Assembly: GCA_027622715.1 (NCBI GenBank)
Contig: JAQBYN010000001.1
Coordinates: forward strand, 124,001-188,000
Length of the DNA: 64,000 nucleotides
Source of the DNA: Pseudomonadota bacterium
Lineage (GTDB): Bacteria; Pseudomonadota; Alphaproteobacteria; SHVP01
Direction: 5' to 3'
Each line of letters opens with the position of its first letter. The first letter of the stretch is position 1. The position numbers and the translations under genes are program-made. The notes under the pieces are model-generated. The model did no database searches. It worked only from the letters and a program-made list of their open reading frames with translations, and was not told the origin of the DNA. Positions 1-64,000 of the stretch are shown piece after piece.

Positions 1-3000
1 TCCGATGCTCGTGCGGCGGCAACCGGTAATCCGCCAACGAAACGAGTGAGGACGACAGGTCGACAAGGTGCGATGCAATAACATGCACAACGAGCCCTTC
101 ACGCTCCACCTTGCCACTGACACCCAGCAATCGTGACCGCAATACCTGCTTGCGAAAGCGCTCGAACATACTCGGCCACACGACAATATTCGCGACCCCA
201 GTGTCGTCCTCCAAAGTCATGAAGATAACGCCGCTCGCCGTACCGGGCCGTTGGCGGCAGATCGCCAGCCCGACCACATCGACCCAATCGCCCGTTTTGT
301 GATTCAGAAGGTCTGCCGCCCGCATGTATTTTTTGCGGAAACTGCCGCGCAGCAACGCCACCGGATGTGCCTTGAGAGTCAGACGCAGGGTTGAATAATC
401 ACAAATCACTTCCTCGCCGATCGTCATATCGGCGAGCGTGATGCTGGGCTCCTTCATCAATTCGATCGGCAATTCGCTTTCGCCGCGCTCTGTGGCTTTG
501 TCACTGAGTTTTTGCTCTGCGGCAGCGAAAAGCGGCAGCGCAGAATCCCGTAACCCCTTCACCGCCCACAAGGCTTGACGCCGCTTCAACTCAACAGAGT
601 TGAAGCAATCGGCATCCGCCAGCTTTTCGACCAAATCGACCCGCAGTCCGGTCCGCCGCCAAAGATCGTAGACATCGCGGAACGCATGCGCCGACCGCGC
701 TTGGCAAATGGCCTCGGCACTTTCTTGAGGAAACCCCTTCACCTGCCGAAAGCCCAACCGCAGCGCAAAGGCTTCGCTGTTCGGCACCTGTTCCAAGGCG
801 CCATCCCAGTGGCTGTGATTGACATCGACCGGCAGCACCGTCACGCCGTGATCACGGGCATCCCGGATGATCTGGGCGGGGGCGTAAAACCCCATGGGCT
901 GGCTGTTCAACAGGCCGCAAGCAAAAACAGCGGGGTAATAGCGCTTGAGCCAGGAGGATACATAGACAAGCAACGCAAACGATGCGGCGTGCGATTCGGG
1001 AAACCCGTATTCCCCAAATCCCTCGATTTGCTGAAAGCAGCGCTCGGCAAAATTCTGGTCATACCCCTGTCCGACCATCCCGTCGATGAAGCGAAGTTTG
1101 TAGTTATGAATTGTGCCGGCGTGCCGAAAAGTCGCCATGGCCCGCCGTAATCCATCCGCTTCACTTGGCGTGAATTTCGCGCCGACAATGGCGATTTGCA
1201 TCGCCTGTTCTTGAAACAGCGGCACCCCGAACGTTTTGTGTAAAACCGCCTTTAGTTCTTCGGACGGATAGCTGATCTTCTCTTCGCCGTTACGGCGGCG
1301 CAAATAGGGGTGGACCATGTCGCCTTGAATCGGGCCGGGCCGCACAATCGCCACCTCGACAACTAAGTCGTAATAGCACCGGGGCCGAAGCCGCGGCAGC
1401 ATTGTCATTTGGGCGCGGCTTTCAATTTGAAATATTCCGATGGTGTCGGCTTTGCACAGCATGTCGTAAACCACCGGATCTTCCGTCGGTACCGACCGTA
1501 TCGTGTGCTCGACGCCGTAATGCGCCGACAATAGATCGAGCGACTTGCGGATACAGGTCAACATGCCCAAACCCAGCACATCGATTTTGAGGATGCCCAA
1601 CGCGTCGATGTCATCCTTGTCCCACTCGATCATCGTGCGGTCCTCCATCGCCGCGTTGGCGATTGGCACGACTTCTGTGAGCGGCCCTCGGGTGATGACG
1701 AATCCACCCGGATGCTGCGACAGGTGGCGCGGAAACCCCTTAAGAGATCGCGCCAGAATCAAGGCTTGATGGAGGCGGCGATCGTCCGGGTCGAGCCCCA
1801 GTTCGCGCACCTGTTCGTCGTTCACACCTGTATTCCCCGACCCCCAGATATAGCCCGCCAGGGCGGCGCCAACGTCTTCTGACAGCCCCAAGGCCTTGGT
1901 GACCTCACGAATGGCACTGCGCCACCGGTAGCTGATGTACGTGGCGGTCATGCCGGCGCGGTGCCGTCCGTATTTTTGGTAGATGTATTGGATGACTTCT
2001 TCGCGGCGCTCGTGCTCGAAATCTACGTCGATGTCCGGTGGCTCATTCCGCTCGGCCGAGATGAAGCGCTCAAATAAAAGCGCGACCTTCTCCGGATCGA
2101 CCGCCGTGATCCCCAGACAGTAACAAACGATTGAATTGGCCGCCGACCCCCGCCCCTGGCACAGAATTTTTCGGCTATTGGCGAACCGGACGATGTCATG
2201 GACCGTCAAAAAATAGGGCGCAAAACCAAGCTGACCGATCAACTCAAGTTCGTGATCCAGCGCCTTACGGACCGTCTGCGGCACACCATCGGTGTAGCTA
2301 CGTTTTGCGCCAAGCCATGTCAGGCGGGACAGTTCGGCTTGGGCCGTCCCGCCACCCGGCACCGTCTCTGTGGGATACTCGTAGCGCAGTTCGTCCAGAC
2401 TGAATGTGCATTGCGCAGCAATTTCGTGGGTACGGCGGACAGCCTCCGGATGATCGCTGAATAGACGCAGCATCTCCTGCGGAGACTTTATGTGCCGCTC
2501 GGCGTTGCCGAATACACGGTACCCCGCATCGTCAATGGTGCAATGTTCACGAATGCAGGTCAGGACATCCTGAAGCGGCCGCCGCGATGGCTCGTGATAA
2601 TGAACGTCATTCGTCGCGACCAGCGGCGTGCCGCACGATTGCGCCAAGGACGCGAGCAAGCGCAAGCGCACCTTGTCGTCACCCCGATAAAGGAAGCTAG
2701 CCGCCAAATACGTTCGTCCCGGCAGGTTCTTTTTGAACTGGAGTAGATGCTGGGCAAACGGCGCATCGAGAGCCAGAGACGCCTCAACCATTGGCATGCC
2801 TGGATCGTCGAGATGAACGAACGGTAAGACGACCGCGAGCATCCCTTCGGCATACGCAAAAAAATCTTCTTGGGTTATCCAGCATTGGCCTTTCGGCGCC
2901 CGCCGCTTACCCAGCGTCAGAAGTCGAGTGAGGCGGCCATAGGCTGCCCGGCTTGTGGGATAACAAAGAATGCTCGTTTCATCCTGAAAGTCGAGACGCA

Positions 3001-3193
3001 CACCGACAATCACCTGGACATCGACGTCCTTTGCCGCGCGATGCGCCCGTACGATTCCTGCAACGGAATTGCGATCGGTAATCGCCAGAGCGGAAAGGCC
3101 AAGTTCAGCCGCTCGTTTGACCAATTCTTCGGCCCGGGACGCACCCCGTAAGAAGCTGAAATTGCTTGTTACTTGGAGTTCGGCATAGGTCAC
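1..3193 (-). CDS. dnaE2: Error-prone DNA polymerase DnaE2 (ImuC), 3' end cut by window
   Basis: This is the alpha-type polymerase of the SOS mutasome, which performs lesion bypass together with ImuA and ImuB. About 1064 residues are visible and the frame is still open at base 1, so only a short C-terminal piece is missing (family about 1080-1100). The N-terminus reads YAELQVTSNFSFLRGAS, typical of DnaE2, and leads into a PHP domain. The palm carries PPDIDVDFEHERREEVIQYI (around 2000-2070), with the two catalytic Asp, and later KIDVLGLG with the third. An OB-fold region follows near the left edge. The start is GTG at 3193, overlapping the vapC stop by four bases (GTGA), so translation is probably coupled. 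It is transcribed as the last gene of imuA-imuB-vapB-vapC-dnaE2. Confidence 0.95.
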   Translation of the reverse strand, partial: MTYAELQVTSNFSFLRGASRAEELVKRAAELGLSALAITDRNSVAGIVRAHRAAKDVDVQVIVGVRLDFQDETSILCYPTSRAAYGRLTRLLTLGKRRAPKGQCWITQEDFFAYAEGMLAVVLPFVHLDDPGMPMVEASLALDAPFAQHLLQFKKNLPGRTYLAASFLYRGDDKVRLRLLASLAQSCGTPLVATNDVHYHEPSRRPLQDVLTCIREHCTIDDAGYRVFGNAERHIKSPQEMLRLFSDHPEAVRRTHEIAAQCTFSLDELRYEYPTETVPGGGTAQAELSRLTWLGAKRSYTDGVPQTVRKALDHELELIGQLGFAPYFLTVHDIVRFANSRKILCQGRGSAANSIVCYCLGITAVDPEKVALLFERFISAERNEPPDIDVDFEHERREEVIQYIYQKYGRHRAGMTATYISYRWRSAIREVTKALGLSEDVGAALAGYIWGSGNTGVNDEQVRELGLDPDDRRLHQALILARSLKGFPRHLSQHPGGFVITRGPLTEVVPIANAAMEDRTMIEWDKDDIDALGILKIDVLGLGMLTCIRKSLDLLSAHYGVEHTIRSVPTEDPVVYDMLCKADTIGIFQIESRAQMTMLPRLRPRCYYDLVVEVAIVRPGPIQGDMVHPYLRRRNGEEKISYPSEELKAVLHKTFGVPLFQEQAMQIAIVGAKFTPSEADGLRRAMATFRHAGTIHNYKLRFIDGMVGQGYDQNFAERCFQQIEGFGEYGFPESHAASFALLVYVSSWLKRYYPAVFACGLLNSQPMGFYAPAQIIRDARDHGVTVLPVDVNHSHWDGALEQVPNSEAFALRLGFRQVKGFPQESAEAICQARSAHAFRDVYDLWRRTGLRVDLVEKLADADCFNSVELKRRQALWAVKGLRDSALPLFAAAEQKLSDKATERGESELPIELMKEPSITLADMTIGEEVICDYSTLRLTLKAHPVALLRGSFRKKYMRAADLLNHKTGDWVDVVGLAICRQRPGTASGVIFMTLEDDTGVANIVVWPSMFERFRKQVLRSRLLGVSGKVEREGLVVHVIASHLVDLSSSLVSLADYRLPPHEHR

Positions 3194-3612
3194 GAAGATA
3201 ACCCGGAAAGCAGCGTGACACGTTCTTCGCCCAACTTTTCCCGGGCGACCGAAGCGGCCTCTTCATCTGCCGTGACAAAGCCGGCATCAAGGGTCTCAAC
3301 ACAGGCGAAATACACCGCTAAATGGGCCAACCGGCCCATGCCCAGCGCAGTCTGAAACGCCTCCTCAGCGAAGTCGGACACCGGCAACAACGCCGGCACC
3401 CCGGATGTGACGGCAGCAACAATAGCGCTGCCCTGATCGTTACCGATTTGTCCCGCAACAATCTTGAGCCACACTGCATCGATCACATCCGAAACGATCA
3501 CATCGGGCGCAAATAACTCATCCTGACGATCAAGCAACGCGAGTGCTTGGTCGTGCCCTTGTTCGCGCACAAACCATTTGATCGCCACACTTGAATCGAC
3601 AACAGCGATCAT
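3190..3612 (-). CDS. vapC: PIN-domain VapC-like protein inside the imu operon
   Basis: 140 residues with the PIN fold layout. The first acid is D6 (VVDSSVAIKWF), the second is D42 (APDVIVSDVIDAVW, usually Glu) and the last is D116 (FVTADEE). The third acid, normally Asp in a Y-D-A-L-Y-L-A block, is replaced: the matching stretch is A-H-L-A-V-Y-F-A with Leu98 at the Asp position. PIN toxins are metal-dependent RNases, and loss of an active-site acid suggests weak or absent nuclease activity (inference). It overlaps vapB by four bases (ATGA) upstream and dnaE2 by four bases downstream. Alternatively it could be a diverged but active PIN enzyme. Confidence 0.85.
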   Translation of the reverse strand: MIAVVDSSVAIKWFVREQGHDQALALLDRQDELFAPDVIVSDVIDAVWLKIVAGQIGNDQGSAIVAAVTSGVPALLPVSDFAEEAFQTALGMGRLAHLAVYFACVETLDAGFVTADEEAASVAREKLGEERVTLLSGLSS

Positions 3613-3830
3613 AAAGTGGTCCTAGGGGCCCCTTGTCGCACCGGCGAGCGAACGTGTTCAGGTGTCATCGACGCAATCCGCTCGGCCAGGAATTTCATCT
3701 GCGGCTTGCGCGACATCCCACTTAAAATATCGCGAAGCTCAGCTTCCAAAGATCTGTGGTTTCGCCGGGCGCGCTTTTTGAGGGCAAACACCACGTCGTC
3801 GTCAATGTTTCTGATCGTTAAATTCGCCAT
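3609..3830 (-). CDS. vapB: FitA/VapB-like ribbon-helix-helix antitoxin
   Basis: 73 residues. The N-terminal ribbon-helix-helix motif (ANLTIRNIDDDVVFALKKRA, then a helix around NHRSLEAELRDIL) matches FitA/VapB-type Arc-fold antitoxins, which bind operator DNA as dimers and neutralise a PIN partner through the C-terminal tail. The ATG follows a strong Shine-Dalgarno (AGGAGG) that overlaps the imuB stop codon, leaving only nine bases between the genes. It has no room for its own promoter upstream, so it should be transcribed with imuA-imuB under SOS control, unless a promoter lies inside imuB. Confidence 0.85.
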   Translation of the reverse strand: MANLTIRNIDDDVVFALKKRARRNHRSLEAELRDILSGMSRKPQMKFLAERIASMTPEHVRSPVRQGAPRTTL

Positions 3831-3839
3831 GCCATCCTC

Positions 3840-5477
3840 CTAAGAAAAAAGACCGTGCAAGTACCACTTAGGTGTCGCGGCAGATGGGTTGGTCGCCTGA
3901 TAAAGCCCACTGCGGTAAAGCCAGAAGCAATCACCATCGGCGTCTTCGACTTGGTAATAATCGCGCGGCAGCGGATCTTCTTTGTGTGTCGATTCCGCGA
4001 GTTCCCACCACTCCGGGCCAATTCTTTCGGGCCCACCAGACACAACAACCCGGTGCAGAACACGGCGCCAACGAAACAAGACCGGCGGATCGTCTGGAAT
4101 GGGCGCAACCACCTCAATCAACTGCGGTGTATCGAATAGCGACAACGGGCGCGGCCGGTTGTTGAACCAGCGCGCTGGCGGATGGCCTGCAAGGGGTTTT
4201 GTCTGCTCGGCATAGGGCGTGCGCCTGACCGCCCGCTCCGGCACATAGCTGTTGCGCGGCGCCAAACTATGAACGTTTCTGTGCCCCACCCGATTGGCGA
4301 CCCGGTCGACCAACGACGCCATGCTATCTGCCGCCGTTTGAGACCGGTTGAACATGCGCTGAGGCACGTCCGAGAGACTCAATTGGTCAGCAAACAATTG
4401 ATCTGTCTGCAACGCCCCCACAACCACCGTTTCAATGCCAAATCCAGCATCGATCGACTCAAAATGCTCGCTCAGAAGACGCAGTAAGTGCGGCGCATTG
4501 CGGGTTGCCCTGCTGGTTCCAATCGAAACGCGGGCAAGTGAGCCGTCAACCCGGTAACAGGCGGCTTCGAGTCGGCGTACACCCCGACCGGCGCGCTCCA
4601 TTTGTTGGCAAAGAGTCTTGAGCAGCTGACGGCACGCCTCTTCGATGTCTTCGCTCTTACCGACGGGTTCGGCAAAGGACATCCGCGCCCGGTACCTGGG
4701 CGGCGGGTTCTGAGGAGAAATCGGTTCCGATTGCCGGCCCAAGGCTTGGTCGACCCGGCGGATCAGTATTTCCCCAAAGCGAACGACAAGCGGGCCGCGT
4801 GGCAGGTCAAACAGATCGCCCGCGTGACGCAATCCAAGTCGGTCGAGCCCCAAACAAATTTCCGGTGAAAACCGGAGCGCTGCAACCGGTAAACGCCTGA
4901 GGATATCGCGTACCCTTCCGGGTTTGGTCACGAGAACTCGCTCGCCCTGAATCAATCCGTAATGGACGGCAGCCCATGCGGTACCCGGCGTATCGGCGAC
5001 CGCCGCCCGGGCCGCAAAACCCATGCTATTGAGCCGCGCGACAATGCCGTTCAGAAGCGCCTCTTCGCCCCCAAACAAGTGGTCGCACCCGGTGACATCA
5101 AGCCAGATACCATAGCCATTTTCTCCTGCTTCCCCGGTGACATCCGGCGCCGTCCATGGACTGTAATGGCCACACCAATCGGCCAGACGTGCCAGAAAGG
5201 CGAGATCAGCAGCATGATCCGCCTCGTGAATCTTAAGAGCAGGCTCCAGAGCGCGGGCATCGGTTAGCGGCATGCCGGGAAAAATTCCCGACGCCTGTGC
5301 CCGAGGGTCGGCAGCAGCGATGCGCAGCGCGCTCTGTTCCTTGATGACCGTAACTTGAGGAACGTCTTCAGGACGCTTGTTGGAGCCCCGGGGGATGTTC
5401 GCTCTGTCGATCGAAAAGTTCGGCAACCACAGTGAAATAACCCTGCGTTGCTTTTTCACCTGTGCTTGTTTCTTCAT
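3840..5477 (-). CDS. imuB: ImuB, catalytically inactive Y-family polymerase homologue
   Basis: 545 residues. ImuB is the beta-clamp-binding hub of the ImuA/ImuB/DnaE2 mutasome. The N-terminus (RRVISLWLPNFSIDRAN) lies where active Y-family enzymes have a catalytic Asp motif such as D-x-D-x-F, and the acidic residues are absent, as is normal for ImuB. The middle has the Y-family finger/little-finger layout (GYGIWLDVTGCDHLFGGE, then LGLDRLGLRHAGDLFDLPRGPLVVRFG). The C-terminus (around DCFWLYRSG and WYLHGLF) is the usual ImuB tail. It overlaps imuA by 110 bases in another frame; the conserved start block itself lies inside that overlap. A GGTGGAG-like ribosome site precedes the ATG. Confidence 0.93.
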   Translation of the reverse strand: MKKQAQVKKQRRVISLWLPNFSIDRANIPRGSNKRPEDVPQVTVIKEQSALRIAAADPRAQASGIFPGMPLTDARALEPALKIHEADHAADLAFLARLADWCGHYSPWTAPDVTGEAGENGYGIWLDVTGCDHLFGGEEALLNGIVARLNSMGFAARAAVADTPGTAWAAVHYGLIQGERVLVTKPGRVRDILRRLPVAALRFSPEICLGLDRLGLRHAGDLFDLPRGPLVVRFGEILIRRVDQALGRQSEPISPQNPPPRYRARMSFAEPVGKSEDIEEACRQLLKTLCQQMERAGRGVRRLEAACYRVDGSLARVSIGTSRATRNAPHLLRLLSEHFESIDAGFGIETVVVGALQTDQLFADQLSLSDVPQRMFNRSQTAADSMASLVDRVANRVGHRNVHSLAPRNSYVPERAVRRTPYAEQTKPLAGHPPARWFNNRPRPLSLFDTPQLIEVVAPIPDDPPVLFRWRRVLHRVVVSGGPERIGPEWWELAESTHKEDPLPRDYYQVEDADGDCFWLYRSGLYQATNPSAATPKWYLHGLFS

Positions 5478-6204
5478 GAGTCCACTCCACCAACCAGGAA
5501 CGCCGAACGCCTGCTCGGCAATGTGCGAGTTCCACCCGCCACAACGGCCGGTGCGTCGCGTTTTTTTGAGATCGATCTGCTATTGATTTTGAAGAAATAA
5601 TCCATCGCGTCAGCGCCACGCTCGAGGCCGACGTCGCCGCTGCAATGTCGCAAATGCGTTTTGTCACAACCGTATTGAGCAAAAAAGCCGTTACGCCGCC
5701 GGCTTCGGCGGCCAACTGCAAGCGGCGGCTAGCGACCAAACTGACGTCCTCGATCTCGCCAATCACCAGTGCCGGTTGCCCGCTGCGCAGCCCTTCTTCC
5801 ATGGCCCAAAGCAGGTCTTGTTTCTTTCGGGTTTCGACAAAAACAATCTGTTCGGGGTCCAACCCGAAAGGAATGAGGCCGGGCCCATACACGCTGCCTG
5901 TTTCATTGCTTGAACCACGGCACCACAGGATCGGCTTGGATGCCGCAAGACGGCCGGCAAGCGCGGCTGCAAAACCCACCGCCGCCGCGGTACCGTTTAT
6001 TTCGTGGAGAGCAGCCCGAGGCAAACCACCCCAGGGCAACGCCGAATCCAGCATGGCGTCACCAAAACGAAGCGGCACCATGTCATGCTGCGCACTACGC
6101 AGTGCTTCGACCGCGCCAATTTCAGTTCTTAGCGTGCCCAGCACGGCTGCCCGATCGGGGGCTTGCACCTGACTGCTGGATGGAAAAACGAGACACTGAC
6201 CCAC
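5368..6204 (-). CDS. imuA: ImuA, RecA-like mutasome protein
   Basis: 278 residues from a GTG at 6204. This start has a well-spaced GGGAGGA ribosome site and lies about 40 bases downstream of the LexA box; a longer frame from 6324 would place the operator inside the gene. The body shows the ImuA/SulA-like pattern: LRTEIGAVE near the start, LPWGGLPRAALHEI around residues 55-70, then GFAAALAGRLAASKPILWC. It has no intact Walker A (GKT). ImuA binds RecA and ImuB and is required for SOS mutagenesis. First gene of the operon. Confidence 0.92.
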   Translation of the reverse strand: MGQCLVFPSSSQVQAPDRAAVLGTLRTEIGAVEALRSAQHDMVPLRFGDAMLDSALPWGGLPRAALHEINGTAAAVGFAAALAGRLAASKPILWCRGSSNETGSVYGPGLIPFGLDPEQIVFVETRKKQDLLWAMEEGLRSGQPALVIGEIEDVSLVASRRLQLAAEAGGVTAFLLNTVVTKRICDIAAATSASSVALTRWIISSKSIADRSQKNATHRPLWRVELAHCRAGVRRSWLVEWTHEETSTGEKATQGYFTVVAELFDRQSEHPPGLQQAS

Positions 6205-6243
6205 GGGATCCTCCCAAACTCGGACCCTTATTGTTTCTATTAT

Positions 6244-6258
6244 GTTCTTCTTTTGTTC
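6244..6258. promoter_or_regulatory. LexA box of the imu operon
   Basis: The plus strand reads GTTC, seven bases (TTCTTTT), GTTC. This is exactly the alphaproteobacterial SOS box, GTTC-N7-GTTC. It lies between imuA (minus) and cysQ (plus), 40 bases upstream of the chosen imuA start, in an AT-rich stretch fit for a promoter. It implies LexA repression of imuA-imuB-vapBC-dnaE2 and induction by DNA damage. Confidence 0.88.
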
Positions 6259-6330
6259 TATTTTACCCTTGTCTGTGCTTGAGTCAAGCAGTCTGAATAC
6301 AGGGTCTTTTCCTTTGAAAACCAATGGCTT

Positions 6331-7119
6331 GTGCTAAGTTTCCTCGCCGTGACGCTAGAATTGCCCCTCAAAATCACTGAAGACTTGTGCGCAATCGCGT
6401 TGCGCGCCGGCGCGGCGATTATGACAATTGCTGAATCCCCGCTGAAGGTGGACCGCAAGCCCGACCAGTCCCCGATCACCGCCGCCGACCAGGCAGCCAA
6501 CGACGTGATTGTCGCCGCGCTGCACCGGCTCACACCGACCATTCCCGTGGTCTCCGAAGAGGGCGACAAACGTCTGGACGAGCCCGATCAACCCTTTTGG
6601 CTAGTCGATCCCCTTGATGGAACCAAAGAATTCATCGCTGGAAACGGCGAATTCACCGTCAATATCGCGCTCATCGACAAACGGGTTCCGATCCTCGGCG
6701 TCGTCTATGCCCCAGCCATCGAACGCCTGTTTTTCGCATCAGGTCCCGGTAACGCATTCCAGCAGCGCGGCGCTGGCCAGCCGATCGCCATCAACGCCCG
6801 GACCGCCAGTCCAGACGCCGTTGTCGCCCTCGCCAGCCGGTCCCATCTCGATGACCGCACACAGGCCTACCTCGCAGAGTGCCGCGTCGCAGACATCCGC
6901 CAAATGGGTAGTTCCCTGAAATTTTGTTTGATCGCCGCCGGCGAAGCGGATCTCTATCCGCGATTTGGGCCGACCATGGAGTGGGATACCGCGGCAGGCC
7001 ACGCGGTTCTCGCCGCCGCTGGCGGATCGGTGACAACGCTGGACGGCGGGCCTTTCCTCTATGCGAAAGCCGGTCTCAAGAACCCCGACTTCATCGCCCG
7101 TGGGGCCGTCGCTTCCTAA
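6331..7119 (+). CDS. cysQ: 3'(2'),5'-bisphosphate nucleotidase CysQ
   Basis: 262 residues of the inositol-monophosphatase superfamily. It hydrolyses PAP (from sulfate assimilation) to AMP. Metal-site motifs are clear: VVSEEGD around residue 73, WLVDPLDGTKEF around 91 and EWDTAAGHAVL around 217. Close variants in the superfamily are inositol-1-phosphatases; the VDPLDGTKEF form and the length fit CysQ. The start is a GTG at 6331 with an alternative GTG at 6349; neither has a strong ribosome site. It diverges from imuA and its end overlaps acuI tail-to-tail by four bases. Confidence 0.88.
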   Translation: MLSFLAVTLELPLKITEDLCAIALRAGAAIMTIAESPLKVDRKPDQSPITAADQAANDVIVAALHRLTPTIPVVSEEGDKRLDEPDQPFWLVDPLDGTKEFIAGNGEFTVNIALIDKRVPILGVVYAPAIERLFFASGPGNAFQQRGAGQPIAINARTASPDAVVALASRSHLDDRTQAYLAECRVADIRQMGSSLKFCLIAAGEADLYPRFGPTMEWDTAAGHAVLAAAGGSVTTLDGGPFLYAKAGLKNPDFIARGAVAS

Positions 7120-8111
7120 GCCCGTAGGTCAACGACCGTTCGGCCGCGCACTTGTCCTTTAAGGATCAACTTCGAACGCTCGATCAGCGCATCGAAGGGG
7201 ATCACCTCGGTCATCGCGTCCAACTTTTCGCGCGGTAGTTCGGCCGCCAATCGCTGCCACGCCCGCTCGCGCCGCTCGGCAGGGCAATAGACCGAATCAA
7301 TGCCCAGCAAATTTACACCGCGCAAAATGAACGGCAACACGGTCGTCGGCAGATCACTACCACCGGCAAGCCCACAAGCCGCCACCGACCCGTGCCGCAC
7401 CACCTGAGCCAGCGCGGTTGCCAGCGTTTGACTGCCAACGGTATCGACCACCCCAGCCCAACGCTCTTTGTCGAGCGGCCGGCCGGCCTGCGCCAATTCC
7501 GCGCGTTCAATAATTTCCTCGGCACCGAGGCTTTTCAGATAGTCGTGTGTTTCAGCGCGGCCAGTCGAAGCCGCAACGCGGTATCCGTTTGCGACAAGAA
7601 CCGCGACGGCAACGCTACCGACGCCCCCTGCGGCGCCGGTAACCAGAACCGGGCTTTGATCCTTCGTGACTTGGTGATCATCCAACGCCATCACACTGAG
7701 CATCGCGGTAAAACCCGCGGTCCCGATGGCCATGGCCCGCTTCAAGTCTAATCCGCCGGGAATCTTGGTCAGGAAATCTGCTTTCACGCGCGCGCGCTGA
7801 CCAAACCCGCCCCATTCGGTTTCGCTCAAGCCCCACCCGGTCACCAAGACTTCGTCGCCCGGGCGGAAACGCGAGTCGGGCGATTCGAGAACCGTCCCCG
7901 ATAGATCAATCCCGGGGATCATCGGCAAAGACCGCATGACCTTGCCCAGGTTTCCGTTCAGCGCCAAGCCATCCTTGTAGTTGAGCGCCGAGAACGCGAC
8001 ATCGATGAGCACGCCCTCGGTCGGCAGATCAGCAACGCTCATGTCGGTCATTTGGGCGACGGCTTTGCCCTCGACGTCGGACGCAAGAATGGCTCTGAAT
8101 GAATCGGACAT
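7116..8111 (-). CDS. acuI: Acrylyl-CoA reductase AcuI / YhdH-family MDR oxidoreductase
   Basis: 331 residues, zinc-free medium-chain dehydrogenase/reductase. The start is SFRAILASD, followed by VAFSALNYKDGLAL, PMIPGIDLSGTV, the family block TGWGLSETEWGGF and the NADPH site LVTGAAGGVGSVAVAVL around residues 155-170. AcuI reduces acryloyl-CoA to propionyl-CoA with NADPH, used in 3-hydroxypropionate and DMSP/acrylate metabolism. The ATG has an AGGAG site. It lies downstream of the amidohydrolase remnant on the same strand and may share the transcript from the envelope operon, but the gap of some 70 bases could hold its own promoter. Confidence 0.85.
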   Translation of the reverse strand: MSDSFRAILASDVEGKAVAQMTDMSVADLPTEGVLIDVAFSALNYKDGLALNGNLGKVMRSLPMIPGIDLSGTVLESPDSRFRPGDEVLVTGWGLSETEWGGFGQRARVKADFLTKIPGGLDLKRAMAIGTAGFTAMLSVMALDDHQVTKDQSPVLVTGAAGGVGSVAVAVLVANGYRVAASTGRAETHDYLKSLGAEEIIERAELAQAGRPLDKERWAGVVDTVGSQTLATALAQVVRHGSVAACGLAGGSDLPTTVLPFILRGVNLLGIDSVYCPAERRERAWQRLAAELPREKLDAMTEVIPFDALIERSKLILKGQVRGRTVVDLRA

Positions 8112-8178
8112 GGCGGCTCCTATTTCTTCTTATCGGCGGTTTAGCAGGGAATGGCGCGCGGGTCACGCCACCGCTGGC

Positions 8179-8377
8179 TCAAGCCGTCTCGAGATCGAGA
8201 AAGCGCAGGGGGCGCCCGTCGGCGTAGCCCCGAATTCGCCGTCGTGCATAACGATTTGCCCGCCGATCATGGCCATCACAGGCCAGTCCGTTACCGTGCG
8301 CCCCTCGAACGGGCTCCAGCCAGCCTTCGATGCAATCCAGTCGCCCGAGATTTCGCGCTTTGCCTTGAGAAAATTGC
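8179..8377 (-). pseudogene. C-terminal remnant of a dihydroorotase/dihydropyrimidinase-like amidohydrolase
   Basis: Directly after the stop codon of the esterase gene, the minus strand continues with REISGDWIASKAGWSPFEG and then TVTDWPVMAMIGGQIVMHDGE. This matches the last part of cyclic amidohydrolases (family: W-x-S-K-x-G-W-x-P-F-x-G-x-x-x-T-G-W-P-V). Near 8225 the frame slips by one; the expected ending GRPLRFLDLETA is found in the next frame and stops at 8179. There is no start codon, no metal-binding N-terminal domain and a frameshift, so it is a decayed fragment left after a deletion that joined it to the esterase gene. Confidence 0.75.
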
Positions 8378-9100
8378 TTAAACCACATCGAGCAGCAGGT
8401 CAGTGAGTTCGCCCGGCGCGGTGATCATTGCATCATGTCCGGTCGCCATCTCGCGGTAGCGCCAAGTCGGATCATTCTGCGCCGCTAAGGCAAATTGTGA
8501 AAAGGACTTCCCCGGACGGTCGGTGCAATAGATAAACGTTCGCGGCAGCGAGGCCGCCTTGTCCTGCGGCAAGTCCGACGGCGCAAGAAGGCTGCCCATC
8601 GGATGGGGCACCAAATGTGTCTTCAACCACGCAACCTTTTCAGGATCGGTGACACCAAGGAATTCCATCGACCCAACCGGGAGAGCATCGGCGCCGATCC
8701 CGGCCTTACCCATCTGCTCAAACGATCCACCGGGGCGGGGCGGTACGAGGTCGATATGCCGTTTGCCGTGGACCGGCACAATGGCGTCCAAATACACCAA
8801 ATGTCCGATGCGTTGCGCGATGCGTTCGGCGACGCCTGAAATGACGATGCCACCGTAGGAGTGGCCCACCAGCCGAACCTCCTCCAGATCCTCGAATCGA
8901 AAAACGTTCTCGATGTCGGTCACGTGGGTTGAGAGGTCAATGGGCCATTGCGCCAGATGCTCGCGCTCGCCAAGCCCGGTGAGGGTCGGCGTGAAAACAA
9001 CGTGGCCAGCGCTACGCAGCCGCGTGGCAACGTCGCGCCAACACCAACCGCCGTGCCAAGCTCCATGGACCAAGACGAACGTGGTCACGGCCCGGCCCAC
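8378..9100 (-). CDS. Alpha/beta-fold hydrolase (EstC/salicylate-esterase-like)
   Basis: 240 residues. The oxyanion segment is VLVHGAWHGGWCW (around 8-20), the nucleophile elbow is GHSYGG (Ser near residue 80) and the catalytic His lies in ATGHDAM near the C-terminus. The sequence type resembles plant-like methylketone/salicylate esterases and pyrethroid hydrolase EstP-like proteins. The substrate cannot be told. It follows the amidotransferase gene by 15 bases and is the last intact gene of the envelope operon before the amidohydrolase remnant; the C-terminus (LLLDVV) abuts that remnant. Confidence 0.85.
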   Translation of the reverse strand: MGRAVTTFVLVHGAWHGGWCWRDVATRLRSAGHVVFTPTLTGLGEREHLAQWPIDLSTHVTDIENVFRFEDLEEVRLVGHSYGGIVISGVAERIAQRIGHLVYLDAIVPVHGKRHIDLVPPRPGGSFEQMGKAGIGADALPVGSMEFLGVTDPEKVAWLKTHLVPHPMGSLLAPSDLPQDKAASLPRTFIYCTDRPGKSFSQFALAAQNDPTWRYREMATGHDAMITAPGELTDLLLDVV

Positions 9101-9115
9101 GTTTGCGCGGGGCGT

Positions 9116-10873
9116 TCAACCGGCATCAAGCACCTCAAAGACGTCCCCCTCGGCAGCAACGCCGCCAATGTGAATCTGATGCCACAGCGCATAGAACAGC
9201 AAGACCCAAGCGGCCTGTCCGCTTCTCTTTCCCTCGGTCTCGAACATTCTGGCGACGTGATCTGGCGCACATGCCTCCTGGACACCCGGTTGGCGTGCCA
9301 CCATCGCGCCAAGGCGCGCGCCAGACCCGTGAATCCAACGCGCCACCGGCACGGTGAATCCGCGTTTCTTGGAGAATGGTTGAGCCTCGGGCAGGCGTTT
9401 TTCAAGCCACCGCCGAAAAATATATTTGCCGAAGCCGCGTTTCACTTTGAGCCGATCATCGAAGCGGAAGACCGCCGCGGCGACCACCGGGTCTAGAAAC
9501 GGCGTGCGCCCTTCGAGCCCGTGCGCCATCAAGCAACGATCGACTTTGGTCAGCAGGTCGTTCGGCAACCAATCCTCGCAATCGATCGCCTGCGCGATTT
9601 GCAGCCGGGTTCGCCCGCCAACAGCGGCCAAGCTTTGCGCGGCGACCAGGCCATCCCGCCAGCCGAGACCTTCGGATCGTAGAATGTCTAAGCCATCGAA
9701 AACGCCGCGCGTCCGCATTGCACGGCCACCGAGCCAGGTGGGTCGCAATGCGCTGCGATAGCGACCGTAACCGGCTAGAAGTTCATCACCGCCCTCGCCG
9801 GTCAGCACGACCTTCACGTCCTTCGCCGCGGCGGCCGCCAACAAATACGTCGGTAGGATGGCATAATCTGCGGCGGGATCGTCCATCGCCCTAACGGCAA
9901 GCGGAAGGGATTGCAAAAAATCCTGGGCGGTCACCTCGATGGGCACGTGTTTGGCGCCGAGGCGTCGAGCCAGAACGGCCGCCAGTTTCCGCTCATCGCT
10001 GGACTCCCCTTCGAACCCAACTGTATAGGCGACGACGGGTTCGTCGTTGAGCTCTGCCATCAACGAGAGCAAGGCCGCGCTGTCGACGCCACCCGATAAG
10101 AACATGCCATAGGGAACGTCGGCGCGTTGGTGCACCATCACCGAATCAGCGATCGTTGAATCGAGCATGTCCAGCGCCCGCCGTTCTTCGAATATGCTGG
10201 GCGCGCCGCCCGGCAACGCCTCTTTGCGATGGCGGGCGATAACCCTGCCCTGCCGCACGACAATCGTCTCTCCTGGCAGCACCCGCTGGATACCCTCAAA
10301 AACCGTGTCGCGCCCGGTGGTAAACTGGAGCTGCAGCAGTTCGCTCCGGCGTTCTTCGTTTTGCCCTGTCTCGATCATGCCGGAAGCTCGAATGGCAGAT
10401 GGCTCGGATGCAAAAACGAAACCAACGCCTACTTCGGCGTAGTACAACGGCTTGATGCCAAACGGATCTCTCGCAAGCGTCAATTCGCCAGTCGCAGGAT
10501 CATAGAGGGCAATGGCGTACATACCGCGCAGGCGCTCGACAAACCCCGCACCGTGACGACGGTACAGCGGCAAGATCGGTTCACAGTCGGAGTTCGTCTT
10601 GAACTGCGCCTCGGTCAGCTCGGCGCGCAGTTCAACATGGTTGTAAATCTCGGCATTGGCGACCAGGACGACACCATCTGAATCTTCGAGGGGCTGTGCG
10701 CCGGTTTCGAGATCGATGATCGCAAGGCGCCGATGGACCAGACCGACGCCGCCAGAAACGTGCGAACCCTCGCCATCGGGGCCGCGGTGAACCAGCGCCC
10801 GGCTCATCGCGTCCAAGGCCTCCTTTGACGGCGACGAACCGTCGAGCGTCTGGATTCCAGCGATACCGCACAT
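9116..10873 (-). CDS. asnB: Asparagine-synthase-like glutamine amidotransferase (AsnB family)
   Basis: 585 residues. The N-terminal class II glutaminase domain begins MCGIAGIQTLDG (Cys2 nucleophile), with ALVHRGPDGEG near 30. The synthetase domain has the PP-loop FLSGGVDSAALL around residue 260 and LTGEGGDELLAGYGRYR. Members make asparagine from Asp, Gln and ATP; homologues in polysaccharide clusters amidate sugar acids (WbpS-like). Setting it between three glycosyltransferases and an esterase favours a role in surface glycan modification, but true asparagine synthesis is not excluded. Its start overlaps the GT4 stop (TAATG). Confidence 0.88.
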   Translation of the reverse strand: MCGIAGIQTLDGSSPSKEALDAMSRALVHRGPDGEGSHVSGGVGLVHRRLAIIDLETGAQPLEDSDGVVLVANAEIYNHVELRAELTEAQFKTNSDCEPILPLYRRHGAGFVERLRGMYAIALYDPATGELTLARDPFGIKPLYYAEVGVGFVFASEPSAIRASGMIETGQNEERRSELLQLQFTTGRDTVFEGIQRVLPGETIVVRQGRVIARHRKEALPGGAPSIFEERRALDMLDSTIADSVMVHQRADVPYGMFLSGGVDSAALLSLMAELNDEPVVAYTVGFEGESSDERKLAAVLARRLGAKHVPIEVTAQDFLQSLPLAVRAMDDPAADYAILPTYLLAAAAAKDVKVVLTGEGGDELLAGYGRYRSALRPTWLGGRAMRTRGVFDGLDILRSEGLGWRDGLVAAQSLAAVGGRTRLQIAQAIDCEDWLPNDLLTKVDRCLMAHGLEGRTPFLDPVVAAAVFRFDDRLKVKRGFGKYIFRRWLEKRLPEAQPFSKKRGFTVPVARWIHGSGARLGAMVARQPGVQEACAPDHVARMFETEGKRSGQAAWVLLFYALWHQIHIGGVAAEGDVFEVLDAG

Positions 10874-11910
10874 TAGCGAAGGATCTTTTCGAAAAATGCC
10901 ATGTACTGATCTACCACGACGTCCTTCGTGAAGGTGCCGAGGTAGCGATCGCGCCCACCCTCCTTCAACCTCTGAGCGAGGGCCGGTTGCGACAGAATTT
11001 GGTTGATCGCGCCAGCAAGCCGCTCATGGTCTGAGAGCGGGACCAGCAAACCGCTAACCCCATCTTCGATCAGCTCCTGAGGACCTTGCGCGGCCGTCGC
11101 AACGACCGGGCATTCTTCTGCCCAGGCCTCGACAATGACGTTGCCCAACGGCTCGTGCCGCGACGAACAAACGAATACATCTGCCGCACGGTAATAGGGC
11201 GCCAGTGTGTCGAGCCAGCCGAGCCACGTGATCCGATCGCCCACGCCAACGTCCGCCGCGAGCCGGCGAAGTTGGCCTTCCAGAGGACCCGACCCCGCGA
11301 TACAGACATGCGCGCTGGGGATCATCGGCAGGGCGCGGATCAAGACATCGAATCCCTTATTCTCGTGTAGCCGCCCGGCCGCGAAGATAAGCGGGATGTG
11401 TTCAGGCAAACCAAGGTCGCGGCGCGGTTTAGCCGGCTCCGCGCCTACTTCCACAAAGTTGGGGAGGTAGTGTGCCCGCGCCGGATCCCATCCTTGCTCG
11501 ATCAGGTAGTTCCTGATGCCGTTCGTGTTGGCGACGAGGTGGTCGCAGTGCCGGTAGTATTTCAGATTGTAATAACCGCCGAGGCGGGCAACAAAAACGA
11601 AGCGGTGTCCGTTTACCCGTCGCGGGCACATCGCCGTCGCACGGTTCATCCAAGAGAACACAATCTGTGGACGACGCGCGGCGATCAACCGCCGAAGCTT
11701 GGGCCGGGTTCGAAAATCTAATCGGCCGCCGAAGCGCAAGATTTCGGGATCGATGCCGGACGCCCGCAGTCGCCGCACGCGACCGGGGTTATTGCGCACA
11801 ACCACGGTTTGATCGACTGATCGGGCATCAAGCGCCGCCACCAAACGCTCGAAGAAGGCCTCAGCGCCGCCCACTGGAGCACCGGCCATAACTTGCATCA
11901 CAGACACCAC
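10873..11910 (-). CDS. Glycosyltransferase family 4
   Basis: 345 residues with a GT-B fold. N-terminal VMAGAPVGGAEAFFERL is the acceptor-side loop of GT4 enzymes. The C-terminal donor site shows LIFAAGRLHENKGFDVLIRAL around residue 195 and ADVFVCSSRHEPLGNVIVEAWAEE around 265, with the E-x7-E pattern. It transfers a sugar from a nucleotide-sugar donor, probably in LPS or capsule assembly. The start is a GTG at 11910 or ATG at 11898. It lies three bases after the GT2 stop. Confidence 0.88.
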   Translation of the reverse strand: MVSVMQVMAGAPVGGAEAFFERLVAALDARSVDQTVVVRNNPGRVRRLRASGIDPEILRFGGRLDFRTRPKLRRLIAARRPQIVFSWMNRATAMCPRRVNGHRFVFVARLGGYYNLKYYRHCDHLVANTNGIRNYLIEQGWDPARAHYLPNFVEVGAEPAKPRRDLGLPEHIPLIFAAGRLHENKGFDVLIRALPMIPSAHVCIAGSGPLEGQLRRLAADVGVGDRITWLGWLDTLAPYYRAADVFVCSSRHEPLGNVIVEAWAEECPVVATAAQGPQELIEDGVSGLLVPLSDHERLAGAINQILSQPALAQRLKEGGRDRYLGTFTKDVVVDQYMAFFEKILR

Positions 11911-11913
11911 CGC

Positions 11914-12666
11914 CTAGTCCGACTCCAAGCGGGCTTTTAGGTGCGACAGGAGAGGGTATAGGCCCGCGAACAGCGCAATGAGGAAGCCGTAGCCCCCCTC
12001 ACGGTATCCCTTGCGCCGGACATAGCACTTGAAAAACCTGGAGAAGAACCGGCGCACGTTGTTGGCGAGCGAACCAATATTGCCACTATCGCGAAGGTCA
12101 GCCGCGCGTGCCGTGGTGTAGCTGTCGAGACGGCGGATCATATCCGAAATGTCGCGGTCGACCTGGTGTTTGATCGGATTGGTCAGCCACCGTTTTGGCC
12201 CGTGCAACGCCAAAGCAGGGTGGATGCGCTGCCGTCCCCATGTCTTCGCGCCTTTTCGTGACAATCGTGGCGCGGCTGACACGCCCCACGATGCGCCCCA
12301 ACCGTAGCGAACACATCGATCCCCGATGTAGTTGAGAAACGGAATAAGAAAGTATCCTGTGTCAACGTTCGAAATTTGCCCGCGAATCTCGGCCGCCAGT
12401 TCCGGCGAAACGCTTTCGTCGGCATCGACTTCAAGGATCCAGTCACCGGAACATGCGTCGATGCCGGTGTTGCGGCGGTCGCCCTCGATGGGCCACGCCC
12501 CGTCGACAACGACGTCAGCCAGCCGGTTGGCAATCGCCGCAGACCCGTCGGTGCAACGATCGAGGACCACAACGCGCTCATCGGCGAACGCCAGCTGTTC
12601 AAGGCAAGCGACGAGTCGGTCTTCCTCGTTGCGAGCGACGACAAGCGCGGATAGGCGCACACTCAC
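11914..12666 (-). CDS. Glycosyltransferase family 2 (WaaE/KdtX-like)
   Basis: 250 residues with a GT-A fold. The start LSALVVARNEEDRLVACL and the metal site ILEVDADESVSPE (D-x-D-like, around 75-85) fit the LPS-core beta-glucosyltransferase WaaE/KdtX family. A C-terminal hydrophobic stretch (GYGFLIALFAGLYPLL) probably touches the inner membrane. The start is GTG in a four-base overlap with the GT9 stop, a sign of coupled translation in this operon. Confidence 0.87.
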   Translation of the reverse strand: MSVRLSALVVARNEEDRLVACLEQLAFADERVVVLDRCTDGSAAIANRLADVVVDGAWPIEGDRRNTGIDACSGDWILEVDADESVSPELAAEIRGQISNVDTGYFLIPFLNYIGDRCVRYGWGASWGVSAAPRLSRKGAKTWGRQRIHPALALHGPKRWLTNPIKHQVDRDISDMIRRLDSYTTARAADLRDSGNIGSLANNVRRFFSRFFKCYVRRKGYREGGYGFLIALFAGLYPLLSHLKARLESD

Positions 12667-13622
12667 GATGCGTCGCTTTCTACTCGAACCAAGAGGTCGT
12701 CGACGGCGTCGGCGACCTGATCGACGGTGAGCGTTGTCATGCGGCTTTGGTGGCTCCGGTAGTCATAGTCTGGCGCACCAACAATTTGCTCAAACGATTC
12801 GGGTGTCCGGGCCACCGCGGTGTGCCGTCCCCAAGGCGCATAGTGACGCTCCGGGCTGGGACCGAACAGCCCCAAGGTTGGAACGTCCGCAGCAGCGGCA
12901 AGATGCATGAGTCCCGAATCGTTGCCGACAAACAAGGCACATCGCTTGAGGCATGCCGCGGCCAGCGGCAAATCGGTGCGGCCGATCAAATCGACCGTCC
13001 GCTCAGCTGGAAGCCCCGCCAGCAAGCCCGCGACCATGCCGCGCTCCCCTTCGGCGCCAAAAACTGCAACCCGCGCGCCAGCGAGGCGGCCGCCGGGCGC
13101 CGTCAGCCGGTGTGCCAAAGCTAGGAATTGTTCGGCTGGCCACTGTTTACCACCCCAGTTGGCGGTTGGACCCAGGCCGAGAATCGGGCCTTCAGGAAGC
13201 AGCGTCTGCGCCTCAACGTTATGCCGCTCCTCAAGCCAAACGCGCGGCGCGGGCGGCGCATCCAAACCGAGAACGCGACCGAGCATTTCGACGCGATGTA
13301 TCGGCTCGTCTGTTGGGCGGAGGATGAAGTGCCGAGCGTGGGGCAAAAGCCATGATATTGCGGATGCCCGAATGTCGACGACGACGCTCCAGAACGTTCC
13401 CACCGATGCCGCCCACAGCGACAACCAGTGGCCCGCAAACCGTCGCTTGCGCAAAGCAATGACCCGGTCGACTCTCGCGCAAGGCTGGAACAACGAAACC
13501 GCCGAAGGTCCACACGCGACCGTAAATGTCGCGGTCGGATATCGCTCCAAGAGGTCGCTTAACAACCCGGTCGATAGAATAGCGTCGCCGACCCGATTGG
13601 AGGTTACGAACAGAATCTTCAA
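12663..13622 (-). CDS. Glycosyltransferase family 9 (heptosyltransferase-like)
   Basis: 319 residues. The N-terminus MKILFVTSNRVGDAILSTGL, PILGLGPTANWGGKQWP around 170 and the donor-site block LFVGNDSGLMHLAAAADVPTLGLFG around 245 match ADP-heptose:LPS heptosyltransferases (WaaC/WaaF/RfaQ). The exact acceptor and donor are unknown. The ATG overlaps the stop of the upstream DUF1499 lipoprotein gene (ATGA). It supports the view that this operon builds the LPS core or a related surface glycan. Confidence 0.88.
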   Translation of the reverse strand: MKILFVTSNRVGDAILSTGLLSDLLERYPTATFTVACGPSAVSLFQPCARVDRVIALRKRRFAGHWLSLWAASVGTFWSVVVDIRASAISWLLPHARHFILRPTDEPIHRVEMLGRVLGLDAPPAPRVWLEERHNVEAQTLLPEGPILGLGPTANWGGKQWPAEQFLALAHRLTAPGGRLAGARVAVFGAEGERGMVAGLLAGLPAERTVDLIGRTDLPLAAACLKRCALFVGNDSGLMHLAAAADVPTLGLFGPSPERHYAPWGRHTAVARTPESFEQIVGAPDYDYRSHQSRMTTLTVDQVADAVDDLLVRVESDAS

Positions 13623-14125
13623 CGCCCCGCTCGACCTTCCAGCGCTTCGGCAAGCTGTTCAAGCCAAGTCATGATTCGCTTCTGGTTTACACCAAAGTCG
13701 GATCGTCCGTAGACCGAGCGACTATAGATGGCAATGGTGGAGCGGCCGTCGTCCAAAGCAAAAAACTCTACAGAAATGATGTCAGGGAACTTAAACACGG
13801 CGGTGCGTTGGACGTACGCAACCTGCCTGCCGTCCTTGAATTCCGCTGCACGTGTCGATCTTGGCGCGGCGGCTACCAGGGACTCCCAGGCGGCGCGCAG
13901 AGCGGTTTCATCGACCGAAAATATCGGGCTTGCGCGATCAGCCGGCGCCTCGCGACAAAGGTCAGGGGGGCAAACCAAATACTGGTTCGGCGTTTCAGCC
14001 AGTGAAAGCGTCGGGAAATCGATCGCATCGACATCCCCGACCGAAAAGGCCGCGCTGCAGCCGGCAACGACCAGAACGGCGAAGAAAGAAAGGGATCGCA
14101 GCGCCACACCTAGGGTTTGCGTCAT
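13619..14125 (-). CDS. DUF1499-family lipoprotein
   Basis: 168 residues from ATG 14125, chosen because it gives a proper lipoprotein signal: a hydrophobic core ending LVVAGC, with lipidated Cys near 21. A longer frame would need a TTG at 14161. The mature part has PNQYLVCPPDLC, PIFSVDETALRAAW, YVQRTAVFKFPDIISVEFF and SRSVYGRSDFGVNQKRI, which is the DUF1499 pattern. The function of the family is unknown. It is first in the glycosyltransferase operon, so an envelope role is likely. Confidence 0.85.
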   Translation of the reverse strand: MTQTLGVALRSLSFFAVLVVAGCSAAFSVGDVDAIDFPTLSLAETPNQYLVCPPDLCREAPADRASPIFSVDETALRAAWESLVAAAPRSTRAAEFKDGRQVAYVQRTAVFKFPDIISVEFFALDDGRSTIAIYSRSVYGRSDFGVNQKRIMTWLEQLAEALEGRAGR

Positions 14126-14192
14126 GGCCTGCTTATACGTCGCACCTTGAGGTCTTGCCAAGAACAGTTACGCTGCCTAACTCAATTCCAGG

Positions 14193-15068
14193 ATGCACAG
14201 CATGTCTCAGCGGCCTCTTCAAGCAACTCCCTTGGATACGCGCGGCCTCGTCGAGGTCGGCGGGGCGGAGTCCCGCGAGTTTCTCCAGGGCCTGGTCACG
14301 AATGATGTGGATTTGGTCGACCTCGCGCGGCCAATCTACGCTGCCCTCCTTACCCCGCAGGGCAAGTTTCTGCACGATTTCATCATCGTCCAGATCGGCG
14401 AGGCGCTGGTTCTGGACACCGAGCGAACCCGCGTCGCCGAGTTAGTTCGCCGCCTCACAATGTACCGGCTCCGCGCCAAGGTCGACCTAAGGGACATCTC
14501 AGAGGAGATGACGGTCTGCGCGGTATTTGGCGAGGGCGCGGGCGGCGTGGCAAGCGCGGGCCTCGGGGCATTCGTTGCTGATCCAAGAAGCCCCGCGCTG
14601 GGCTATCGTCTCTACAGTGCGACCGATCCGTGTGCTCAGCTCGAGAGCCTCGGCGCATTGGTTGTTTCAGCCGAGCGCTACGACGCCATGCGCGTAGAAC
14701 TCGGTATCCCAGATGGCAGCCGGGACATCCCGGTCGACAAGTCCTTCCCGCTCGAGTACGGCTTCGATTCTCTAGGGGCTGTGTCTTACGACAAAGGCTG
14801 CTATGTCGGCCAGGAGTTGACCGCGCGGACCCACAATCGCGGCAGGGTCAAGAAGGGTCTCTACCGGTTGGCCTTCGACTCGGCGTTGCCGATCGCGGGC
14901 ACCGATATCCTCATGGGCGATACAGTCGTCGGTGAGGTCCTAAGCGGCAGCGGCCACTTCGCGCTCGCCCATATGAGGATCGATGCGGTTGGGTCGAATC
15001 AACCCTTGCGCGCTGGATCGGCGCCGGTCGCCGACAGTACCGTGGCGCCCATCAGCGCAAACCGCTGA
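14193..15068 (+). CDS. ygfZ: Folate-binding protein YgfZ
   Basis: 291 residues (the start could also be the ATG at 14202). The GcvT-like fold begins LDTRGLVEVGGAESREFLQGLVTNDV. The diagnostic YgfZ motif KGCYVGQELTARTHNRG lies around 205-220, with its essential Cys. YgfZ is a tetrahydrofolate-dependent helper in iron-sulfur cluster assembly or repair (for example MiaB). It diverges from the DUF1499 operon with a short shared promoter region. The last codons and stop lie in the first copy of a short tandem duplication. Confidence 0.92.
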   Translation: MHSMSQRPLQATPLDTRGLVEVGGAESREFLQGLVTNDVDLVDLARPIYAALLTPQGKFLHDFIIVQIGEALVLDTERTRVAELVRRLTMYRLRAKVDLRDISEEMTVCAVFGEGAGGVASAGLGAFVADPRSPALGYRLYSATDPCAQLESLGALVVSAERYDAMRVELGIPDGSRDIPVDKSFPLEYGFDSLGAVSYDKGCYVGQELTARTHNRGRVKKGLYRLAFDSALPIAGTDILMGDTVVGEVLSGSGHFALAHMRIDAVGSNQPLRAGSAPVADSTVAPISANR

Positions 15069-15106
15069 CATGGTTAACGCCCGTCAGCGCAAACCGCTGA
15101 CATGGT
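15046..15106. repeat. Short tandem duplication across the ygfZ stop codon
   Basis: A 29-base segment at 15046-15074 recurs at 15078-15106 with one mismatch and a period of 32 bases. It covers the last codons of ygfZ and its TGA. The second copy lies wholly downstream of the gene, so the protein is unaffected. It looks like a recent slipped-strand duplication. Confidence 0.85.
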
Positions 15107-15197
15107 CGGCGATGGTCTCATGGACTGGCTTCTGGCTCATCGTGTTTGAAAAGTAGCTGCATCCGAATTGGGGAGCAGCGGGTAAACACTATGCCCG

Positions 15198-17075
15198 GTG
15201 CGAGACCGTCTGGGGGGACGGGGCAACGTCTTCAGTTCTTTTGGAGCAACGGCCCTGCTCAACCCAATGCGACGACACTACCAATGGAACATAGCCGCGC
15301 CGCCCGAGCGCGTTTGGCTAGCGCTCAGCGACATGGGCAGGCTGGCCGAATCCGTCGGCTTGCCCGAGGCCGGTTACATCCAAAATAGGTTTTCGGACGG
15401 CACCCCCGACATTGTTGGAGCCGCCCAAGGCGCAACGTTTTCACCAAAACTAATGCATCGATGGCGCGAACCCCCTGTCGAGTGGATCGACAGCCGTTGG
15501 CTCCACTTTCGCCGGATCGGCAATGGCGGACTGTTGACCCACCTTGACTGGACTGTTGCCATCGACCGGAACAAGCAAGGCTGCACGGTCCGCCACGAAG
15601 TGGATTTCCGCCCGAACGGCGTGTTGGCAGCGGTTTTTCTTTCCCTTTTCAGCCGCGCACGGTTCGATCGCGCAATGGGCGAAGCATGTCGGACAGTCGG
15701 GCTGTGGGCTGGTGGCCAGCTAGATTATCCATTCCCAAAACAAAGAACCCTGCCGCGCTCCACCCGCGACATTCTCTCGGACGGCGCCATGCGGGCTGAC
15801 GGATCGGACTATGGCCAGGGCCAGGTCTCGCGCCTCGTACAATGGATCAACTGCGCCCGGGCCCACGATATTGCGCCAATCCGACCGGCCATCCTCGCTC
15901 AAATGTGGAACGCACCGGTAGACCAGGTTGTCGAAGTCCTTCTCGCCGCGGGCGCAGCGGGGATCGTGACCAAACAGTGGCGCCTATCATGCCCCCGGTG
16001 TGGCGGCGAGGTCTCGCAACACGATCGTCTCAACAAAACGCCGGTATCCGTACGGTGTCCGCGTTGCGCCGCTCAAGTCGAGCGCGACTTCGCCAAGAAC
16101 GTTGAGATCGCTTTTGTCTTGGCCCCCGCCCTCAAAGGTTTTCCGACCGGGCGATTCGCCGCCGACGGACCACCTAGTCACACTGGTGTGCTTGCACGCG
16201 TTACCGTCGGCGCGAGAAAGCGTCTGGTCACGAAATGGCAAAGCCCCACTGGTACGGTCCGAGTCCGTGTAGCTGACACTGGTTTCGAGACCACCGCTGT
16301 CACTCTGGATGGGGACGCGCCGAACCTTATTATTAGTCACGGAAGCATTTCCGCCGACAAAGGTCGCCAAGAAGGCGGTACGCTCGAAATCGTCAATCAG
16401 GATGATGTCCAACGGATCATCGACCTGAGTGTTCTCGAAGTAGATGCGTCGCACTATTCCGCCCGCCGGGCGCTATTGCTACAAGCCCACCGCGACATCG
16501 GTGGATCGGAATTGCCGCACCGCGGCGAATCCTTCCAATTGGAGAATGTCGCGGTGCTCGCGACCGACCTTGCCGGCCTCGCGAAGCGGTACCGCAAAAG
16601 CGGCGATGCCCAAACTTTCAAGGAAGCCAGCGAGTTGCTTGCCGATACAACCGACATCGTACGGGGATGCGGCGGATCGATCCCGAGCCGGCTCGGCGAG
16701 ACCATCATTGCCGTCTTTTCCGAACCCGGGCATGCGCTCGAAGCAGCACAGCAACTCGCCCGACACGACAAGAAGTCGGGGCGCTCGGCATTTAGGGCAT
16801 GTCTAGACCTAGGGGATGTCGAACTGGCCGCGCACCGCGAGCGTCAAGTGCTCCGTGGACCGGCAATCGAGCGATCGATCAGCATAATGCGCGCGCTCGG
16901 CCCCGGCGAACTCGGGCTAAGCGCCAAGGCCACCAATATGCCGACCGTGATCAGATTGATTCAGGGATATTCCCTAGAACCGGTCGCCGGCGACATCGCC
17001 GCCCAAAAAATCTGGATCGGCGAGACGCCGCCGGAAAATGATTGCGACAACGGTCAGTCTGCGAGCGCGGCCTGA
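15198..17075 (+). CDS. DUF5939 protein with degenerate nucleotide-cyclase domain
   Basis: 625 residues from GTG 15198; ATG 15267 is an equally good start. The order is an SRPBCC-like region (RRHYQWNIAAPPERVWLALSD, about 24-175), a helical segment, a zinc ribbon with C265-x2-C268 and C287-x2-C290, and a C-terminal class III cyclase-like domain (about 460-605). DUF5939 commonly precedes cyclase domains. Here the first metal Asp is kept (VLATDLAG), but the second motif reads RLGETIIAVF (Glu for Asp). The usual Lys is replaced by other residues, as are the transition-state Asn and Arg. It is probably a regulatory pseudo-cyclase. The 3' end overlaps ppdK tail-to-tail by 22 bases. Confidence 0.8.
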   Translation: MRDRLGGRGNVFSSFGATALLNPMRRHYQWNIAAPPERVWLALSDMGRLAESVGLPEAGYIQNRFSDGTPDIVGAAQGATFSPKLMHRWREPPVEWIDSRWLHFRRIGNGGLLTHLDWTVAIDRNKQGCTVRHEVDFRPNGVLAAVFLSLFSRARFDRAMGEACRTVGLWAGGQLDYPFPKQRTLPRSTRDILSDGAMRADGSDYGQGQVSRLVQWINCARAHDIAPIRPAILAQMWNAPVDQVVEVLLAAGAAGIVTKQWRLSCPRCGGEVSQHDRLNKTPVSVRCPRCAAQVERDFAKNVEIAFVLAPALKGFPTGRFAADGPPSHTGVLARVTVGARKRLVTKWQSPTGTVRVRVADTGFETTAVTLDGDAPNLIISHGSISADKGRQEGGTLEIVNQDDVQRIIDLSVLEVDASHYSARRALLLQAHRDIGGSELPHRGESFQLENVAVLATDLAGLAKRYRKSGDAQTFKEASELLADTTDIVRGCGGSIPSRLGETIIAVFSEPGHALEAAQQLARHDKKSGRSAFRACLDLGDVELAAHRERQVLRGPAIERSISIMRALGPGELGLSAKATNMPTVIRLIQGYSLEPVAGDIAAQKIWIGETPPENDCDNGQSASAA

Positions 17076-19714
17076 GCAGCGGCAAGGCGCGCGATTGGCA
17101 CCCGATACGGCGACGCCGACACATAGTCGAGGCCCACGGTGTGGAAAAAGTGGATCGACTCGGGATCACCGCCATGCTCGCCACAAATCCCAAGCTTCAG
17201 ATCAGCTTTGGTCTGCCGCCCCCGTTCGCAAGCAATACGCACAAGTTCACCCACGCCGACTTGATCTATCGACACGAAGGGATCGACCTCGAAAATACCG
17301 TTGGCCCGGTAGTCTTCTAGGAAATTCCCCGAGTCGTCGCGACTTATTCCCAAAGCTGTCTGCGTTAGATCGTTGGTGCCGAAACTGAAGAACTCAGCGC
17401 TTTCTGCAATGTCACCTGCTTGAAGCGCCGCTCTCGGCAATTCAATCATCGTCCCAACCAGATAGTTGAGCTGACGACCTCGTTCACCGCGCACGGCTTC
17501 GGCAACACTGTCGATCCGCTCTTTGATGATGTCGAGTTCTCGCCTCGTGGCGACCAGCGGCACCATCACCTCGGGCACCACGGCCGCACCAGCCTCAGCT
17601 TCCGCATCGAGGGCAGCCTCGAAAATTGCCCGGGCCTGCATTTCGTAAATCTCAGGGTAGGAAATACCCAGCCGACACCCCCGGTGGCCCAACATCGGGT
17701 TAACCTCGTGCAGACTTGCGACCCGTCGGCGCAACTTTTCCGGATCAGCGCCCGCAGCCGCCGCCACTTGCTCAATTTCCTCTTCCGAATGCGGCAAGAA
17801 CTCATGCAGCGGCGGATCCAAAAGCCGAACAGTGACCGGCAAGCCATGCATGATCCGAAACAAATCGGTGAAATCTTGACGTTGCATGGGCAGAAGTTTA
17901 GCCAAGGCGGCGCGCCGCCCGGCCTCATCGTCGGCGAGAATCATTTCACGGACAGCGACGATCCGCTCGGCGTCAAAGAACATATGTTCGGTGCGGCAAA
18001 GACCGATCCCCTCGGCACCAAATTCCCGTGCCGTTTGAGCGTCCGCCGGGGTCTCAGCATTCGCCCTGACTTTCAACCGGCGTGCCGCATCGGCCCATAC
18101 CATGAGGCGCGAAAAGTCCCCAGAGAGTTCGGGCTGAATCATCGCTACTTCGCCCAACATCACTTCGCCCTTGGCGCCATCGATGGTGATCACATCGCCC
18201 TTGCGGACGACTCGGTCCATGACAGTGAATTGCTGGTTCTTGTAATCGATACGGACTGAACTCGCGCCCGAAACGCAGGGGGTACCCATGCCTCTGGCCA
18301 CGACCGCGGCATGACTGGTCATGCCGCCACGACTCGTCAGGATGCCCTGCGCCGCGTGCATGCCATGAATGTCCTCTGGACTAGTTTCCTCCCGGACAAG
18401 CACGACTTTTTCCCCGGCGTTCGCCAACAGTTCGGCCTCGTCCGAGTTGAACACGACCGTGCCACAGGCCGCACCCGGCGACGCCGGTAGGCCGCGCGCG
18501 AGAATGTCTTTGATGGCATCGGGGTCCAGCGTCGGATGCAGCAACTGATCCAACGACGCCGGGTTAATCCGCTTGATCGCCTCGGTTTCGCTGATCAGCC
18601 CCTCTTCGACCATCCCGACGGCTATCTTCAGTGCGGCGCGTGCTGTGCGTTTCCCGCTGCGCGTTTGCAACATCCAAAGCTTGCCCTCTTGGACGGTAAA
18701 CTCGATATCTTGCATGTCGCGGTAGTGGGCTTCCAGAGACCGATAAATCTCTTCAAGTTGGCTGAACACCTCCGGCATCAACTCTTCCATCGATAGCAGC
18801 GACGAGCCATCGTGGGCGCGCGCTTCACGGGTCAAATGCTGCGGCGTTCGAATGCCGGCGACAACGTCCTCGCCCTGGGCATTGACAAGGAATTCGCCAA
18901 AAAACTCGCGCTCACCGGTCGATGGATTCCGCGTGAAAGCAACGCCGGTTGCCGAGGTATCACCCATGTTGCCAAAGACCATGGCCTGCACATTGACCGC
19001 AGTACCCCATGCACCCGGGATATTGTTCAGACGACGATAGGTAATGGCGCGTTGGTTCATCCAAGAGCCGAATACTGCGCCCATCGCGCCCGATAGTTGG
19101 TCATGCACATCCTGGGGAAACGGCCGCCCCAGCTCCCGTTTGACCAGTGCCCCGAACATCTCGACCAGGCAGCGTAGGTCGTCGGCATCAAGATCGGTAT
19201 CGCCGGCAACGCCTTTTTCGGCCTTTAGTTGATCAAGCAGTTCTTCAAAGTTGTGATGTTCCACGCCCAAGACGACATCGGAATACATCTGGATGAACCG
19301 ACGATAGCTGTCCCAGGCAAATCGTTCGTTGCCACTGTTGCGGGCGATCCCCTGAACCGTGACATCGTTGAGCCCCAGATTTAGAACCGTATCCATCATG
19401 CCGGGCATTGATGCGCGCCCGCCGGATCGCACCGAAACCAACAATGGGCGGTCGGGATCACCGAATTTGGCCCCCGCGGTTTCCTCGACCTTGGCTAGCG
19501 CCGCAGCCACTTGCTTCTCCAAGTCGGCCGGGTACTGCCGGTCATTGTCGTAATAGGCCGTGCAAACTTCCGTGCTGACGGTGAACCCCGGCGGCACCGG
19601 AAGCCCAAGGTTGCTCATTTCCGCCAGGTTGGCGCCCTTGCCCCCAAGCAACGTGCGCATCTCGGCGCTGCCTTCAGCGCTGCCATCGCCAAAACTGTAG
19701 ACCCACTTCGTCAT
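17054..19714 (-). CDS. ppdK: Pyruvate, phosphate dikinase
   Basis: 886 residues, normal length. The N-terminal ATP-grasp part begins WVYSFGDGSAEGSAEMRTLLGGKGANLAEM, given here only as a start block spanning residues 4-33. The phosphohistidine domain has GGMTSHAAVVARGMGTPCVSG (around 450-470). The C-terminal PEP/pyruvate barrel has FGTNDLTQTALG and CGEHGGDP. It interconverts pyruvate and PEP with ATP, phosphate, AMP and pyrophosphate. It follows glyS by nine bases, an arrangement common in alphaproteobacteria. Confidence 0.96.
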   Translation of the reverse strand: MTKWVYSFGDGSAEGSAEMRTLLGGKGANLAEMSNLGLPVPPGFTVSTEVCTAYYDNDRQYPADLEKQVAAALAKVEETAGAKFGDPDRPLLVSVRSGGRASMPGMMDTVLNLGLNDVTVQGIARNSGNERFAWDSYRRFIQMYSDVVLGVEHHNFEELLDQLKAEKGVAGDTDLDADDLRCLVEMFGALVKRELGRPFPQDVHDQLSGAMGAVFGSWMNQRAITYRRLNNIPGAWGTAVNVQAMVFGNMGDTSATGVAFTRNPSTGEREFFGEFLVNAQGEDVVAGIRTPQHLTREARAHDGSSLLSMEELMPEVFSQLEEIYRSLEAHYRDMQDIEFTVQEGKLWMLQTRSGKRTARAALKIAVGMVEEGLISETEAIKRINPASLDQLLHPTLDPDAIKDILARGLPASPGAACGTVVFNSDEAELLANAGEKVVLVREETSPEDIHGMHAAQGILTSRGGMTSHAAVVARGMGTPCVSGASSVRIDYKNQQFTVMDRVVRKGDVITIDGAKGEVMLGEVAMIQPELSGDFSRLMVWADAARRLKVRANAETPADAQTAREFGAEGIGLCRTEHMFFDAERIVAVREMILADDEAGRRAALAKLLPMQRQDFTDLFRIMHGLPVTVRLLDPPLHEFLPHSEEEIEQVAAAAGADPEKLRRRVASLHEVNPMLGHRGCRLGISYPEIYEMQARAIFEAALDAEAEAGAAVVPEVMVPLVATRRELDIIKERIDSVAEAVRGERGRQLNYLVGTMIELPRAALQAGDIAESAEFFSFGTNDLTQTALGISRDDSGNFLEDYRANGIFEVDPFVSIDQVGVGELVRIACERGRQTKADLKLGICGEHGGDPESIHFFHTVGLDYVSASPYRVPIARLAAAQAALAD

Positions 19715-19723
19715 TCGTCCCCG

Positions 19724-21787
19724 CTATCCCTCAATCTGGGAGAAATCAGCAACTTGGTTGAGGGTGCCGCAAATTTGCGACAGCAAACGAAGGCGGTTCT
19801 CCCGCAGAGCGACGTCCTCAACATTTACTTTTACGCGATCAAAAAATGTATCGATCGGACCGCGCAGCGCCGCCAGGTGCGCCATGGCGCGACCGAAATC
19901 TTGTTGCGCGACCGCCTCGCCGCTTTCGCGTGCCGTTTCCGAAAGGCGGCGCGCCAAGTCGCGTTCCGCGTCGTCGGTCAGACCGTCCGGGTTGGCCGGA
20001 CCCGGGTACTCTCGACCATCGTTCTTGACTTCGATACGAACGATGTTGCTGGCTCTTTTGTGCGCCATCAGAAGATTTGCGCCGTCCTCGGTAGAGAGGA
20101 AGGATTTGAGCGCCTCGACCCGGGCGTGGACGCGCAACAGGTTGTCTTGCGCGTTCAATGCATAGACCGCCGAAATTAGGTCATGACGAATGCCGCGACC
20201 CCGGAGATACACCTTCAGTCGATCGCCAAAGAACGCCATCAGCGCGTCAGCGTCGAACACTTTGGCCAGCTCCGACCCATAGGACTGCGACGACGCAGAA
20301 AAGACCTCGCGCAAACCAAGCGACAAACGATTTTCGAGAATCAGACGGATGACCCCCAGTGCCGCCCGGCGAAGCGCAAATGGATCCTTGGATCCCGTCG
20401 GCGTTTCCCCAATTGAGAAAAAGCCGACCAGCGTATCGATCTTGTCGGCCAAGGCGACCGCCACCGAGATCGGTTGGTGCGGACAGGCGTCGGTCGGTCC
20501 TTTGGGGCTGTAATGCTCCGCTATTGCCACCGCCACATCTTCAGGTTCGCCATCATTGAGCGCGTAGTAGCGCCCCATCACGCCTTGCAGCTCTGGAAAC
20601 TCCCCGACCACTTGGCTCACCAAATCGGCTTTAGAAAGCCGCGCCGCCGCGCGAACGCGGTCACGGTCGGCCCCCGGGATATGGTCGCTAAGTGATACTG
20701 CGAGCGCCTCTATACGGTCGACTTTTTGGTCGAGGGACCCCAGTTTCGCGTGAAATATGATGGCGCCAAGTTGAGGCACGCGACTTGCGAGACTGTGGCG
20801 GCGGTCCTGGTCCCAGAAAAACTTGGCGTCAGAAAGCCTCGCGCGCAGCACACGCCCGTTGCCGGCGATAATTGACTTACCCCCATCCGACGCTTCCAGG
20901 TTTGCGACGCAAATGAACCGCGCCGCGAGCCGACCGTCGCGGTGGCGGAGCGCAAAGTATTTTTGATGACCCCGCATGGTCGCCAGCAATATCTCTTCGG
21001 GAATCGCAAGAAATTCTTCATCAAAACGACCGGTTAACACGACGGGCCATTCGACTAGGCCCGCGACTTCCTCCAACAAATCTTGATCTTCGACGACAAC
21101 AAGCCCCTCCTGCGCCGCGTCAAGACCGTCGGCGGCAGCGACGAACGATTCGCGCTCTCCGGCGTTCAGCATGACCCGCGCATCGCGAAGTTTGACGCGG
21201 TAATCGGCGTAACTTGCCACCGAGAAAATCTGCGGAAAATGAAAACGATGGCCCGATGTCAATATGTCGGACTGGATCGGTCCATAGGAAAAGCGAACCG
21301 GCGAGCCGTCGAACAAACACAGAATGGACTGAATAGGGCGAACCCAGCGCACGGTGTGGTCGCCCCAGCGCATCGACTTCGGCCACGCGACTTTGGCAAT
21401 CGTCTCCGCAAGGCAATCAGCCAGGTAGTCTGCGGTCGCTCGGCCCTTGCGCTCGACAACAGCAAACAGGAAATCGCCCTTCTTGGTGCTTCTTTCTTCA
21501 ACCTGGTCTCGAGTCAAATTCACGGAGGCCAGAAACCCCTGGACCGCCTTCTCGGGCGCATCTGATCGCGGGCCCCGCCGCTCCTCTTTGCTGTCGGGCT
21601 GCGTCTCAGGCAACCCATCAACCAGAAGCGTCAGGCGCCGCGGGGTCCAGAACACATCGGCGCGCGCCCAGGTGAACCCGCCTTCCAAAAGATTTGCCAG
21701 AACAGCATCCCGCAAGCTCCGCGCGCCGGGGCCTTGCATCCGCGACGGAATTTCTTCGCTGAGTATCTCGAGCAAGAACTCAGCCAT
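19724..21787 (-). CDS. glyS: Glycyl-tRNA synthetase beta subunit
   Basis: 687 residues. The start [21 protein letters not shown] is the family signature (bacterial GlyS). The middle part shows [15 protein letters not shown] and WPKSMRWGD. The C-terminus ends in the helical anticodon-binding domain ([19 protein letters not shown]). The beta subunit carries tRNA recognition, working with GlyQ as an alpha2-beta2 enzyme. It overlaps glyQ by eight bases and precedes ppdK. Confidence 0.96.
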
Positions 21788-22652
21788 GGCTCGGTGATCC
21801 GCTCAGCCACGTCTCGCAGCACGCCTTAGCCAAAGCGCGCACCCTGCCAATGTATGCGGCGCGTTCGGTCACACTGACGACGCCGCGTGCATCGAGAAGA
21901 TTGAATAGATGGCTGGCCTTCATGCACTGGTCGTATGCCGGAAGCGCAAGGCCCTTAGCGACGATCGACTGACATTCGCGCTCGGCATCTTCGAAATGCC
22001 CAAGCAGAATGGCCGTGTCCGCGTGTTCAAAATTGTAGGCTGAGAATTCGCGTTCAGAACGCAGAAAGACCTCGCCGTAGGTCACGCCCGCGCCGTTCCA
22101 GTCGAGGTCGTAGACGTTGTCGACCCCTTGAACGTACATCGCCAAGCGTTCGAGGCCGTATGTGAGTTCGCCCGACACCGGGTTGCACTCAATACCACCG
22201 ACTTGCTGGAAATAGGTGAATTGGCTGACTTCCATCCCGTCGCACCAGACCTCCCAACCCAAACCCCAAGCGCCGAGCGTTGGGCTCTCCCAATCGTCCT
22301 CGACAAAACGCACATCGTGCTGGGCAAAATCCACCCCGATCGCCGCGAGGCTATCGAGGTAGAGCTGCTGGAAATCGGGCGGGGACGGCTTCAGAATGAC
22401 CTGAAACTGATAGTAGTGCTGCAAGCGATTCGGATTGTCGCCGTAGCGGCCGTCAGCGGGGCGCCGCGACGGTTGAACGTAGGCCGCTTTCCATGGATCA
22501 GGGCCGAGCGCCCGCAACGCCGTTGCAGGGTGAAAAGTCCCTGCACCAACTTCGAGATCGTATGGCTGAAGTATGACGCACCCCTGCCGGGCCCAGTATC
22601 CCTGCAACGTAAGGATGATGTCCTGAAAGGAGGGCGCGCGCCCGTCCATCAT
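21780..22652 (-). CDS. glyQ: Glycyl-tRNA synthetase alpha subunit
   Basis: 290 residues from ATG 22652 (a longer frame from 22703 adds 17 residues without homology). The start [19 protein letters not shown] is typical. Class II catalytic motifs follow: [40 protein letters not shown] and [21 protein letters not shown], the last at about 155-175. It activates glycine and charges tRNA-Gly together with GlyS. It lies downstream of the small zinc-ribbon gene in the same operon. Confidence 0.96.
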
Positions 22653-22730
22653 GGTGAATTGCGGTTCCGGATGCTGAAATGCGCGGGCAAAGTAGCGACG
22701 CACCCGGGATCGGTCAACCCGGGCGCCGCC

Positions 22731-22943
22731 CTAGGCTTGACCATAGGGACAGCCCGTCTTGCCGCAGTTTTCTGCCCCCTCGGCAGCGACAAAATCGCCA
22801 CACGTCGAACACCGAACAGTATCGCCAATTGCACCCGGCTTACTGCCCGCGCCACGGCGGCTCAAGAACTTGAATCCGTACCAGGCCGCCGCAATGACGG
22901 CCGCCGTAAAAATGAGCTTTGGGAGGCTGAACCCGAACATCAA
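22731..22943 (-). CDS. Small membrane protein with C-terminal Cys-rich (zinc-ribbon-like) tail
   Basis: 70 residues. One N-terminal transmembrane helix (about 8-26, LIFTAAVIAAAWYGFKFL) precedes a basic linker and a short metal-ribbon candidate: C-x2-C (VRCSTCGDF), then C-x4-C (ENCGKTGC). It resembles the PP0621 type of small anchored ribbon proteins, but I do not recognise a specific function. The start overlaps the S49 peptidase stop by four bases, so it is translationally coupled to it. The coupling suggests a membrane-linked role with the peptidase. Confidence 0.72.
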   Translation of the reverse strand: MMFGFSLPKLIFTAAVIAAAWYGFKFLSRRGAGSKPGAIGDTVRCSTCGDFVAAEGAENCGKTGCPYGQA

Positions 22944-23773
22944 AGACCATACCGCGCCCAGACGGCGCGGGCCTCTAGCGCACCGAGGAGGTCATCGGAC
23001 CAATGTGCCACTGACCACCGGTCAAGCGCGCCGATGCCGAGTCGTCGGCGCAGCCAACCCGTTTCAGCGGCGAAAACCCGGAATTTCACTTTTTTCCCGT
23101 AGCGCTGCCGCATCACCGACCGAAGATCGCCCAAACCGTCAATCAGGCCTAGAGCCAGCGCCTTGTTGCCAGTCCAAAACTCGCCCGAAAAGAGAACATC
23201 GTCCTCGGCCTTCAGCCGAGCGCCCCGGCGTTCTCGCACAAGAGTCTGGAACGACAGGTGGATCTCAGCTTGGAGTGCCTTCAACCGCCTCACATCGTCC
23301 GGATCCTCGGGCAAAAACGGATCGAGGAATCCCTTGCGCGCACCGGACGTGTGCACTCGGCGCTCGACCCCAAACCGCTCAATAAGTCCCTGGAGCCCGA
23401 AACTGCTGGAGATCACGCCGATACTGCCGACGATGGAACTCTCGTCGGCAAAAATCTCGTCAGCCGCACACGCCAGCCAATAGCCACCCGATGCGGCCAC
23501 ATCTTGGGTAAATGCAAGGACGGGAAGCTTTTTCTCGTCGGCGAGTGCCCGGATCCGTCGGTACACCAGCGCCGATTGGACGGGCGAGCCGCCTGGAGAG
23601 TTTAGATCCAATGCGATTGCACAAGCGCCGCGCACCTGAAATGCACGTTCCAGAAGACTGGCCATACTCGCCAGATTAATGGTGCCGCGCCCGCGGCCGC
23701 CTGCGGCAATGACCCCGGCGAGACGGATGACGGGCACAATCGGCGGACGGCGGCTGAGGAACGGAATGCGCAT
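22940..23773 (-). CDS. S49-family signal peptide peptidase (SppA/SohB-like)
   Basis: 277 residues, the short form of the family. ALDLNSPGGSPVQSALVYRRIRAL (about 55-78) and DVAASGGYWLACAADEI (about 90-106, with the nucleophile Ser in ASGG) are the ClpP-fold core. SSIVGSIGV and GARKGFLDPFLPED follow (Lys candidate for the Ser/Lys dyad). There is no clear signal peptide; the N-terminus is basic and hydrophobic and may anchor in the membrane. First gene of the glyQS-ppdK operon. Confidence 0.87.
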   Translation of the reverse strand: MRIPFLSRRPPIVPVIRLAGVIAAGGRGRGTINLASMASLLERAFQVRGACAIALDLNSPGGSPVQSALVYRRIRALADEKKLPVLAFTQDVAASGGYWLACAADEIFADESSIVGSIGVISSSFGLQGLIERFGVERRVHTSGARKGFLDPFLPEDPDDVRRLKALQAEIHLSFQTLVRERRGARLKAEDDVLFSGEFWTGNKALALGLIDGLGDLRSVMRQRYGKKVKFRVFAAETGWLRRRLGIGALDRWSVAHWSDDLLGALEARAVWARYGL

Positions 23774-23936
23774 CGCGACAACTTATGGAGGGCGCGCTGA
23801 TCCGGCAAGGTCGAGACGGCGGATAGTAAGGCCTTAGTGATAGTGGACCAGTAAATTGGCCGGTTCAAAAAGCCCACATCGGCGCAAATCAAATCGACAC
23901 AATCGGTGAACCCCGTGTCGTCAGTATGGGATTGGA

Positions 23937-24161
23937 TCAGTTGTTTCGCGGGTCATACTCCATACCAGCCGCGAGCAAGATTTCCACCGCGCGCGGACCA
24001 TGGTCGTTGGCGACCATGAGGCGCCGAGGGATTGCCCCGATACTGCCCTCAAGAATGCTGGTGTACGAATCCATCACAAACGGTTCGATCCCCTCGCCGC
24101 GCAGCAATGCCTCAAGCCAGGAGATCAAGACCGGGTCGTTCGTCCGAAATACTTCGCGCAT
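23937..24161 (-). CDS. DUF2007-domain small protein
   Basis: 74 residues. It reads MREVFRTNDPVLISWLEALL, then GIEPFVMDSYTSILEGSIG and RRLMVANDHGPRAVEIL. This is the DUF2007 pattern (putative signal-transducing protein), whose role is unknown. It is divergent from the polyprenyl synthase gene; the 95 bases between them should hold both promoters. The 160 bases downstream toward the S49 gene show nothing recognisable. Confidence 0.8.
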   Translation of the reverse strand: MREVFRTNDPVLISWLEALLRGEGIEPFVMDSYTSILEGSIGAIPRRLMVANDHGPRAVEILLAAGMEYDPRNN

Positions 24162-24256
24162 ATGCCGTCAGGCACCTCGTGCGTCGCTTGACCGCTCTGC
24201 GGCGAGGCCCATATGCTCGCGCGAGCCTTGCGGGGCGTCAAGATAGGGGCCGCAGT

Positions 24257-25276
24257 TTGACCAACGTCGTCCAGTTCGACGAAGAACGTACTAATTCCGC
24301 CGAGGCGCTTGACCGCCTTAAATCGCTCGTCGCCGACGATCTCGGACGAGTCAATCAGGTCATCTTGCATCATATGCAGAGCCGGGTGCCGCTGATCCCG
24401 CAGCTCGCCGGCCACCTCGTCGCCTCAGGCGGCAAACGAATCCGGCCCATGTTGACCTTGGCCGCCGCCAAACTGTGCGCCTATGACGGCCCGCGCCACA
24501 TCAATTTAGCCGCCTGCGTCGAATTTATTCATACGGCGACGCTGCTGCACGATGATGTGGTGGACGACAGCGCGCTGCGCCGCGGCGTCGAAACGGCCAA
24601 CGCGCTATGGGGCAATGAGGCGAGCGTCCTGGTCGGCGATTTTCTGTTCAGCCGCGCCTTCCAAGTCATGGTGGCCGACGGCTCGCTGCGGGTCTTGGAG
24701 ATATTGTCGGGGGCCTCTGCCGTGATCGCCGAGGGCGAGGTGCATCAACTGCTCACCACCAACGACACCACCACCAGCGAAGACACTTATCTCGACGTGA
24801 TCGCGGCCAAGACCGCGGCGCTGTTCGCCGCCGCTTGCCGGATCGGTGCGGTCGTCGCCGATCGGCCGCGACAGGAAGAGGAAGCGCTTGACGGCTACGG
24901 TCGCAATCTTGGAATCGCTTTTCAGTTGGTCGATGATGCGCTCGACTATTCCTCGCATTCAATGACGCTCGGCAAAACCGTTGGGGACGATTTTCGCGAA
25001 GGGAAAATCACGCTGCCGGTCATCCTCGCCTATCGCCGTGGCAACGACGAAGAGCGCCGTTTTTGGCATCGCACCATGGAGGAGACCGAACAAGGCGACA
25101 CCGACATTCGCCACGCCATCGGCCTCATGGAAAAATACCACGCCCTGCGCGACACCGTGGAACGCGCCCGCCACTACGGCGCAAAGGCCAAGGACGCGCT
25201 GGGGATTTTTCCCAACACCGGCGAGAAACAGACGCTTCTGGATCTCGTCGATTTCTGCATCGATCGCAGCCACTAA
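24257..25276 (+). CDS. ispB: Polyprenyl diphosphate synthase (IspB-like)
   Basis: 339 residues from a TTG at 24257, where homology begins (TNVVQFDEE); a longer frame upstream is not conserved-looking. It has the first Asp-rich motif LLHDDVVDDSALRRG (around 97-111) and the second, QLVDDALDYSS (around 225), plus GGKRIRPML near the start. It builds the ubiquinone side chain from IPP and farnesyl-PP; chain length cannot be read with certainty. A GC hairpin follows the stop. Confidence 0.9.
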   Translation: MTNVVQFDEERTNSAEALDRLKSLVADDLGRVNQVILHHMQSRVPLIPQLAGHLVASGGKRIRPMLTLAAAKLCAYDGPRHINLAACVEFIHTATLLHDDVVDDSALRRGVETANALWGNEASVLVGDFLFSRAFQVMVADGSLRVLEILSGASAVIAEGEVHQLLTTNDTTTSEDTYLDVIAAKTAALFAAACRIGAVVADRPRQEEEALDGYGRNLGIAFQLVDDALDYSSHSMTLGKTVGDDFREGKITLPVILAYRRGNDEERRFWHRTMEETEQGDTDIRHAIGLMEKYHALRDTVERARHYGAKAKDALGIFPNTGEKQTLLDLVDFCIDRSH

Positions 25277-25279
25277 CGC

Positions 25280-25297
25280 GGCGGCGTCAACGCCGCC
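25280..25297 (+). terminator. GC hairpin after polyprenyl synthase
   Basis: GGCGGCG, loop TCAA, CGCCGCC is a perfect seven-pair stem four bases after the stop codon. No U-run follows, so an intrinsic terminator is possible but not proven. Confidence 0.45.
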
Positions 25298-25412
25298 CGG
25301 CCGCGGCAAAGCCCGGCGGGAGATCAAAAGAGGTGAGGATTGTTGCCAGGCGGGGTGAGCGGCTTGGCGCGCCTTGCGGCTCGCAAGCCCCAGCGCTATA
25401 AGCGGCCTTCTT

Positions 25413-25489
25413 CGGAGTGTAGCTCAGCCTGGTAGAGCACTACGTTCGGGACGTAGGGGCCGGAGGTTCAAATCCTCTCACTCCGACCA
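25413..25489 (+). tRNA. tRNA-Pro (anticodon CGG)
   Basis: 77 bases including an encoded CCA. The acceptor stem pairs CGGAGTG with CACTCCG. The D-loop is AGCTCAGCCTGGTAGAGC, the anticodon loop TTCGGGA gives CGG (reads CCG), and the T-arm GGAGGTTCAAATCCTC is normal. A run of seven T follows directly (25491-25497), which may help termination. Confidence 0.97.
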
Positions 25490-25644
25490 GTTTTTTTGGG
25501 GCCTTTAGCCCATTCAGCGTTTTCGTTGCACTCGAACATCGCAGTCGGGCACCATCCCTGGACGTGGCGCTAGGCAGCCTGCCGGTCACATCGAGTGCGA
25601 TCCGCAGAGGCCTCAGCCTAACCGGGCTCACGGAGTAGGAAGCA

Positions 25645-27294
25645 ATGACGAATGAACGGCCCGTCTCCATGAAGCTTCATGCAGCTTTGGCAAAAGCCCT
25701 TTTCGACAATGGCGTCGATACGATGTTTGGACTGATCGGCGACGGCAACCTGTTCGTTGTCCAAAGCTACGTTGACGACCTCGGCGGAACCTACGTGTCG
25801 GCGGCGAACGAGGCCGGGGCAACGGTGATGGCAATCGGATATTCAGTGGTATCGGGCAAGTTAGGCGTCGTGACAGTGACGCACGGCCCCGGCGTCGCCA
25901 ACACCCTCGGCGGGCTCATCGAGGGCGTGAGAGCCCAGGTGCCGATGCTGCTGGTCTGCGGCGACACCGCAGCGGCCGACAAGCACGGCCTGCAAAATGT
26001 GTCTCAGCGCGAGCTCATCGTGGCGACCGGCGCGGGCTTTGAACAGGTGCGCGCGCCGCAAACGGTGTTTGAAGACATGAGAACGGCCTTTCGGCGGGCC
26101 CACGCCGAACGGCGCCCCATTGCGTTGAACGTCCCAGCCGACTTCATGTGGCAAGACGTCGACTACGAGGAGGTCGACACGCGCCTGTTCGACAACCGTG
26201 CCGTGATCCCTGAAAGCCGCGATCTGGACGATGCCGTCGGTATTCTCGCGGCGGCCAAGAGGCCTGTCATCCTTGCCGGCCGCGGCGCAATCGAGGCAGG
26301 ACACAGAGAAGCGCTGATCAAGCTCGCCGACCGCACCGACGCGCTCTTAGCCACCACCCTCAAGGCGAAAGACCTGTTTCGCGGGCACGACTTCAATCTC
26401 GGCGTGTTCGGCACGCTCAGCACGCCGGTCGCAACCGATCTCATCATGCAAAGCGATTGCGTCGTCGCCTTCGGCGCAAGTCTGAACCAGTACACGACAG
26501 CCACGGGCTCGCTCTTGAAGGGCAAGCGCGTGGTCCAATGCAATCTCCATCGGGAAGATATCGGCAAATACGCCCAACCGACCGTCGGCGTCGTCGGTGA
26601 CCCCAGCCTGACGGCGGATCTGCTGGTGCGCTGGCTCGACGAGGCAGAAATCCCCGGCTCAAAGTTCCGCTCAAAAGAAATCTTGGCGCAGCTTCAAGAT
26701 TATTCGTTCGCGCGCGGTCTCGACGACAAGGCCACCGCCAATACCGTGGACATCGTCAAGTCGTTGCTGCGCCTGAACGAAGCGGTGCCCGCCAACAGAA
26801 TCTATGCCACCGACGTCGGCCGCTACGTCATGCAGGCCTGGAAAGTGTTCGATGTCCCCGGCCCACGCTCTCTCCTCTTCACCGTTCACTTTGGTTCGAT
26901 CGGCCTCGGTATGCCCTACGCCATCGGCGCCTCGTTCGGCGCACCCGGTCGGCCCGTTCTCCTGGTCACAGGGGATGGCGGGTTCATGTTGGGCGGCCTC
27001 ACCGAATTCAACACCGCGGTCCGGCACAACGTCGACTTGATCGTCGTCGTCTGCAACGACGGCAGCTATGGCGCCGAACACATCCAGTTCCGAAACAGAA
27101 ACCTGAGCCCCGACCTCTCGTGTTTCAATTGGCCCGATTTCGCGCCCCTCGCAGATGCGCTAGGCGGTCAGGGCTTTTCGGTTCGCAATCAGGATGATCT
27201 CAGTAACGCCTGTGCGGCGATCGAGAAACGGACTAGACCGCTCCTCATTGATCTCAAGCTAGACCCGGATCACGTGCCGTCAATGCGCCACTAG
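25645..27294 (+). CDS. Thiamine-pyrophosphate enzyme, acetolactate-synthase-like
   Basis: 549 residues with the three-domain TPP fold. The Pyr domain has the catalytic Glu in YVSAANEAGATVMAIGY (around 50-66) and THGPGVANTLGG. The PP domain has the TPP motif GDGGFMLGGLTEFNTAV ending with N-D-G-S-Y (about 447-475). It decarboxylates a 2-oxo acid; the exact substrate is unclear, and true IlvB is less likely because no small IlvN subunit follows. It stands alone after tRNA-Pro. The 250 bases downstream carry a palindrome and no confirmed gene. Confidence 0.85.
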   Translation: MTNERPVSMKLHAALAKALFDNGVDTMFGLIGDGNLFVVQSYVDDLGGTYVSAANEAGATVMAIGYSVVSGKLGVVTVTHGPGVANTLGGLIEGVRAQVPMLLVCGDTAAADKHGLQNVSQRELIVATGAGFEQVRAPQTVFEDMRTAFRRAHAERRPIALNVPADFMWQDVDYEEVDTRLFDNRAVIPESRDLDDAVGILAAAKRPVILAGRGAIEAGHREALIKLADRTDALLATTLKAKDLFRGHDFNLGVFGTLSTPVATDLIMQSDCVVAFGASLNQYTTATGSLLKGKRVVQCNLHREDIGKYAQPTVGVVGDPSLTADLLVRWLDEAEIPGSKFRSKEILAQLQDYSFARGLDDKATANTVDIVKSLLRLNEAVPANRIYATDVGRYVMQAWKVFDVPGPRSLLFTVHFGSIGLGMPYAIGASFGAPGRPVLLVTGDGGFMLGGLTEFNTAVRHNVDLIVVVCNDGSYGAEHIQFRNRNLSPDLSCFNWPDFAPLADALGGQGFSVRNQDDLSNACAAIEKRTRPLLIDLKLDPDHVPSMRH

Positions 27295-27380
27295 AAGGGC
27301 GCCCGTCCAGCGGTACATTGGCGTCGAGAAACGGCCAAGAACTGGACGGTTCTTTCGAATAGTCGCCGCCGTAGTGCACG

Positions 27381-27396
27381 GTGTTCACATGAACAC
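27381..27396. promoter_or_regulatory. Perfect 16-base palindrome between converging genes
   Basis: GTGTTCACATGAACAC reads the same on both strands. It lies in the 248-base gap between the TPP enzyme and the large MscS gene, which converge. The two-base centre and lack of a T-run argue against a terminator; the form is that of a dimeric-repressor operator, but no adjacent gene starts here. Confidence 0.4.
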
Positions 27397-27542
27397 TTCA
27401 CCAGAAAACACCTATATGCGGCCTTGCGCTATTCGGCGTTGGCTGCACCATGGTTTGGCTCGGTTTCGTTCGTTTGCATCAGACAGGGCAGCACGATGTC
27501 ACTCGGATCGCGCAGCGCCACGATGACCGGTACGAGTGAATA

Positions 27543-29912
27543 CTAGCGGTCGTCGGCTGCGCTCCCGCCCGCTGCGGCCTCTTCCTCTGCGTCGATCACC
27601 GACCGTGCGGCCGACGTCGCGGCAAGCTTCTGCCTCTCGGTCAAGTCTTCCACTTTTCCACCGTCGGCCAACCGCACCGTCACTTCTTTGTGCGCGAATC
27701 GAATGCCCTCTTTGGCGAACAACTCTTGAATAGATTCGTAGACAATTTTTCGGATCGCGAATTGCTTGCCGGGCTTTGTCATGAATTTCACGCGAATGAT
27801 CATCGCGCTGTCTTCCATCTTGTAGACGCCCTGACTTTTCAACGGCTCCATAAATTCATGACCGATTTGCGGGTGCTCTAATAGGTTCTTCCCCAACTTC
27901 TTGATCAACTTTCGGACGTTTTCAACATCCGTGTCGTAGGTGACGCGCAGCGGCAATTTCGTCATCACCCAATCGCGGGAATAGTTCGTGAGTTGTTTGA
28001 CCTCACCAAAGGGAATTGTGTGCAACGCGCCGAGATGGTGGCGCAGCTGGAAAGAGCGAATAGATATCTTCTCGACCGTACCTCGGGTCGAGTTAATTTC
28101 GACGTACTCCCCTTTGCGAAAGGCATCATCCATTAAGAAGAACGCGCCAGAGAAGATGTCGCGGATCAACGTCTGTGCGCCGAAACCGACCGCGATACCG
28201 ACCACACCGGCACCCGCAAAGATTGGGCCGATATCGAAACCCAGGGTCGAAAGGATCACCATGCCGGCAATCGAAAACAGCAGAATGATCATCATGTAGC
28301 GCATGATCGGCAGCAGGGTTGCGATGCGCGACGCGCCGGGGCCACCGCCTTCCCCGCCCAGTTCTTCTTCCTCGCCTTCCGGTAGCGGCGCACCGCCTTC
28401 TTCAGCGATGCGATGATCGATAAAGACGTTGAGCGCGCGATAACCAAGCCAGCAGAGCACTGCTGCGAGCGCGATGTTTAGACTCGCGTCCCAAAGATTG
28501 CCTTCACCACCTACGTCGATTCCCCACCAACGCCCCAGCTCGCCTAATGCGACGGTCGCAATTATTGCTAACGCAGCATTCTCAAAGAACGAGCGAAACA
28601 CTGGCCGATACTCGAAGCTGGCGGCTGTTAGCGCGGCACCTGCCGCGCCGTCTGCGTCGTCGATTTGGCCGGCCTCACTCTCTTGGCGCGCACGTTCAGC
28701 AGCAGCAAGTTCTTCAAAACGGCGCAGCCGCCGATTGTAAAACCACTGAATGATGATCAGGACGAATCCGTAGGCGATCATCGCCGCAAACATAATTGCA
28801 AAGGGCGCGACGATGACGAGGGCTGGCGCAGGCTGGTCCAGCGCAAGGCGAAAAACGAACATGGCAAATGCAAAGGCGGCATACAGCAGCAAGATGCCCG
28901 GCACGAAACGGGCCAGATTGGTACGGACACGGAACATGGCCGCGCTCGGATATCTAGGCGCGAGAATATGCTGCAACGCCTTCCTGTTCTTCAGCGCGAA
29001 AATGACGAAGACGAGGATCGAAAACGCCGCTGCGCAGATTTGCAGGAAACGAATGTTCTCGGCGGTGAGGCCGGCATCCAGTTGACCCGCACCGGCGAGA
29101 CCGAGAAACCGTGCGGTTGCGACGAAGACGATGACAACCGCGACGGCAATGCCCCAATCTCTCTCGATTCTAATCGCTTCGTCATCCCGCAGGTTAACCA
29201 GACGATGGCTCGGGGCGTCGTAAACGAACAAATTCCATGAGATCCCGCGGCGCATCACGCGATAGACGGAATACCCGATAGCGCACTCAAAAATGAAGAG
29301 CCTGGAAGCCTCCAGGACCGGGTCAAGAACGATGGCGACCGCCATCATCATCAAGAAAAACACAACAGCGTAAACAAGAGCCAACACCACACGGAACAAC
29401 AAGTACTTCGCCTTATCGGCGGTTGTTTCTGGGTTTGGGTCATACATATAGGCGAAGTACTGCCGGCCGGCTTTCTGGATGCGGGTGATCACAAACCACC
29501 CAATAAGAAATCCTAGCAACGCCGTCCCGATCGCCCGGAGCATCCAAAGGTACCCGCCCTCCGGACTTGCGCGGCGAAGCGTTTCTTCGATGTTCGGCCC
29601 AAGTGTCGGAACGCTCAGCAGAATTTCCCGTATGCGGGTACGCGCTTTTAAGAATTGCGCGGTGCGGAGAGCGCCGACTTCATCGCCGCGGGCCGCTTCG
29701 GCGCTCCCAGCCGGTGTGACCACGATGACGGTGGATCCGTCTTTTCTTGCTTCTTCGAGAAGCACTTCCAATCCGTTTGCCGGCTCTGCCTTCGACGTCC
29801 CTGCCCCGGGCAAGAACTGGGCATGAGCCAGCTGCGAGGCCGACAGCGCGAACAGCGCGAACAGCGCGGGTATCAAAACGAGACGAATTGGATGGAGAAG
29901 GAGGCGGTGCAT
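27543..29912 (-). CDS. Large mechanosensitive ion channel of the MscS family
   Basis: 789 residues. A signal peptide (LIPALFALFALSASQLAHA, cut near 32) leads to a periplasmic part, then about ten membrane helices, and the MscS pore and beta domain near residues 545-690: GVVGIAVGFGAQTLIRDIFSG and YVEINSTRGTVEKISIRSFQLR. A charged linker at about 510-525 (EEGGAPLPEGEEEELGGEG) precedes it. It releases solutes on hypo-osmotic shock in the inner membrane. The in-frame stretch after its stop is open for 37 more codons (see findings). Confidence 0.9.
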   Translation of the reverse strand: MHRLLLHPIRLVLIPALFALFALSASQLAHAQFLPGAGTSKAEPANGLEVLLEEARKDGSTVIVVTPAGSAEAARGDEVGALRTAQFLKARTRIREILLSVPTLGPNIEETLRRASPEGGYLWMLRAIGTALLGFLIGWFVITRIQKAGRQYFAYMYDPNPETTADKAKYLLFRVVLALVYAVVFFLMMMAVAIVLDPVLEASRLFIFECAIGYSVYRVMRRGISWNLFVYDAPSHRLVNLRDDEAIRIERDWGIAVAVVIVFVATARFLGLAGAGQLDAGLTAENIRFLQICAAAFSILVFVIFALKNRKALQHILAPRYPSAAMFRVRTNLARFVPGILLLYAAFAFAMFVFRLALDQPAPALVIVAPFAIMFAAMIAYGFVLIIIQWFYNRRLRRFEELAAAERARQESEAGQIDDADGAAGAALTAASFEYRPVFRSFFENAALAIIATVALGELGRWWGIDVGGEGNLWDASLNIALAAVLCWLGYRALNVFIDHRIAEEGGAPLPEGEEEELGGEGGGPGASRIATLLPIMRYMMIILLFSIAGMVILSTLGFDIGPIFAGAGVVGIAVGFGAQTLIRDIFSGAFFLMDDAFRKGEYVEINSTRGTVEKISIRSFQLRHHLGALHTIPFGEVKQLTNYSRDWVMTKLPLRVTYDTDVENVRKLIKKLGKNLLEHPQIGHEFMEPLKSQGVYKMEDSAMIIRVKFMTKPGKQFAIRKIVYESIQELFAKEGIRFAHKEVTVRLADGGKVEDLTERQKLAATSAARSVIDAEEEAAAGGSAADDR

Positions 29913-30074
29913 GGTCTGGGTCCAATCGGAGTACTGAATTGCCCATCAGTATGGCGCCATCAGGCGGGCAACGGCACGAACTGACAGGGTTCGATGCTTA
30001 CCCTAAATTCTCTGGGTCTGCCTGCAAGGTTTCTCTAGCCAGCGGGGCCCCGCCCAGTGGTTGCCGCGCGAGGC

Positions 30075-31139
30075 TCAGAGCGCGCCGAGGATCGCGTCGC
30101 CCAACTCTCGGGTATTCGCGGTGCCGCCCATATCCGGCGTGCGCACCGCGCCGTCCGCCAGAACTGCCTCAATGGCGCGCATAATAGCGGCGGCCGCTTC
30201 GGGACACCCGAGATGGTCGAGCATCATTGCGCCTGACCAGATTTGCCCGATCGGATTGGCAATCCCCTTCCCCGCAATATCCGGTGCCGAGCCGTGCACC
30301 GGTTCGAACATCGACGGCGCGGTGCGCGCTGGGTTGATATTGCCGGACGGCGCGATGCCGATGGTACCGGTGGTCGCCGGTCCGAGGTCGGACAGAATAT
30401 CGCCAAATAGATTGCTACCCACCACGACGTCAAACCAATCCGGATTGCGCACGAAATGCGCGGTCAAAATATCGATGTGAAACTGATCAGTGCTGATCGA
30501 AGGATATTCTGCCGCGATGGTCGCAAAGCGTTCGTCCCAATACGGCATCGTGTGAATAATCCCGTTCGATTTGGTCGCCGAAGTCAGGTGCTTGCGCGGC
30601 CGACGGGCGGCAAGCTCAAACGCATAGCGCATGATCCGGTCGACCCCGCGGCGCGTAAAAACGCTCTCTTGCGTTGCCATCTCGAACTCGGTGCCGCTAT
30701 AGAGGCGACCGCCGATCTCGGAATACTCGCCCTCGACGTTCTCGCGCACGATCCAGTAGTCTATGAAACCCGGCAGACGTCCGGCGAGTGGCGACGGCAC
30801 GCCTTCAAACAAGCGCACAGGTCGCAGATTGACGTACTGATCGAAACCGCGCCGAATCGGAATCAGCAAACCCCACAACGAGACATGGTCGGCCACCCCG
30901 GGGAACCCAACCGCACCAAAATAGATCGCATCGAATGGCCGTAATTGGTCGAGACCGTCTTCCGGCATCATCCGTCCCGTCTTGTGGAAGCGCTCACAAC
31001 TCCAGTCGAAGGTCTGCCATTGCAGATCGATTCCTTGGGCGCTGGCAACACTTTCAAGGACCTTGACCCCTTCAGGCACCACCTCGTTTCCGATCCCGTC
31101 CCCAGGGATCAACGCGATACGAAAAGTCTTGGATGCCAT
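30075..31139 (-). CDS. ttuC: Tartrate/malate dehydrogenase-like decarboxylating enzyme (TtuC type)
   Basis: 354 residues of the isocitrate/isopropylmalate dehydrogenase family. IALIPGDGIGNEVVPEG at the start and the TtuC-like PIRRGFDQYVNLRPVRLFEG and YWIVRENVEGEYSEIGG (about 125-140) are clear. So are VVGSNLFGDILSDLG, with the metal Asp residues, and EPVHGSAPDIAGKGIANP. It oxidises tartrate or D-malate with NAD. Substrate choice within the family is not certain. It diverges from the SNase-like gene. Confidence 0.85.
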   Translation of the reverse strand: MASKTFRIALIPGDGIGNEVVPEGVKVLESVASAQGIDLQWQTFDWSCERFHKTGRMMPEDGLDQLRPFDAIYFGAVGFPGVADHVSLWGLLIPIRRGFDQYVNLRPVRLFEGVPSPLAGRLPGFIDYWIVRENVEGEYSEIGGRLYSGTEFEMATQESVFTRRGVDRIMRYAFELAARRPRKHLTSATKSNGIIHTMPYWDERFATIAAEYPSISTDQFHIDILTAHFVRNPDWFDVVVGSNLFGDILSDLGPATTGTIGIAPSGNINPARTAPSMFEPVHGSAPDIAGKGIANPIGQIWSGAMMLDHLGCPEAAAAIMRAIEAVLADGAVRTPDMGGTANTRELGDAILGAL

Positions 31140-31254
31140 AGGCGTTCACAACTATCTGTCAAAGAGGCGCGCCGGGGCGGGTGGCGCGAAACCACGGTCG
31201 TGCGGTACTTTGGCATGGACGTTTCGGATGGAAAAGTGCTGAGGAGCTTCGGCA

Positions 31255-31770
31255 GTGCCAATTCTGATGGCGATCATCGTTCTTGTCGCATTGTTGGCGG
31301 ATCCGTATCGCGCCGCGGCGCAAGAGTGGTTCTTCGACAGCCCGCGGGTCGTGGACGGCGACACACTGTTGTTTTCGCCTCGGGACAAGCAAACGATGAG
31401 GGCGCATCTCGACGGCATCGACGCCGTTGAAGACAAGCAGCGCTGCGGTGCCGGTGTGCGCGAGACTGCGGAGTGGAGTTGCGGCCTAACCGCCCGCCTC
31501 TATTTGATGCGCACGCTCGAACGCCGCGGTTTTTTGCATTGCCGGTTGGTGGGCCAATATGACGACGGCTTACCAACAGTCTTTTGCATGACGCGCGGGG
31601 GCGGCAGTTTGAGCTATGAAATGGTCAACGAAGGACTAGCGCTCGCGCTGCCGGGTGCCGACCGCGAACTCCAGCGGGCGCAGACCGATGCAAAGCAGGA
31701 GAAACGGGGAATCTGGCAAGGACCCTTTACGGCGCCCTGGGATTGGCGGCGCGATAACTCGGGTTCCTAA
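31255..31770 (+). CDS. Exported SNase-like (thermonuclease-fold) protein
   Basis: 171 residues with an N-terminal signal peptide (about 1-22, ending AAAQ). The SNase core shows VVDGDTLLF, the Arg/Glu pair in TMRAHLDGIDAVEDKQ (R49 and E59, matching SNase R35 and E43) and MVNEGLALAL. The position of the third key residue (SNase R87, in Y-G-R-G-L) reads Y102-D-D-G-L, so Asp104 replaces Arg. Nuclease activity is therefore doubtful. The start is GTG 31255 or ATG 31267. Confidence 0.8.
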   Translation: MPILMAIIVLVALLADPYRAAAQEWFFDSPRVVDGDTLLFSPRDKQTMRAHLDGIDAVEDKQRCGAGVRETAEWSCGLTARLYLMRTLERRGFLHCRLVGQYDDGLPTVFCMTRGGGSLSYEMVNEGLALALPGADRELQRAQTDAKQEKRGIWQGPFTAPWDWRRDNSGS

Positions 31771-31817
31771 CGGTCGCAAATTCCGCACGTAATGTTCGAG
31801 GGAGAGAGCAGAAAATC

Positions 31818-33005
31818 ATGAAAAGCGTTGCGGTCATTGTCACCGCAGGTTGCCTGATCTCGGCGATATCGTTCGGGGTGCGCGCGGGATTCGGCCTGTT
31901 CTTGGATCCGATGTCGGTAGATTTGGGATGGGGTCGCGAGGTCTTCGCCCTGTCACTAGCGATCCAGAACCTCGTCTGGGGCTTGGGCCAACCTTTCGCA
32001 GGTGCCATTGCCGATCGCTACGGATCGGGCCGCGTGCTGGCGGGCGGCGGCGCGATCTACGCCGCGGGCGTGGTGCTGATGTCGGTCTCCTCCACGCCGC
32101 TGAGTATGCACCTGACCGCCGGTGTCATGGTCGGACTGGGAATTTCCGGCGCATCGTTCGCCGTTGTGCTCGCCGCCCTATCGCGTTTGGTGCCGCCCGA
32201 GAAGGTTGGTTGGGCGATGGGCATCGGCACGGCGGCGGGTTCGCTCGGACAATTTCTTGTCGTGCCGCTGGGCCAAGCGTTCCTGGCGGCCTATGGCTGG
32301 CCAACCGCCCTGCTGCTGCTCGGGGTGGTCGCCGCATTCATGATTCCGCTTGCGGGCGCGCTGACCGGCAAACCAGGCAAAGTTGGACGCGAGCAAACGA
32401 TGAGCCAAGCCCTGCGCGAAGCTGGCGGTCACCGAGGTTACTGGCTTCTGCTTTCAGGGTTTTTCGTTTGTGGGTTTCACGTTGCCTTCATTCAGGTTCA
32501 TCTTCCGGCCTATCTCACCGGCAATGGCCTATCGCCTGCAACGGCCGCTTATAGCCTGGCGGTCATCGGCTTGTTCAACATCGCCGGCGCCTACGCGGCC
32601 GGAACTTTTGCGGGCCGCTTTCGCGACAAGAAAATCCTGAGTGGTATCTACCTCGTTCGCGCAGTCGCTATCGCAGCATACGTTCTCTTGCCGATCTCGG
32701 TGTGGAGCACATATGCGTTCTGCGCCGTCATGGGGCTTCTTTGGCTGTCGACAGTGCCGCTGACATCATCGATCGTTGTTCACGTGTTCGGACCACGTTA
32801 CGTCGGTACATTGTTCGGGATCGTTTTTTTCAGCCACCAAATCGGCGCCTTCGTCGGCGTCTGGCTTGGCGGTCGTGTCTACGACGCAACCGGCAGCTAT
32901 CTCCCGGTTTGGTGGGCGGCCGCCGCGCTCGGGGCATTTGCCGCATTGGTCAATCTCCCGATCGACGACCGCAAGCTCGTGGCCAAAGAACCCGTCTCAG
33001 CTTAG
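31818..33005 (+). CDS. MFS transporter
   Basis: 395 residues, twelve predicted helices. FGVRAGFGLFLDPMSVDLGWGREVFALSLAIQ is the helix 1-2 area (residues 14-45), with LVWGLGQPFAGAIADRYGSGR as the MFS signature loop near 50-70. The C-half has FAGRFRDKKILSGIYLVRA. It resembles OFA/monocarboxylate-type carriers (for example of oxalate or formate), but the substrate cannot be assigned. An AGGGAGAGAG site precedes the ATG. The end overlaps the next, convergent gene by nine bases. Confidence 0.85.
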   Translation: MKSVAVIVTAGCLISAISFGVRAGFGLFLDPMSVDLGWGREVFALSLAIQNLVWGLGQPFAGAIADRYGSGRVLAGGGAIYAAGVVLMSVSSTPLSMHLTAGVMVGLGISGASFAVVLAALSRLVPPEKVGWAMGIGTAAGSLGQFLVVPLGQAFLAAYGWPTALLLLGVVAAFMIPLAGALTGKPGKVGREQTMSQALREAGGHRGYWLLLSGFFVCGFHVAFIQVHLPAYLTGNGLSPATAAYSLAVIGLFNIAGAYAAGTFAGRFRDKKILSGIYLVRAVAIAAYVLLPISVWSTYAFCAVMGLLWLSTVPLTSSIVVHVFGPRYVGTLFGIVFFSHQIGAFVGVWLGGRVYDATGSYLPVWWAAAALGAFAALVNLPIDDRKLVAKEPVSA

Positions 33006-33842
33006 GTCAACATCGCCGGCCAATGCCTCCCCGGAAAACGCGAGACCCGAAGCCGGTAGCAACGCAACACCACGCGCCCGAAGGGACAATTGGGCCGCTT
33101 TGTTCGCGGCATATCGCACTTCAAAATACCGCATACTCGGCACCCAAAAGCGTATACCGATCACGAAACCGCCATAGGTAAAGTCATGAAGACCGACCCG
33201 TGGGGCCGGGTCGGCCGCGACGCCGTCAACCGAGCGGATCGCGTCACTCAAGGCGATGAAGGTAGCCTCTAGATCCGTATCTTCCTCGACCGCTATTCTC
33301 GTTTCTACAATCCGGAACGCGTGAGAATTCACCAGAACCTGACCGACGACATCCTTGTTGGGAATCGTAATGCGCTCGCCGTCTTCGCCATCAAGCAATG
33401 TCGCGGTCAAAGAGATTTCGTTGACCACACCGCTCACGCCTTGCACACGAATCGTGTTCCCGACAACGAAGGGACGGGTCAAGATCAACGCTAGGCCCGC
33501 AGCGTAGTTGGACAGGACCCCTTGTAAAGCGAACGTTGCGCCCAATGCGCCCGCACCGACAAATGCTACAATCGGTGCCAGTTCGACGCCCAAGTTTCCC
33601 ATGGCGATAATGAGGACGAAGACAACGGCAAAGAACCGAATAACATTGCCAATGAAGCGCGATAGTGTTGGATCAATACCTCGGGCCTCGGCAATCCGCG
33701 ATACCCGGCTCCCACCCCAGCGAGCAAAGCGAAGGCCCAAGAGCAAGATGAGTAGCGCGCCGGCGATTTGGAAACCGTACGAAATCGCGAAGTCGACAAT
33801 CGTGTCAACAAAACCGGTGACCGCTTGAACCTGATCTTCCAC
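32997..33842 (-). CDS. mscS: Small-conductance mechanosensitive channel MscS
   Basis: 281 residues, usual MscS size. Two to three N-terminal helices, the pore helix VAFVGAGALGATFALQGVLSN (about 90-110) with its Gly/Ala packing, then the beta domain (GNTIRVQGVSGVVNEISLTATLL) and the C-terminal cytoplasmic part. It opens under membrane tension to release small solutes. It is the second MscS-type channel in the window and diverges from the fpg-like gene. Confidence 0.92.
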   Translation of the reverse strand: MEDQVQAVTGFVDTIVDFAISYGFQIAGALLILLLGLRFARWGGSRVSRIAEARGIDPTLSRFIGNVIRFFAVVFVLIIAMGNLGVELAPIVAFVGAGALGATFALQGVLSNYAAGLALILTRPFVVGNTIRVQGVSGVVNEISLTATLLDGEDGERITIPNKDVVGQVLVNSHAFRIVETRIAVEEDTDLEATFIALSDAIRSVDGVAADPAPRVGLHDFTYGGFVIGIRFWVPSMRYFEVRYAANKAAQLSLRARGVALLPASGLAFSGEALAGDVDLS

Positions 33843-33917
33843 GCTGATCCTCCTGCACCGACAAGGAGACAGTTATCATATCGGCATTGCATTTGGCCAA
33901 ACGAAAGCTGATCGGAA

Positions 33918-34832
33918 ATGCCGGAACTGCCCGACATCGCCGTCTACGTTGAGTCCATTGAAGGGAAGGCCGCCGGGCAACGCCTGTCGAAGGCCAGAAT
34001 TGCGAACCCGTTTCTTTTGCGAAGCGTTGATCCGCCGATCGGCACGGCCGAGGGGTGCAAACTCCTATCGGTCGCGCATGTCGGCAAAAGAATCGTCCTC
34101 GGTTTCGAAAACGACCTGTTTCTCGTTATTCACCTAATGATCGCAGGTCGCTTGCATTGGAAGGACCCAGGAACGCCGCTGAAGGGAAAACAGAATCTTG
34201 CCGCCCTGGATTTTGAGACCGGTAGCTTGGTTCTGACCGAGGCTGGCTCAAAACGGCGGGCATCGTTTCATCTCGTAACCGGGACCGCTGCAGTCGCCGA
34301 GTTCGATCCGGGCGGGATCGACGTAATGCGCTGTACCCATGAAACGTTTAGCGCGGCGCTCACAGCCACCAACCACACTGTTAAACGCGCGCTGACAGAC
34401 CCACGAATCTGCAGTGGCATCGGCAATGCCTACTCGGACGAGATTCTCCACCGTGCGAATCTCTCGCCGCTTCAATGGACATCCCGGCTTGACCAAGACG
34501 GCATGTCGCGTCTTTACGAGGCGGTCGGCGCGGTGCTGTCAGAGTGGACCGACCGGCTCCGCGCCGAGGCCGCCGCAAACGACGGATGGCCGCTGAAGGT
34601 CACGGCTTTTCGAAAAGAAATGGCCGTGCACGGTCGCCACGGAGAGCCTTGCCCGATCTGCACAAACGCGGTTCAGCGCATCGCCTATGCCGACAACGAA
34701 ACCAATTATTGCCCGACTTGCCAGACGAATGGGGTATTGCTCGCCGATCGATCCTTGTCGCGGCTCCTAAAAAAGGATTGGCCGCGGACGCTGGCTGAAT
34801 TTGATGAACTGAAACGCGCGGCGCGCGGCTAA
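33918..34832 (+). CDS. Fpg/Nei-family DNA glycosylase
   Basis: 304 residues. The N-terminus MPELPDIAVYVESIEG gives the catalytic Pro2 and Glu3 (usual Fpg reads PELPEVE). The conserved Lys of the beta-hairpin is in HVGKRIVLGF and LVIHLMIAGRLHW follows (cf. HLGMSGRL). The helix-two-turn-helix is around GIGNAYSDEILHRANLSP. The C-terminal zinc finger has four Cys: CPIC and CPTC. It excises oxidised bases and cuts the abasic site. Whether it prefers 8-oxoguanine (Fpg) or pyrimidine lesions (Nei) cannot be read. Confidence 0.85.
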   Translation: MPELPDIAVYVESIEGKAAGQRLSKARIANPFLLRSVDPPIGTAEGCKLLSVAHVGKRIVLGFENDLFLVIHLMIAGRLHWKDPGTPLKGKQNLAALDFETGSLVLTEAGSKRRASFHLVTGTAAVAEFDPGGIDVMRCTHETFSAALTATNHTVKRALTDPRICSGIGNAYSDEILHRANLSPLQWTSRLDQDGMSRLYEAVGAVLSEWTDRLRAEAAANDGWPLKVTAFRKEMAVHGRHGEPCPICTNAVQRIAYADNETNYCPTCQTNGVLLADRSLSRLLKKDWPRTLAEFDELKRAARG

Positions 34833-35100
34833 CTTTCGAAATTGTCTAAAATTCGATACAAATGCCTAGGCACGACGGGCGTTGCTCTGGTGCGAAAGTT
34901 CTGCTTTCATGGCCCCACGGTACGTCACATTTGTGGCAAACAGGGTCAGCAGAAGCCGCGGACCGACCGTCCATCAGCGAAGAATTTGTCTGACTGTTAG
35001 CAACGCGCGGTTCGCCGTGACGTTGGCGAGCGTCAGTTTGGATCAGAAGATCCCCCGCTTCCAGGCGGGAGACCGGGCGCTTCGAACCAAAGGCTTCGCT

Positions 35101-35940
35101 ATGGTTGACGGTCTGTCGGTCAAAACCAACACCAGCGCCAACATCGCGCTGCAGCAGTTGACGATCCTGAGCAAGAGGATTGAAACGACGCAGCTGCGCA
35201 TAACCACTGGGCTCAAAGTCAGCAGCCCAAAGGACGATGCGGCAACGTTCCAGATTGCGACGCGGCTTCGCGGCGACGTGGCCGGCCTTGGCGCAGTCAA
35301 GACGGCCCTGGCCAACGGCGACTCAATTGTCTCGGTGGCGATCGCCGCGGGCGACGCGATAACCGATCTTCTTACAGAGATCAAAGGCAAGGTTGTACAG
35401 GCGAATCAGTCGGGGCTCGATACCGCGTCGCGCAGCGCCCTTGAGGAAGACTTTCAGTCGCTGCGTAGTCAGATTGAGACCATCGTCTCGACCGCCGATT
35501 TCAACGCGGTCAATTTGATCGACGCGAGCGCCACCAATTTGGATGTTCTGAGTAGCGTAGCAGGAAGTGTGATTACGGTGAGTGCCCAATCGCTCGACAC
35601 AACCACGCTCGGAATAAACGCCGAAAGCCTGTCAACCAGTTCCGCCGCGGCCAACGCGCTGACCGCAATCGAGACGGCAATAGATCTGGCGGCGAACAAA
35701 CTGGCGGCGCTAGGGTCGTCCGCGACTGGGCTTGAGATACAAAGTCAATTTACCACAACACTGATCAACGTCATCGAGGAAGGTATTGGCAATCTCGTCG
35801 ATGCCGATTTGGCCGAGGAGAGCGCCAAGCTGCAGTCTCTACAGGTTCAACAGCAGCTCAGCGTCCAAGCCTTAGCGATTGCCAACGCCGCACCCTCGCT
35901 GGTGCTCAACCTCTTCCCAATACCGGGCTCGCAGAGGTAA
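35101..35940 (+). CDS. Flagellin
   Basis: 279 residues from ATG 35101. An upstream extension of 73 residues in the same frame lacks homology. Both flagellin ends are present: the N-terminal D0/D1 part is TNTSANIALQQLTILSKRIE with GLKVSSPKDDAA, and the C-terminal part is LVDADLAEESAKLQSLQVQQ and ALAIANAAPSLVLNLF. The variable surface domain is minimal, so the filament would be thin and smooth. No other flagellar gene lies in the window, so it is an orphan copy. The 268 bases upstream hold a GC hairpin (around 35050-35067) and no clear sigma-54 or sigma-28 site. Confidence 0.92.
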   Translation: MVDGLSVKTNTSANIALQQLTILSKRIETTQLRITTGLKVSSPKDDAATFQIATRLRGDVAGLGAVKTALANGDSIVSVAIAAGDAITDLLTEIKGKVVQANQSGLDTASRSALEEDFQSLRSQIETIVSTADFNAVNLIDASATNLDVLSSVAGSVITVSAQSLDTTTLGINAESLSTSSAAANALTAIETAIDLAANKLAALGSSATGLEIQSQFTTTLINVIEEGIGNLVDADLAEESAKLQSLQVQQQLSVQALAIANAAPSLVLNLFPIPGSQR

Positions 35941-35943
35941 CGA

Positions 35944-36339
35944 TTAACCGATTGGCCCGACCGGCACCTCGGTGCTCTTCATGACAGCGACCCACGTGTT
36001 AAAGCGTTGCTGGAGCAAGATGGCGCGGTCGCTTTCGCTATTGCCGCTGCGGCCGCGGCCGCCACGCGTCAAATCGAAGGCCGCGCCGTCAACGGTTGAG
36101 ACCGCGCGCATCGTGCGAATGCGCACCGGCGCCGTAATAATCTCAAAAGCCGCGCGAATGTCGTGCGCGGCGTCGATCTGTTCTTGCGTCAATCGCCCAC
36201 GTTGCAACAGCGTCCACAGCGGATCGGGCCGTAGCCTGGCAACGGTTTGCGGTGTCGGCGCGCCCTCTGGTCGCAAAGGCCGCGCCTTTCGACGGGCGCG
36301 GCGGGAACGGGCAAGGCGCGAACGAGCGTGCGAGGTCAT
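35944..36339 (-). CDS. Basic hypothetical protein, phage-immunity-style neighbour
   Basis: 131 residues from ATG 36339, chosen for its AGGAG site eight bases upstream; the longer frame to 36477 looks unlike protein. A very basic start (SHARSRLARSRRARRKARPL) is followed by PDPLWTLLQRGRLTQEQIDAAHDIRAAF, a helical block. I do not recognise the family. It diverges from the S24 repressor gene with an AT-rich, palindrome-bearing gap between them, like the immunity region of a prophage. Confidence 0.6.
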   Translation of the reverse strand: MTSHARSRLARSRRARRKARPLRPEGAPTPQTVARLRPDPLWTLLQRGRLTQEQIDAAHDIRAAFEIITAPVRIRTMRAVSTVDGAAFDLTRGGRGRSGNSESDRAILLQQRFNTWVAVMKSTEVPVGPIG

Positions 36340-36592
36340 GGCGAAAGCTCCTGTCCAGGCGTGGGGATTAGTCGTGGCGGTCGTTACCCAAGGTGACGTG
36401 CTCGGCGCGCAGCCAGCCTTCGAGAAACGCGCCACCGTCGTTGTCGAAGGCGGCATCGAGCGGCTGAATACAGGCACTCGGATCGTGCGCGGCAGCCCCG
36501 CGGCGCACCTGTCCAGCTCGGCGCCCTACCGGTCTATGTTTTCTGCGGATTTTTGTGCGCCGGCTCGCAAAACGTCGAGTGTATATATGCAT

Positions 36593-36664
36593 AATACGTA
36601 TTTACTTCGCTTAGATACCCACTGTCAACGCATTTTGCGTCCGTTCATCTTGCTCAAAAGCAAG
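36593..36664. promoter_or_regulatory. AT-rich divergent control region with two inverted repeats
   Basis: AATACGTATT (36593-36602) is a perfect ten-base palindrome. CTTGCT-CAAA-AGCAAG (36649-36664) is a perfect inverted repeat. Both lie in the AT-rich gap between the hypothetical gene and the S24 repressor gene and are likely operator candidates for that repressor. The stretch differs sharply in base composition from its GC-rich surroundings. Confidence 0.5.
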
Positions 36665-36697
36665 AAAATTCATAAGATGCGTACTTCTGGGGATCGC

Positions 36698-37360
36698 ATG
36701 ACGGGCAACGAAGAACCGCACATCACGGCGCGGCTGCGCGCCTTACGCAAGCGTGCCGGCTATTCGATGGATGCCCTCGCGCAGGTTGTCGGCTATCGCG
36801 CGGCATCGGGTTATCAGCGCTACGAATCGGCGGCGCATTACCACAAGCCCTATCTCCCCACCGACCTGGTGCATCGTTTGCTCCAAGTGCTGGTCGGGCG
36901 CGGAAACCCGCCGGTAACCCAAACCGAAGTGCTGGAACTCGCTGGCCTCGCCAACATGGCTGGCGTCGCAGAACCCGTGTTCGAAGTGCCGTTGATCTCG
37001 TGGGTGCAGGCTGGCCATCTGACGGAAAGCGTCGAGCCGTCAGACTTCGGCGACGTGCGCGAACGGGTCGTGGTGCCCTATCGCCGCGAATCTCTATTTG
37101 CGCTGGAGGTGCGCGGCAACAGCATGAGCCGCGTCGCCCCCGACGGCAGTCTGATCGTCGTCGACTACTACGACCGCGAGTTGATGGACGGCAAGTGCTA
37201 CATCTTTCGCGTTGGCGGCGACACGACCTTCAAGCGCTACCGCGCCAACCCTGCGCGGCTCGAACCTGACAGCACCGAATCGGGGCACGACACCCTTTTC
37301 CCCCAAGACGGGATCGAAGTCGTCGGCCGCGTCGTACGGGTCATCATTTCCAATCCCTAA
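36698..37360 (+). CDS. XRE-type repressor with S24 (LexA-like) autoprotease domain
   Basis: 220 residues from ATG 36698, six bases after GGGGA; ATG 36677 is an alternative. The N-terminal helix-turn-helix is ARLRALRKRAGYSMDALAQVVGYRA. The C-terminal S24 peptidase has the cleavage site Ala105-Gly106 (SWVQAGHLTE), Ser142 (GNSMSRV) and Lys179 (TTFKRYR), complete and properly spaced. Such repressors self-cleave when RecA filaments form, so the region should respond to DNA damage. The upstream frame from 35972 to 36697 is not real coding. Confidence 0.87.
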   Translation: MTGNEEPHITARLRALRKRAGYSMDALAQVVGYRAASGYQRYESAAHYHKPYLPTDLVHRLLQVLVGRGNPPVTQTEVLELAGLANMAGVAEPVFEVPLISWVQAGHLTESVEPSDFGDVRERVVVPYRRESLFALEVRGNSMSRVAPDGSLIVVDYYDRELMDGKCYIFRVGGDTTFKRYRANPARLEPDSTESGHDTLFPQDGIEVVGRVVRVIISNP

Positions 37361-37392
37361 GGGAGGCCGCTCAAACTGAGCGGCAAACACGC

Positions 37393-37695
37393 ATGAGCGA
37401 AACCTCAAAATGGTCGCAAGCAGTACAGACCAAGAAGCATGAAGATGAGCGAGTGCGCGTCTCAGAATGGCGTTTTGCGCCCGGCGCCGCGACCGGCTGG
37501 CACCAGCATGCCTTCGACTATGTTGTGGTGCCGATGACGACGGGCCGTCTGTTGATCGAAACCAAACCCGGCGAAGAGGATTTCTACCGCGATCTCAGCG
37601 CCGGCGATCCTTACACCGGTCCTGCCGGGGTTGAGCACGACGTCATCAACGACAGCGACCAGGAAGTTGTCTTCATCGAGATCGAGCTCAAATAA
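37393..37695 (+). CDS. Cupin-domain protein
   Basis: 100 residues, single cupin barrel. The first metal motif is GAATGWHQHAFDYVVVPMTTG (two His at about 37 and 39), and the second half has PYTGPAGVEHDVINDSDQE with another His. The function is unknown; small cupins are often metal-dependent enzymes or binding proteins. It lies 32 bases after the repressor gene on the same strand and may share its transcript. Confidence 0.82.
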   Translation: MSETSKWSQAVQTKKHEDERVRVSEWRFAPGAATGWHQHAFDYVVVPMTTGRLLIETKPGEEDFYRDLSAGDPYTGPAGVEHDVINDSDQEVVFIEIELK

Positions 37696-37716
37696 AGGTC
37701 GTCTCTAGCCCGCTCG

Positions 37717-38625
37717 TCAACTCTCGACGGGCCTAACCGCCGTGCCATCTTGCTTGATCCGCGTTTCGCGAAACGCAATGTAGAGCGTCGACCCGAAGAT
37801 CACCGCTCCGCCCAGCCAAGTCCACAGGTCGGGAATTTCGGCAAACACCAGAAAACCCAAGACCGACGCCCAAATCAGCCGCAGAAAGTCATACGGCAAG
37901 ACGGCCGTCGCATCGGATTCCTTGAACGCTTGCGCCAGCGCAGAATGACCGATCCCGCCAAAAATGCCGATCAATGCCAGATACAGGTACATCTCGCCCG
38001 TGGGCCATTGCCAAAAGAACAACGCCGGGATTAACGAGAGCGGCGCCATGAACAAGCCCATGTAGACGGTGATCGTCAGGCTCGATTCGGTCCGCGACAG
38101 AATCTTGATGATGATCATCGAGCCCGCCCAGATACACGACGACGCAACTACCAGAAGGGCGCCGGTGTTCACCACCGCAAAGCCCGGGCGAATAACGATC
38201 CAGGCGCCGATAAAACCCGCGATCAGCGCGCCCCAGCGCCGCCACCCGGCCCGCTCGCGCAGAATGAATATGGCAAGGACCGTCGTGAACAACGGCGCCA
38301 TAAAGCTTAAAGCGATGTTTTGTGCCAGCGGCGCTAACGTAAGCGCGGTAAAGAAGAACAACATGCCGGTTGTCTGCAGCGACCCACGCAGCGCATGCAA
38401 CTTCAGTTGCGAGGTCCGCAGAACGCCAAAGCCATACCGAAACAGTAGTGGCGAGACAACGAGAAGTCCGAAAAAATTCCGGAAGAACGCCACCTCAAAA
38501 GGATGAAGATCTTCGGCAGCAAACCGTACGGTGACCTGCATCCCGGTAAAGAGCAGGGTTGATACCAACATAAAAAAAACGCCTCGTAGGCGCGTTGGAA
38601 CCGCGTTGAACTGACCGAATGCCAT
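37717..38625 (-). CDS. EamA/DMT-family transporter
   Basis: 302 residues, ten predicted helices in two EamA repeats. The start is RLRGVFFMLVSTLLFTGMQV, then HPFEVAFFRNFFGLLVVSPL, and the second repeat reads YLALIGIFGGIGHSALAQAF and ATAVLPYDFLRLIWASVLGFLVF. Members export metabolites or drugs; the substrate is not readable. It converges with the cupin gene and diverges from the cyclase. Confidence 0.85.
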   Translation of the reverse strand: MAFGQFNAVPTRLRGVFFMLVSTLLFTGMQVTVRFAAEDLHPFEVAFFRNFFGLLVVSPLLFRYGFGVLRTSQLKLHALRGSLQTTGMLFFFTALTLAPLAQNIALSFMAPLFTTVLAIFILRERAGWRRWGALIAGFIGAWIVIRPGFAVVNTGALLVVASSCIWAGSMIIIKILSRTESSLTITVYMGLFMAPLSLIPALFFWQWPTGEMYLYLALIGIFGGIGHSALAQAFKESDATAVLPYDFLRLIWASVLGFLVFAEIPDLWTWLGGAVIFGSTLYIAFRETRIKQDGTAVRPVES

Positions 38626-38748
38626 GGGCGCTCAACCTATCACAGCGCACCGGTCGGACAATCGCCGAAAAAGTTGGTGCATCGCCGCGACGTCTCCGAG
38701 AACACTGCGCCCAGACGGACTATGCTTGACCCGAAGGAGCAAAAAAAA

Positions 38749-40107
38749 ATGAAACCATTCAGGGCAGCACGATTGCCTATGCCAGCGCCGGTGGCCGCGG
38801 CCCTACGTGCCGAAGAAATTGCCGGGCAACGGCTCTTCGGTTATGCGCGCTTTGCGGTGTTGGTCGGATTAACCATCGTCACACTGGGCCTGCAACCGGC
38901 ACCGTACGGCTACTACAACCTCGGGCCGATCGTCCTAATCGCGCTGGTTGGCGCGGTTCCGTTTTTCCTCCCGCACGCGGTGAAGCGACGCGGATTGCCC
39001 TATCTGTTCTTCGCCCTCGACGTGGTGCTGGTCACGCTCTGGATGTGGGTTTTTAACCCGATCATATGGGATGGCTTGGTACCGGAGATGCTTTTTGCCT
39101 GGGGTGTGGTCACCTTCTATTTCCTCCTCATCGTTCTCGCTGCCCTTTCGTATGATCCAAAACTACCGTTGTGGACCGGGGCGCTCAGCGCCGTCGCTAT
39201 TCTCGTTGTGTATGGCCTGGTTGCATCGCGCGATGGCGCCGTCGACAGCATGTTGTTGATGCTCAACGCGGGCAATCTGCCACCCGATTACGATCAGATT
39301 TCGCCGGCGGAACGCTTCGCCTTTGCGGCGATCCCACGCATTCTCGAAGCGGCCGTATTGCTTCTCGCCGCGTGTGTCGTCGCCGTGGCGGTTCAACGTT
39401 CCCGACGCCTCGTCGTTCGAGAGGCCGAAGCGGCACGCGGCCGCGCCAATCTCTCCCGGTATTTCTCTCCCGCGATTGTCGACGAACTGCTCACGACCGA
39501 CGCGCCCCTGGGCACGGTGCGGACACAGCCGGTAGCGGTGCTTTTTGCCGACATCGTTGGTTTCACCCGAATCGCGGAAACGCAAAGCGCCCAGGATGTG
39601 ATCGACCTGTTGCGTGGGTTTCACCAGCGCATGGAGAACGCCGTGTTCGCCCATGGCGGCACGCTCGATAAGTTCTTAGGCGACGGCCTGATGGCGACTT
39701 TCGGCACGCCGCGAACCGGCCTAAAGGACACGATCAACGCCCTCGCCTGCCTGCGCGCCATGCTTGCCGCCATCGACCTGTGGAATGCTGAGCGCGCCGC
39801 CAGCGGTGCCAGCACCCCACTGCGCCTTTCCATCGGGTTACACTTTGGCATGGTCGTCCTGGGCGACATCGGGTCCGAACGTCAGCTCGAATTCGCAGTC
39901 GTCGGTGATGTCGTCAACGTCGCAAGCCGGCTTGAGGAATTGACCCGAACGATGAACGTGCGAGCGGTTGTCAGCGAGGCATTTGTGCAGGCCCTGCACG
40001 AACAGGCTGGTTCCGACGCAAACGCGCTCTTGGCCGGCGTCGCAGTCCAGCCACCGCAGATTCTTCGTGGCCGTAGCGAAGCCGTGGCGGTTCGCACCCT
40101 TGCCTAA
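38749..40107 (+). CDS. Membrane-bound class III adenylate/guanylate cyclase
   Basis: 452 residues from ATG 38749, with an AAGGAG site about ten bases upstream; the frame extends back to 38674. About five to six helices occupy residues 25-225. The cyclase domain (about 250-420) has both metal Asp (FADIVGFTRI and LDKFLGDGLMATF), the Lys, and the transition-state Asn and Arg in VVGDVVNVASRLE. All catalytic residues are present, so it should be active, making cAMP. It contrasts with two degenerate cyclase domains elsewhere in the window. Confidence 0.87.
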   Translation: MKPFRAARLPMPAPVAAALRAEEIAGQRLFGYARFAVLVGLTIVTLGLQPAPYGYYNLGPIVLIALVGAVPFFLPHAVKRRGLPYLFFALDVVLVTLWMWVFNPIIWDGLVPEMLFAWGVVTFYFLLIVLAALSYDPKLPLWTGALSAVAILVVYGLVASRDGAVDSMLLMLNAGNLPPDYDQISPAERFAFAAIPRILEAAVLLLAACVVAVAVQRSRRLVVREAEAARGRANLSRYFSPAIVDELLTTDAPLGTVRTQPVAVLFADIVGFTRIAETQSAQDVIDLLRGFHQRMENAVFAHGGTLDKFLGDGLMATFGTPRTGLKDTINALACLRAMLAAIDLWNAERAASGASTPLRLSIGLHFGMVVLGDIGSERQLEFAVVGDVVNVASRLEELTRTMNVRAVVSEAFVQALHEQAGSDANALLAGVAVQPPQILRGRSEAVAVRTLA

Positions 40108-40215
40108 GGACCTCCAAGTCACCAGACTCATAGTAGGCGACACCCGCGTTGATCACGGTCAAGGCGCGGTTGCCGCGGCCCGCGTTTAGTGTAGCGACTG
40201 TAAAGGAGTACCAGC

Positions 40216-40560
40216 ATGGAGACCCCCCTTCAGATCACTTTCCACAACATTGACCCCTCCCCCGCGCTGGAGACGACCATGCGAGAGCGCGTTGCTAAAC
40301 TCGAACAGTTCTACGACCGAATTACCAGTTGCCGCGTCACCTTCGATGCACCGCACCAGCACAAGACCCACGGCAAGCGCTATCAGGTCCGAATCGACAT
40401 CGCTTTACCGGACGGGGCCGAAGTCGTCGTCGACCGCAACCACGAGAAAGACGGCGGCCACGAAGACCCGCAAGTCGCGATCCGCGACGCATTCGGCGCG
40501 GCCGAGCGCCAACTCAAAGCCTTTGCCGATAAACACCGCCGCGGCCACGCCAGCGGCTGA
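40216..40560 (+). CDS. hpf: Short ribosome hibernation factor (HPF/RaiA family)
   Basis: 114 residues with only the N-terminal ribosome-binding domain: LQITFHNIDPSPALETTMRE, EQFYDRITSCRVTFDAP, and RYQVRIDIALPDGAEVVV. Long HPF proteins (about 180-200 residues) are usual in alphaproteobacteria; this one lacks the dimerising C-terminal domain. The ATG follows AAAGGAG. A second, long HPF elsewhere in the genome is likely but cannot be seen. Confidence 0.85.
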   Translation: METPLQITFHNIDPSPALETTMRERVAKLEQFYDRITSCRVTFDAPHQHKTHGKRYQVRIDIALPDGAEVVVDRNHEKDGGHEDPQVAIRDAFGAAERQLKAFADKHRRGHASG

Positions 40561-40569
40561 CGACCCAGC

Positions 40570-41409
40570 CTAATCCGCGTCGAGAAATTCCCGCAAAATC
40601 GGCGCGACCGCCTGGAAACGGACCAACAGCATCTCGCGCCCCCACTCCGGCAAGTCCACCATCCGGCCATTGCGAATAAAGGGCCGCGCACGCGCCGTCG
40701 GCGCCCACAAGTCGTCCTGCGCGTGCAAGATCAACACCGGTTGGCTGACGCGTGGCAGGGCGTCACGATGTTGGTAGCCGAACGCCGCATGATGCCCGTG
40801 CCACACGTGGGCGCCCGCCCGCAGCGACTCGGCAACCTCTAGCAAAACTGCGTCCAACGGTGTGTCGGCACCGCGCTGGTGCATGGCCCACGCCCAACGC
40901 GCCAAGATGTGCTCGCCGTCCCCGCCAAAGCGCTCGACCGCCACGTCCTGCTGCTGCAACGCGTCAAGTTCGGCGGCCGCGTAAACCGGCGCGGCATTTA
41001 GAACGACGCGGCGCACCCGCTCGGGGTTTTGCAACGCACATTCGACGGCAATCTTGGCGCCGGTATGATCACCAAAAACATCGACCTGGGGCAACGAAAG
41101 CGCGTCGATCAGGTCGCCCATTGCGCCCGCATAATCGGCAATCGACGGTGCATGCGATGGCGGGTCGGACGCACCGAACCCCGGGGTGTCGACGGCGATT
41201 GCAACGCGGTCGCGGCCCATTTCACCGATTAGGCCTTCGTAACAGCGCCCAGATGTCGGCGTCTGGTGAAACACCAGCAGCGGCGGAAACCGCGGCGCGC
41301 TCGGCGCCGCGATCCGGTAGTGCAGTTGGCCAAAGCGGCACGGCGCATAGGCGCGTCGCAGCCCGGGTGGGACGGCCCACACGTCGATGCTGTTTTTGCT
41401 CGCCGCCAT
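40570..41409 (-). CDS. Alpha/beta-hydrolase with G-D-H-T-G elbow (single domain)
   Basis: 279 residues, one alpha/beta-hydrolase domain. It begins with YAPCRFGQLHYRIA, then FHQTPTSGRCYEGL (about 48-60, replacing the usual HG oxyanion motif) and AVDTPGFGASDPP (about 72-84). The nucleophile elbow is G113-D-His115-T-G117. So the Ser of G-x-S-x-G is replaced by His. A cap domain has WHGHHAAFGY. The C-terminus lacks the usual catalytic His motif. Last gene of a three-gene minus-strand operon, seven bases after the next one; a closely similar pattern appears in all five domains there. Activity unknown. Confidence 0.85.
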   Translation of the reverse strand: MAASKNSIDVWAVPPGLRRAYAPCRFGQLHYRIAAPSAPRFPPLLVFHQTPTSGRCYEGLIGEMGRDRVAIAVDTPGFGASDPPSHAPSIADYAGAMGDLIDALSLPQVDVFGDHTGAKIAVECALQNPERVRRVVLNAAPVYAAAELDALQQQDVAVERFGGDGEHILARWAWAMHQRGADTPLDAVLLEVAESLRAGAHVWHGHHAAFGYQHRDALPRVSQPVLILHAQDDLWAPTARARPFIRNGRMVDLPEWGREMLLVRFQAVAPILREFLDAD

Positions 41410-41416
41410 GGATGGC

Positions 41417-43123
41417 CTAGGCGTCGTAAAAGCTGCGCAAGTATCCGGCTATTTCGTCGGCCTGTGTCTCCATGAAGCCATAACTGTATTGCAGCAAGTC
41501 GATGAGCTGCGCGTTCTTCAGCAGCGGCTTGGCCCGCAACGTGTTCTCTTCCAACCCATCCTTGGGCCGGAAAACCAGCATGGGCTGGTCTATCTTGGGC
41601 AGGACCGGGTCCATGTCGTAGGAAAACACGGCGTGGTGGCCCCAATGGCCGAACGGTCCGCCCCTCAGGGTCTCGACGAAATTGCGCTCCACATCGCGCA
41701 TACCCATGGCGGGACCGTAGATCCGAACCATCGACTCCCAACGCTTTTTCAAATGGGCCGCGTCGGCCGTCGGCGCTTCGTACACCGAATGCGCAACCTT
41801 TTCCGCCCGTTCATCGGCATTGAAATACGGCACCGTATTCAACGCGACTTTTCTGATCAACGCCGGATAGCGCGCCGCCAAATCGATCGCAATCACGGCC
41901 CCGGTGTGGTCACCCATAAGGTCGATCGGACCGGCACCGGCAACCGCTTTGGTCACGTCGGTCATGATATCGGCAAGGTCGGCAATTGTAGGCAATTTCT
42001 GCGGCGCTTCGGATTCGCCAAACCCCGGAATGTCTGCAGCGAAGGCCAAACGATCTTTGCCGAGGCGCACCAACAACGGCTCGAAGTTGCGGCTCGAAAC
42101 CGGGCTCATGTGCAAACAAAGCACGGGGACCTTTGTCGTCCGACCGGGGTCGACGACACGCACATGAACCTGCTTCGCGCGGCTGTCGATAAACCGTCGC
42201 CGCACCGGCTTCGCGACAAGTGCTGGTGCGGCGGGCGCTTGGCGCGGCGCGGCACGGGGTTGCGTGTCGTCCGCCGGACCGTCGAGAAAGTCGCGGAGGA
42301 TCTTCGCCAGCTCGGTCGAATGCTGCGAAATCGCGCCCATCCCAAACTGCCGCAATTCCAAAATGGTGCCGTTCTTGAGATAGGGCTTGCTCGCCATTGT
42401 CGCGTCCCACAGCCCGTCGTCGGGGCACAGAACGAGAATCGGCTGACTGACATGCGGCAGATTGTCCGAATGTTTGACAGCAAACGCGGCGTTGTGGCCG
42501 TACCAAGCGAGATCCAACCCCCGCAAGCTTTCGCAAAAATCGCGGTTATACAGTTCCATCGGCGCGTCGGGCTTGTACGACCCTTTGGTACCTTTCCACC
42601 GATGAAGAATGTGGCTGCCGTCTTGTGGCACGATGTCCTTGGGCCGCTCGGCTTCAAGATGGGTCATCATCTCGGCCATCTTTTCGGGCGAGTAGACCGG
42701 GCAAGCGTTGAATACCAGGCGGCGTACCAATTGCGGTCGCTGCAACGCGAGCTCTACGCCGACTTTTGCACCGGTGTGGTCGCCAAAAACGTCCACCTCG
42801 TCGAGCTTCAGCGCATCCATAAAACTGGCCACCGCAGCGGCATAATCGGCAATCGTCGGCGGCGCGGGCGGTGCATCGGAATCGCCAAAGCCCGGCGTGT
42901 CGACGGCGATCGCGATACGATCGCGCCCCATCTCGGAGACCAGCCCCTCAAAAGGTCGGCCTGAAGACGGGCTCTGATGAAAAAAGATAATCGGCGGGTG
43001 TGCCGCAGCGGCGCCATCCGTTGGCACCGCGATGCGATAATGCATCTGGCCATAGCGACCGTCGACATAGGCGCGTTTGACGTTGTCAGGTTTGCGCCAG
43101 TAAAGCGCGGCGTCTCCGATCAT
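41417..43123 (-). CDS. Tandem alpha/beta-hydrolase with two G-D-H-T-G elbows
   Basis: 568 residues made of two paralogous hydrolase domains (about 10-282 and 310-568) joined by a Pro/Ala-rich linker (QPRAAPRQAPAAPALVAKP). Domain one: FHQSPSSGRPFEGL, AVDTPGFGDSD, elbow G114-D-His116-T-G118, and QHSTEL near the end. Domain two: LHMSPVSSRNFEPL, AADIPGFGESE, elbow G404-D-His406-T-G408. The cap motifs AWYGHNAAFAV and HWGHHAVFSY match each other. I do not know an enzyme with this fused form. The substrate is unknown; both elbows carry His at the nucleophile position. Confidence 0.85.
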   Translation of the reverse strand: MIGDAALYWRKPDNVKRAYVDGRYGQMHYRIAVPTDGAAAAHPPIIFFHQSPSSGRPFEGLVSEMGRDRIAIAVDTPGFGDSDAPPAPPTIADYAAAVASFMDALKLDEVDVFGDHTGAKVGVELALQRPQLVRRLVFNACPVYSPEKMAEMMTHLEAERPKDIVPQDGSHILHRWKGTKGSYKPDAPMELYNRDFCESLRGLDLAWYGHNAAFAVKHSDNLPHVSQPILVLCPDDGLWDATMASKPYLKNGTILELRQFGMGAISQHSTELAKILRDFLDGPADDTQPRAAPRQAPAAPALVAKPVRRRFIDSRAKQVHVRVVDPGRTTKVPVLCLHMSPVSSRNFEPLLVRLGKDRLAFAADIPGFGESEAPQKLPTIADLADIMTDVTKAVAGAGPIDLMGDHTGAVIAIDLAARYPALIRKVALNTVPYFNADERAEKVAHSVYEAPTADAAHLKKRWESMVRIYGPAMGMRDVERNFVETLRGGPFGHWGHHAVFSYDMDPVLPKIDQPMLVFRPKDGLEENTLRAKPLLKNAQLIDLLQYSYGFMETQADEIAGYLRSFYDA

Positions 43124-43298
43124 CCGACTCCCTCCCCTGTATTGTTGGCCCCGCTTGGGGCTCAGGGAGAATAGGCGGCGGAAACCGCGGGGGCGAGTCC
43201 TCTCGGACGCACTGCCCGGGGCGGCACTATCGCAAGATTACCGGGAGTCTAACGCGCCCGGTCCCGCGACGGAAATCACGTTCTCTGTCCCCAAACGT

Positions 43299-45035
43299 CT
43301 AGCTGCGCAAAAACCCATCAATATCGCGGGCGACCTCAGCGACCCGGTCTTCCAGCATCGAATTGCCAAGTCCGGCATATTCCTTGTAGCGGCCATTGCG
43401 CAACAGAGCCGCGCCCCGCCGGCTCGGTTCAATCAAACTGTCCTCATCCGAACACATCAACAGTATCTCTCGTTCGATATGCGGCAGAACCTCGCCCAGT
43501 AGATACATGTTGGCGGCACGTGGCCCCCACCACATGCACGGCCCGGCACGAATCGTCTCGAAGAACCGAAACGCAATTTGATCCGATGTCAGCTTGCCGC
43601 GGTTCAAATTTTGGTAGCGTTCCCACAGCGCGGCGTAATGGCTGCCATCTTCCTGAACGTCAATCGTACCCATCTTGCTTTGCCAGCTCTGCTGTTCCTC
43701 GGCCGAGTAAACGCCGGCGGTGTTCATAACGATCCGGCGCACCAGATCGGGCCGCTGATGGGCCAGTTCGATCGCAACCTTGGTGCCGGTGTGATCGCCC
43801 AACAAGTCGACGGTCTCGAATGTCATCCCGTCGATCATTGAGGCCATCGCCCGCGCATAACCCGGCACGTCCAGGCGTTGCGCCGGTTTGTAAGATTCCC
43901 CATAGCCGGGCGTGTCTGGTGCAAACACCTGGCGGTCGGCTGATAAGGCGGCCAGCAGCGCCTCGAAGTAGTGGCCCGAGCGCGGGCTCATGTGAAAACA
44001 AAACAGCGGCGGCGCCGTAGCGCCCAATCTGCCGGCCGCCCGCAAATGAATTTGGCCGGCCGACGAATTGGCGAACAGACGGTTGATGCCGAGCCCGTCG
44101 TCGGTCCCCGAGACAACAACCGGCGGCGCAGCCATTGCCGGCTCATCGTCGAAAAATTTGCGCAGCATCGCGGTGAGCGTCTCGGCGTGCTGCGATATTG
44201 CGCCAACCCGCCAGTCGGCCCGATGAACCAGCTCCCCGTCCGGGACTAGTTTCGCCGCCCGGTGTGTTTCTTCCCACAGTCCGTCATTTGCCGAGACCAT
44301 CAGTATCGGTTGTTTGACCTGTGGCAGCGCGTCGGCAAACGAATAGCCATAAGCCGCCTGATAACCCCACCAGGCTTTGTCGCGCGTGCGCAAGGATTCG
44401 GCGAAGTCTCGGTCGACTAAAGCGAGCGGCGCATCGCCCGCATAGTGCGTCCTTAGGCTGTGCCATTTCTTCGCGAGAAATGCCCCATCCTCGGGCAGCG
44501 GCACGCCAGCCTCGCGAATTTTTTCCGCTAACAAATCGCGCTGGGCGTTGCGCTGATCCGCGCTGTACACCGGGGCGCCGTATAGAACCAGTTTGCGCAC
44601 CAGCTGTGGCTGCTGGCGGGCGATCTCAACCGCAATTTTCGCCCCGGTATGGTCACCAACAATATCCACCCGGCCGATTCCAAGTCCGGCGATTACCGTC
44701 GCAATCGCCTCGGCATACTCAGCGATACCCACCGGTTCGTCGGGCCTGTCTGAGTCGCCGAAACCTGGTGTGTCCGGTGCAATCGCCACGCGAGTCTGGC
44801 CAAGGCGCGCGAGAACGCCCTCCCATGCCCGGCCTGACGACGGCGTTTGGTGGAGTAGAACAACTGCTGGGCGCTCCGGCACCTCGGGCTGCGCATAGCG
44901 AAAATGGAAATGCCCGAACGGCCCCGCGACATAGGCCCGGCGCACGCCTTTGGGTGCACGCCAATAGCCAAGCAACGCCTCAAGCGTGGCTGCGTCGTCG
45001 GGCCAACCGGTTTTCTCAGAGGATCCGACGTTCAT
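43299..45035 (-). CDS. Tandem alpha/beta-hydrolase with two G-D-H-T-G elbows (paralogue)
   Basis: 578 residues from ATG 45035, which has GGGGAG six bases upstream; the frame extends to a GTG at 45056. It has the same two-domain build as its neighbour. Domain one: LHQTPSSGRAWEGV, PDTPGFGDSDRP, elbow G127-D-His129-T-G131, cap AWWGYQAAYGY, QHAETL. Domain two: FHMSPRSGHYFEAL, PDTPGYGESYKP, elbow G413-D-His415-T-G417, cap MWWGPRAANMY. It is first in the operon; the 175-base gap to the next gene holds a GC hairpin (around 43148-43161) and no gene. It diverges from psuK over about 100 bases. Confidence 0.85.
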   Translation of the reverse strand: MNVGSSEKTGWPDDAATLEALLGYWRAPKGVRRAYVAGPFGHFHFRYAQPEVPERPAVVLLHQTPSSGRAWEGVLARLGQTRVAIAPDTPGFGDSDRPDEPVGIAEYAEAIATVIAGLGIGRVDIVGDHTGAKIAVEIARQQPQLVRKLVLYGAPVYSADQRNAQRDLLAEKIREAGVPLPEDGAFLAKKWHSLRTHYAGDAPLALVDRDFAESLRTRDKAWWGYQAAYGYSFADALPQVKQPILMVSANDGLWEETHRAAKLVPDGELVHRADWRVGAISQHAETLTAMLRKFFDDEPAMAAPPVVVSGTDDGLGINRLFANSSAGQIHLRAAGRLGATAPPLFCFHMSPRSGHYFEALLAALSADRQVFAPDTPGYGESYKPAQRLDVPGYARAMASMIDGMTFETVDLLGDHTGTKVAIELAHQRPDLVRRIVMNTAGVYSAEEQQSWQSKMGTIDVQEDGSHYAALWERYQNLNRGKLTSDQIAFRFFETIRAGPCMWWGPRAANMYLLGEVLPHIEREILLMCSDEDSLIEPSRRGAALLRNGRYKEYAGLGNSMLEDRVAEVARDIDGFLRS

Positions 45036-45134
45036 CTGGTTCTCCCCGGGCGTCACCCCAACAGACGACGGGCTTGCCTCACGCGCGCCCCTACTCTAGT
45101 CACGAACAACGCAAACCAACAGTTCGGATCCGCC

Positions 45135-46061
45135 ATGCCTTCGATTGCCTGTTTCGGCGCGGTAAACCTCGATCGCACCGCACGCTGCCTCGGCGAACTG
45201 GTATTGCGCTCCTCCAATCCGGTGGCGGTCCGCCAAGCCGCTGGCGGGGTCGCGCGCAACGTTGCCACCAATCTCGGACGGCTCGGCCAACATGTCGGGC
45301 TCGCATCCGTCGTCGGCGCCGATGCGGGCGGCGAGGAATTGATCCGCGCTCTCGAAGCGGATGGCATCGACACATCAGGGACAATGCGCCGCGACGACGA
45401 AGCAACGGCAAGCTACACCGCGGTACTTGATCGCGACGGTGAACTTCTGATCGGGCTTGCCGACATGGCCATTTACGACGGCTTCGCGCCCGGGTCCCTG
45501 CGCGCGTCTGACGCGCCCGCCCAAGAGGACGCATGGTTCGTCGATGCCAACCTGCCGGACGCCTGCATCGACCGGCTGACCGCGATTGCATCGGGGCACA
45601 CCCTACTAACCGCCAGCACCGTCTCAACGCCAAAGGCCGTCCGACTAGCGCCTTACCTAGCGCGGCTCGATGTGCTCTTTGCCAATCGTGCCGAAGCAGC
45701 GGTCCTCAGCGGTGTGAATATCCAAACCGACGACGACGCGCTAAAGGCAGCCGATTGGTTACGCGACGCTGGAATCGGCACGGTGTTCATTACATTGGGC
45801 CCGCGCGGCGCGGTCGCCGCCAACGACCAAGCGCGCATCGCATTGCCGGCAATCCCAGGCGCCGCGCGCGACGTCGTTGGCGCGGGCGACGCGTTTGCCG
45901 CCGGCGCCCTCACAGCGCTGTTGGAAAAGAAGTTGCTGCGCGACGCCCTGATTTCGGGCTTGGCAACGGCGAGCATCACCGTCGAGGTCGACGGCCCAAC
46001 GGATCCGCATCTCAGCCCCGCGCGCGTTGCCGATCGCGCGCAACACAAACTCACGGCCTAG
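45135..46061 (+). CDS. psuK: PfkB-family sugar kinase, probable pseudouridine kinase
   Basis: 308 residues from ATG 45135. PfkB signatures: GGVARNVATNLGRLGQHVGLASVVG near 36-60 and GAARDVVGAGDAFAAGALTAL near 245-265, with the catalytic Asp in GAGDAF. As psuG follows two bases after its stop, the likely reaction is phosphorylation of pseudouridine to its 5'-phosphate. Other ribokinase-type substrates are possible. It diverges from the tandem hydrolase operon. Confidence 0.87.
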   Translation: MPSIACFGAVNLDRTARCLGELVLRSSNPVAVRQAAGGVARNVATNLGRLGQHVGLASVVGADAGGEELIRALEADGIDTSGTMRRDDEATASYTAVLDRDGELLIGLADMAIYDGFAPGSLRASDAPAQEDAWFVDANLPDACIDRLTAIASGHTLLTASTVSTPKAVRLAPYLARLDVLFANRAEAAVLSGVNIQTDDDALKAADWLRDAGIGTVFITLGPRGAVAANDQARIALPAIPGAARDVVGAGDAFAAGALTALLEKKLLRDALISGLATASITVEVDGPTDPHLSPARVADRAQHKLTA

Positions 46062-46062
46062 G

Positions 46063-46974
46063 ATGACGCTGCCCCTGGTATTCGCTCCCGCCGTAAAACA
46101 GGCCATCGACACTGGCGCGCCCGTCGTCGCCCTCGAGTCGACCGTCATCGCGCATGGCCTGCCCGCGCCCCGCAATCTCGAACTCGCGCTGGCGTGCGAA
46201 AGCGCGATTCGCGCAAGGGGTGCGACGCCCGCCACCATCGCGGTAATCGACGGCGAAATCGTCGTCGGGTGCACCGAAGACCAAATTCATCACCTCGCCA
46301 CTGCGAGCGACGTCGCCAAAGTCAGCCGACGCGACATCACCGCCGTGATCGCTCGACGAGGAACGGGCGCGACGACAGTGGCCGGGACGCTGCTGTGCGC
46401 CGCCGCCGCGGGTATCAAGATCATGGCGACCGGTGGCATCGGCGGCGTCCACCGCGGCGGTGAATCATCGCTCGACATTTCGGCCGATCTATCCGAATTG
46501 GCCCGCTCGCCGGTTGCCGTCGTTTGTTCCGGTGCGAAATCAATCTTGGATCTACAGCGGACGCTGGAAGTTCTCGAAACCAACGGTGTGCCGGTTGCCG
46601 GATACCGCACCGCGGAATTCCCAGCCTTCTACGCGCAGACCAGTGGGCTCGCCCTGGAGATACGGCTCGACAGCGCCCGCGAGGCGGCGGACCTTATCCG
46701 AGTGCATCGCACTCTGCCCGGCGCCGGCGCCGTCGTTATCGCCAATCCCGTGCCGGCGTCAGCGGCTATTCCTGCAACCACCGTCGATCGTTGGATCGAG
46801 ACGGCGTTGGCGACGGCCAACCAGCGCGGCGTCACCGGCAAGGATGTCACACCATTCCTGCTCAAGGCGCTGGTTGAACTCAGCGGCGGGGCGACGTTGA
46901 ACACCAACATTGCGCTCCTGGAAAACAACGCCGCGGTTGCCGCCTATATCGCGGTTGCCCTCGACGAGGCCTGA
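46063..46974 (+). CDS. psuG: Pseudouridine-5'-phosphate glycosidase
   Basis: 303 residues from ATG 46063. PsuG signatures: VVALESTVIAHGLPAPRN near 20-37, TIAVIDGEIVVGC near 66-78, IMATGGIGGVHRGGE with the metal and phosphate sites near 126-140, and SSLDISADL, then TSGLALEIRLDS. It cleaves the C-C glycosidic bond to give uracil and ribose-5-phosphate. It is linked to psuK by two bases and its stop overlaps the next start (TGATG). Confidence 0.95.
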   Translation: MTLPLVFAPAVKQAIDTGAPVVALESTVIAHGLPAPRNLELALACESAIRARGATPATIAVIDGEIVVGCTEDQIHHLATASDVAKVSRRDITAVIARRGTGATTVAGTLLCAAAAGIKIMATGGIGGVHRGGESSLDISADLSELARSPVAVVCSGAKSILDLQRTLEVLETNGVPVAGYRTAEFPAFYAQTSGLALEIRLDSAREAADLIRVHRTLPGAGAVVIANPVPASAAIPATTVDRWIETALATANQRGVTGKDVTPFLLKALVELSGGATLNTNIALLENNAAVAAYIAVALDEA

Positions 46975-47750
46975 TGCCCCGTTTCTCCGCCAACATCTCG
47001 ACGCTCTTCACCGAGCGTGAACCCTATGACCGGATCACCGCCGCCGCCGACTGCGGGTTCACCGCCTTTGAGGTCCAGTTCCCTTACGAACTGCCGATCG
47101 ACGGTTGGGTCGCCGCCAAGGAGAAAGCGGGTCTCGACGTTTCCGTCATCAACCTGCCGGTCGGCGATATGACACGGGGCGGACCGGGCCTCGCATCGGT
47201 ACCTGGGCGCGAAGGACAGTTTCGCGCTGCCGTCGCCGAAGCCCGTCTCTATGTCGAAGCCCTGCAGCCGCGTTGCGTCAATCTGCTAGCGGGTATCGCG
47301 CCGGAAAAACTTGGCTTGGCGGCGTGCCGGGCGACCTTGGTCGAAAACACACGCTACGCCGCCGAAGCATTCGCGCCGCTTGGCGTTCGTGTTGTCATCG
47401 AAGCAATCAACACGCGTGACCGTCCCGGTTTTTTCATCGCCACGTCGGCGGATGCGATCAGTCTGATCGACGAGGTCGGCCATCCCAACCTCGCGCTTCA
47501 GCACGACCTATACCATATGCAGATCATGGAGGGTGCTTTGATCGAAACACTCACCCGCCTCATCCACCGCGTCGCACATATCCAGTTTGCCGACGTCCCC
47601 GGTCGGCAAGAACCTGGGACTGGACAGATTGACTTCGCGACGGTCTTCGCAGCCATCGACGCGTTGGGCTACGACGGTTGGGTGGCGGCAGAATACATTC
47701 CCTCCACCCGTACCGAAGACACATTGCATTGGCTACCGACCAAGGAGTGA
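46974..47750 (+). CDS. hyi: Hydroxypyruvate isomerase (Hyi/OtnI-like)
   Basis: 258 residues of the xylose-isomerase-like TIM-barrel family. Catalytic and metal residues are visible in VVIEAINTRDRPGFFI (Glu), LQHDLYHMQIMEG, HIQFADVPGRQEPGTGQIDF and GWVAAEYIPS (Glu). It interconverts hydroxypyruvate and tartronate semialdehyde, or a four-carbon analogue in OtnI. It overlaps psuG by one base and precedes the SDR gene, so it belongs to the same operon. Its link with pseudouridine breakdown is unclear. Confidence 0.88.
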   Translation: MPRFSANISTLFTEREPYDRITAAADCGFTAFEVQFPYELPIDGWVAAKEKAGLDVSVINLPVGDMTRGGPGLASVPGREGQFRAAVAEARLYVEALQPRCVNLLAGIAPEKLGLAACRATLVENTRYAAEAFAPLGVRVVIEAINTRDRPGFFIATSADAISLIDEVGHPNLALQHDLYHMQIMEGALIETLTRLIHRVAHIQFADVPGRQEPGTGQIDFATVFAAIDALGYDGWVAAEYIPSTRTEDTLHWLPTKE

Positions 47751-47752
47751 CT

Positions 47753-48508
47753 GTGGGCAAATTAGACGGGAAGTATGCCTTGATAACCGGGGCTTCACGC
47801 GGCATCGGCGCCGGTATTGCAAGAGCTTTTGCCGCCGAGGGCGCGCACGTCGCGGTCAATTATCCCGAGGAGTCCGAGCGGGCGAATACCGACGCGGTAT
47901 GTGCGGAGATCAACGCGTTGGGCCAAAAGTCACTGGCCGTTCAAGCCGACATTTCCAGCGAAGCCGAGGTCGACGACATGGTCGATCGCACACTCGCGGC
48001 CTTCGGTCGAATTGATATTCTGGTCAACAATGCTGGGATTGCGCCAGGCATGTTGATTGAAGACACCTCGACCGAAGTGTTCGATCGCATTTTTGCCGTC
48101 AATGTCCGCGGGCCATTTATGGTGACGCGTCGCGTGTTGCCGCTGATGTACGCCCAAGACTACGGCAAGATCATCAACACGGCGTCGCAGCATGCCTATT
48201 CGGGATGGCCGGGTTTGACGGCCTACACCGCGTCGAAAGGCGCGATCGTGTCATTTACGCGCAGCCTCGCGCGTGAAGTCGGCGCGCGAAACATCAACGT
48301 CAATTGCGTGGCGCCGGGCGGCACGCGGACACCGATCCTAGCCGACGTTCCAGAGGAACTCGTGGAGCAAGTGCGCCTAGGTATTCCAAAGCAACGCATC
48401 GCTGAAGTCGAGGACATCGTGCCCGCCTACATCTTCCTCGCCTCGGACGAGAACCGCCATTTCCACGGCCAGTGCCTAAGTCCCAACGGCGGCGACGTGA
48501 TGCTCTAA
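47753..48508 (+). CDS. Short-chain dehydrogenase/reductase
   Basis: 251 residues from GTG 47753; an upstream extension lies inside hyi. Cofactor site ITGASRGIGAGIARAFAAEGA (about 10-30), NNAGIAPG near 88, catalytic Ser in INTASQHAY and Tyr/Lys in AYTASKGA (about 155-160), all in normal spacing. It is an NAD(P)-dependent oxidoreductase. Downstream of hyi it may reduce tartronate semialdehyde or oxidise a sugar alcohol, but this is only guilt by association. It converges with the TPR gene with five bases between. Confidence 0.87.
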   Translation: MGKLDGKYALITGASRGIGAGIARAFAAEGAHVAVNYPEESERANTDAVCAEINALGQKSLAVQADISSEAEVDDMVDRTLAAFGRIDILVNNAGIAPGMLIEDTSTEVFDRIFAVNVRGPFMVTRRVLPLMYAQDYGKIINTASQHAYSGWPGLTAYTASKGAIVSFTRSLAREVGARNINVNCVAPGGTRTPILADVPEELVEQVRLGIPKQRIAEVEDIVPAYIFLASDENRHFHGQCLSPNGGDVML

Positions 48509-48513
48509 AGCGT

Positions 48514-50517
48514 CTAGCGCACGCCCGCTTTGCGCAGCGCCTCAACAAAGCGATTGAGGTCGGCACGATTGCGATAAGGGGTTCGATCGCCGGCAATAAC
48601 CGAGGGCATCACCGACCGAACCGCACTCTGTCCCAGTTCGAATTCAGCCCTAGCAGGATCCCCTGCCTCGGCATAGCTCGCCGCAAGATAGTAGCGATTT
48701 GCCAACCACGTCGGGTTGCTCTCGACGCCCTCGCGGAATGCGACGATCGCGCCCTCATAGTCTTCCATCACGAATCGCGCGTGACCAAGGGCAAACAGAT
48801 ACCAGAACGGGGGCCGCGGATTGCGACGCAGCGCCTGCTCCACGGCTTCCTCGCCGCGCTCGGCGGAACCCGCCCACGTCAATATTTTGCTCAACGTCGC
48901 GTATCCGTCCGCGTAATTCGGATTGACCGCGATTGCTTTTTCAGCCTCTTCCAATGCGCGGTCGTAATCACCCCGGGCCAAGTATGAAGCGCCCAAGACG
49001 CTATGGGCGGCAGGCAAATCTTCGTCGAGCGCGACCGCCCGCTGCGCCGCGGCAAAGGCGCTGTCAGTTGGCGCGCGGTCGCTCCATTGCTGAGCGCTCA
49101 AATGCGCGTTGGCAAGCCCCTCATATGCCCGTGCGAATGAACGGTCGGTATCGACGGCCGCTTGAAATAATCGAATCGCTTCATCTGTCGCGGCGCGGTT
49201 CTGTTGGCGCATCGCGTGATGCGCCCGGAGGAGTAGATCGAATGCCTCAGGGTCGGCCGACTCTTGGCGCTTGAGACGATTAACGTCGGCGGCTGTGAGC
49301 GCCGAGCCCACTGCAGATGCCGTCAGCTGGGCGACGCGTCGACCGGCGCTGGCAACTTGGTCCGGACCGAGATCAAACGTGCGCAACAGGAGCGGTGCGA
49401 CAGCGCCGTTTTCCATAAGTTGGATTGACAGCCGAACATGATCGCCGCTGCGCACGACCTTGCCCAGCAGCACAAAGCGAACACCCAGCGCTTGTGCTGC
49501 TTCGGGTACCGAATCGGGGTTTGATCCGAAGGCGAGCGCCGAATGGGGCGAGGCAATGAACAGCCCGCGGCTCCTCGACAAGGCAATGGCTACTTCTTCG
49601 GCTAGGCCGGTCGCGACATAGTCCTGCGTTCGGTCGGACGACGCGTTGGCGAACGGCAAAACCGCAATCGATGGTTCGCTCGGCAACGTCATTGGAACCG
49701 AGAACGCCCCGGCGTCTGCCGCCTCCTGGGTGGACTCAGCCCCGGCCTGGCCCTCACCAACATCACCATCGCCGTCGCCTTCTGCAGAACCGCGTCCGAA
49801 ACCCTTTTTCAGTCCGCCGCCAGCCGAGCCCTCGAACGGCGAACCGCCGCCGGCCTCCTGGTCACCGCCCGATAACGGGCCCTGCTGGATGAAAAACACG
49901 ACGAGGACCACTGAAACGATGAGCCCTAGGGCTATCCCGGCTATGCCACGACGGCCTAACCCGACCGCGAGACGCCGGCCCGCACCACCCGATGCGTAGG
50001 CGTCGATATTCTCGACCCCCCGCAACACCGAAACGTCCTTGCCGCCCACCGACTGTTCGCCGAGGTCTTCCCATTCCAGGTCCACTCGTTCAACCACCTG
50101 CTTGTGGGTCGCACCGGTGACGGCCGTGGCCCCACCTGCGGAATAGTTCCGCAGGGCTTGCGCGGCGCTCACGGCATCACCCTTTACGTCACGGCCGGTG
50201 CCACTGATACCGCCGACATGGACCGCGCCGCGGAACCACATCTTCTGCGCTTCTTTAAGTTCTTCGTTATATCCGGCAACGTCTTCGTGAATCGCGTTGA
50301 CGGCGTGAATCGCCGCGACCGGGCTCGGAAACTCAGCTAGGAAGGTGTCCCGTTCCGCTGAAAATAGCGTGCCCCGATTCTCCGCCACCGAATCGCGCAC
50401 GATCCCGAGAAAATTGCGCAAGTGAGACAGCGTCGCTTTCTTGTTCGACGCCTCAAAGGACGCAAAATCCTCGATATCGAGCGCAAGGATAGCTGCCAGT
50501 CGCTGCCGTTCGGCCAC
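48514..50517 (-). CDS. Degenerate cyclase domain-TM-TPR protein
   Basis: 667 residues. The N-terminal class III cyclase-like domain (about 1-170) keeps both metal Asp (LALDIEDFASF and ERDTFLAEF). It loses the Lys (LFSAERD), and VSAAQALRN replaces the usual V-N-x-A-A-R-L, so Asn and Arg are gone. A transmembrane helix (about 190-213, GIALGLIVSVVLVVFFI) and a Gly/Glu-rich linker (about 215-270) follow. Then comes a TolB/FlgO-like domain (SIAVLPFANASSDRTQDYVATG) and at least five TPR repeats (about 430-640). It is likely a membrane scaffold or sensor rather than a cyclase. The 236 bases upstream carry a lone DnaA-box-like TGTGGATAA (50602-50610) and no gene. Confidence 0.83.
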   Translation of the reverse strand: MAERQRLAAILALDIEDFASFEASNKKATLSHLRNFLGIVRDSVAENRGTLFSAERDTFLAEFPSPVAAIHAVNAIHEDVAGYNEELKEAQKMWFRGAVHVGGISGTGRDVKGDAVSAAQALRNYSAGGATAVTGATHKQVVERVDLEWEDLGEQSVGGKDVSVLRGVENIDAYASGGAGRRLAVGLGRRGIAGIALGLIVSVVLVVFFIQQGPLSGGDQEAGGGSPFEGSAGGGLKKGFGRGSAEGDGDGDVGEGQAGAESTQEAADAGAFSVPMTLPSEPSIAVLPFANASSDRTQDYVATGLAEEVAIALSRSRGLFIASPHSALAFGSNPDSVPEAAQALGVRFVLLGKVVRSGDHVRLSIQLMENGAVAPLLLRTFDLGPDQVASAGRRVAQLTASAVGSALTAADVNRLKRQESADPEAFDLLLRAHHAMRQQNRAATDEAIRLFQAAVDTDRSFARAYEGLANAHLSAQQWSDRAPTDSAFAAAQRAVALDEDLPAAHSVLGASYLARGDYDRALEEAEKAIAVNPNYADGYATLSKILTWAGSAERGEEAVEQALRRNPRPPFWYLFALGHARFVMEDYEGAIVAFREGVESNPTWLANRYYLAASYAEAGDPARAEFELGQSAVRSVMPSVIAGDRTPYRNRADLNRFVEALRKAGVR

Positions 50518-50753
50518 TGCTACTCCGTCCTATTGCTTAATATCATGGTACGGCCCTCGCCCCCGGCGACAAGGCCGGACGGCAGGCGACCCCTGAATTC
50601 TTGTGGATAACTTTGTGCAATTCAGTGTGTCAGCACCGAACATCTGAAAGCGCTATCAAGGTCAATTGTCCCAAACTGGTTCACAGTCGAAACGAAATGC
50701 CCTGCACTGGCCCCGATATCCAACAACACCGCAATTACTGTACCAAGAGCCGA

Positions 50754-51386
50754 TCACCCCAGCACGATGTCGAACATCGCGCGGCGCCCGCCGGCATCGA
50801 GATCCGCTGCCGACGAAAGGTCGACGGCAAGTTGGTCCCGGGCCTGGGAATCCCGGAGGCGGCCGAATAGCACGTCTCGATCGTTCGACGGATGCCCACG
50901 CAGATACATCTGCGTGACAAAGGAATCACCGTTGCGCATCACCACTTTGAAATGGATGTGCGGCGCTCGTCCGGGATAGGGTACCGGTACGATCGTGCGA
51001 AACCGGTATAGCCCATCGGCGTTGGTCTCGGTTCGGCCAAAACCTTGGAAATCGGCATCGGCCTTAACCCCACCGCGTCGATCGCGCGGATGATGATATC
51101 GGCCTTGCGCATCGCACTGCCAAATTTCCACGCCGGCCGCTGCAATCGGCCCCCCGTTCAAATCACTCACGCGGCCGGATAGATGGAGCGGTTCGCCCGC
51201 ACCACGCCCCTGGCGTCCCGCGATCTGTAGCAAATCATTGTCGGCATCGAGCGGCAGCGACTCTGGATAGTACGGCCCGGTGGCCTGCCGAGGCGTCGCG
51301 GTTAGAACAGCGGCGCGCAACGGTGTGGCAACCGATATGGCTAACGCACCGCCCAAAACCGCGCGGCGCGTGAGAGCGTTTCCCAT
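50754..51386 (-). CDS. Exported intradiol ring-cleavage dioxygenase
   Basis: 210 residues. The N-terminus has a twin-arginine signal (ALTRRAVLGGALAISVATPL), so it should be exported folded with its iron by Tat. The dioxygenase core has TGPYYPESLPLDAD near 36-49, EIWQCDAQGRYHHP (Tyr97) and VPVPYPGRAPHIHFKV (Tyr137, His143, His145, Arg140). These are the four Fe(III) ligands of protocatechuate/catechol dioxygenases. The substrate is unknown; the cytosolic catabolic forms are longer and lack a signal. It lies upstream of nothing obvious in aromatic catabolism. Confidence 0.87.
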   Translation of the reverse strand: MGNALTRRAVLGGALAISVATPLRAAVLTATPRQATGPYYPESLPLDADNDLLQIAGRQGRGAGEPLHLSGRVSDLNGGPIAAAGVEIWQCDAQGRYHHPRDRRGGVKADADFQGFGRTETNADGLYRFRTIVPVPYPGRAPHIHFKVVMRNGDSFVTQMYLRGHPSNDRDVLFGRLRDSQARDQLAVDLSSAADLDAGGRRAMFDIVLG

Positions 51387-51452
51387 CAGTGTCCCCTCAG
51401 TGTCCCGTCTCGCTTCGAACTAACACGCCCGGCGCGCGGCAAATCCGTCGCC

Positions 51453-51890
51453 TCACGGTTGAGCTGCGTCGCAGCCCAGCCCTGCCGCGCGAATGCCGGC
51501 GATGGCACAGGCCTCGTCTTTGTCTGACCGATCGCCGCTAATGCCAACAGCCCCGATCACGCCACCATCGGCCCGTCTTATCAGGACGCCGCCTGCTGCG
51601 GGGACGACACGTCCCTGCGACATGGCCGCCAAGGCGTTAAGAAAAGGCGCATTCCCCGCGAGTCGTTCAGCCAAGGCGCCCGACGAGGTGCCCATGCCGA
51701 GCGCGCCCCAGGCCTTTCCAATAGCAACATCTGGTCGCAAAATCCCAGACCGGTCCTCGCGCTGAAAAGCGACGAGATGCCCGCCGGGATCGAGTACCGC
51801 AACCGTCAGGGGCGCGCATCCCGTCTCGCGCCCTAGGCGCAAGGCGGCATCGACGATCCGATTGGCCGCGTCCAAGGTTAGCTCCGTCAT
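51453..51890 (-). CDS. GlcG/HbpS-family protein
   Basis: 145 residues. LTLDAANRIVDAALRLGRETGCAPLTVAVLDPGGHLVAFQR near the start (residues 4-45) and a small-residue-rich C-half (GGVLIRRADGGVIGAVGISGDRSDKDE) fit GlcG/HbpS, small proteins known to bind haem in some cases. No signal peptide is visible. It is 66 bases upstream of the dioxygenase gene on the same strand and may be its operon partner. It diverges from the MBL gene. Confidence 0.85.
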   Translation of the reverse strand: MTELTLDAANRIVDAALRLGRETGCAPLTVAVLDPGGHLVAFQREDRSGILRPDVAIGKAWGALGMGTSSGALAERLAGNAPFLNALAAMSQGRVVPAAGGVLIRRADGGVIGAVGISGDRSDKDEACAIAGIRAAGLGCDAAQP

Positions 51891-51967
51891 AGTACCACCG
51901 TGTCTAATCTGCCGTGCCGTGATTGGTCCATACCCTATAGTGGCCTGCGGCAGAGGAGTGAACCAAC

Positions 51968-52867
51968 ATGAATATCCCGTTCGTCCGGGAATTGGCGTTC
52001 GAGTATGGCGTGGTCGACCGCCTGTCCCCGCTGGTCCGGCGTATCGTCGCCAAGAACCCCTCGCCCTTCACCTATTACGGGACCGGCACCTATGTCATCG
52101 GCAACGGCGAGGTTGCGGTGATCGATCCCGGCCCCGATTTGGCTAGCCACGTCGACGCCCTGGAACACGCGCTGGCGGGTGAGTCGGTCACGCACATCAT
52201 GGTCACCCACACGCACCGCGATCATTCGCCCGCCGCTCGCTTGTTGCAGCATCGCGTCGGCGGGATGATCCATGCGTTCGGGCCACACGGATCGGGGCGT
52301 CCAGAAGCCGGTGGTGCCGTCGAAGAGGGCGCGGACCACGACTTCACGCCGGATATCCGCTTGCGCGACGGCGATTCTATCAAAGGCTCCGACTGGACCC
52401 TGCAAGCCGTTCATACGCCCGGTCATTGCTCAAATCACCTCTGTTACCGCTTGCCGGAGGAACGCACCCTGTTTACCGGCGACCATGTGATGGGCTGGTC
52501 CACGACCGTGATCGCGCCGCCCGACGGCGATATGCAAGCTTACATGCGCTCGCTCCACCGGTTGCTTGAGGCCGACGACGCGATCTATTGGCCAACGCAT
52601 GGGCCGGCCATCCGCGAGCCGCGATCCTTCGTCCACGCCTACATCGCCCACCGCGAATCGCGCGAGGCCCAAATCCTGGACTGTATCCGGGCGGGCGAAA
52701 CCACCATCGAGCAGATGGTTAAACGAATGTATGCCGAGGTCGACCCGCGGCTTCATCCCGCTGCGGCCCGCTCGGTGTTGTCCCACCTAATCCACTTGGT
52801 CGAAACCGGCCGTGCCTCAACCCCCGCTGTGCCCTCGCTCGACGCGCCCTACACGATTCACCCTTAG
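51968..52867 (+). CDS. MBL-fold metallo-hydrolase (LACTB2-like)
   Basis: 299 residues. The metal-binding motif THTHRDHSPAA (about 76-86), GHCSNHLCY, TGDHVMGWSTTV and the C-terminal winged-helix-like part (ESREAQILDCIRAGETTIEQM) match LACTB2-type enzymes, which act as endoribonucleases or thioesterases. The exact substrate is open. An AGAGGAG site precedes the ATG. Probably transcribed with the quinone oxidoreductase 54 bases downstream. Confidence 0.86.
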   Translation: MNIPFVRELAFEYGVVDRLSPLVRRIVAKNPSPFTYYGTGTYVIGNGEVAVIDPGPDLASHVDALEHALAGESVTHIMVTHTHRDHSPAARLLQHRVGGMIHAFGPHGSGRPEAGGAVEEGADHDFTPDIRLRDGDSIKGSDWTLQAVHTPGHCSNHLCYRLPEERTLFTGDHVMGWSTTVIAPPDGDMQAYMRSLHRLLEADDAIYWPTHGPAIREPRSFVHAYIAHRESREAQILDCIRAGETTIEQMVKRMYAEVDPRLHPAAARSVLSHLIHLVETGRASTPAVPSLDAPYTIHP

Positions 52868-52921
52868 AGTCTCGCCGCCAGCACACGCCTCGCCTGCCCC
52901 GCACTTGAACAAAGAGTCCCC

Positions 52922-53887
52922 ATGACCCATGCACTGCGCTTTCACGAGACCGGCGGCCCCGACGTGTTTCGTTGGGAAGAGGTCGCGGTACCGGCGCCCG
53001 GCGATGGCGAGGTCCGTATTCGCCACGCCGCGCTCGGCTTCAACTCGCTTGATGCCGACCAGCGCGCCGGCCGCATGGCGCCATCGTCATTTCCCTGTAT
53101 CACCGGGATCGAAGGCGCCGGCACTGTCGAGGCGGTGGGATCCGGGGTCGACGGTTGGCACGAAGGTGACCGCGTCGCCTATCCGCTCTCGTTCGGCGCC
53201 TATGCCGAAACGCGTCTGGTCAAAGCCGCGGCGCTCGTCGCGCTACCCGACGACATCACCGAGACGCAAGCGGCGGCGGTGCTCACCAAGGGCCTGACCG
53301 TTTATCAGCTGTTCGTCCGCATGAGCCGATTGGCACGCGGCGACACCATCCTCTTCCATGCCGCCGCCGGTGGTGTCGGCTTGCTCGCGTGCCGCTGGGC
53401 CGCGCAGATCGGGGTCCGCTTGATCGGCACCGTCGGGAGCGACGACAAGGCCGCGATCATCAAGACCAATGGCGCGGCCGAGGCGATCGTCTATACCCGC
53501 GAAGATACCGCGGCGCGGGTGCGAGAGATCACCGGCGGCGCCGGAGTCGCGGCAGTGTTCGATTCGGTGGGCAAGGACACCATTGACTCGTCGATTGCCG
53601 CTCTGGGGACCTATGGGACGCTGGTTCGTTTCGGCGATACCTCGGGCGAGGTCGTGACCTCAAGCAAGAGCCTGCCGGTCTCGACGTTTTTCGCCAAGGC
53701 GTCGGTCATGACCTTGATGCGTCATCCTGACGACTACCGGGCGGCATTGGATGCTGTCTGGTCGATGACCCGCGACGGCACCTTGCGGGCCGACGAAGCC
53801 GCGACGTTTACGCTGCAAGACGCCGGCGCCGCGCACACGCTTTTCGAGACCCGGCGCAACATCGGCCCGATCGTGTTTACGGTTTAG
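52922..53887 (+). CDS. Zeta-crystallin-like quinone oxidoreductase
   Basis: 321 residues of the zinc-free MDR family. Start HALRFHETGGPDVFRWEEV, GFNSLDADQRAG, PCITGIEGAGTVEAVG, and the NADPH site FHAAAGGVGLLACRWAAQ around 143-160. It reduces quinones or enones with NADPH. It lies downstream of the MBL gene on the same strand and converges with the USP gene. Confidence 0.9.
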   Translation: MTHALRFHETGGPDVFRWEEVAVPAPGDGEVRIRHAALGFNSLDADQRAGRMAPSSFPCITGIEGAGTVEAVGSGVDGWHEGDRVAYPLSFGAYAETRLVKAAALVALPDDITETQAAAVLTKGLTVYQLFVRMSRLARGDTILFHAAAGGVGLLACRWAAQIGVRLIGTVGSDDKAAIIKTNGAAEAIVYTREDTAARVREITGGAGVAAVFDSVGKDTIDSSIAALGTYGTLVRFGDTSGEVVTSSKSLPVSTFFAKASVMTLMRHPDDYRAALDAVWSMTRDGTLRADEAATFTLQDAGAAHTLFETRRNIGPIVFTV

Positions 53888-53918
53888 TGGCGGCGGCGCG
53901 ACCCGCGACAACGTCGGT

Positions 53919-54785
53919 CTAATGCGCCATCAATACCGGAATATCAGCATTCTGGAGCACAACGCTCGTTGGCCCGCCGATCATCAAGTGCCGCAACCGG
54001 CTATGGGTGTAGGCGCCCATCACCATCATATCGGCGCCAACCTCGGCAGATTTTTCCAAGAGAACGTGCCCAATGGGACCACCGCCTTCTTCGATCTCCG
54101 CGACCTCCGCCTTGATGTCATGACACGCAAGATAGGTCACCAAGTCGTCGACATGCGAAGCCGTGCGGAACGCCTCGGGTACCACCATGATGACGACCCT
54201 GTCTGCTTCATCGAGAAAATGAAGCCCCGCGCCGGCACCGATCGCGCGGACCGCCTCAATGCTGCCATTCCACGCAATGCTCACCGTCTTGCCGAACAGG
54301 TTGGGCCCCGTTGGCGGGGTCAAAAGCACGGGGCGTCCCGTTTCCAGTAGGGCGATTTCGACGGTGGTCCGCTGCGTGTCGCCCTTTCCGCCCGATCGGG
54401 CGGCGACAATCAGGTCGGACAGGCGCCCGCGAATGGCCAGCAGATCGTCTTCGCGACCAACCGCGGTGGCAAAGCTCGCCGAGAACCCGCCGCCGGACCG
54501 GCCCTGGGTGATCGGCGCATCGGCCTCCTTGGACAACCGCGTGAATTGCTCGTGCGCGCGTTCGCGCCGTTCCTCGCCCTCTTTCTCAACCGCCGACATG
54601 ATGTCCTGGATCATGTTGCTGGTCATACCTTCGGCCATGTAGGCGACGCTATCGCGCGGATCCAGCGACACGTGGAAGGCTTCAACATGGGCGCCAAGAT
54701 GTCGGCCGACATGGAGCGCACTGGCCAGTGTCGCTTCGGTGCTTTCGGCGCCGCTCATAGGCGCAAGAATGATTTTTATTGCCAC
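53919..54785 (-). CDS. Tandem universal stress protein
   Basis: 288 residues, two UspA domains (about 1-140 and 150-288). Domain one starts IKIILAPMSGAESTEATLAS. Domain two ends MVMGAYTHSRLRHLMIGGPTSVVLQNADIPVLMAH; the G-x2-G-x-small motif of ATP-binding Usp is in part visible there. Tandem USP proteins often act in stress or starvation. It lies upstream of the CDF gene by 64 bases on the same strand. Confidence 0.88.
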   Translation of the reverse strand: MAIKIILAPMSGAESTEATLASALHVGRHLGAHVEAFHVSLDPRDSVAYMAEGMTSNMIQDIMSAVEKEGEERRERAHEQFTRLSKEADAPITQGRSGGGFSASFATAVGREDDLLAIRGRLSDLIVAARSGGKGDTQRTTVEIALLETGRPVLLTPPTGPNLFGKTVSIAWNGSIEAVRAIGAGAGLHFLDEADRVVIMVVPEAFRTASHVDDLVTYLACHDIKAEVAEIEEGGGPIGHVLLEKSAEVGADMMVMGAYTHSRLRHLMIGGPTSVVLQNADIPVLMAH

Positions 54786-54849
54786 GGCTTAGGGTCTCCC
54801 GTTTTTTGCCGCACCATCATAGCTTGATGCCATCCACGAACCTAGGCGG

Positions 54850-55776
54850 CTAACGGAATACCGCACGGTTTTCGTCGACCCCCTCGGGATCTTGGTGGAT
54901 CATCACCTCGGCGTCGGGAAAGGCGCGCTGCAATTTTTCCTCGACCTCATCGGAAATTCGGTGGGCTTCCAGGAGCGACATCGTCGCCGCCAGTTCGAGA
55001 TGGAGTTGAATAAACGAATCGCGTCCCGAACTGCGAGTCCGCAAATCGTGTACGTCGATGACTTCATCGGGTGCGGTCGCGATCTCCCTGATCTGGCGCC
55101 GCAGGTCTTCGGGAAATTCTCGATCCATTAACTCGTCATAGGATCTTCTGAATATTCGCCACGCGCTGTAGACCACGAACGCGGCAATCCCGATAGCAAA
55201 TAGCGGATCGGCAAACGTGACACCAAAGGTTCCCGATAACACCAGCGCCGCAATAACCGAGGCGTTGAGCGCAAGATCCGACTTGTAGTGCAACGAATCC
55301 GCCGCAATCGCGACGGACTTCGTCTTGCGCACCACATAAGACTGGTAAAGAACCAAACTGATCGTCGCCACAATGGCGAAGATCGACACCACAATGCCGA
55401 CTTCACTGTTCTCGACAACCACCGGGCGCGCGAGCCGCTGTGCCGCTTCGATCACCAAAAACACCGCAGAGCCGGTGATGAACGCGGCTTGGCCAAGCCC
55501 CGCGAGTGCCTCGGCCTTGCCATGGCCGAACCGGTGTTCGCGGTCGGCGGGCTGTAGTGCATGGCGCACCGCGAACAGGTTGATAAGTGATGCCGCGGCA
55601 TCCAGCAGCGAATCGATCAGCGCGCTCAACATCGCCACCGAATCGGTAATCGCCCAAGCGGCAAATTTGGCAACGATCAGCGTGCTGGCAACGGCAACCG
55701 ACGCATAGGTCGCGCGCCGCATCAATTGCCCGACGCGGGCTATTTCACTAACGGGTTTGGCGGCTTCGTCCGGCAT
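54850..55776 (-). CDS. fieF: Cation diffusion facilitator (FieF-like)
   Basis: 308 residues with six helices. Helix 2 metal site ALIDSLLDAAASLINL (D-x3-D), the loop HRFGHGKAEALAGL and helix 5 ADSLHYKSDLALNASV (H-x3-D) are the FieF-type Zn/Fe/Cd site. The cytoplasmic tail has HDLRTRSSGRDSFIQLHLEL and EVMIHQDPEGVDE. It exports divalent metals in exchange for protons at the inner membrane. It precedes pdxH on the complementary side by three bases. Confidence 0.92.
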   Translation of the reverse strand: MPDEAAKPVSEIARVGQLMRRATYASVAVASTLIVAKFAAWAITDSVAMLSALIDSLLDAAASLINLFAVRHALQPADREHRFGHGKAEALAGLGQAAFITGSAVFLVIEAAQRLARPVVVENSEVGIVVSIFAIVATISLVLYQSYVVRKTKSVAIAADSLHYKSDLALNASVIAALVLSGTFGVTFADPLFAIGIAAFVVYSAWRIFRRSYDELMDREFPEDLRRQIREIATAPDEVIDVHDLRTRSSGRDSFIQLHLELAATMSLLEAHRISDEVEEKLQRAFPDAEVMIHQDPEGVDENRAVFR

Positions 55777-55779
55777 TGT

Positions 55780-56385
55780 CTAAGGGTACAGGAGCCGGTG
55801 ACCCCAGTCGCCCGTGGCACTGCGGCGGAATTCGACCCGCTCGTGCAATCGCGATGGCAACTCCCACCAAAACTCGATTAAGTCGGGCATCAACCGGTAG
55901 CCCGACCAAAACGCTGGACGCGGCACGTTGGCGTCGCCAAAACGCTGTTGGGTGTCGGCCACGTCGGCCTCAAGCTGGGCGCGGCTTACCAGCGTCGCAG
56001 ATTGATGCGACGCCCAGGCGCCGATCTGACTGCCACGATCGCGGCTAGCGAAATAGGCGTCCGCCTCGTCCGACGAAACCGCGACAACCGCGCCCTCGAC
56101 CCGAATCTGACGCCGCAATGTCTTCCAATAGAGGCAAAGCGCAGCCCGCGGGTCAGCGGCAAGGTGGGTGCCTTTGCGGCTTTCTAGGTTGGTGTAAAAG
56201 ACGAACCCCGTCGGATCGACGCCTTTCAGCAAGACCATGCGGACGCTCGGCGCCCCGCTCGGATCGATCGTCGCCAAGGCCGCCGCCGTGGGGTTGAACG
56301 ATTCGCTGGCCGCAGCTGCATCCAACCAGGCGTTGACGGTGGTAATGGGGTCTTGATGGGTCGGGATATTCACGCGATGCGCCAC
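55780..56385 (-). CDS. pdxH: Pyridoxamine 5'-phosphate oxidase
   Basis: 201 residues, slightly short (family about 210-220). Motifs: PSVRMVLLKGVDPTGFVFYTN (FMN), SRKGTHLAADPRAAL, RQIRVEGAV, QSATLVS, and the C-terminal FWWELPSRLHERVEFRR and HRLLYP. It makes pyridoxal 5'-phosphate with FMN and O2. It is co-directional with fieF, three bases away. It diverges from the glycine-zipper gene across 210 bases with no other gene. Confidence 0.93.
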   Translation of the reverse strand: MAHRVNIPTHQDPITTVNAWLDAAAASESFNPTAAALATIDPSGAPSVRMVLLKGVDPTGFVFYTNLESRKGTHLAADPRAALCLYWKTLRRQIRVEGAVVAVSSDEADAYFASRDRGSQIGAWASHQSATLVSRAQLEADVADTQQRFGDANVPRPAFWSGYRLMPDLIEFWWELPSRLHERVEFRRSATGDWGHRLLYP

Positions 56386-56595
56386 CCTCGAACTGCCTCC
56401 GCAATAGGCCCAGAAACCTGCCCAACACGCCTATCCCATTGCGGGATCGACGGAGGCGCCACCAGGCATACGTGAGAGTTTCGCCAGATTGATGTCGTTT
56501 CTATATAATGGTGCTGCCTCGACCAGCAAGGGCCGTCTGGTCGAGATGGGGGCGGCGCGACCACTTGGTTGCAATTGAATGGATGGAGAATCTAG

Positions 56596-57066
56596 ATGTC
56601 CCTTTCTAAATTTGCTTTCGTCGCCGTACTGGGCCTTGCCCTCGCGGCATGTCAAGACACGGGCCAAAAACAAGGCGCGGGCACCGTTATCGGTGCCGTT
56701 GGCGGTGCGATTGCCGGCGCCCAATTCGGAAAAGGCGATGGACAGCTTGCGGCGACAGCCGTCGGCACGCTGCTCGGCGCGTTTCTCGGCAGCGAGGTCG
56801 GCAGGTCGCTCGACCGCGCAGACCAGCTCGCCATGGGTCAGACCACCCAACGGACGTTGGAAGCCGCACCCAGCGGCGGCACCAATTCGTGGAGCAACCC
56901 GGATTCGGGAAATTCGGGTACCATTACTCCAACGCGCACGTATACCAAGAATGACGGGCAGCCATGCCGCGAGTTCCAGCAGACGGTCACCATCGGCGGC
57001 AAAATCGAAGAAGCCTACGGCACCGCCTGTCGCCAGGCCGATGGTACCTGGAAGATCAACGGATAA
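56596..57066 (+). CDS. Glycine-zipper lipoprotein (17-kDa surface antigen family)
   Basis: 156 residues. The lipobox ALAAC (Cys19) follows a short signal peptide. A glycine zipper is at [19 protein letters not shown] and [19 protein letters not shown] (residues about 30-75). The tail [22 protein letters not shown] with a second Cys is the rickettsial 17-kDa antigen pattern. It should sit in the outer membrane. A GGAGAAT site precedes the ATG. Seventeen bases separate it from the Sel1 gene. Confidence 0.88.
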
Positions 57067-57083
57067 CCGCTGTTGCCTGGGCT

Positions 57084-58568
57084 GTGACCAAACCGGCTCA
57101 TCACCGCGGCAAGAATGACCGGCGCGGGCGCCTTATTGGCGTCGGCGCCGCCGTCATTCTTGCGCTCCTCATAACCAACCTTTCGATCGAACCGGCGCGC
57201 GCCGACTTTGAAAGTGGCGTGAAGGCCTACGACGCCGGCGATTTCACCACCGCGTATAACGATTGGCTGCCCATTGCGGCCGGTGGCGATGCCTTTGCCC
57301 AACGCAATATCGGCCACTTGTACCGGCTCGGTCTTGGGGTTCCGCAGAACTTCGAAGTTGCTTTCAAATGGTATCAGCGCGCCGCCGGTAAGGGGCTGGT
57401 GCGCGCTCAGGCGAACCTCGCCAACATGTTGCTGCGCGGCCAGGGCGTCGACCAAGATCCCAAAGAGGCCGCCGAGTGGTTCCACCGCGCGGCGACCGCA
57501 GGCCACGCAATTTCCCAATTCAACATCGGGCAGATGTACCGCAAGGGTCTAGCGGTCCCGCAGGACGCCGCCAAAGCGCTGGGATGGTTGCAACTTGCAG
57601 CCGATGCCGGGCACGAACGCTCGATCGAACTTGTTGCCATCATGAGCGCCGAGGGGATTGAGCCGGCAGCCGGTGACGCGCTACTCGCGCCGCCCTTTGG
57701 CAGGGCGGCCGCACCGACAGAACCGGCGCAAGCCGATAGTAGTGCCGACGAGACCGACGATAATGTCGCACTCAAAAACGAAGAGGACGACGAGGAAGAC
57801 GACACCTTTGGTTCGATTCTCGCAGACGATGACGATGCGGACGAAGCGACCGACGCCAACCGCATTGCCGCGACCGACACCGACGATGCGGCAACGCCGG
57901 CCGATGACGATGCGGCGGCGCCGGCGGATGACGATGCGGCTGGCGACGACACCTTGGGTGGCAGCGACGACGACGAGGATCGCCCCGCGCCGGCCCAAGT
58001 CGCTGCCCTACCCGCCGCCCAGCCAACGACGCCTACCGTAAATGACGGCGCTATCGTCGGCGGCGACAGTGGGGGTGATGCGCGGCCGGCCCAACCCACC
58101 GAAAATCTTGAAGAGAGCGACGATCTATTAGGTGACGACGACCTATTGAGTGACGATGACGACGCGGCGACCCCCGCCGCCCAACCGGTCGCACCGCCGC
58201 AAGTTGCCGCGCGCGCACCCGAGCCTTTAACGCGCCAACCAAGGATTTCCGACGAGGCCATGGCCGCGGCGGTGAGCGAAGGGCTCAAGGCCTACCAAGG
58301 CAAGGACTACACAACGGCGCTGCGCACCTGGCTTCCTCTCGCCCAGGCCGGCAATCGAGACGCCCAATTCTTTGTTGGCGGCCTTTACATGGACGGCGCC
58401 GGCGTTCCCGAAGATCGGGTGCGTGCGCATGCCTGGTGGCGGCTCGCCGCGGACCAGGGGCACACCCGCGCCAGTGAGTTTCTCGAGGTCATCGTCGCCA
58501 TCATGACCCCTGAACAGATGACCGAGGCGGGCGAGCTAGCGACCGAACTACAAGCGTCGATTCGCTAA
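57084..58568 (+). CDS. Exported Sel1-repeat protein with acidic repetitive linker
   Basis: 494 residues from GTG 57084; the frame is open further back inside the lipoprotein gene. A signal peptide (LIGVGAAVILALLITNLSIEPARA, about 16-39) leads to three to four Sel1 repeats (about 45-185: RNIGHLYRLGLGVPQNFEVAFKWY, LANMLLRGQGVDQDPKEAAEWF). Residues about 215-390 form an Asp/Ala/Pro linker with repeats of D-D-D-A-A. The C-terminal Sel1 block (WWRLAADQGHTRASEF) closes it. It is a periplasmic or surface scaffold; the linker repeats are also visible at DNA level around 57820-57950. Confidence 0.82.
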   Translation: MTKPAHHRGKNDRRGRLIGVGAAVILALLITNLSIEPARADFESGVKAYDAGDFTTAYNDWLPIAAGGDAFAQRNIGHLYRLGLGVPQNFEVAFKWYQRAAGKGLVRAQANLANMLLRGQGVDQDPKEAAEWFHRAATAGHAISQFNIGQMYRKGLAVPQDAAKALGWLQLAADAGHERSIELVAIMSAEGIEPAAGDALLAPPFGRAAAPTEPAQADSSADETDDNVALKNEEDDEEDDTFGSILADDDDADEATDANRIAATDTDDAATPADDDAAAPADDDAAGDDTLGGSDDDEDRPAPAQVAALPAAQPTTPTVNDGAIVGGDSGGDARPAQPTENLEESDDLLGDDDLLSDDDDAATPAAQPVAPPQVAARAPEPLTRQPRISDEAMAAAVSEGLKAYQGKDYTTALRTWLPLAQAGNRDAQFFVGGLYMDGAGVPEDRVRAHAWWRLAADQGHTRASEFLEVIVAIMTPEQMTEAGELATELQASIR

Positions 58569-58635
58569 CGGCGGTTAACCGCCTATTAATCCTATTCCGT
58601 TAACCTTTAGACTGGTTGGCAGAATATCGGTTCCC

Positions 58636-59706
58636 ATGAACGACCCGTACAGGACGCTCGGCATCCCGCGAAAAGCGCCGCAGGACGCCGTCAAGCAGGC
58701 CTATCGACGGCTGGCGATGGAGTTGCACCCCGATCGCAATCCGGAAAATCCGCGCATCGCAGACAAGTTCAAAGAGGTCAGTGCCGCCTACGCCATCATC
58801 GGTGACACCGGTAAGCGCGCACGATTCGATCGTGGCGAGATTGATGCCTGGGGCCGACGTCGGCCGCGATCTCCCACGCCCCCCAACGCCGACAAAGCCG
58901 GCGCCGCCCGACCAAGCCAATCGCAACCCGAATCGCCCGACGCTGACAAACCGGAACGCGCGAGCGGTGGATCCCACGACAAGACCGAAAAATCGACATC
59001 TTCAGGCGGTCCCACGGGACCGCAACCGCAATCCGCGCCCGAGCAACCGCCGCAGCCAGCGAAGAAGACTGGCACCCAAACCCGCTGGCTGGGCGGCGGG
59101 ATCAAGGCCGAAGACCTCTTCGGCCCACTGTTCCCAACCAAAGCGCAACGCGCCAAGCGCAGCACGGCAGTTACCGCAGATCCGACGCACCGTCTTCGTG
59201 TCGGCTTTGTTGAAGCGGCGCGCGGCGCGTCGAAGCGTCTAACGACGGCCCGCGGTCGGACGCTCGAAGTCGCCGTGCCGGCTGGTATTCGCGACGGCCA
59301 AGTGATCCGGCTTAAAGGCCAAGGCGAGACGGGCCCGCTAGGCGGCCGCGGCGATGCCCTCGTCAAAATTGAAGTCACACCACACAAACTGTTCCGCGCC
59401 GAGGGCGACGATGTGCACCTCGAAGTGCCGGTCTCGCTCGAAGAGGCCGTACTGGGCGCCCGCATCCGGGTCCCCACGGTCGACGGCTCCGTCGAGGTAT
59501 CCATCCCGCGCGGTGCCAATTCCGGCGCGCAGCTCCGGTTACGCGGCAAGGGCCTTCGCCGCACTGGTGCCAAGTCGTCGGGCGATCAAGTGCTCCGACT
59601 GGTGATCAAATTACCCCACGCGTCAGACCCCGACCTCGAGGCGTTTGTTCGTCGGCGGCAAGGCCAAACCGCTTTTGACCCGCGCGAGAACATGGGCGCG
59701 ATCTAG
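58636..59706 (+). CDS. DnaJ/CbpA-like co-chaperone
   Basis: 356 residues. J domain at 1-65 with the HPD motif (MELHPDRNP). A Pro/Ser-rich linker (about 80-150) is followed by the C-terminal substrate-binding domains (RLRVGFVEAARGASKRL, VPAGIRDGQVIRLKGQGE, LRLRGKGLRRTG). It has no zinc-finger (four CxxCxGxG motifs), so it is CbpA type, not DnaJ. It stimulates DnaK ATPase. Upstream of fabI by about 100 bases. Confidence 0.9.
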   Translation: MNDPYRTLGIPRKAPQDAVKQAYRRLAMELHPDRNPENPRIADKFKEVSAAYAIIGDTGKRARFDRGEIDAWGRRRPRSPTPPNADKAGAARPSQSQPESPDADKPERASGGSHDKTEKSTSSGGPTGPQPQSAPEQPPQPAKKTGTQTRWLGGGIKAEDLFGPLFPTKAQRAKRSTAVTADPTHRLRVGFVEAARGASKRLTTARGRTLEVAVPAGIRDGQVIRLKGQGETGPLGGRGDALVKIEVTPHKLFRAEGDDVHLEVPVSLEEAVLGARIRVPTVDGSVEVSIPRGANSGAQLRLRGKGLRRTGAKSSGDQVLRLVIKLPHASDPDLEAFVRRRQGQTAFDPRENMGAI

Positions 59707-59804
59707 CCGCCCACGTTTTGACGCTCTAACGGGTTGGTGTAGGATGCAACGGCATCCCGCCATCGGGCGTTTCTGCCCACCAACACCACGGAGACGCTGT
59801 ACCA

Positions 59805-60632
59805 ATGAGTGCTCCAGCGAGCCTTATGGAGGGCAAACGCGGTCTGATCATGGGCGTCGCCAACGACCGCTCGTTGGCCTGGGGGATTGCTCGTAAAGTC
59901 GCCGAACACGGCGCTGAAGTGGCCTTCACCTACCAGGGCGACGCGCTGGGAAAACGGGTTAGGCCGCTCGCCGAATCGATCGGCTCGGACATCGTCTTGC
60001 CCTGCGACGTGACCGACGATGCGAGCATGGATGCGGTGTTCGATACCCTTGCCAAAACCTGGGGCCGGCTCGATTTTCTGATTCATGCCATCTCGTTCTC
60101 CGACAAGAACCAATTGCGCGGCCGCTACGTCGACACGACTGCCGACAATTTCCGGCTGACCATGGACGTTTCGTGCTTCTCGCTCACGGCATTGAGCAGA
60201 CGCGCAGAACCGCTGATGACCGATGGCGGCTCCATCGTCACCTTGACCTATTACGGCGCCGAAAAGGTCATGCCGCACTACAACGTCATGGGCGTCGCCA
60301 AAGCCGCGTTAGAGGCGAGCGTGCGCTATCTCGCGATGGACCTCGGCAAAAACAACATTCGCGTCAACGCAATCTCAGCGGGCCCAGTCAAAACACTGGC
60401 GGCCAGCGGCATTGGCGATTTTCGCTATATCCTCAAATGGAACGAATACAATGCGCCCCTGCGGCGAACGACGACCATCGAAGACGTCGGTGGCGCCGCT
60501 CTGTACCTCGTAAGCGATTTAGGCCAAGGCGTAACCGGCGAAGTGCATCATGTGGATAACGGCTATCATGTCGTCGGCATGAAGGCCGCAGACGCACCCG
60601 ACATTGCGGCTATCGCCGCGGAGAAAGACTAA
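59805..60632 (+). CDS. fabI: Enoyl-[acyl-carrier-protein] reductase (NADH) FabI
   Basis: 275 residues. GLIMGVANDRSLAWGIARK (cofactor), FLIHAISFSDKNQLRGRYVD, and the catalytic Tyr/Lys spacing Y-x6-K in HYNVMGVAKAALEASVRYLA, with VKTLAASGIGDF. It reduces trans-2-enoyl-ACP in fatty-acid elongation and is the target class of triclosan. A GGAGACG site precedes the ATG. A CGGCC-GAAA-GGCCG hairpin lies between it and aroC (60633-60650). Confidence 0.96.
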   Translation: MSAPASLMEGKRGLIMGVANDRSLAWGIARKVAEHGAEVAFTYQGDALGKRVRPLAESIGSDIVLPCDVTDDASMDAVFDTLAKTWGRLDFLIHAISFSDKNQLRGRYVDTTADNFRLTMDVSCFSLTALSRRAEPLMTDGGSIVTLTYYGAEKVMPHYNVMGVAKAALEASVRYLAMDLGKNNIRVNAISAGPVKTLAASGIGDFRYILKWNEYNAPLRRTTTIEDVGGAALYLVSDLGQGVTGEVHHVDNGYHVVGMKAADAPDIAAIAAEKD

Positions 60633-60656
60633 CCGGCCGAAAGGCCGACCTCGGCC

Positions 60657-61733
60657 ATGTCGCACAATACCTTCGGTCACCTGTTTCGTGTCACCACCTG
60701 GGGCGAGAGCCATGGCCCAGCGATCGGCGCCGTGGTCGACGGCGTACCACCTCTGATCGACCTCAGCGAAGCCGACATCCAGCCCTGGCTTGATCAGCGT
60801 CGGCCTGGGCAGAGCCGCTTCACCACCCAACGCCAAGAGCCCGATACCGTCGAGATTTTTTCCGGCGTTTTTGAGGGCAAGACCACGGGTGCCCCGATCT
60901 CGCTGGTGATCCGCAATCAAGACGCGCGCTCGAAGGACTACAGCGACATCAAAGATACCTACCGCCCCGGTCACGCAGACTACACCTACGACGCCAAGTA
61001 CGGCATCCGGGACTACCGCGGCGGCGGCCGCCAGTCTGCGCGTGAAACCGCCGTGCGCGTCGCTGCCGGCGCGATCGCCCGCAAGATTCTCGGTACCGGC
61101 ATCACCGTTCGCGGCGCGTTGATCCAAGTCGGTTCGGACACGATCGATCGGGCCAATTGGGATTGGGACGAAACGGCGCGCAACCCGTTCTTCGCCCCCG
61201 ATGCCGCGGCGGTCGAACGCTGGACAACGCTGCTCGACACCATCCGCAAAGACGGCTCGTCCGTCGGTGCTATCATTGAAGTTGTCGCCAGCGGTGTCCC
61301 GCCGGGTTGGGGCGCGCCGCTATACGGTAAACTGGACGGCGACCTCGCCGGCGCGATGATGAGCATCAACGCCGTCAAGGGCGTGGAGATCGGCGCGGGC
61401 TTTGGCGCCGCCGCCCTCACTGGCGCCGAGAATGCCGACGAAATGCGGATGGACGGCAAACGTATTGCGTTTCAATCGAATCATGCCGGCGGCATATTGG
61501 GCGGTATTTCCACCGGCCAGGACGTCGTCGTACGCTTCGCCGTGAAGCCGACATCGTCGATCCTCAGCCCACGCGCGACGGTCACGCGGGGCGGCGAAAA
61601 CGCCGAGATCGTCACCAAGGGCCGCCACGACCCCTGCGTCGGCATCCGCGCTGTCCCCGTCGGCGAAGCGATGATGGCCTGCGTCCTGGCCGACCACTTG
61701 CTGCGCCACCGCGGGCAAACCGGCAAGTCCTAG
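60657..61733 (+). CDS. aroC: Chorismate synthase
   Basis: 358 residues. Start [64 protein letters not shown] (FMN/substrate area) and [21 protein letters not shown]. It makes chorismate from EPSP with reduced FMN. It is 24 bases after fabI. Confidence 0.97.
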
Positions 61734-61808
61734 ACAATATCTCACGCGGGACGCCGGAACGGCTGGAACGACTTTTACGCGATCCCAAAATAACGCCGGA
61801 GGCACTCT

Positions 61809-62387
61809 GTGACCCAACCCGACCACGTCCATGCGCTCGCTCTCAAGGAACCCGCGCGCGCCGAGCTCGACGCAGACTTGCAGAAATATTATGCGATCTG
61901 CGACGACAAGATCGGCTTCATCCCCAACGTGCTGCGCGCCTATTCGTGGAACCAGAAAAAACTGCGCTGGTTCTCGCGCTTCTACAACGAGATTATGTTG
62001 GGCGAATCGGGCCTCACCCCGTTGGAACGCGAGATGATCGCCGTCGTCGTCTCTTCGGCTAATCGTTGCTACTACTGCCAGGTGGCGCACGGCGCCGCGG
62101 TGCGCGACTACGCCAACGATCCGATCCTCGGTGAGTTCATGGTGATGAACTATCGCAACGCCGAGCTCAGCGTCCGCCACCGCGCCATGCTCGATTTCGC
62201 CTTCAAACTCACCACCGAATCGCACACCGTCGGCGAGGCTCACCGCCAAGCCCTACGCGACGCCGGGTTCGCCGACGCCGACATTTGGGATATTTGCGAC
62301 GTCGTCGGCCTATTCAACATGACCAACCGCGTCGCCGCCGGCGTCGACATGATGCCCAACCTCGAATACCACGCCACGGCGCGTTAG
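61809..62387 (+). CDS. AhpD-like carboxymuconolactone-decarboxylase-fold protein
   Basis: 192 residues. The active motif SSANRCYYCQVAHGAAVRD (CxxC with the following His, about 78-96) is that of AhpD-type or peroxidase-related enzymes. GLTPLEREMIAVVVS precedes it. It probably reduces peroxides through the CxxC pair. The start is GTG with a GGAGG site nine bases upstream. The gene end lies in a short tandem duplication. Confidence 0.88.
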   Translation: MTQPDHVHALALKEPARAELDADLQKYYAICDDKIGFIPNVLRAYSWNQKKLRWFSRFYNEIMLGESGLTPLEREMIAVVVSSANRCYYCQVAHGAAVRDYANDPILGEFMVMNYRNAELSVRHRAMLDFAFKLTTESHTVGEAHRQALRDAGFADADIWDICDVVGLFNMTNRVAAGVDMMPNLEYHATAR

Positions 62388-62430
62388 CGCCAAAACCAAA
62401 ATGCCGCGTTAGCGCCAAAACCCAAATGTC
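62381..62430. repeat. Short tandem duplication at the end of the AhpD-like gene
   Basis: A 25-base unit starting at 62381 is repeated at 62406 with one or two mismatches. The first copy contains the stop codon; the second lies downstream. A third, decayed copy may follow. Form and position resemble the duplication at the ygfZ stop. Confidence 0.8.
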
Positions 62431-62476
62431 GCGCTTGCGTCACGGCAAAGCGCGTGAGCGGCTCGTAAGAATAAAT

Positions 62477-63733
62477 TCAGCGTGTAAACAGCGCGGCGAC
62501 TTCGACGTGTTGCGACCAAACGAATTGGTCGATTGGGACGACGCGGCGCAGCGTAAACCCGCCATCCACCAGCAGGCGTGCATCGCGCGCGAAGGTCGCC
62601 GGATTGCACGATACCGCCACGACAGTGGCGACCTTGCTTGCCACCAACGCCGCGGCCTGCGCCGCCGCACCAGCGCGCGGCGGGTCAAACACCACCGCAT
62701 CGTATCCCTTCAGCTCGGCGCCTTGCAGGGGCCGGCGAAACAAATCTCGCACCTCGGTCTGGAGGCCGATCGACACCCCCCTACCCCCGGCAGCACCGCC
62801 GGCGGCCCGTAACGCGCCGATTGCCTGCGCGTCGGAGTCGATCGCCAGCACCTGACCGCGCTGTGCCAATGCGAGGGACAATGTCCCGCACCCGCAAAAC
62901 AAGTCGGCGATGCGGCGGGCACCGGCCAGCATCGTCATGACCAAATCCTGCAGGGCCACTTCACCCGCAGCGCTCGGTTGCAAGAAGGCGGCGGGCGGCA
63001 ACGCCACCGCTACCCCGGCCAAAGTGACCACCGGTGCGCGCCGCTGAATCACCATCTCGGCCGGTCCGCCTTGGCCCGCGCGCCAAGAAATACGCGCAAC
63101 ATCTGCCGCCTCGGCAAACGCGCCCATGGCCTGGCGCATCGCCAATGTTGGCTCGCGTTTTTGTTCGACGGTTATGTCGAGACCGTTGTCGCAGCGGGTG
63201 ACGTCAAGCCGCCCGGCGGCATCGAGGCGCGCCGCCAACCCGCGCAGGTCGCCAAGGCGGGCCACGATGTCCGGGTGTAATGCCGGGCACATCGTCATCG
63301 CCACGATACGGTGGGCGCCGCGCTCGCGAAATCCGAGGTCGACGTGTCCGCGGTTGGTGCGCCAGGCCAACGTCGCGCGGCGCCGTGACCCGGCACCGAT
63401 CATCGTAACGTCCTCAACCGGCGGGTCGTCAAAGCCGCGCTGCCGCAACGCCGCGGCGACTTGGTCGTGCCGCCAGCCCCGGTAGGTCGGCGCGTCGAAA
63501 TGCTGCGCAACGCAGCCGCCGCATGCGCCGAAGTGTTGGCACACTGGATCAGCTCGTTGCGCCGATGCCACCACCACCTCGACCAGCGCCAGTGACGAGC
63601 CCTCGCCCGCGCGTATGCGAATCCGGTCGCCGGTCACGGTCCATGGCACATGATGGGTGTGCTCGCCAACACGCACCACGCCGTCCCCTGCGTGCCCAAT
63701 GCCAACCACGTCTGCCTCAAAACGCTCAGGCAC
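62477..63733 (-). CDS. SAM-dependent RNA m5U methyltransferase (RlmD/TrmA-like) with TRAM domain
   Basis: 418 residues from GTG 63733; homology begins there (ERFEADVVGIGHAGDGV, TRAM). An Fe-S cluster site C-x5-C-x2-C (VCQHFGACGGCVAQH) with a fourth Cys in TMCPALHP lies at about 70-160. The methyltransferase core has ADLFCGCGTLSLALAQRG and YDAVVFDPPRAGA. The catalytic Cys is in AVSCNPATFARD near 395. It methylates uridine, most likely in 23S rRNA. Its start overlaps the tlyA stop, so the two are coupled. Confidence 0.9.
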   Translation of the reverse strand: MPERFEADVVGIGHAGDGVVRVGEHTHHVPWTVTGDRIRIRAGEGSSLALVEVVVASAQRADPVCQHFGACGGCVAQHFDAPTYRGWRHDQVAAALRQRGFDDPPVEDVTMIGAGSRRRATLAWRTNRGHVDLGFRERGAHRIVAMTMCPALHPDIVARLGDLRGLAARLDAAGRLDVTRCDNGLDITVEQKREPTLAMRQAMGAFAEAADVARISWRAGQGGPAEMVIQRRAPVVTLAGVAVALPPAAFLQPSAAGEVALQDLVMTMLAGARRIADLFCGCGTLSLALAQRGQVLAIDSDAQAIGALRAAGGAAGGRGVSIGLQTEVRDLFRRPLQGAELKGYDAVVFDPPRAGAAAQAAALVASKVATVVAVSCNPATFARDARLLVDGGFTLRRVVPIDQFVWSQHVEVAALFTR

Positions 63734-64000
63734 GACGGGCCGCGATAAGAAATTCCTTGTTGCCGGCCGGGCCGATAATAGGGCTCTCGGCCAGCCCGAT
63801 GAAGGACCACCCGCACTCTTGTTCAAGCCAGGCGCGAATTGTGGCGCACACCTCCTCATGCACAGCCGGGTCGCGGACCACGCCGCCTTTGCCGACCCGC
63901 GCCTTGCCCGCCTCGAATTGCGGTTTGATCAGCGCAATCAGGCGCGCGCCGGGCGCCGCCAGCCCCAGCGCCGCCGGTAAGACGGTACGTAGGCCAATGA
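63726..64000 (-). CDS. tlyA: TlyA-family 2'-O-methyltransferase, N-terminal part outside window
   Basis: About 90 C-terminal residues are visible. LIALIKPQFEAGKARVGKGG, VVRDPAVHEEVCA and SPIIGPAGNKEFLI match the C-terminal end of TlyA (FtsJ-like rRNA 2'-O-methyltransferase/hemolysin A family). The stop at 63726 lies inside the start of the next gene, GTGCCTGA. The N-terminal S4 RNA-binding part lies beyond base 64000. Confidence 0.88.
   Translation of the reverse strand, partial: IGLRTVLPAALGLAAPGARLIALIKPQFEAGKARVGKGGVVRDPAVHEEVCATIRAWLEQECGWSFIGLAESPIIGPAGNKEFLIAARRA

Follow-up and report, generated by a model that had tools for sequence, protein, structure and literature searches.

The α/β-hydrolase fold, one of the best studied, defines one of the largest enzyme superfamilies, and the residue at its nucleophile elbow, usually, though not universally, Ser, Cys or Asp, is used to predict chemistry. 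Several described groups on this fold can be compared with the proteins considered here, i.e., the perhydrolase group of non-heme haloperoxidases and aryl esterases (1zoi, 1a88, 1va4, 4dgq), the 3-oxoadipate enol-lactonase PcaD (2xua; profiles TIGR02427 and NF051488), the haloalkane dehalogenases and epoxide hydrolases, and the His-Asp-dyad enzymes, which include HOD-type dioxygenases and a carboxy-lyase-like cluster. In the dyad enzymes, the elbow nucleophile has been described as dispensable (PMC10548524) or missing (PMC11878206). A 2024 survey and classification of the superfamily gives the nucleophile as Ser, Asp, Cys or missing, with no His listed.

The window, that is, the whole 64,000-nucleotide stretch of DNA analysed here, contains three adjacent genes encoding five domains of this fold, all with the elbow motif G-D-H-T-G (Table 1). 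Perfect matches to GGNGAYCAYACNGG occur five times in the window, every one inside these three genes; with up to one mismatch, seven matches were found against 0.88 expected, and none of 100 shuffles reached seven, which rules out a chance motif. The DNA of the five copies varies at third codon positions only (GGT/GGC, GAT/GAC, CAT/CAC), indicating conservation at the level of the protein motif. A sequence-only reading of this DNA had placed five such domains in three adjacent genes, and its residue numbers for the five histidines are all correct on the translations. The other common elements that it listed were found as well: the H-(Q/M)-(T/S)-P loop lies at residue 48 of the 279-aa protein, 49 and 338 of the 568-aa protein and 62 and 348 of the 578-aa protein, and W-x-G-x-x-A, from a cap motif described as W-x-G-x-x-A-A-like, is present in all five domains. 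No C-terminal catalytic His is common to them, as had been stated, the aligned strand-8 residues being R, M, Y, V and N. Proteins with an H-T-G elbow and an H-x-[ST]-P-x-S loop, which all five window domains possess, are referred to below as the HTG family.

Table 1. HTG genes, elbow motifs, neighbouring genes and other loci mentioned in the text (window coordinates unless a locus is named).
Feature	Position	Strand	Remarks
Single-domain HTG protein, 279 aa	40570..41409	-	Elbow His115; Pfam Abhydrolase_1 E 2e-11; AF2 pLDDT 95.1, pTM 0.94
Two-domain HTG protein, 568 aa	41417..43123	-	Elbows His116 and His406; AF2 pLDDT 94.9, pTM 0.93
Two-domain HTG protein, 578 aa from ATG at 45035	43299..45035	-	Elbows His129 and His415; full ORF 43299-45056, 585 aa
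GDHTG elbow, 279-aa protein (His115)	41060..41073	-	Motif scan and AF2 model
GDHTG elbow, 568-aa protein, domain 1 (His116)	42771..42784	-	Motif scan and AF2 model
GDHTG elbow, 568-aa protein, domain 2 (His406)	41901..41914	-	Motif scan and AF2 model
GDHTG elbow, 578-aa protein, domain 1 (His129)	44644..44657	-	Motif scan
GDHTG elbow, 578-aa protein, domain 2 (His415)	43786..43799	-	Motif scan
Hydroxypyruvate/2-oxo-tetronate isomerase-like gene, single copy	46974..47750	+	Conserved GDHTG neighbour, 8/10 genomes of the taxonomic family
PfkB-type sugar kinase (pseudouridine-kinase/ribokinase-like)	44904..46061	+	Neighbour kept in two same-genus genomes
Pseudouridine-5'-phosphate glycosidase-like gene	46027..46974	+	Pfam Indigoidine_A PF04227, E 2e-120
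EamA/DMT-type transporter	37717..38625	-	Also near GDHTG in G002, G005, G008, G009; five isomerase loci in all
TPR protein	48514-50517		Near GDHTG genes in five loci
Putative adenylate/guanylate cyclase	38674-40107		
Adjacent single-domain HTG pair, example	L145 7983-8810 and 8810-9631		
Distant two-domain relatives with degenerate domain 2	L028:9454-12881, L041:1683-5110, L037:5928-7637		
G-H-H-G-G branch	L137:9001-9780, L139:9081-9860 and similar		Adjoins GYHTG genes
Family of about 210-230 aa without a Pfam match	L151:8856-9485, L050:10359-11039		Adjoins HTG genes in about a dozen loci
GHHTG gene followed by DUF1838 gene	L179:12887-13891		Novosphingobium sp. P6W

AlphaFold2 modelling of the 568-aa protein (with 32 sequences as input) and of the 279-aa protein (with 75 domains) gave models with a mean pLDDT of 95, and DSSP assigned to them strand 110–115, His116 and helix 117–128 in domain 1 of the former, strand 400–405, His406 and helix 407–418 in its domain 2, and strand 109–114, His115 and helix 116–127 in the latter. 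In the modelled window domains, the predicted place of the elbow His is the nucleophile elbow, the turn between strand 5 and a helix. Together with Pfam Abhydrolase_1 matches above the cut-off, the models assign the window proteins to the α/β-hydrolase fold, with its eight-stranded core, and with His at the nucleophile position, as had been claimed; the usual Ser, Cys or Asp is absent, and His stands there in all five window domains and in 75 of 75 close relatives.

VIA Z values to solved members of the fold range from 27 to 30. The nearest solved structures are the Ser esterases/haloperoxidases 1zoi, 1a88, 4dgq and 1a8q (VIA Z about 30, 2.1–2.3 Å over about 250 residues), with which the perhydrolase-group likeness extends to length, and the value for the enol-lactonase 2xua is 29. 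Haloalkane dehalogenases and epoxide hydrolases share the fold, a non-Ser elbow nucleophile and many sequence matches with the HTG proteins, but their nucleophile is Asp, where the window has His, and their VIA Z is lower, about 27. In a profile alignment to 1a88, the His column of the family falls on the Ser of G-H-S-T-G, the Thr-Gly being the same in both, and the HGML that follows strand 8 in the GYHTG branch of the family falls on the HGML of 1a88. The alignment of the elbow against solved hydrolases had been proposed as a check on the reading, and the two models and the profile alignments to 1a88, 2xua and others exclude an elbow located elsewhere or an alignment artefact. Unlike the perhydrolase group, to which identity is 16–21%, every HTG domain has His instead of Ser, and the Gly of the oxyanion loop is mostly replaced; the window members also have no strand-8 His, and a Ser-Asp-His triad was not found.

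Profile searches with the window domains in Pfam and NCBIfam placed no curated family above the cut-off, apart from general Pfam hydrolase and fold models. Among curated NCBIfam profiles, all three window proteins score best against NF051488 (PcaDC), and a carboxymuconolactone-decarboxylase-family gene lies near some HTG loci, a further likeness to PcaD; unlike PcaD, however, the window proteins reach 50–110 bits against cut-offs of 256–390 (49.9–89.8 against 255.85 bits for TIGR02427) and have no catalytic Ser. A PDB search with the HTG family profile at E 1e-20 gave no match, and the full-text literature contained no description of a His elbow of this type, a mention in subscription papers or in ESTHER/CATH being possible. 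The earlier statement that no described family has this elbow is thus borne out for Pfam, NCBIfam, the PDB and the literature searched, and the HTG family, with the same fold and an unrecorded residue at the defining position, is apparently undescribed.

Conservation was assessed on the 75-domain alignment, which is the unselected test, the other H-T-G groups having been chosen by that motif. In the numbering of the 279-aa protein, which is used below, His115, Thr116 and Gly117 of the elbow are invariant across the 75 domains, as are His48, Arg68, Asp74, Ala208 and Asp232. A clade with invariant G-D-H-T-G had been named as what would support the reading; H-T-G is indeed constant in 75 of 75 domains, but the general form is G-x-H-T-G. 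In the GDHTG kind, the cap residues His167, Trp172, Glu194 and Arg197 are strongly kept, which goes beyond the needs of a decayed scaffold. The dN/dS ratio between orthologues is 0.06–0.11, with synonymous sites near saturation; this purifying selection and the invariance of the elbow rule out decay or pseudogenes, in agreement with the view that the conservation reflects selection.

A comparison of the active sites with a small set of Ser/Asp enzymes (14 rows) indicates that His48 and Asp74 are common to both and about equally conserved, while the Gly that follows His48 throughout the Ser/Asp set (100%) is replaced in the majority of HTG domains by Met, Gln, Leu or Ala. GYHTG-like members have Asp in the strand-7 acid column in 89% of cases and the strand-8 His in 80%; this branch therefore retains the usual Asp and His, and only the nucleophile has been exchanged there. 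The strand-8 His is gone in 14 of 15 GDHTG members against 9 of 40 other domains, but this coupling (Fisher's test 2e-6, kinship ignored) is suggestive only and not significant once kinship is counted, since it reflects only 2–3 independent changes. At the acid column, Gly is frequent among GDHTG members, but 87% of them have Asp one residue earlier, a position that is invariant in the 75-domain alignment, and the kind adds Asp114 before the elbow His. In the window, the canonical-acid column is Gly or Ser in four of the five domains, and the alignment may be shifted by one position at Asp232/Asp233. Judging from the alignments, the extra losses, of the strand-8 His and mostly of the usual Asp column, are specific to the window's GDHTG kind; the absence of a common C-terminal His, noted in the sequence-only reading, applies to this kind, but not to the GYHTG part of the family.

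The acid column with Gly or Ser in four window domains means that the active site may have been dismantled, as in a binding protein. A non-enzymatic role, where the pocket would have turned into a ligand-binding or sensing/scaffold site, like that of other proteins of this fold whose triad does not work, and the His would aid binding, would also fit the change of all three triad columns in most window domains, the replacement of the HG Gly of the oxyanion loop in most HTG domains and the degenerate second elbow of distant double-domain members; such a role nevertheless seems doubtful, given that the H-T-G elbow is invariant over very divergent sequences, with polar pocket and cap residues kept, that the GYHTG branch retains its Asp and His, and that most of the neighbouring genes encode enzymes of catabolism. 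From their conserved pocket residues and these gene neighbourhoods, the HTG proteins are predicted to be enzymes.

Three other roles of the elbow His as part of an enzyme were weighed. Since it occupies the position from which Ser, Cys or Asp would attack, beside an oxyanion hole, it could itself be a covalent nucleophile forming an acyl- or other imidazole intermediate, activated in the GYHTG branch by the Asp-His pair, so that the family would still be hydrolase- or transferase-like; the window's kind, however, is without such an activating pair, and we know of no precedent for a covalent His nucleophile on the α/β-hydrolase fold. The 2024 survey gives only Ser, Asp, Cys or none, and covalent catalysis by the His is unlikely. 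Alternatively, the nucleophile might be the neighbouring Thr116, which is invariant, or a Ser of the H-x-S-P-x-S loop, where Ser50 and Ser53 are mostly kept, the His serving as a local base. On this fold, the oxyanion hole uses a backbone NH of the residue that follows the nucleophile, and ordinary Ser enzymes can have Thr there too (GHSTG of 1a88); the conservation of Thr116 therefore has a simpler reason, and a Thr or Ser nucleophile is highly improbable. Several highly conserved His and Asp residues in the loops round the pocket might suggest a metal site in which the elbow His is joined by a pocket His or Asp, e.g., Asp232 or cap His167, with metal-dependent chemistry, but the conservation of His167 in the family as a whole is only partial, and His48 and Asp74 need not be metal ligands, since they are about equally conserved in Ser/Asp enzymes; a metal site thus has very little probability.

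By sequence comparison, the window is one corner of a large, widespread bacterial G-x-H-T-G family. The loci examined in the source genome comprise 22 ORFs with a total of 28 H-T-G elbow domains, and close relatives occur in ten of ten genomes of its taxonomic family of uncultured Alphaproteobacteria. In a class-wide sample of 385 genomes, 33, belonging to about twenty families, gave a match with an E value of at most 1e-20, and most of the loci examined had H-T-G. A scan of named genomes yielded 80 loci in Rhodospirillaceae bins, Sphingomonas, Novosphingobium, Glacieibacterium, gammaproteobacterial bins, Chloroflexi and Nocardioides, the counts from which (102 GYHTG and others) describe spread and not frequency, since one of the two search patterns contained the elbow. 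Members are also borne by Novosphingobium plasmids, pSA1 included, one of them annotated simply as alpha/beta hydrolase.

HTG domains are encoded as two-domain fusions (in the source's taxonomic family and some Gammaproteobacteria), as adjacent single-domain pairs or as lone genes. Distant two-domain relatives have H-T-G in domain 1 only, with a degenerate elbow (N, Q, G or W) in domain 2, and are possible active-plus-pseudo pairs. In a quick ML tree of 138 domains, built with the elbow columns left out, 13 of 14 Ser/Asp rows group together, apart from nearly all His rows; the tree is consistent with a single gain of His and later losses, several changes being needed, which is the simplest reading and not a proved one. 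A further branch, with G-H-H-G-G in place of G-x-H-T-G, adjoins GYHTG genes.

The kinase, glycosidase-like and isomerase-like genes stand in a row at 44904-47750 of the window, divergent from the HTG genes; the locus is also flanked by genes for a TPR protein and a putative cyclase (Table 1). The isomerase-like gene is present in nine of the ten genomes of the taxonomic family, in no more than one copy per genome, and is adjacent to a GDHTG two-domain gene, or no more than about 2 kb away from one, in the source genome (G000, the window) and in G001, G002, G004, G005, G006, G008 and G009. The isomerase-like proteins of these eight loci share 43–84% identity. As exceptions, G007 has a GDHTG gene without the isomerase, and G003 has the isomerase with no GDHTG gene close to it; none of the other HTG loci examined contained the isomerase-like gene. 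The isomerase-like protein of the window falls under the NCBIfam equivalog cut-offs (295.9 against 353.45 and 272.5 against 325 bits) and appears to be a relative of hydroxypyruvate/2-oxo-tetronate isomerase that may or may not use the same substrate. In the wider family, the neighbours include FAD_binding_2 oxidoreductases, acyl-CoA-dehydrogenase-fold flavoproteins, tannase/feruloyl esterase, amidohydrolase, luciferase-like monooxygenase, CMD and carbon-nitrogen-hydrolase genes, which fits catabolism. Other recurrent or singular neighbours are a protein family without a Pfam match and, in Novosphingobium sp. P6W, a DUF1838 gene (Table 1).

Taken together, a tentative preference is given to the HTG proteins being small-molecule catabolic enzymes that use the elbow His mainly as a general base/acid and form no acyl-Ser intermediate. 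The elbow Ser would have changed to His, most simply once, in a perhydrolase- or enol-lactonase-like ancestor (GxSTG to GxHTG). A loop Asp (Asp232 of the 279-aa protein, possibly together with Asp114) would hold the His close to the oxyanion hole, and the His would activate water or take a proton from the substrate, the step possibly being a lactone-opening, C-C-cleaving, isomerising or decarboxylating one. GYHTG members would have retained the ancestral Asp-His pair alongside the new His, while in the window's GDHTG kind, which has no strand-8 His, the role of base would pass to the elbow His. Paired domains may cooperate, either fused into a pseudodimer or made separately from neighbouring genes, and the GDHTG proteins would probably belong to one route with the adjacent isomerase-like protein. 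The proposed chemistry resembles that of the His-Asp-dyad enzymes in relying on a base in the same pocket and no covalent nucleophile; the HOD-type enzymes, unlike the window proteins, have Ser or Ala at the elbow and use as the base the strand-8 His, which the window proteins have lost. The broader proposition, that this is a widespread enzyme family whose nucleophile was replaced by His, acting as catalytic base or nucleophile, with the original catalytic His then lost in one part, so that the catalytic centre was relocated, is about evenly balanced.

A large His-elbow clade, which in one lineage numbers tens of copies per genome, has probably been misread as Ser hydrolases, and serine-reactive activity probes would miss its proteins. 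The HTG family offers a natural test of the rebuilding of a catalytic triad, and the cultured carriers Sphingomonas, Novosphingobium and Nocardioides put it within experimental reach.
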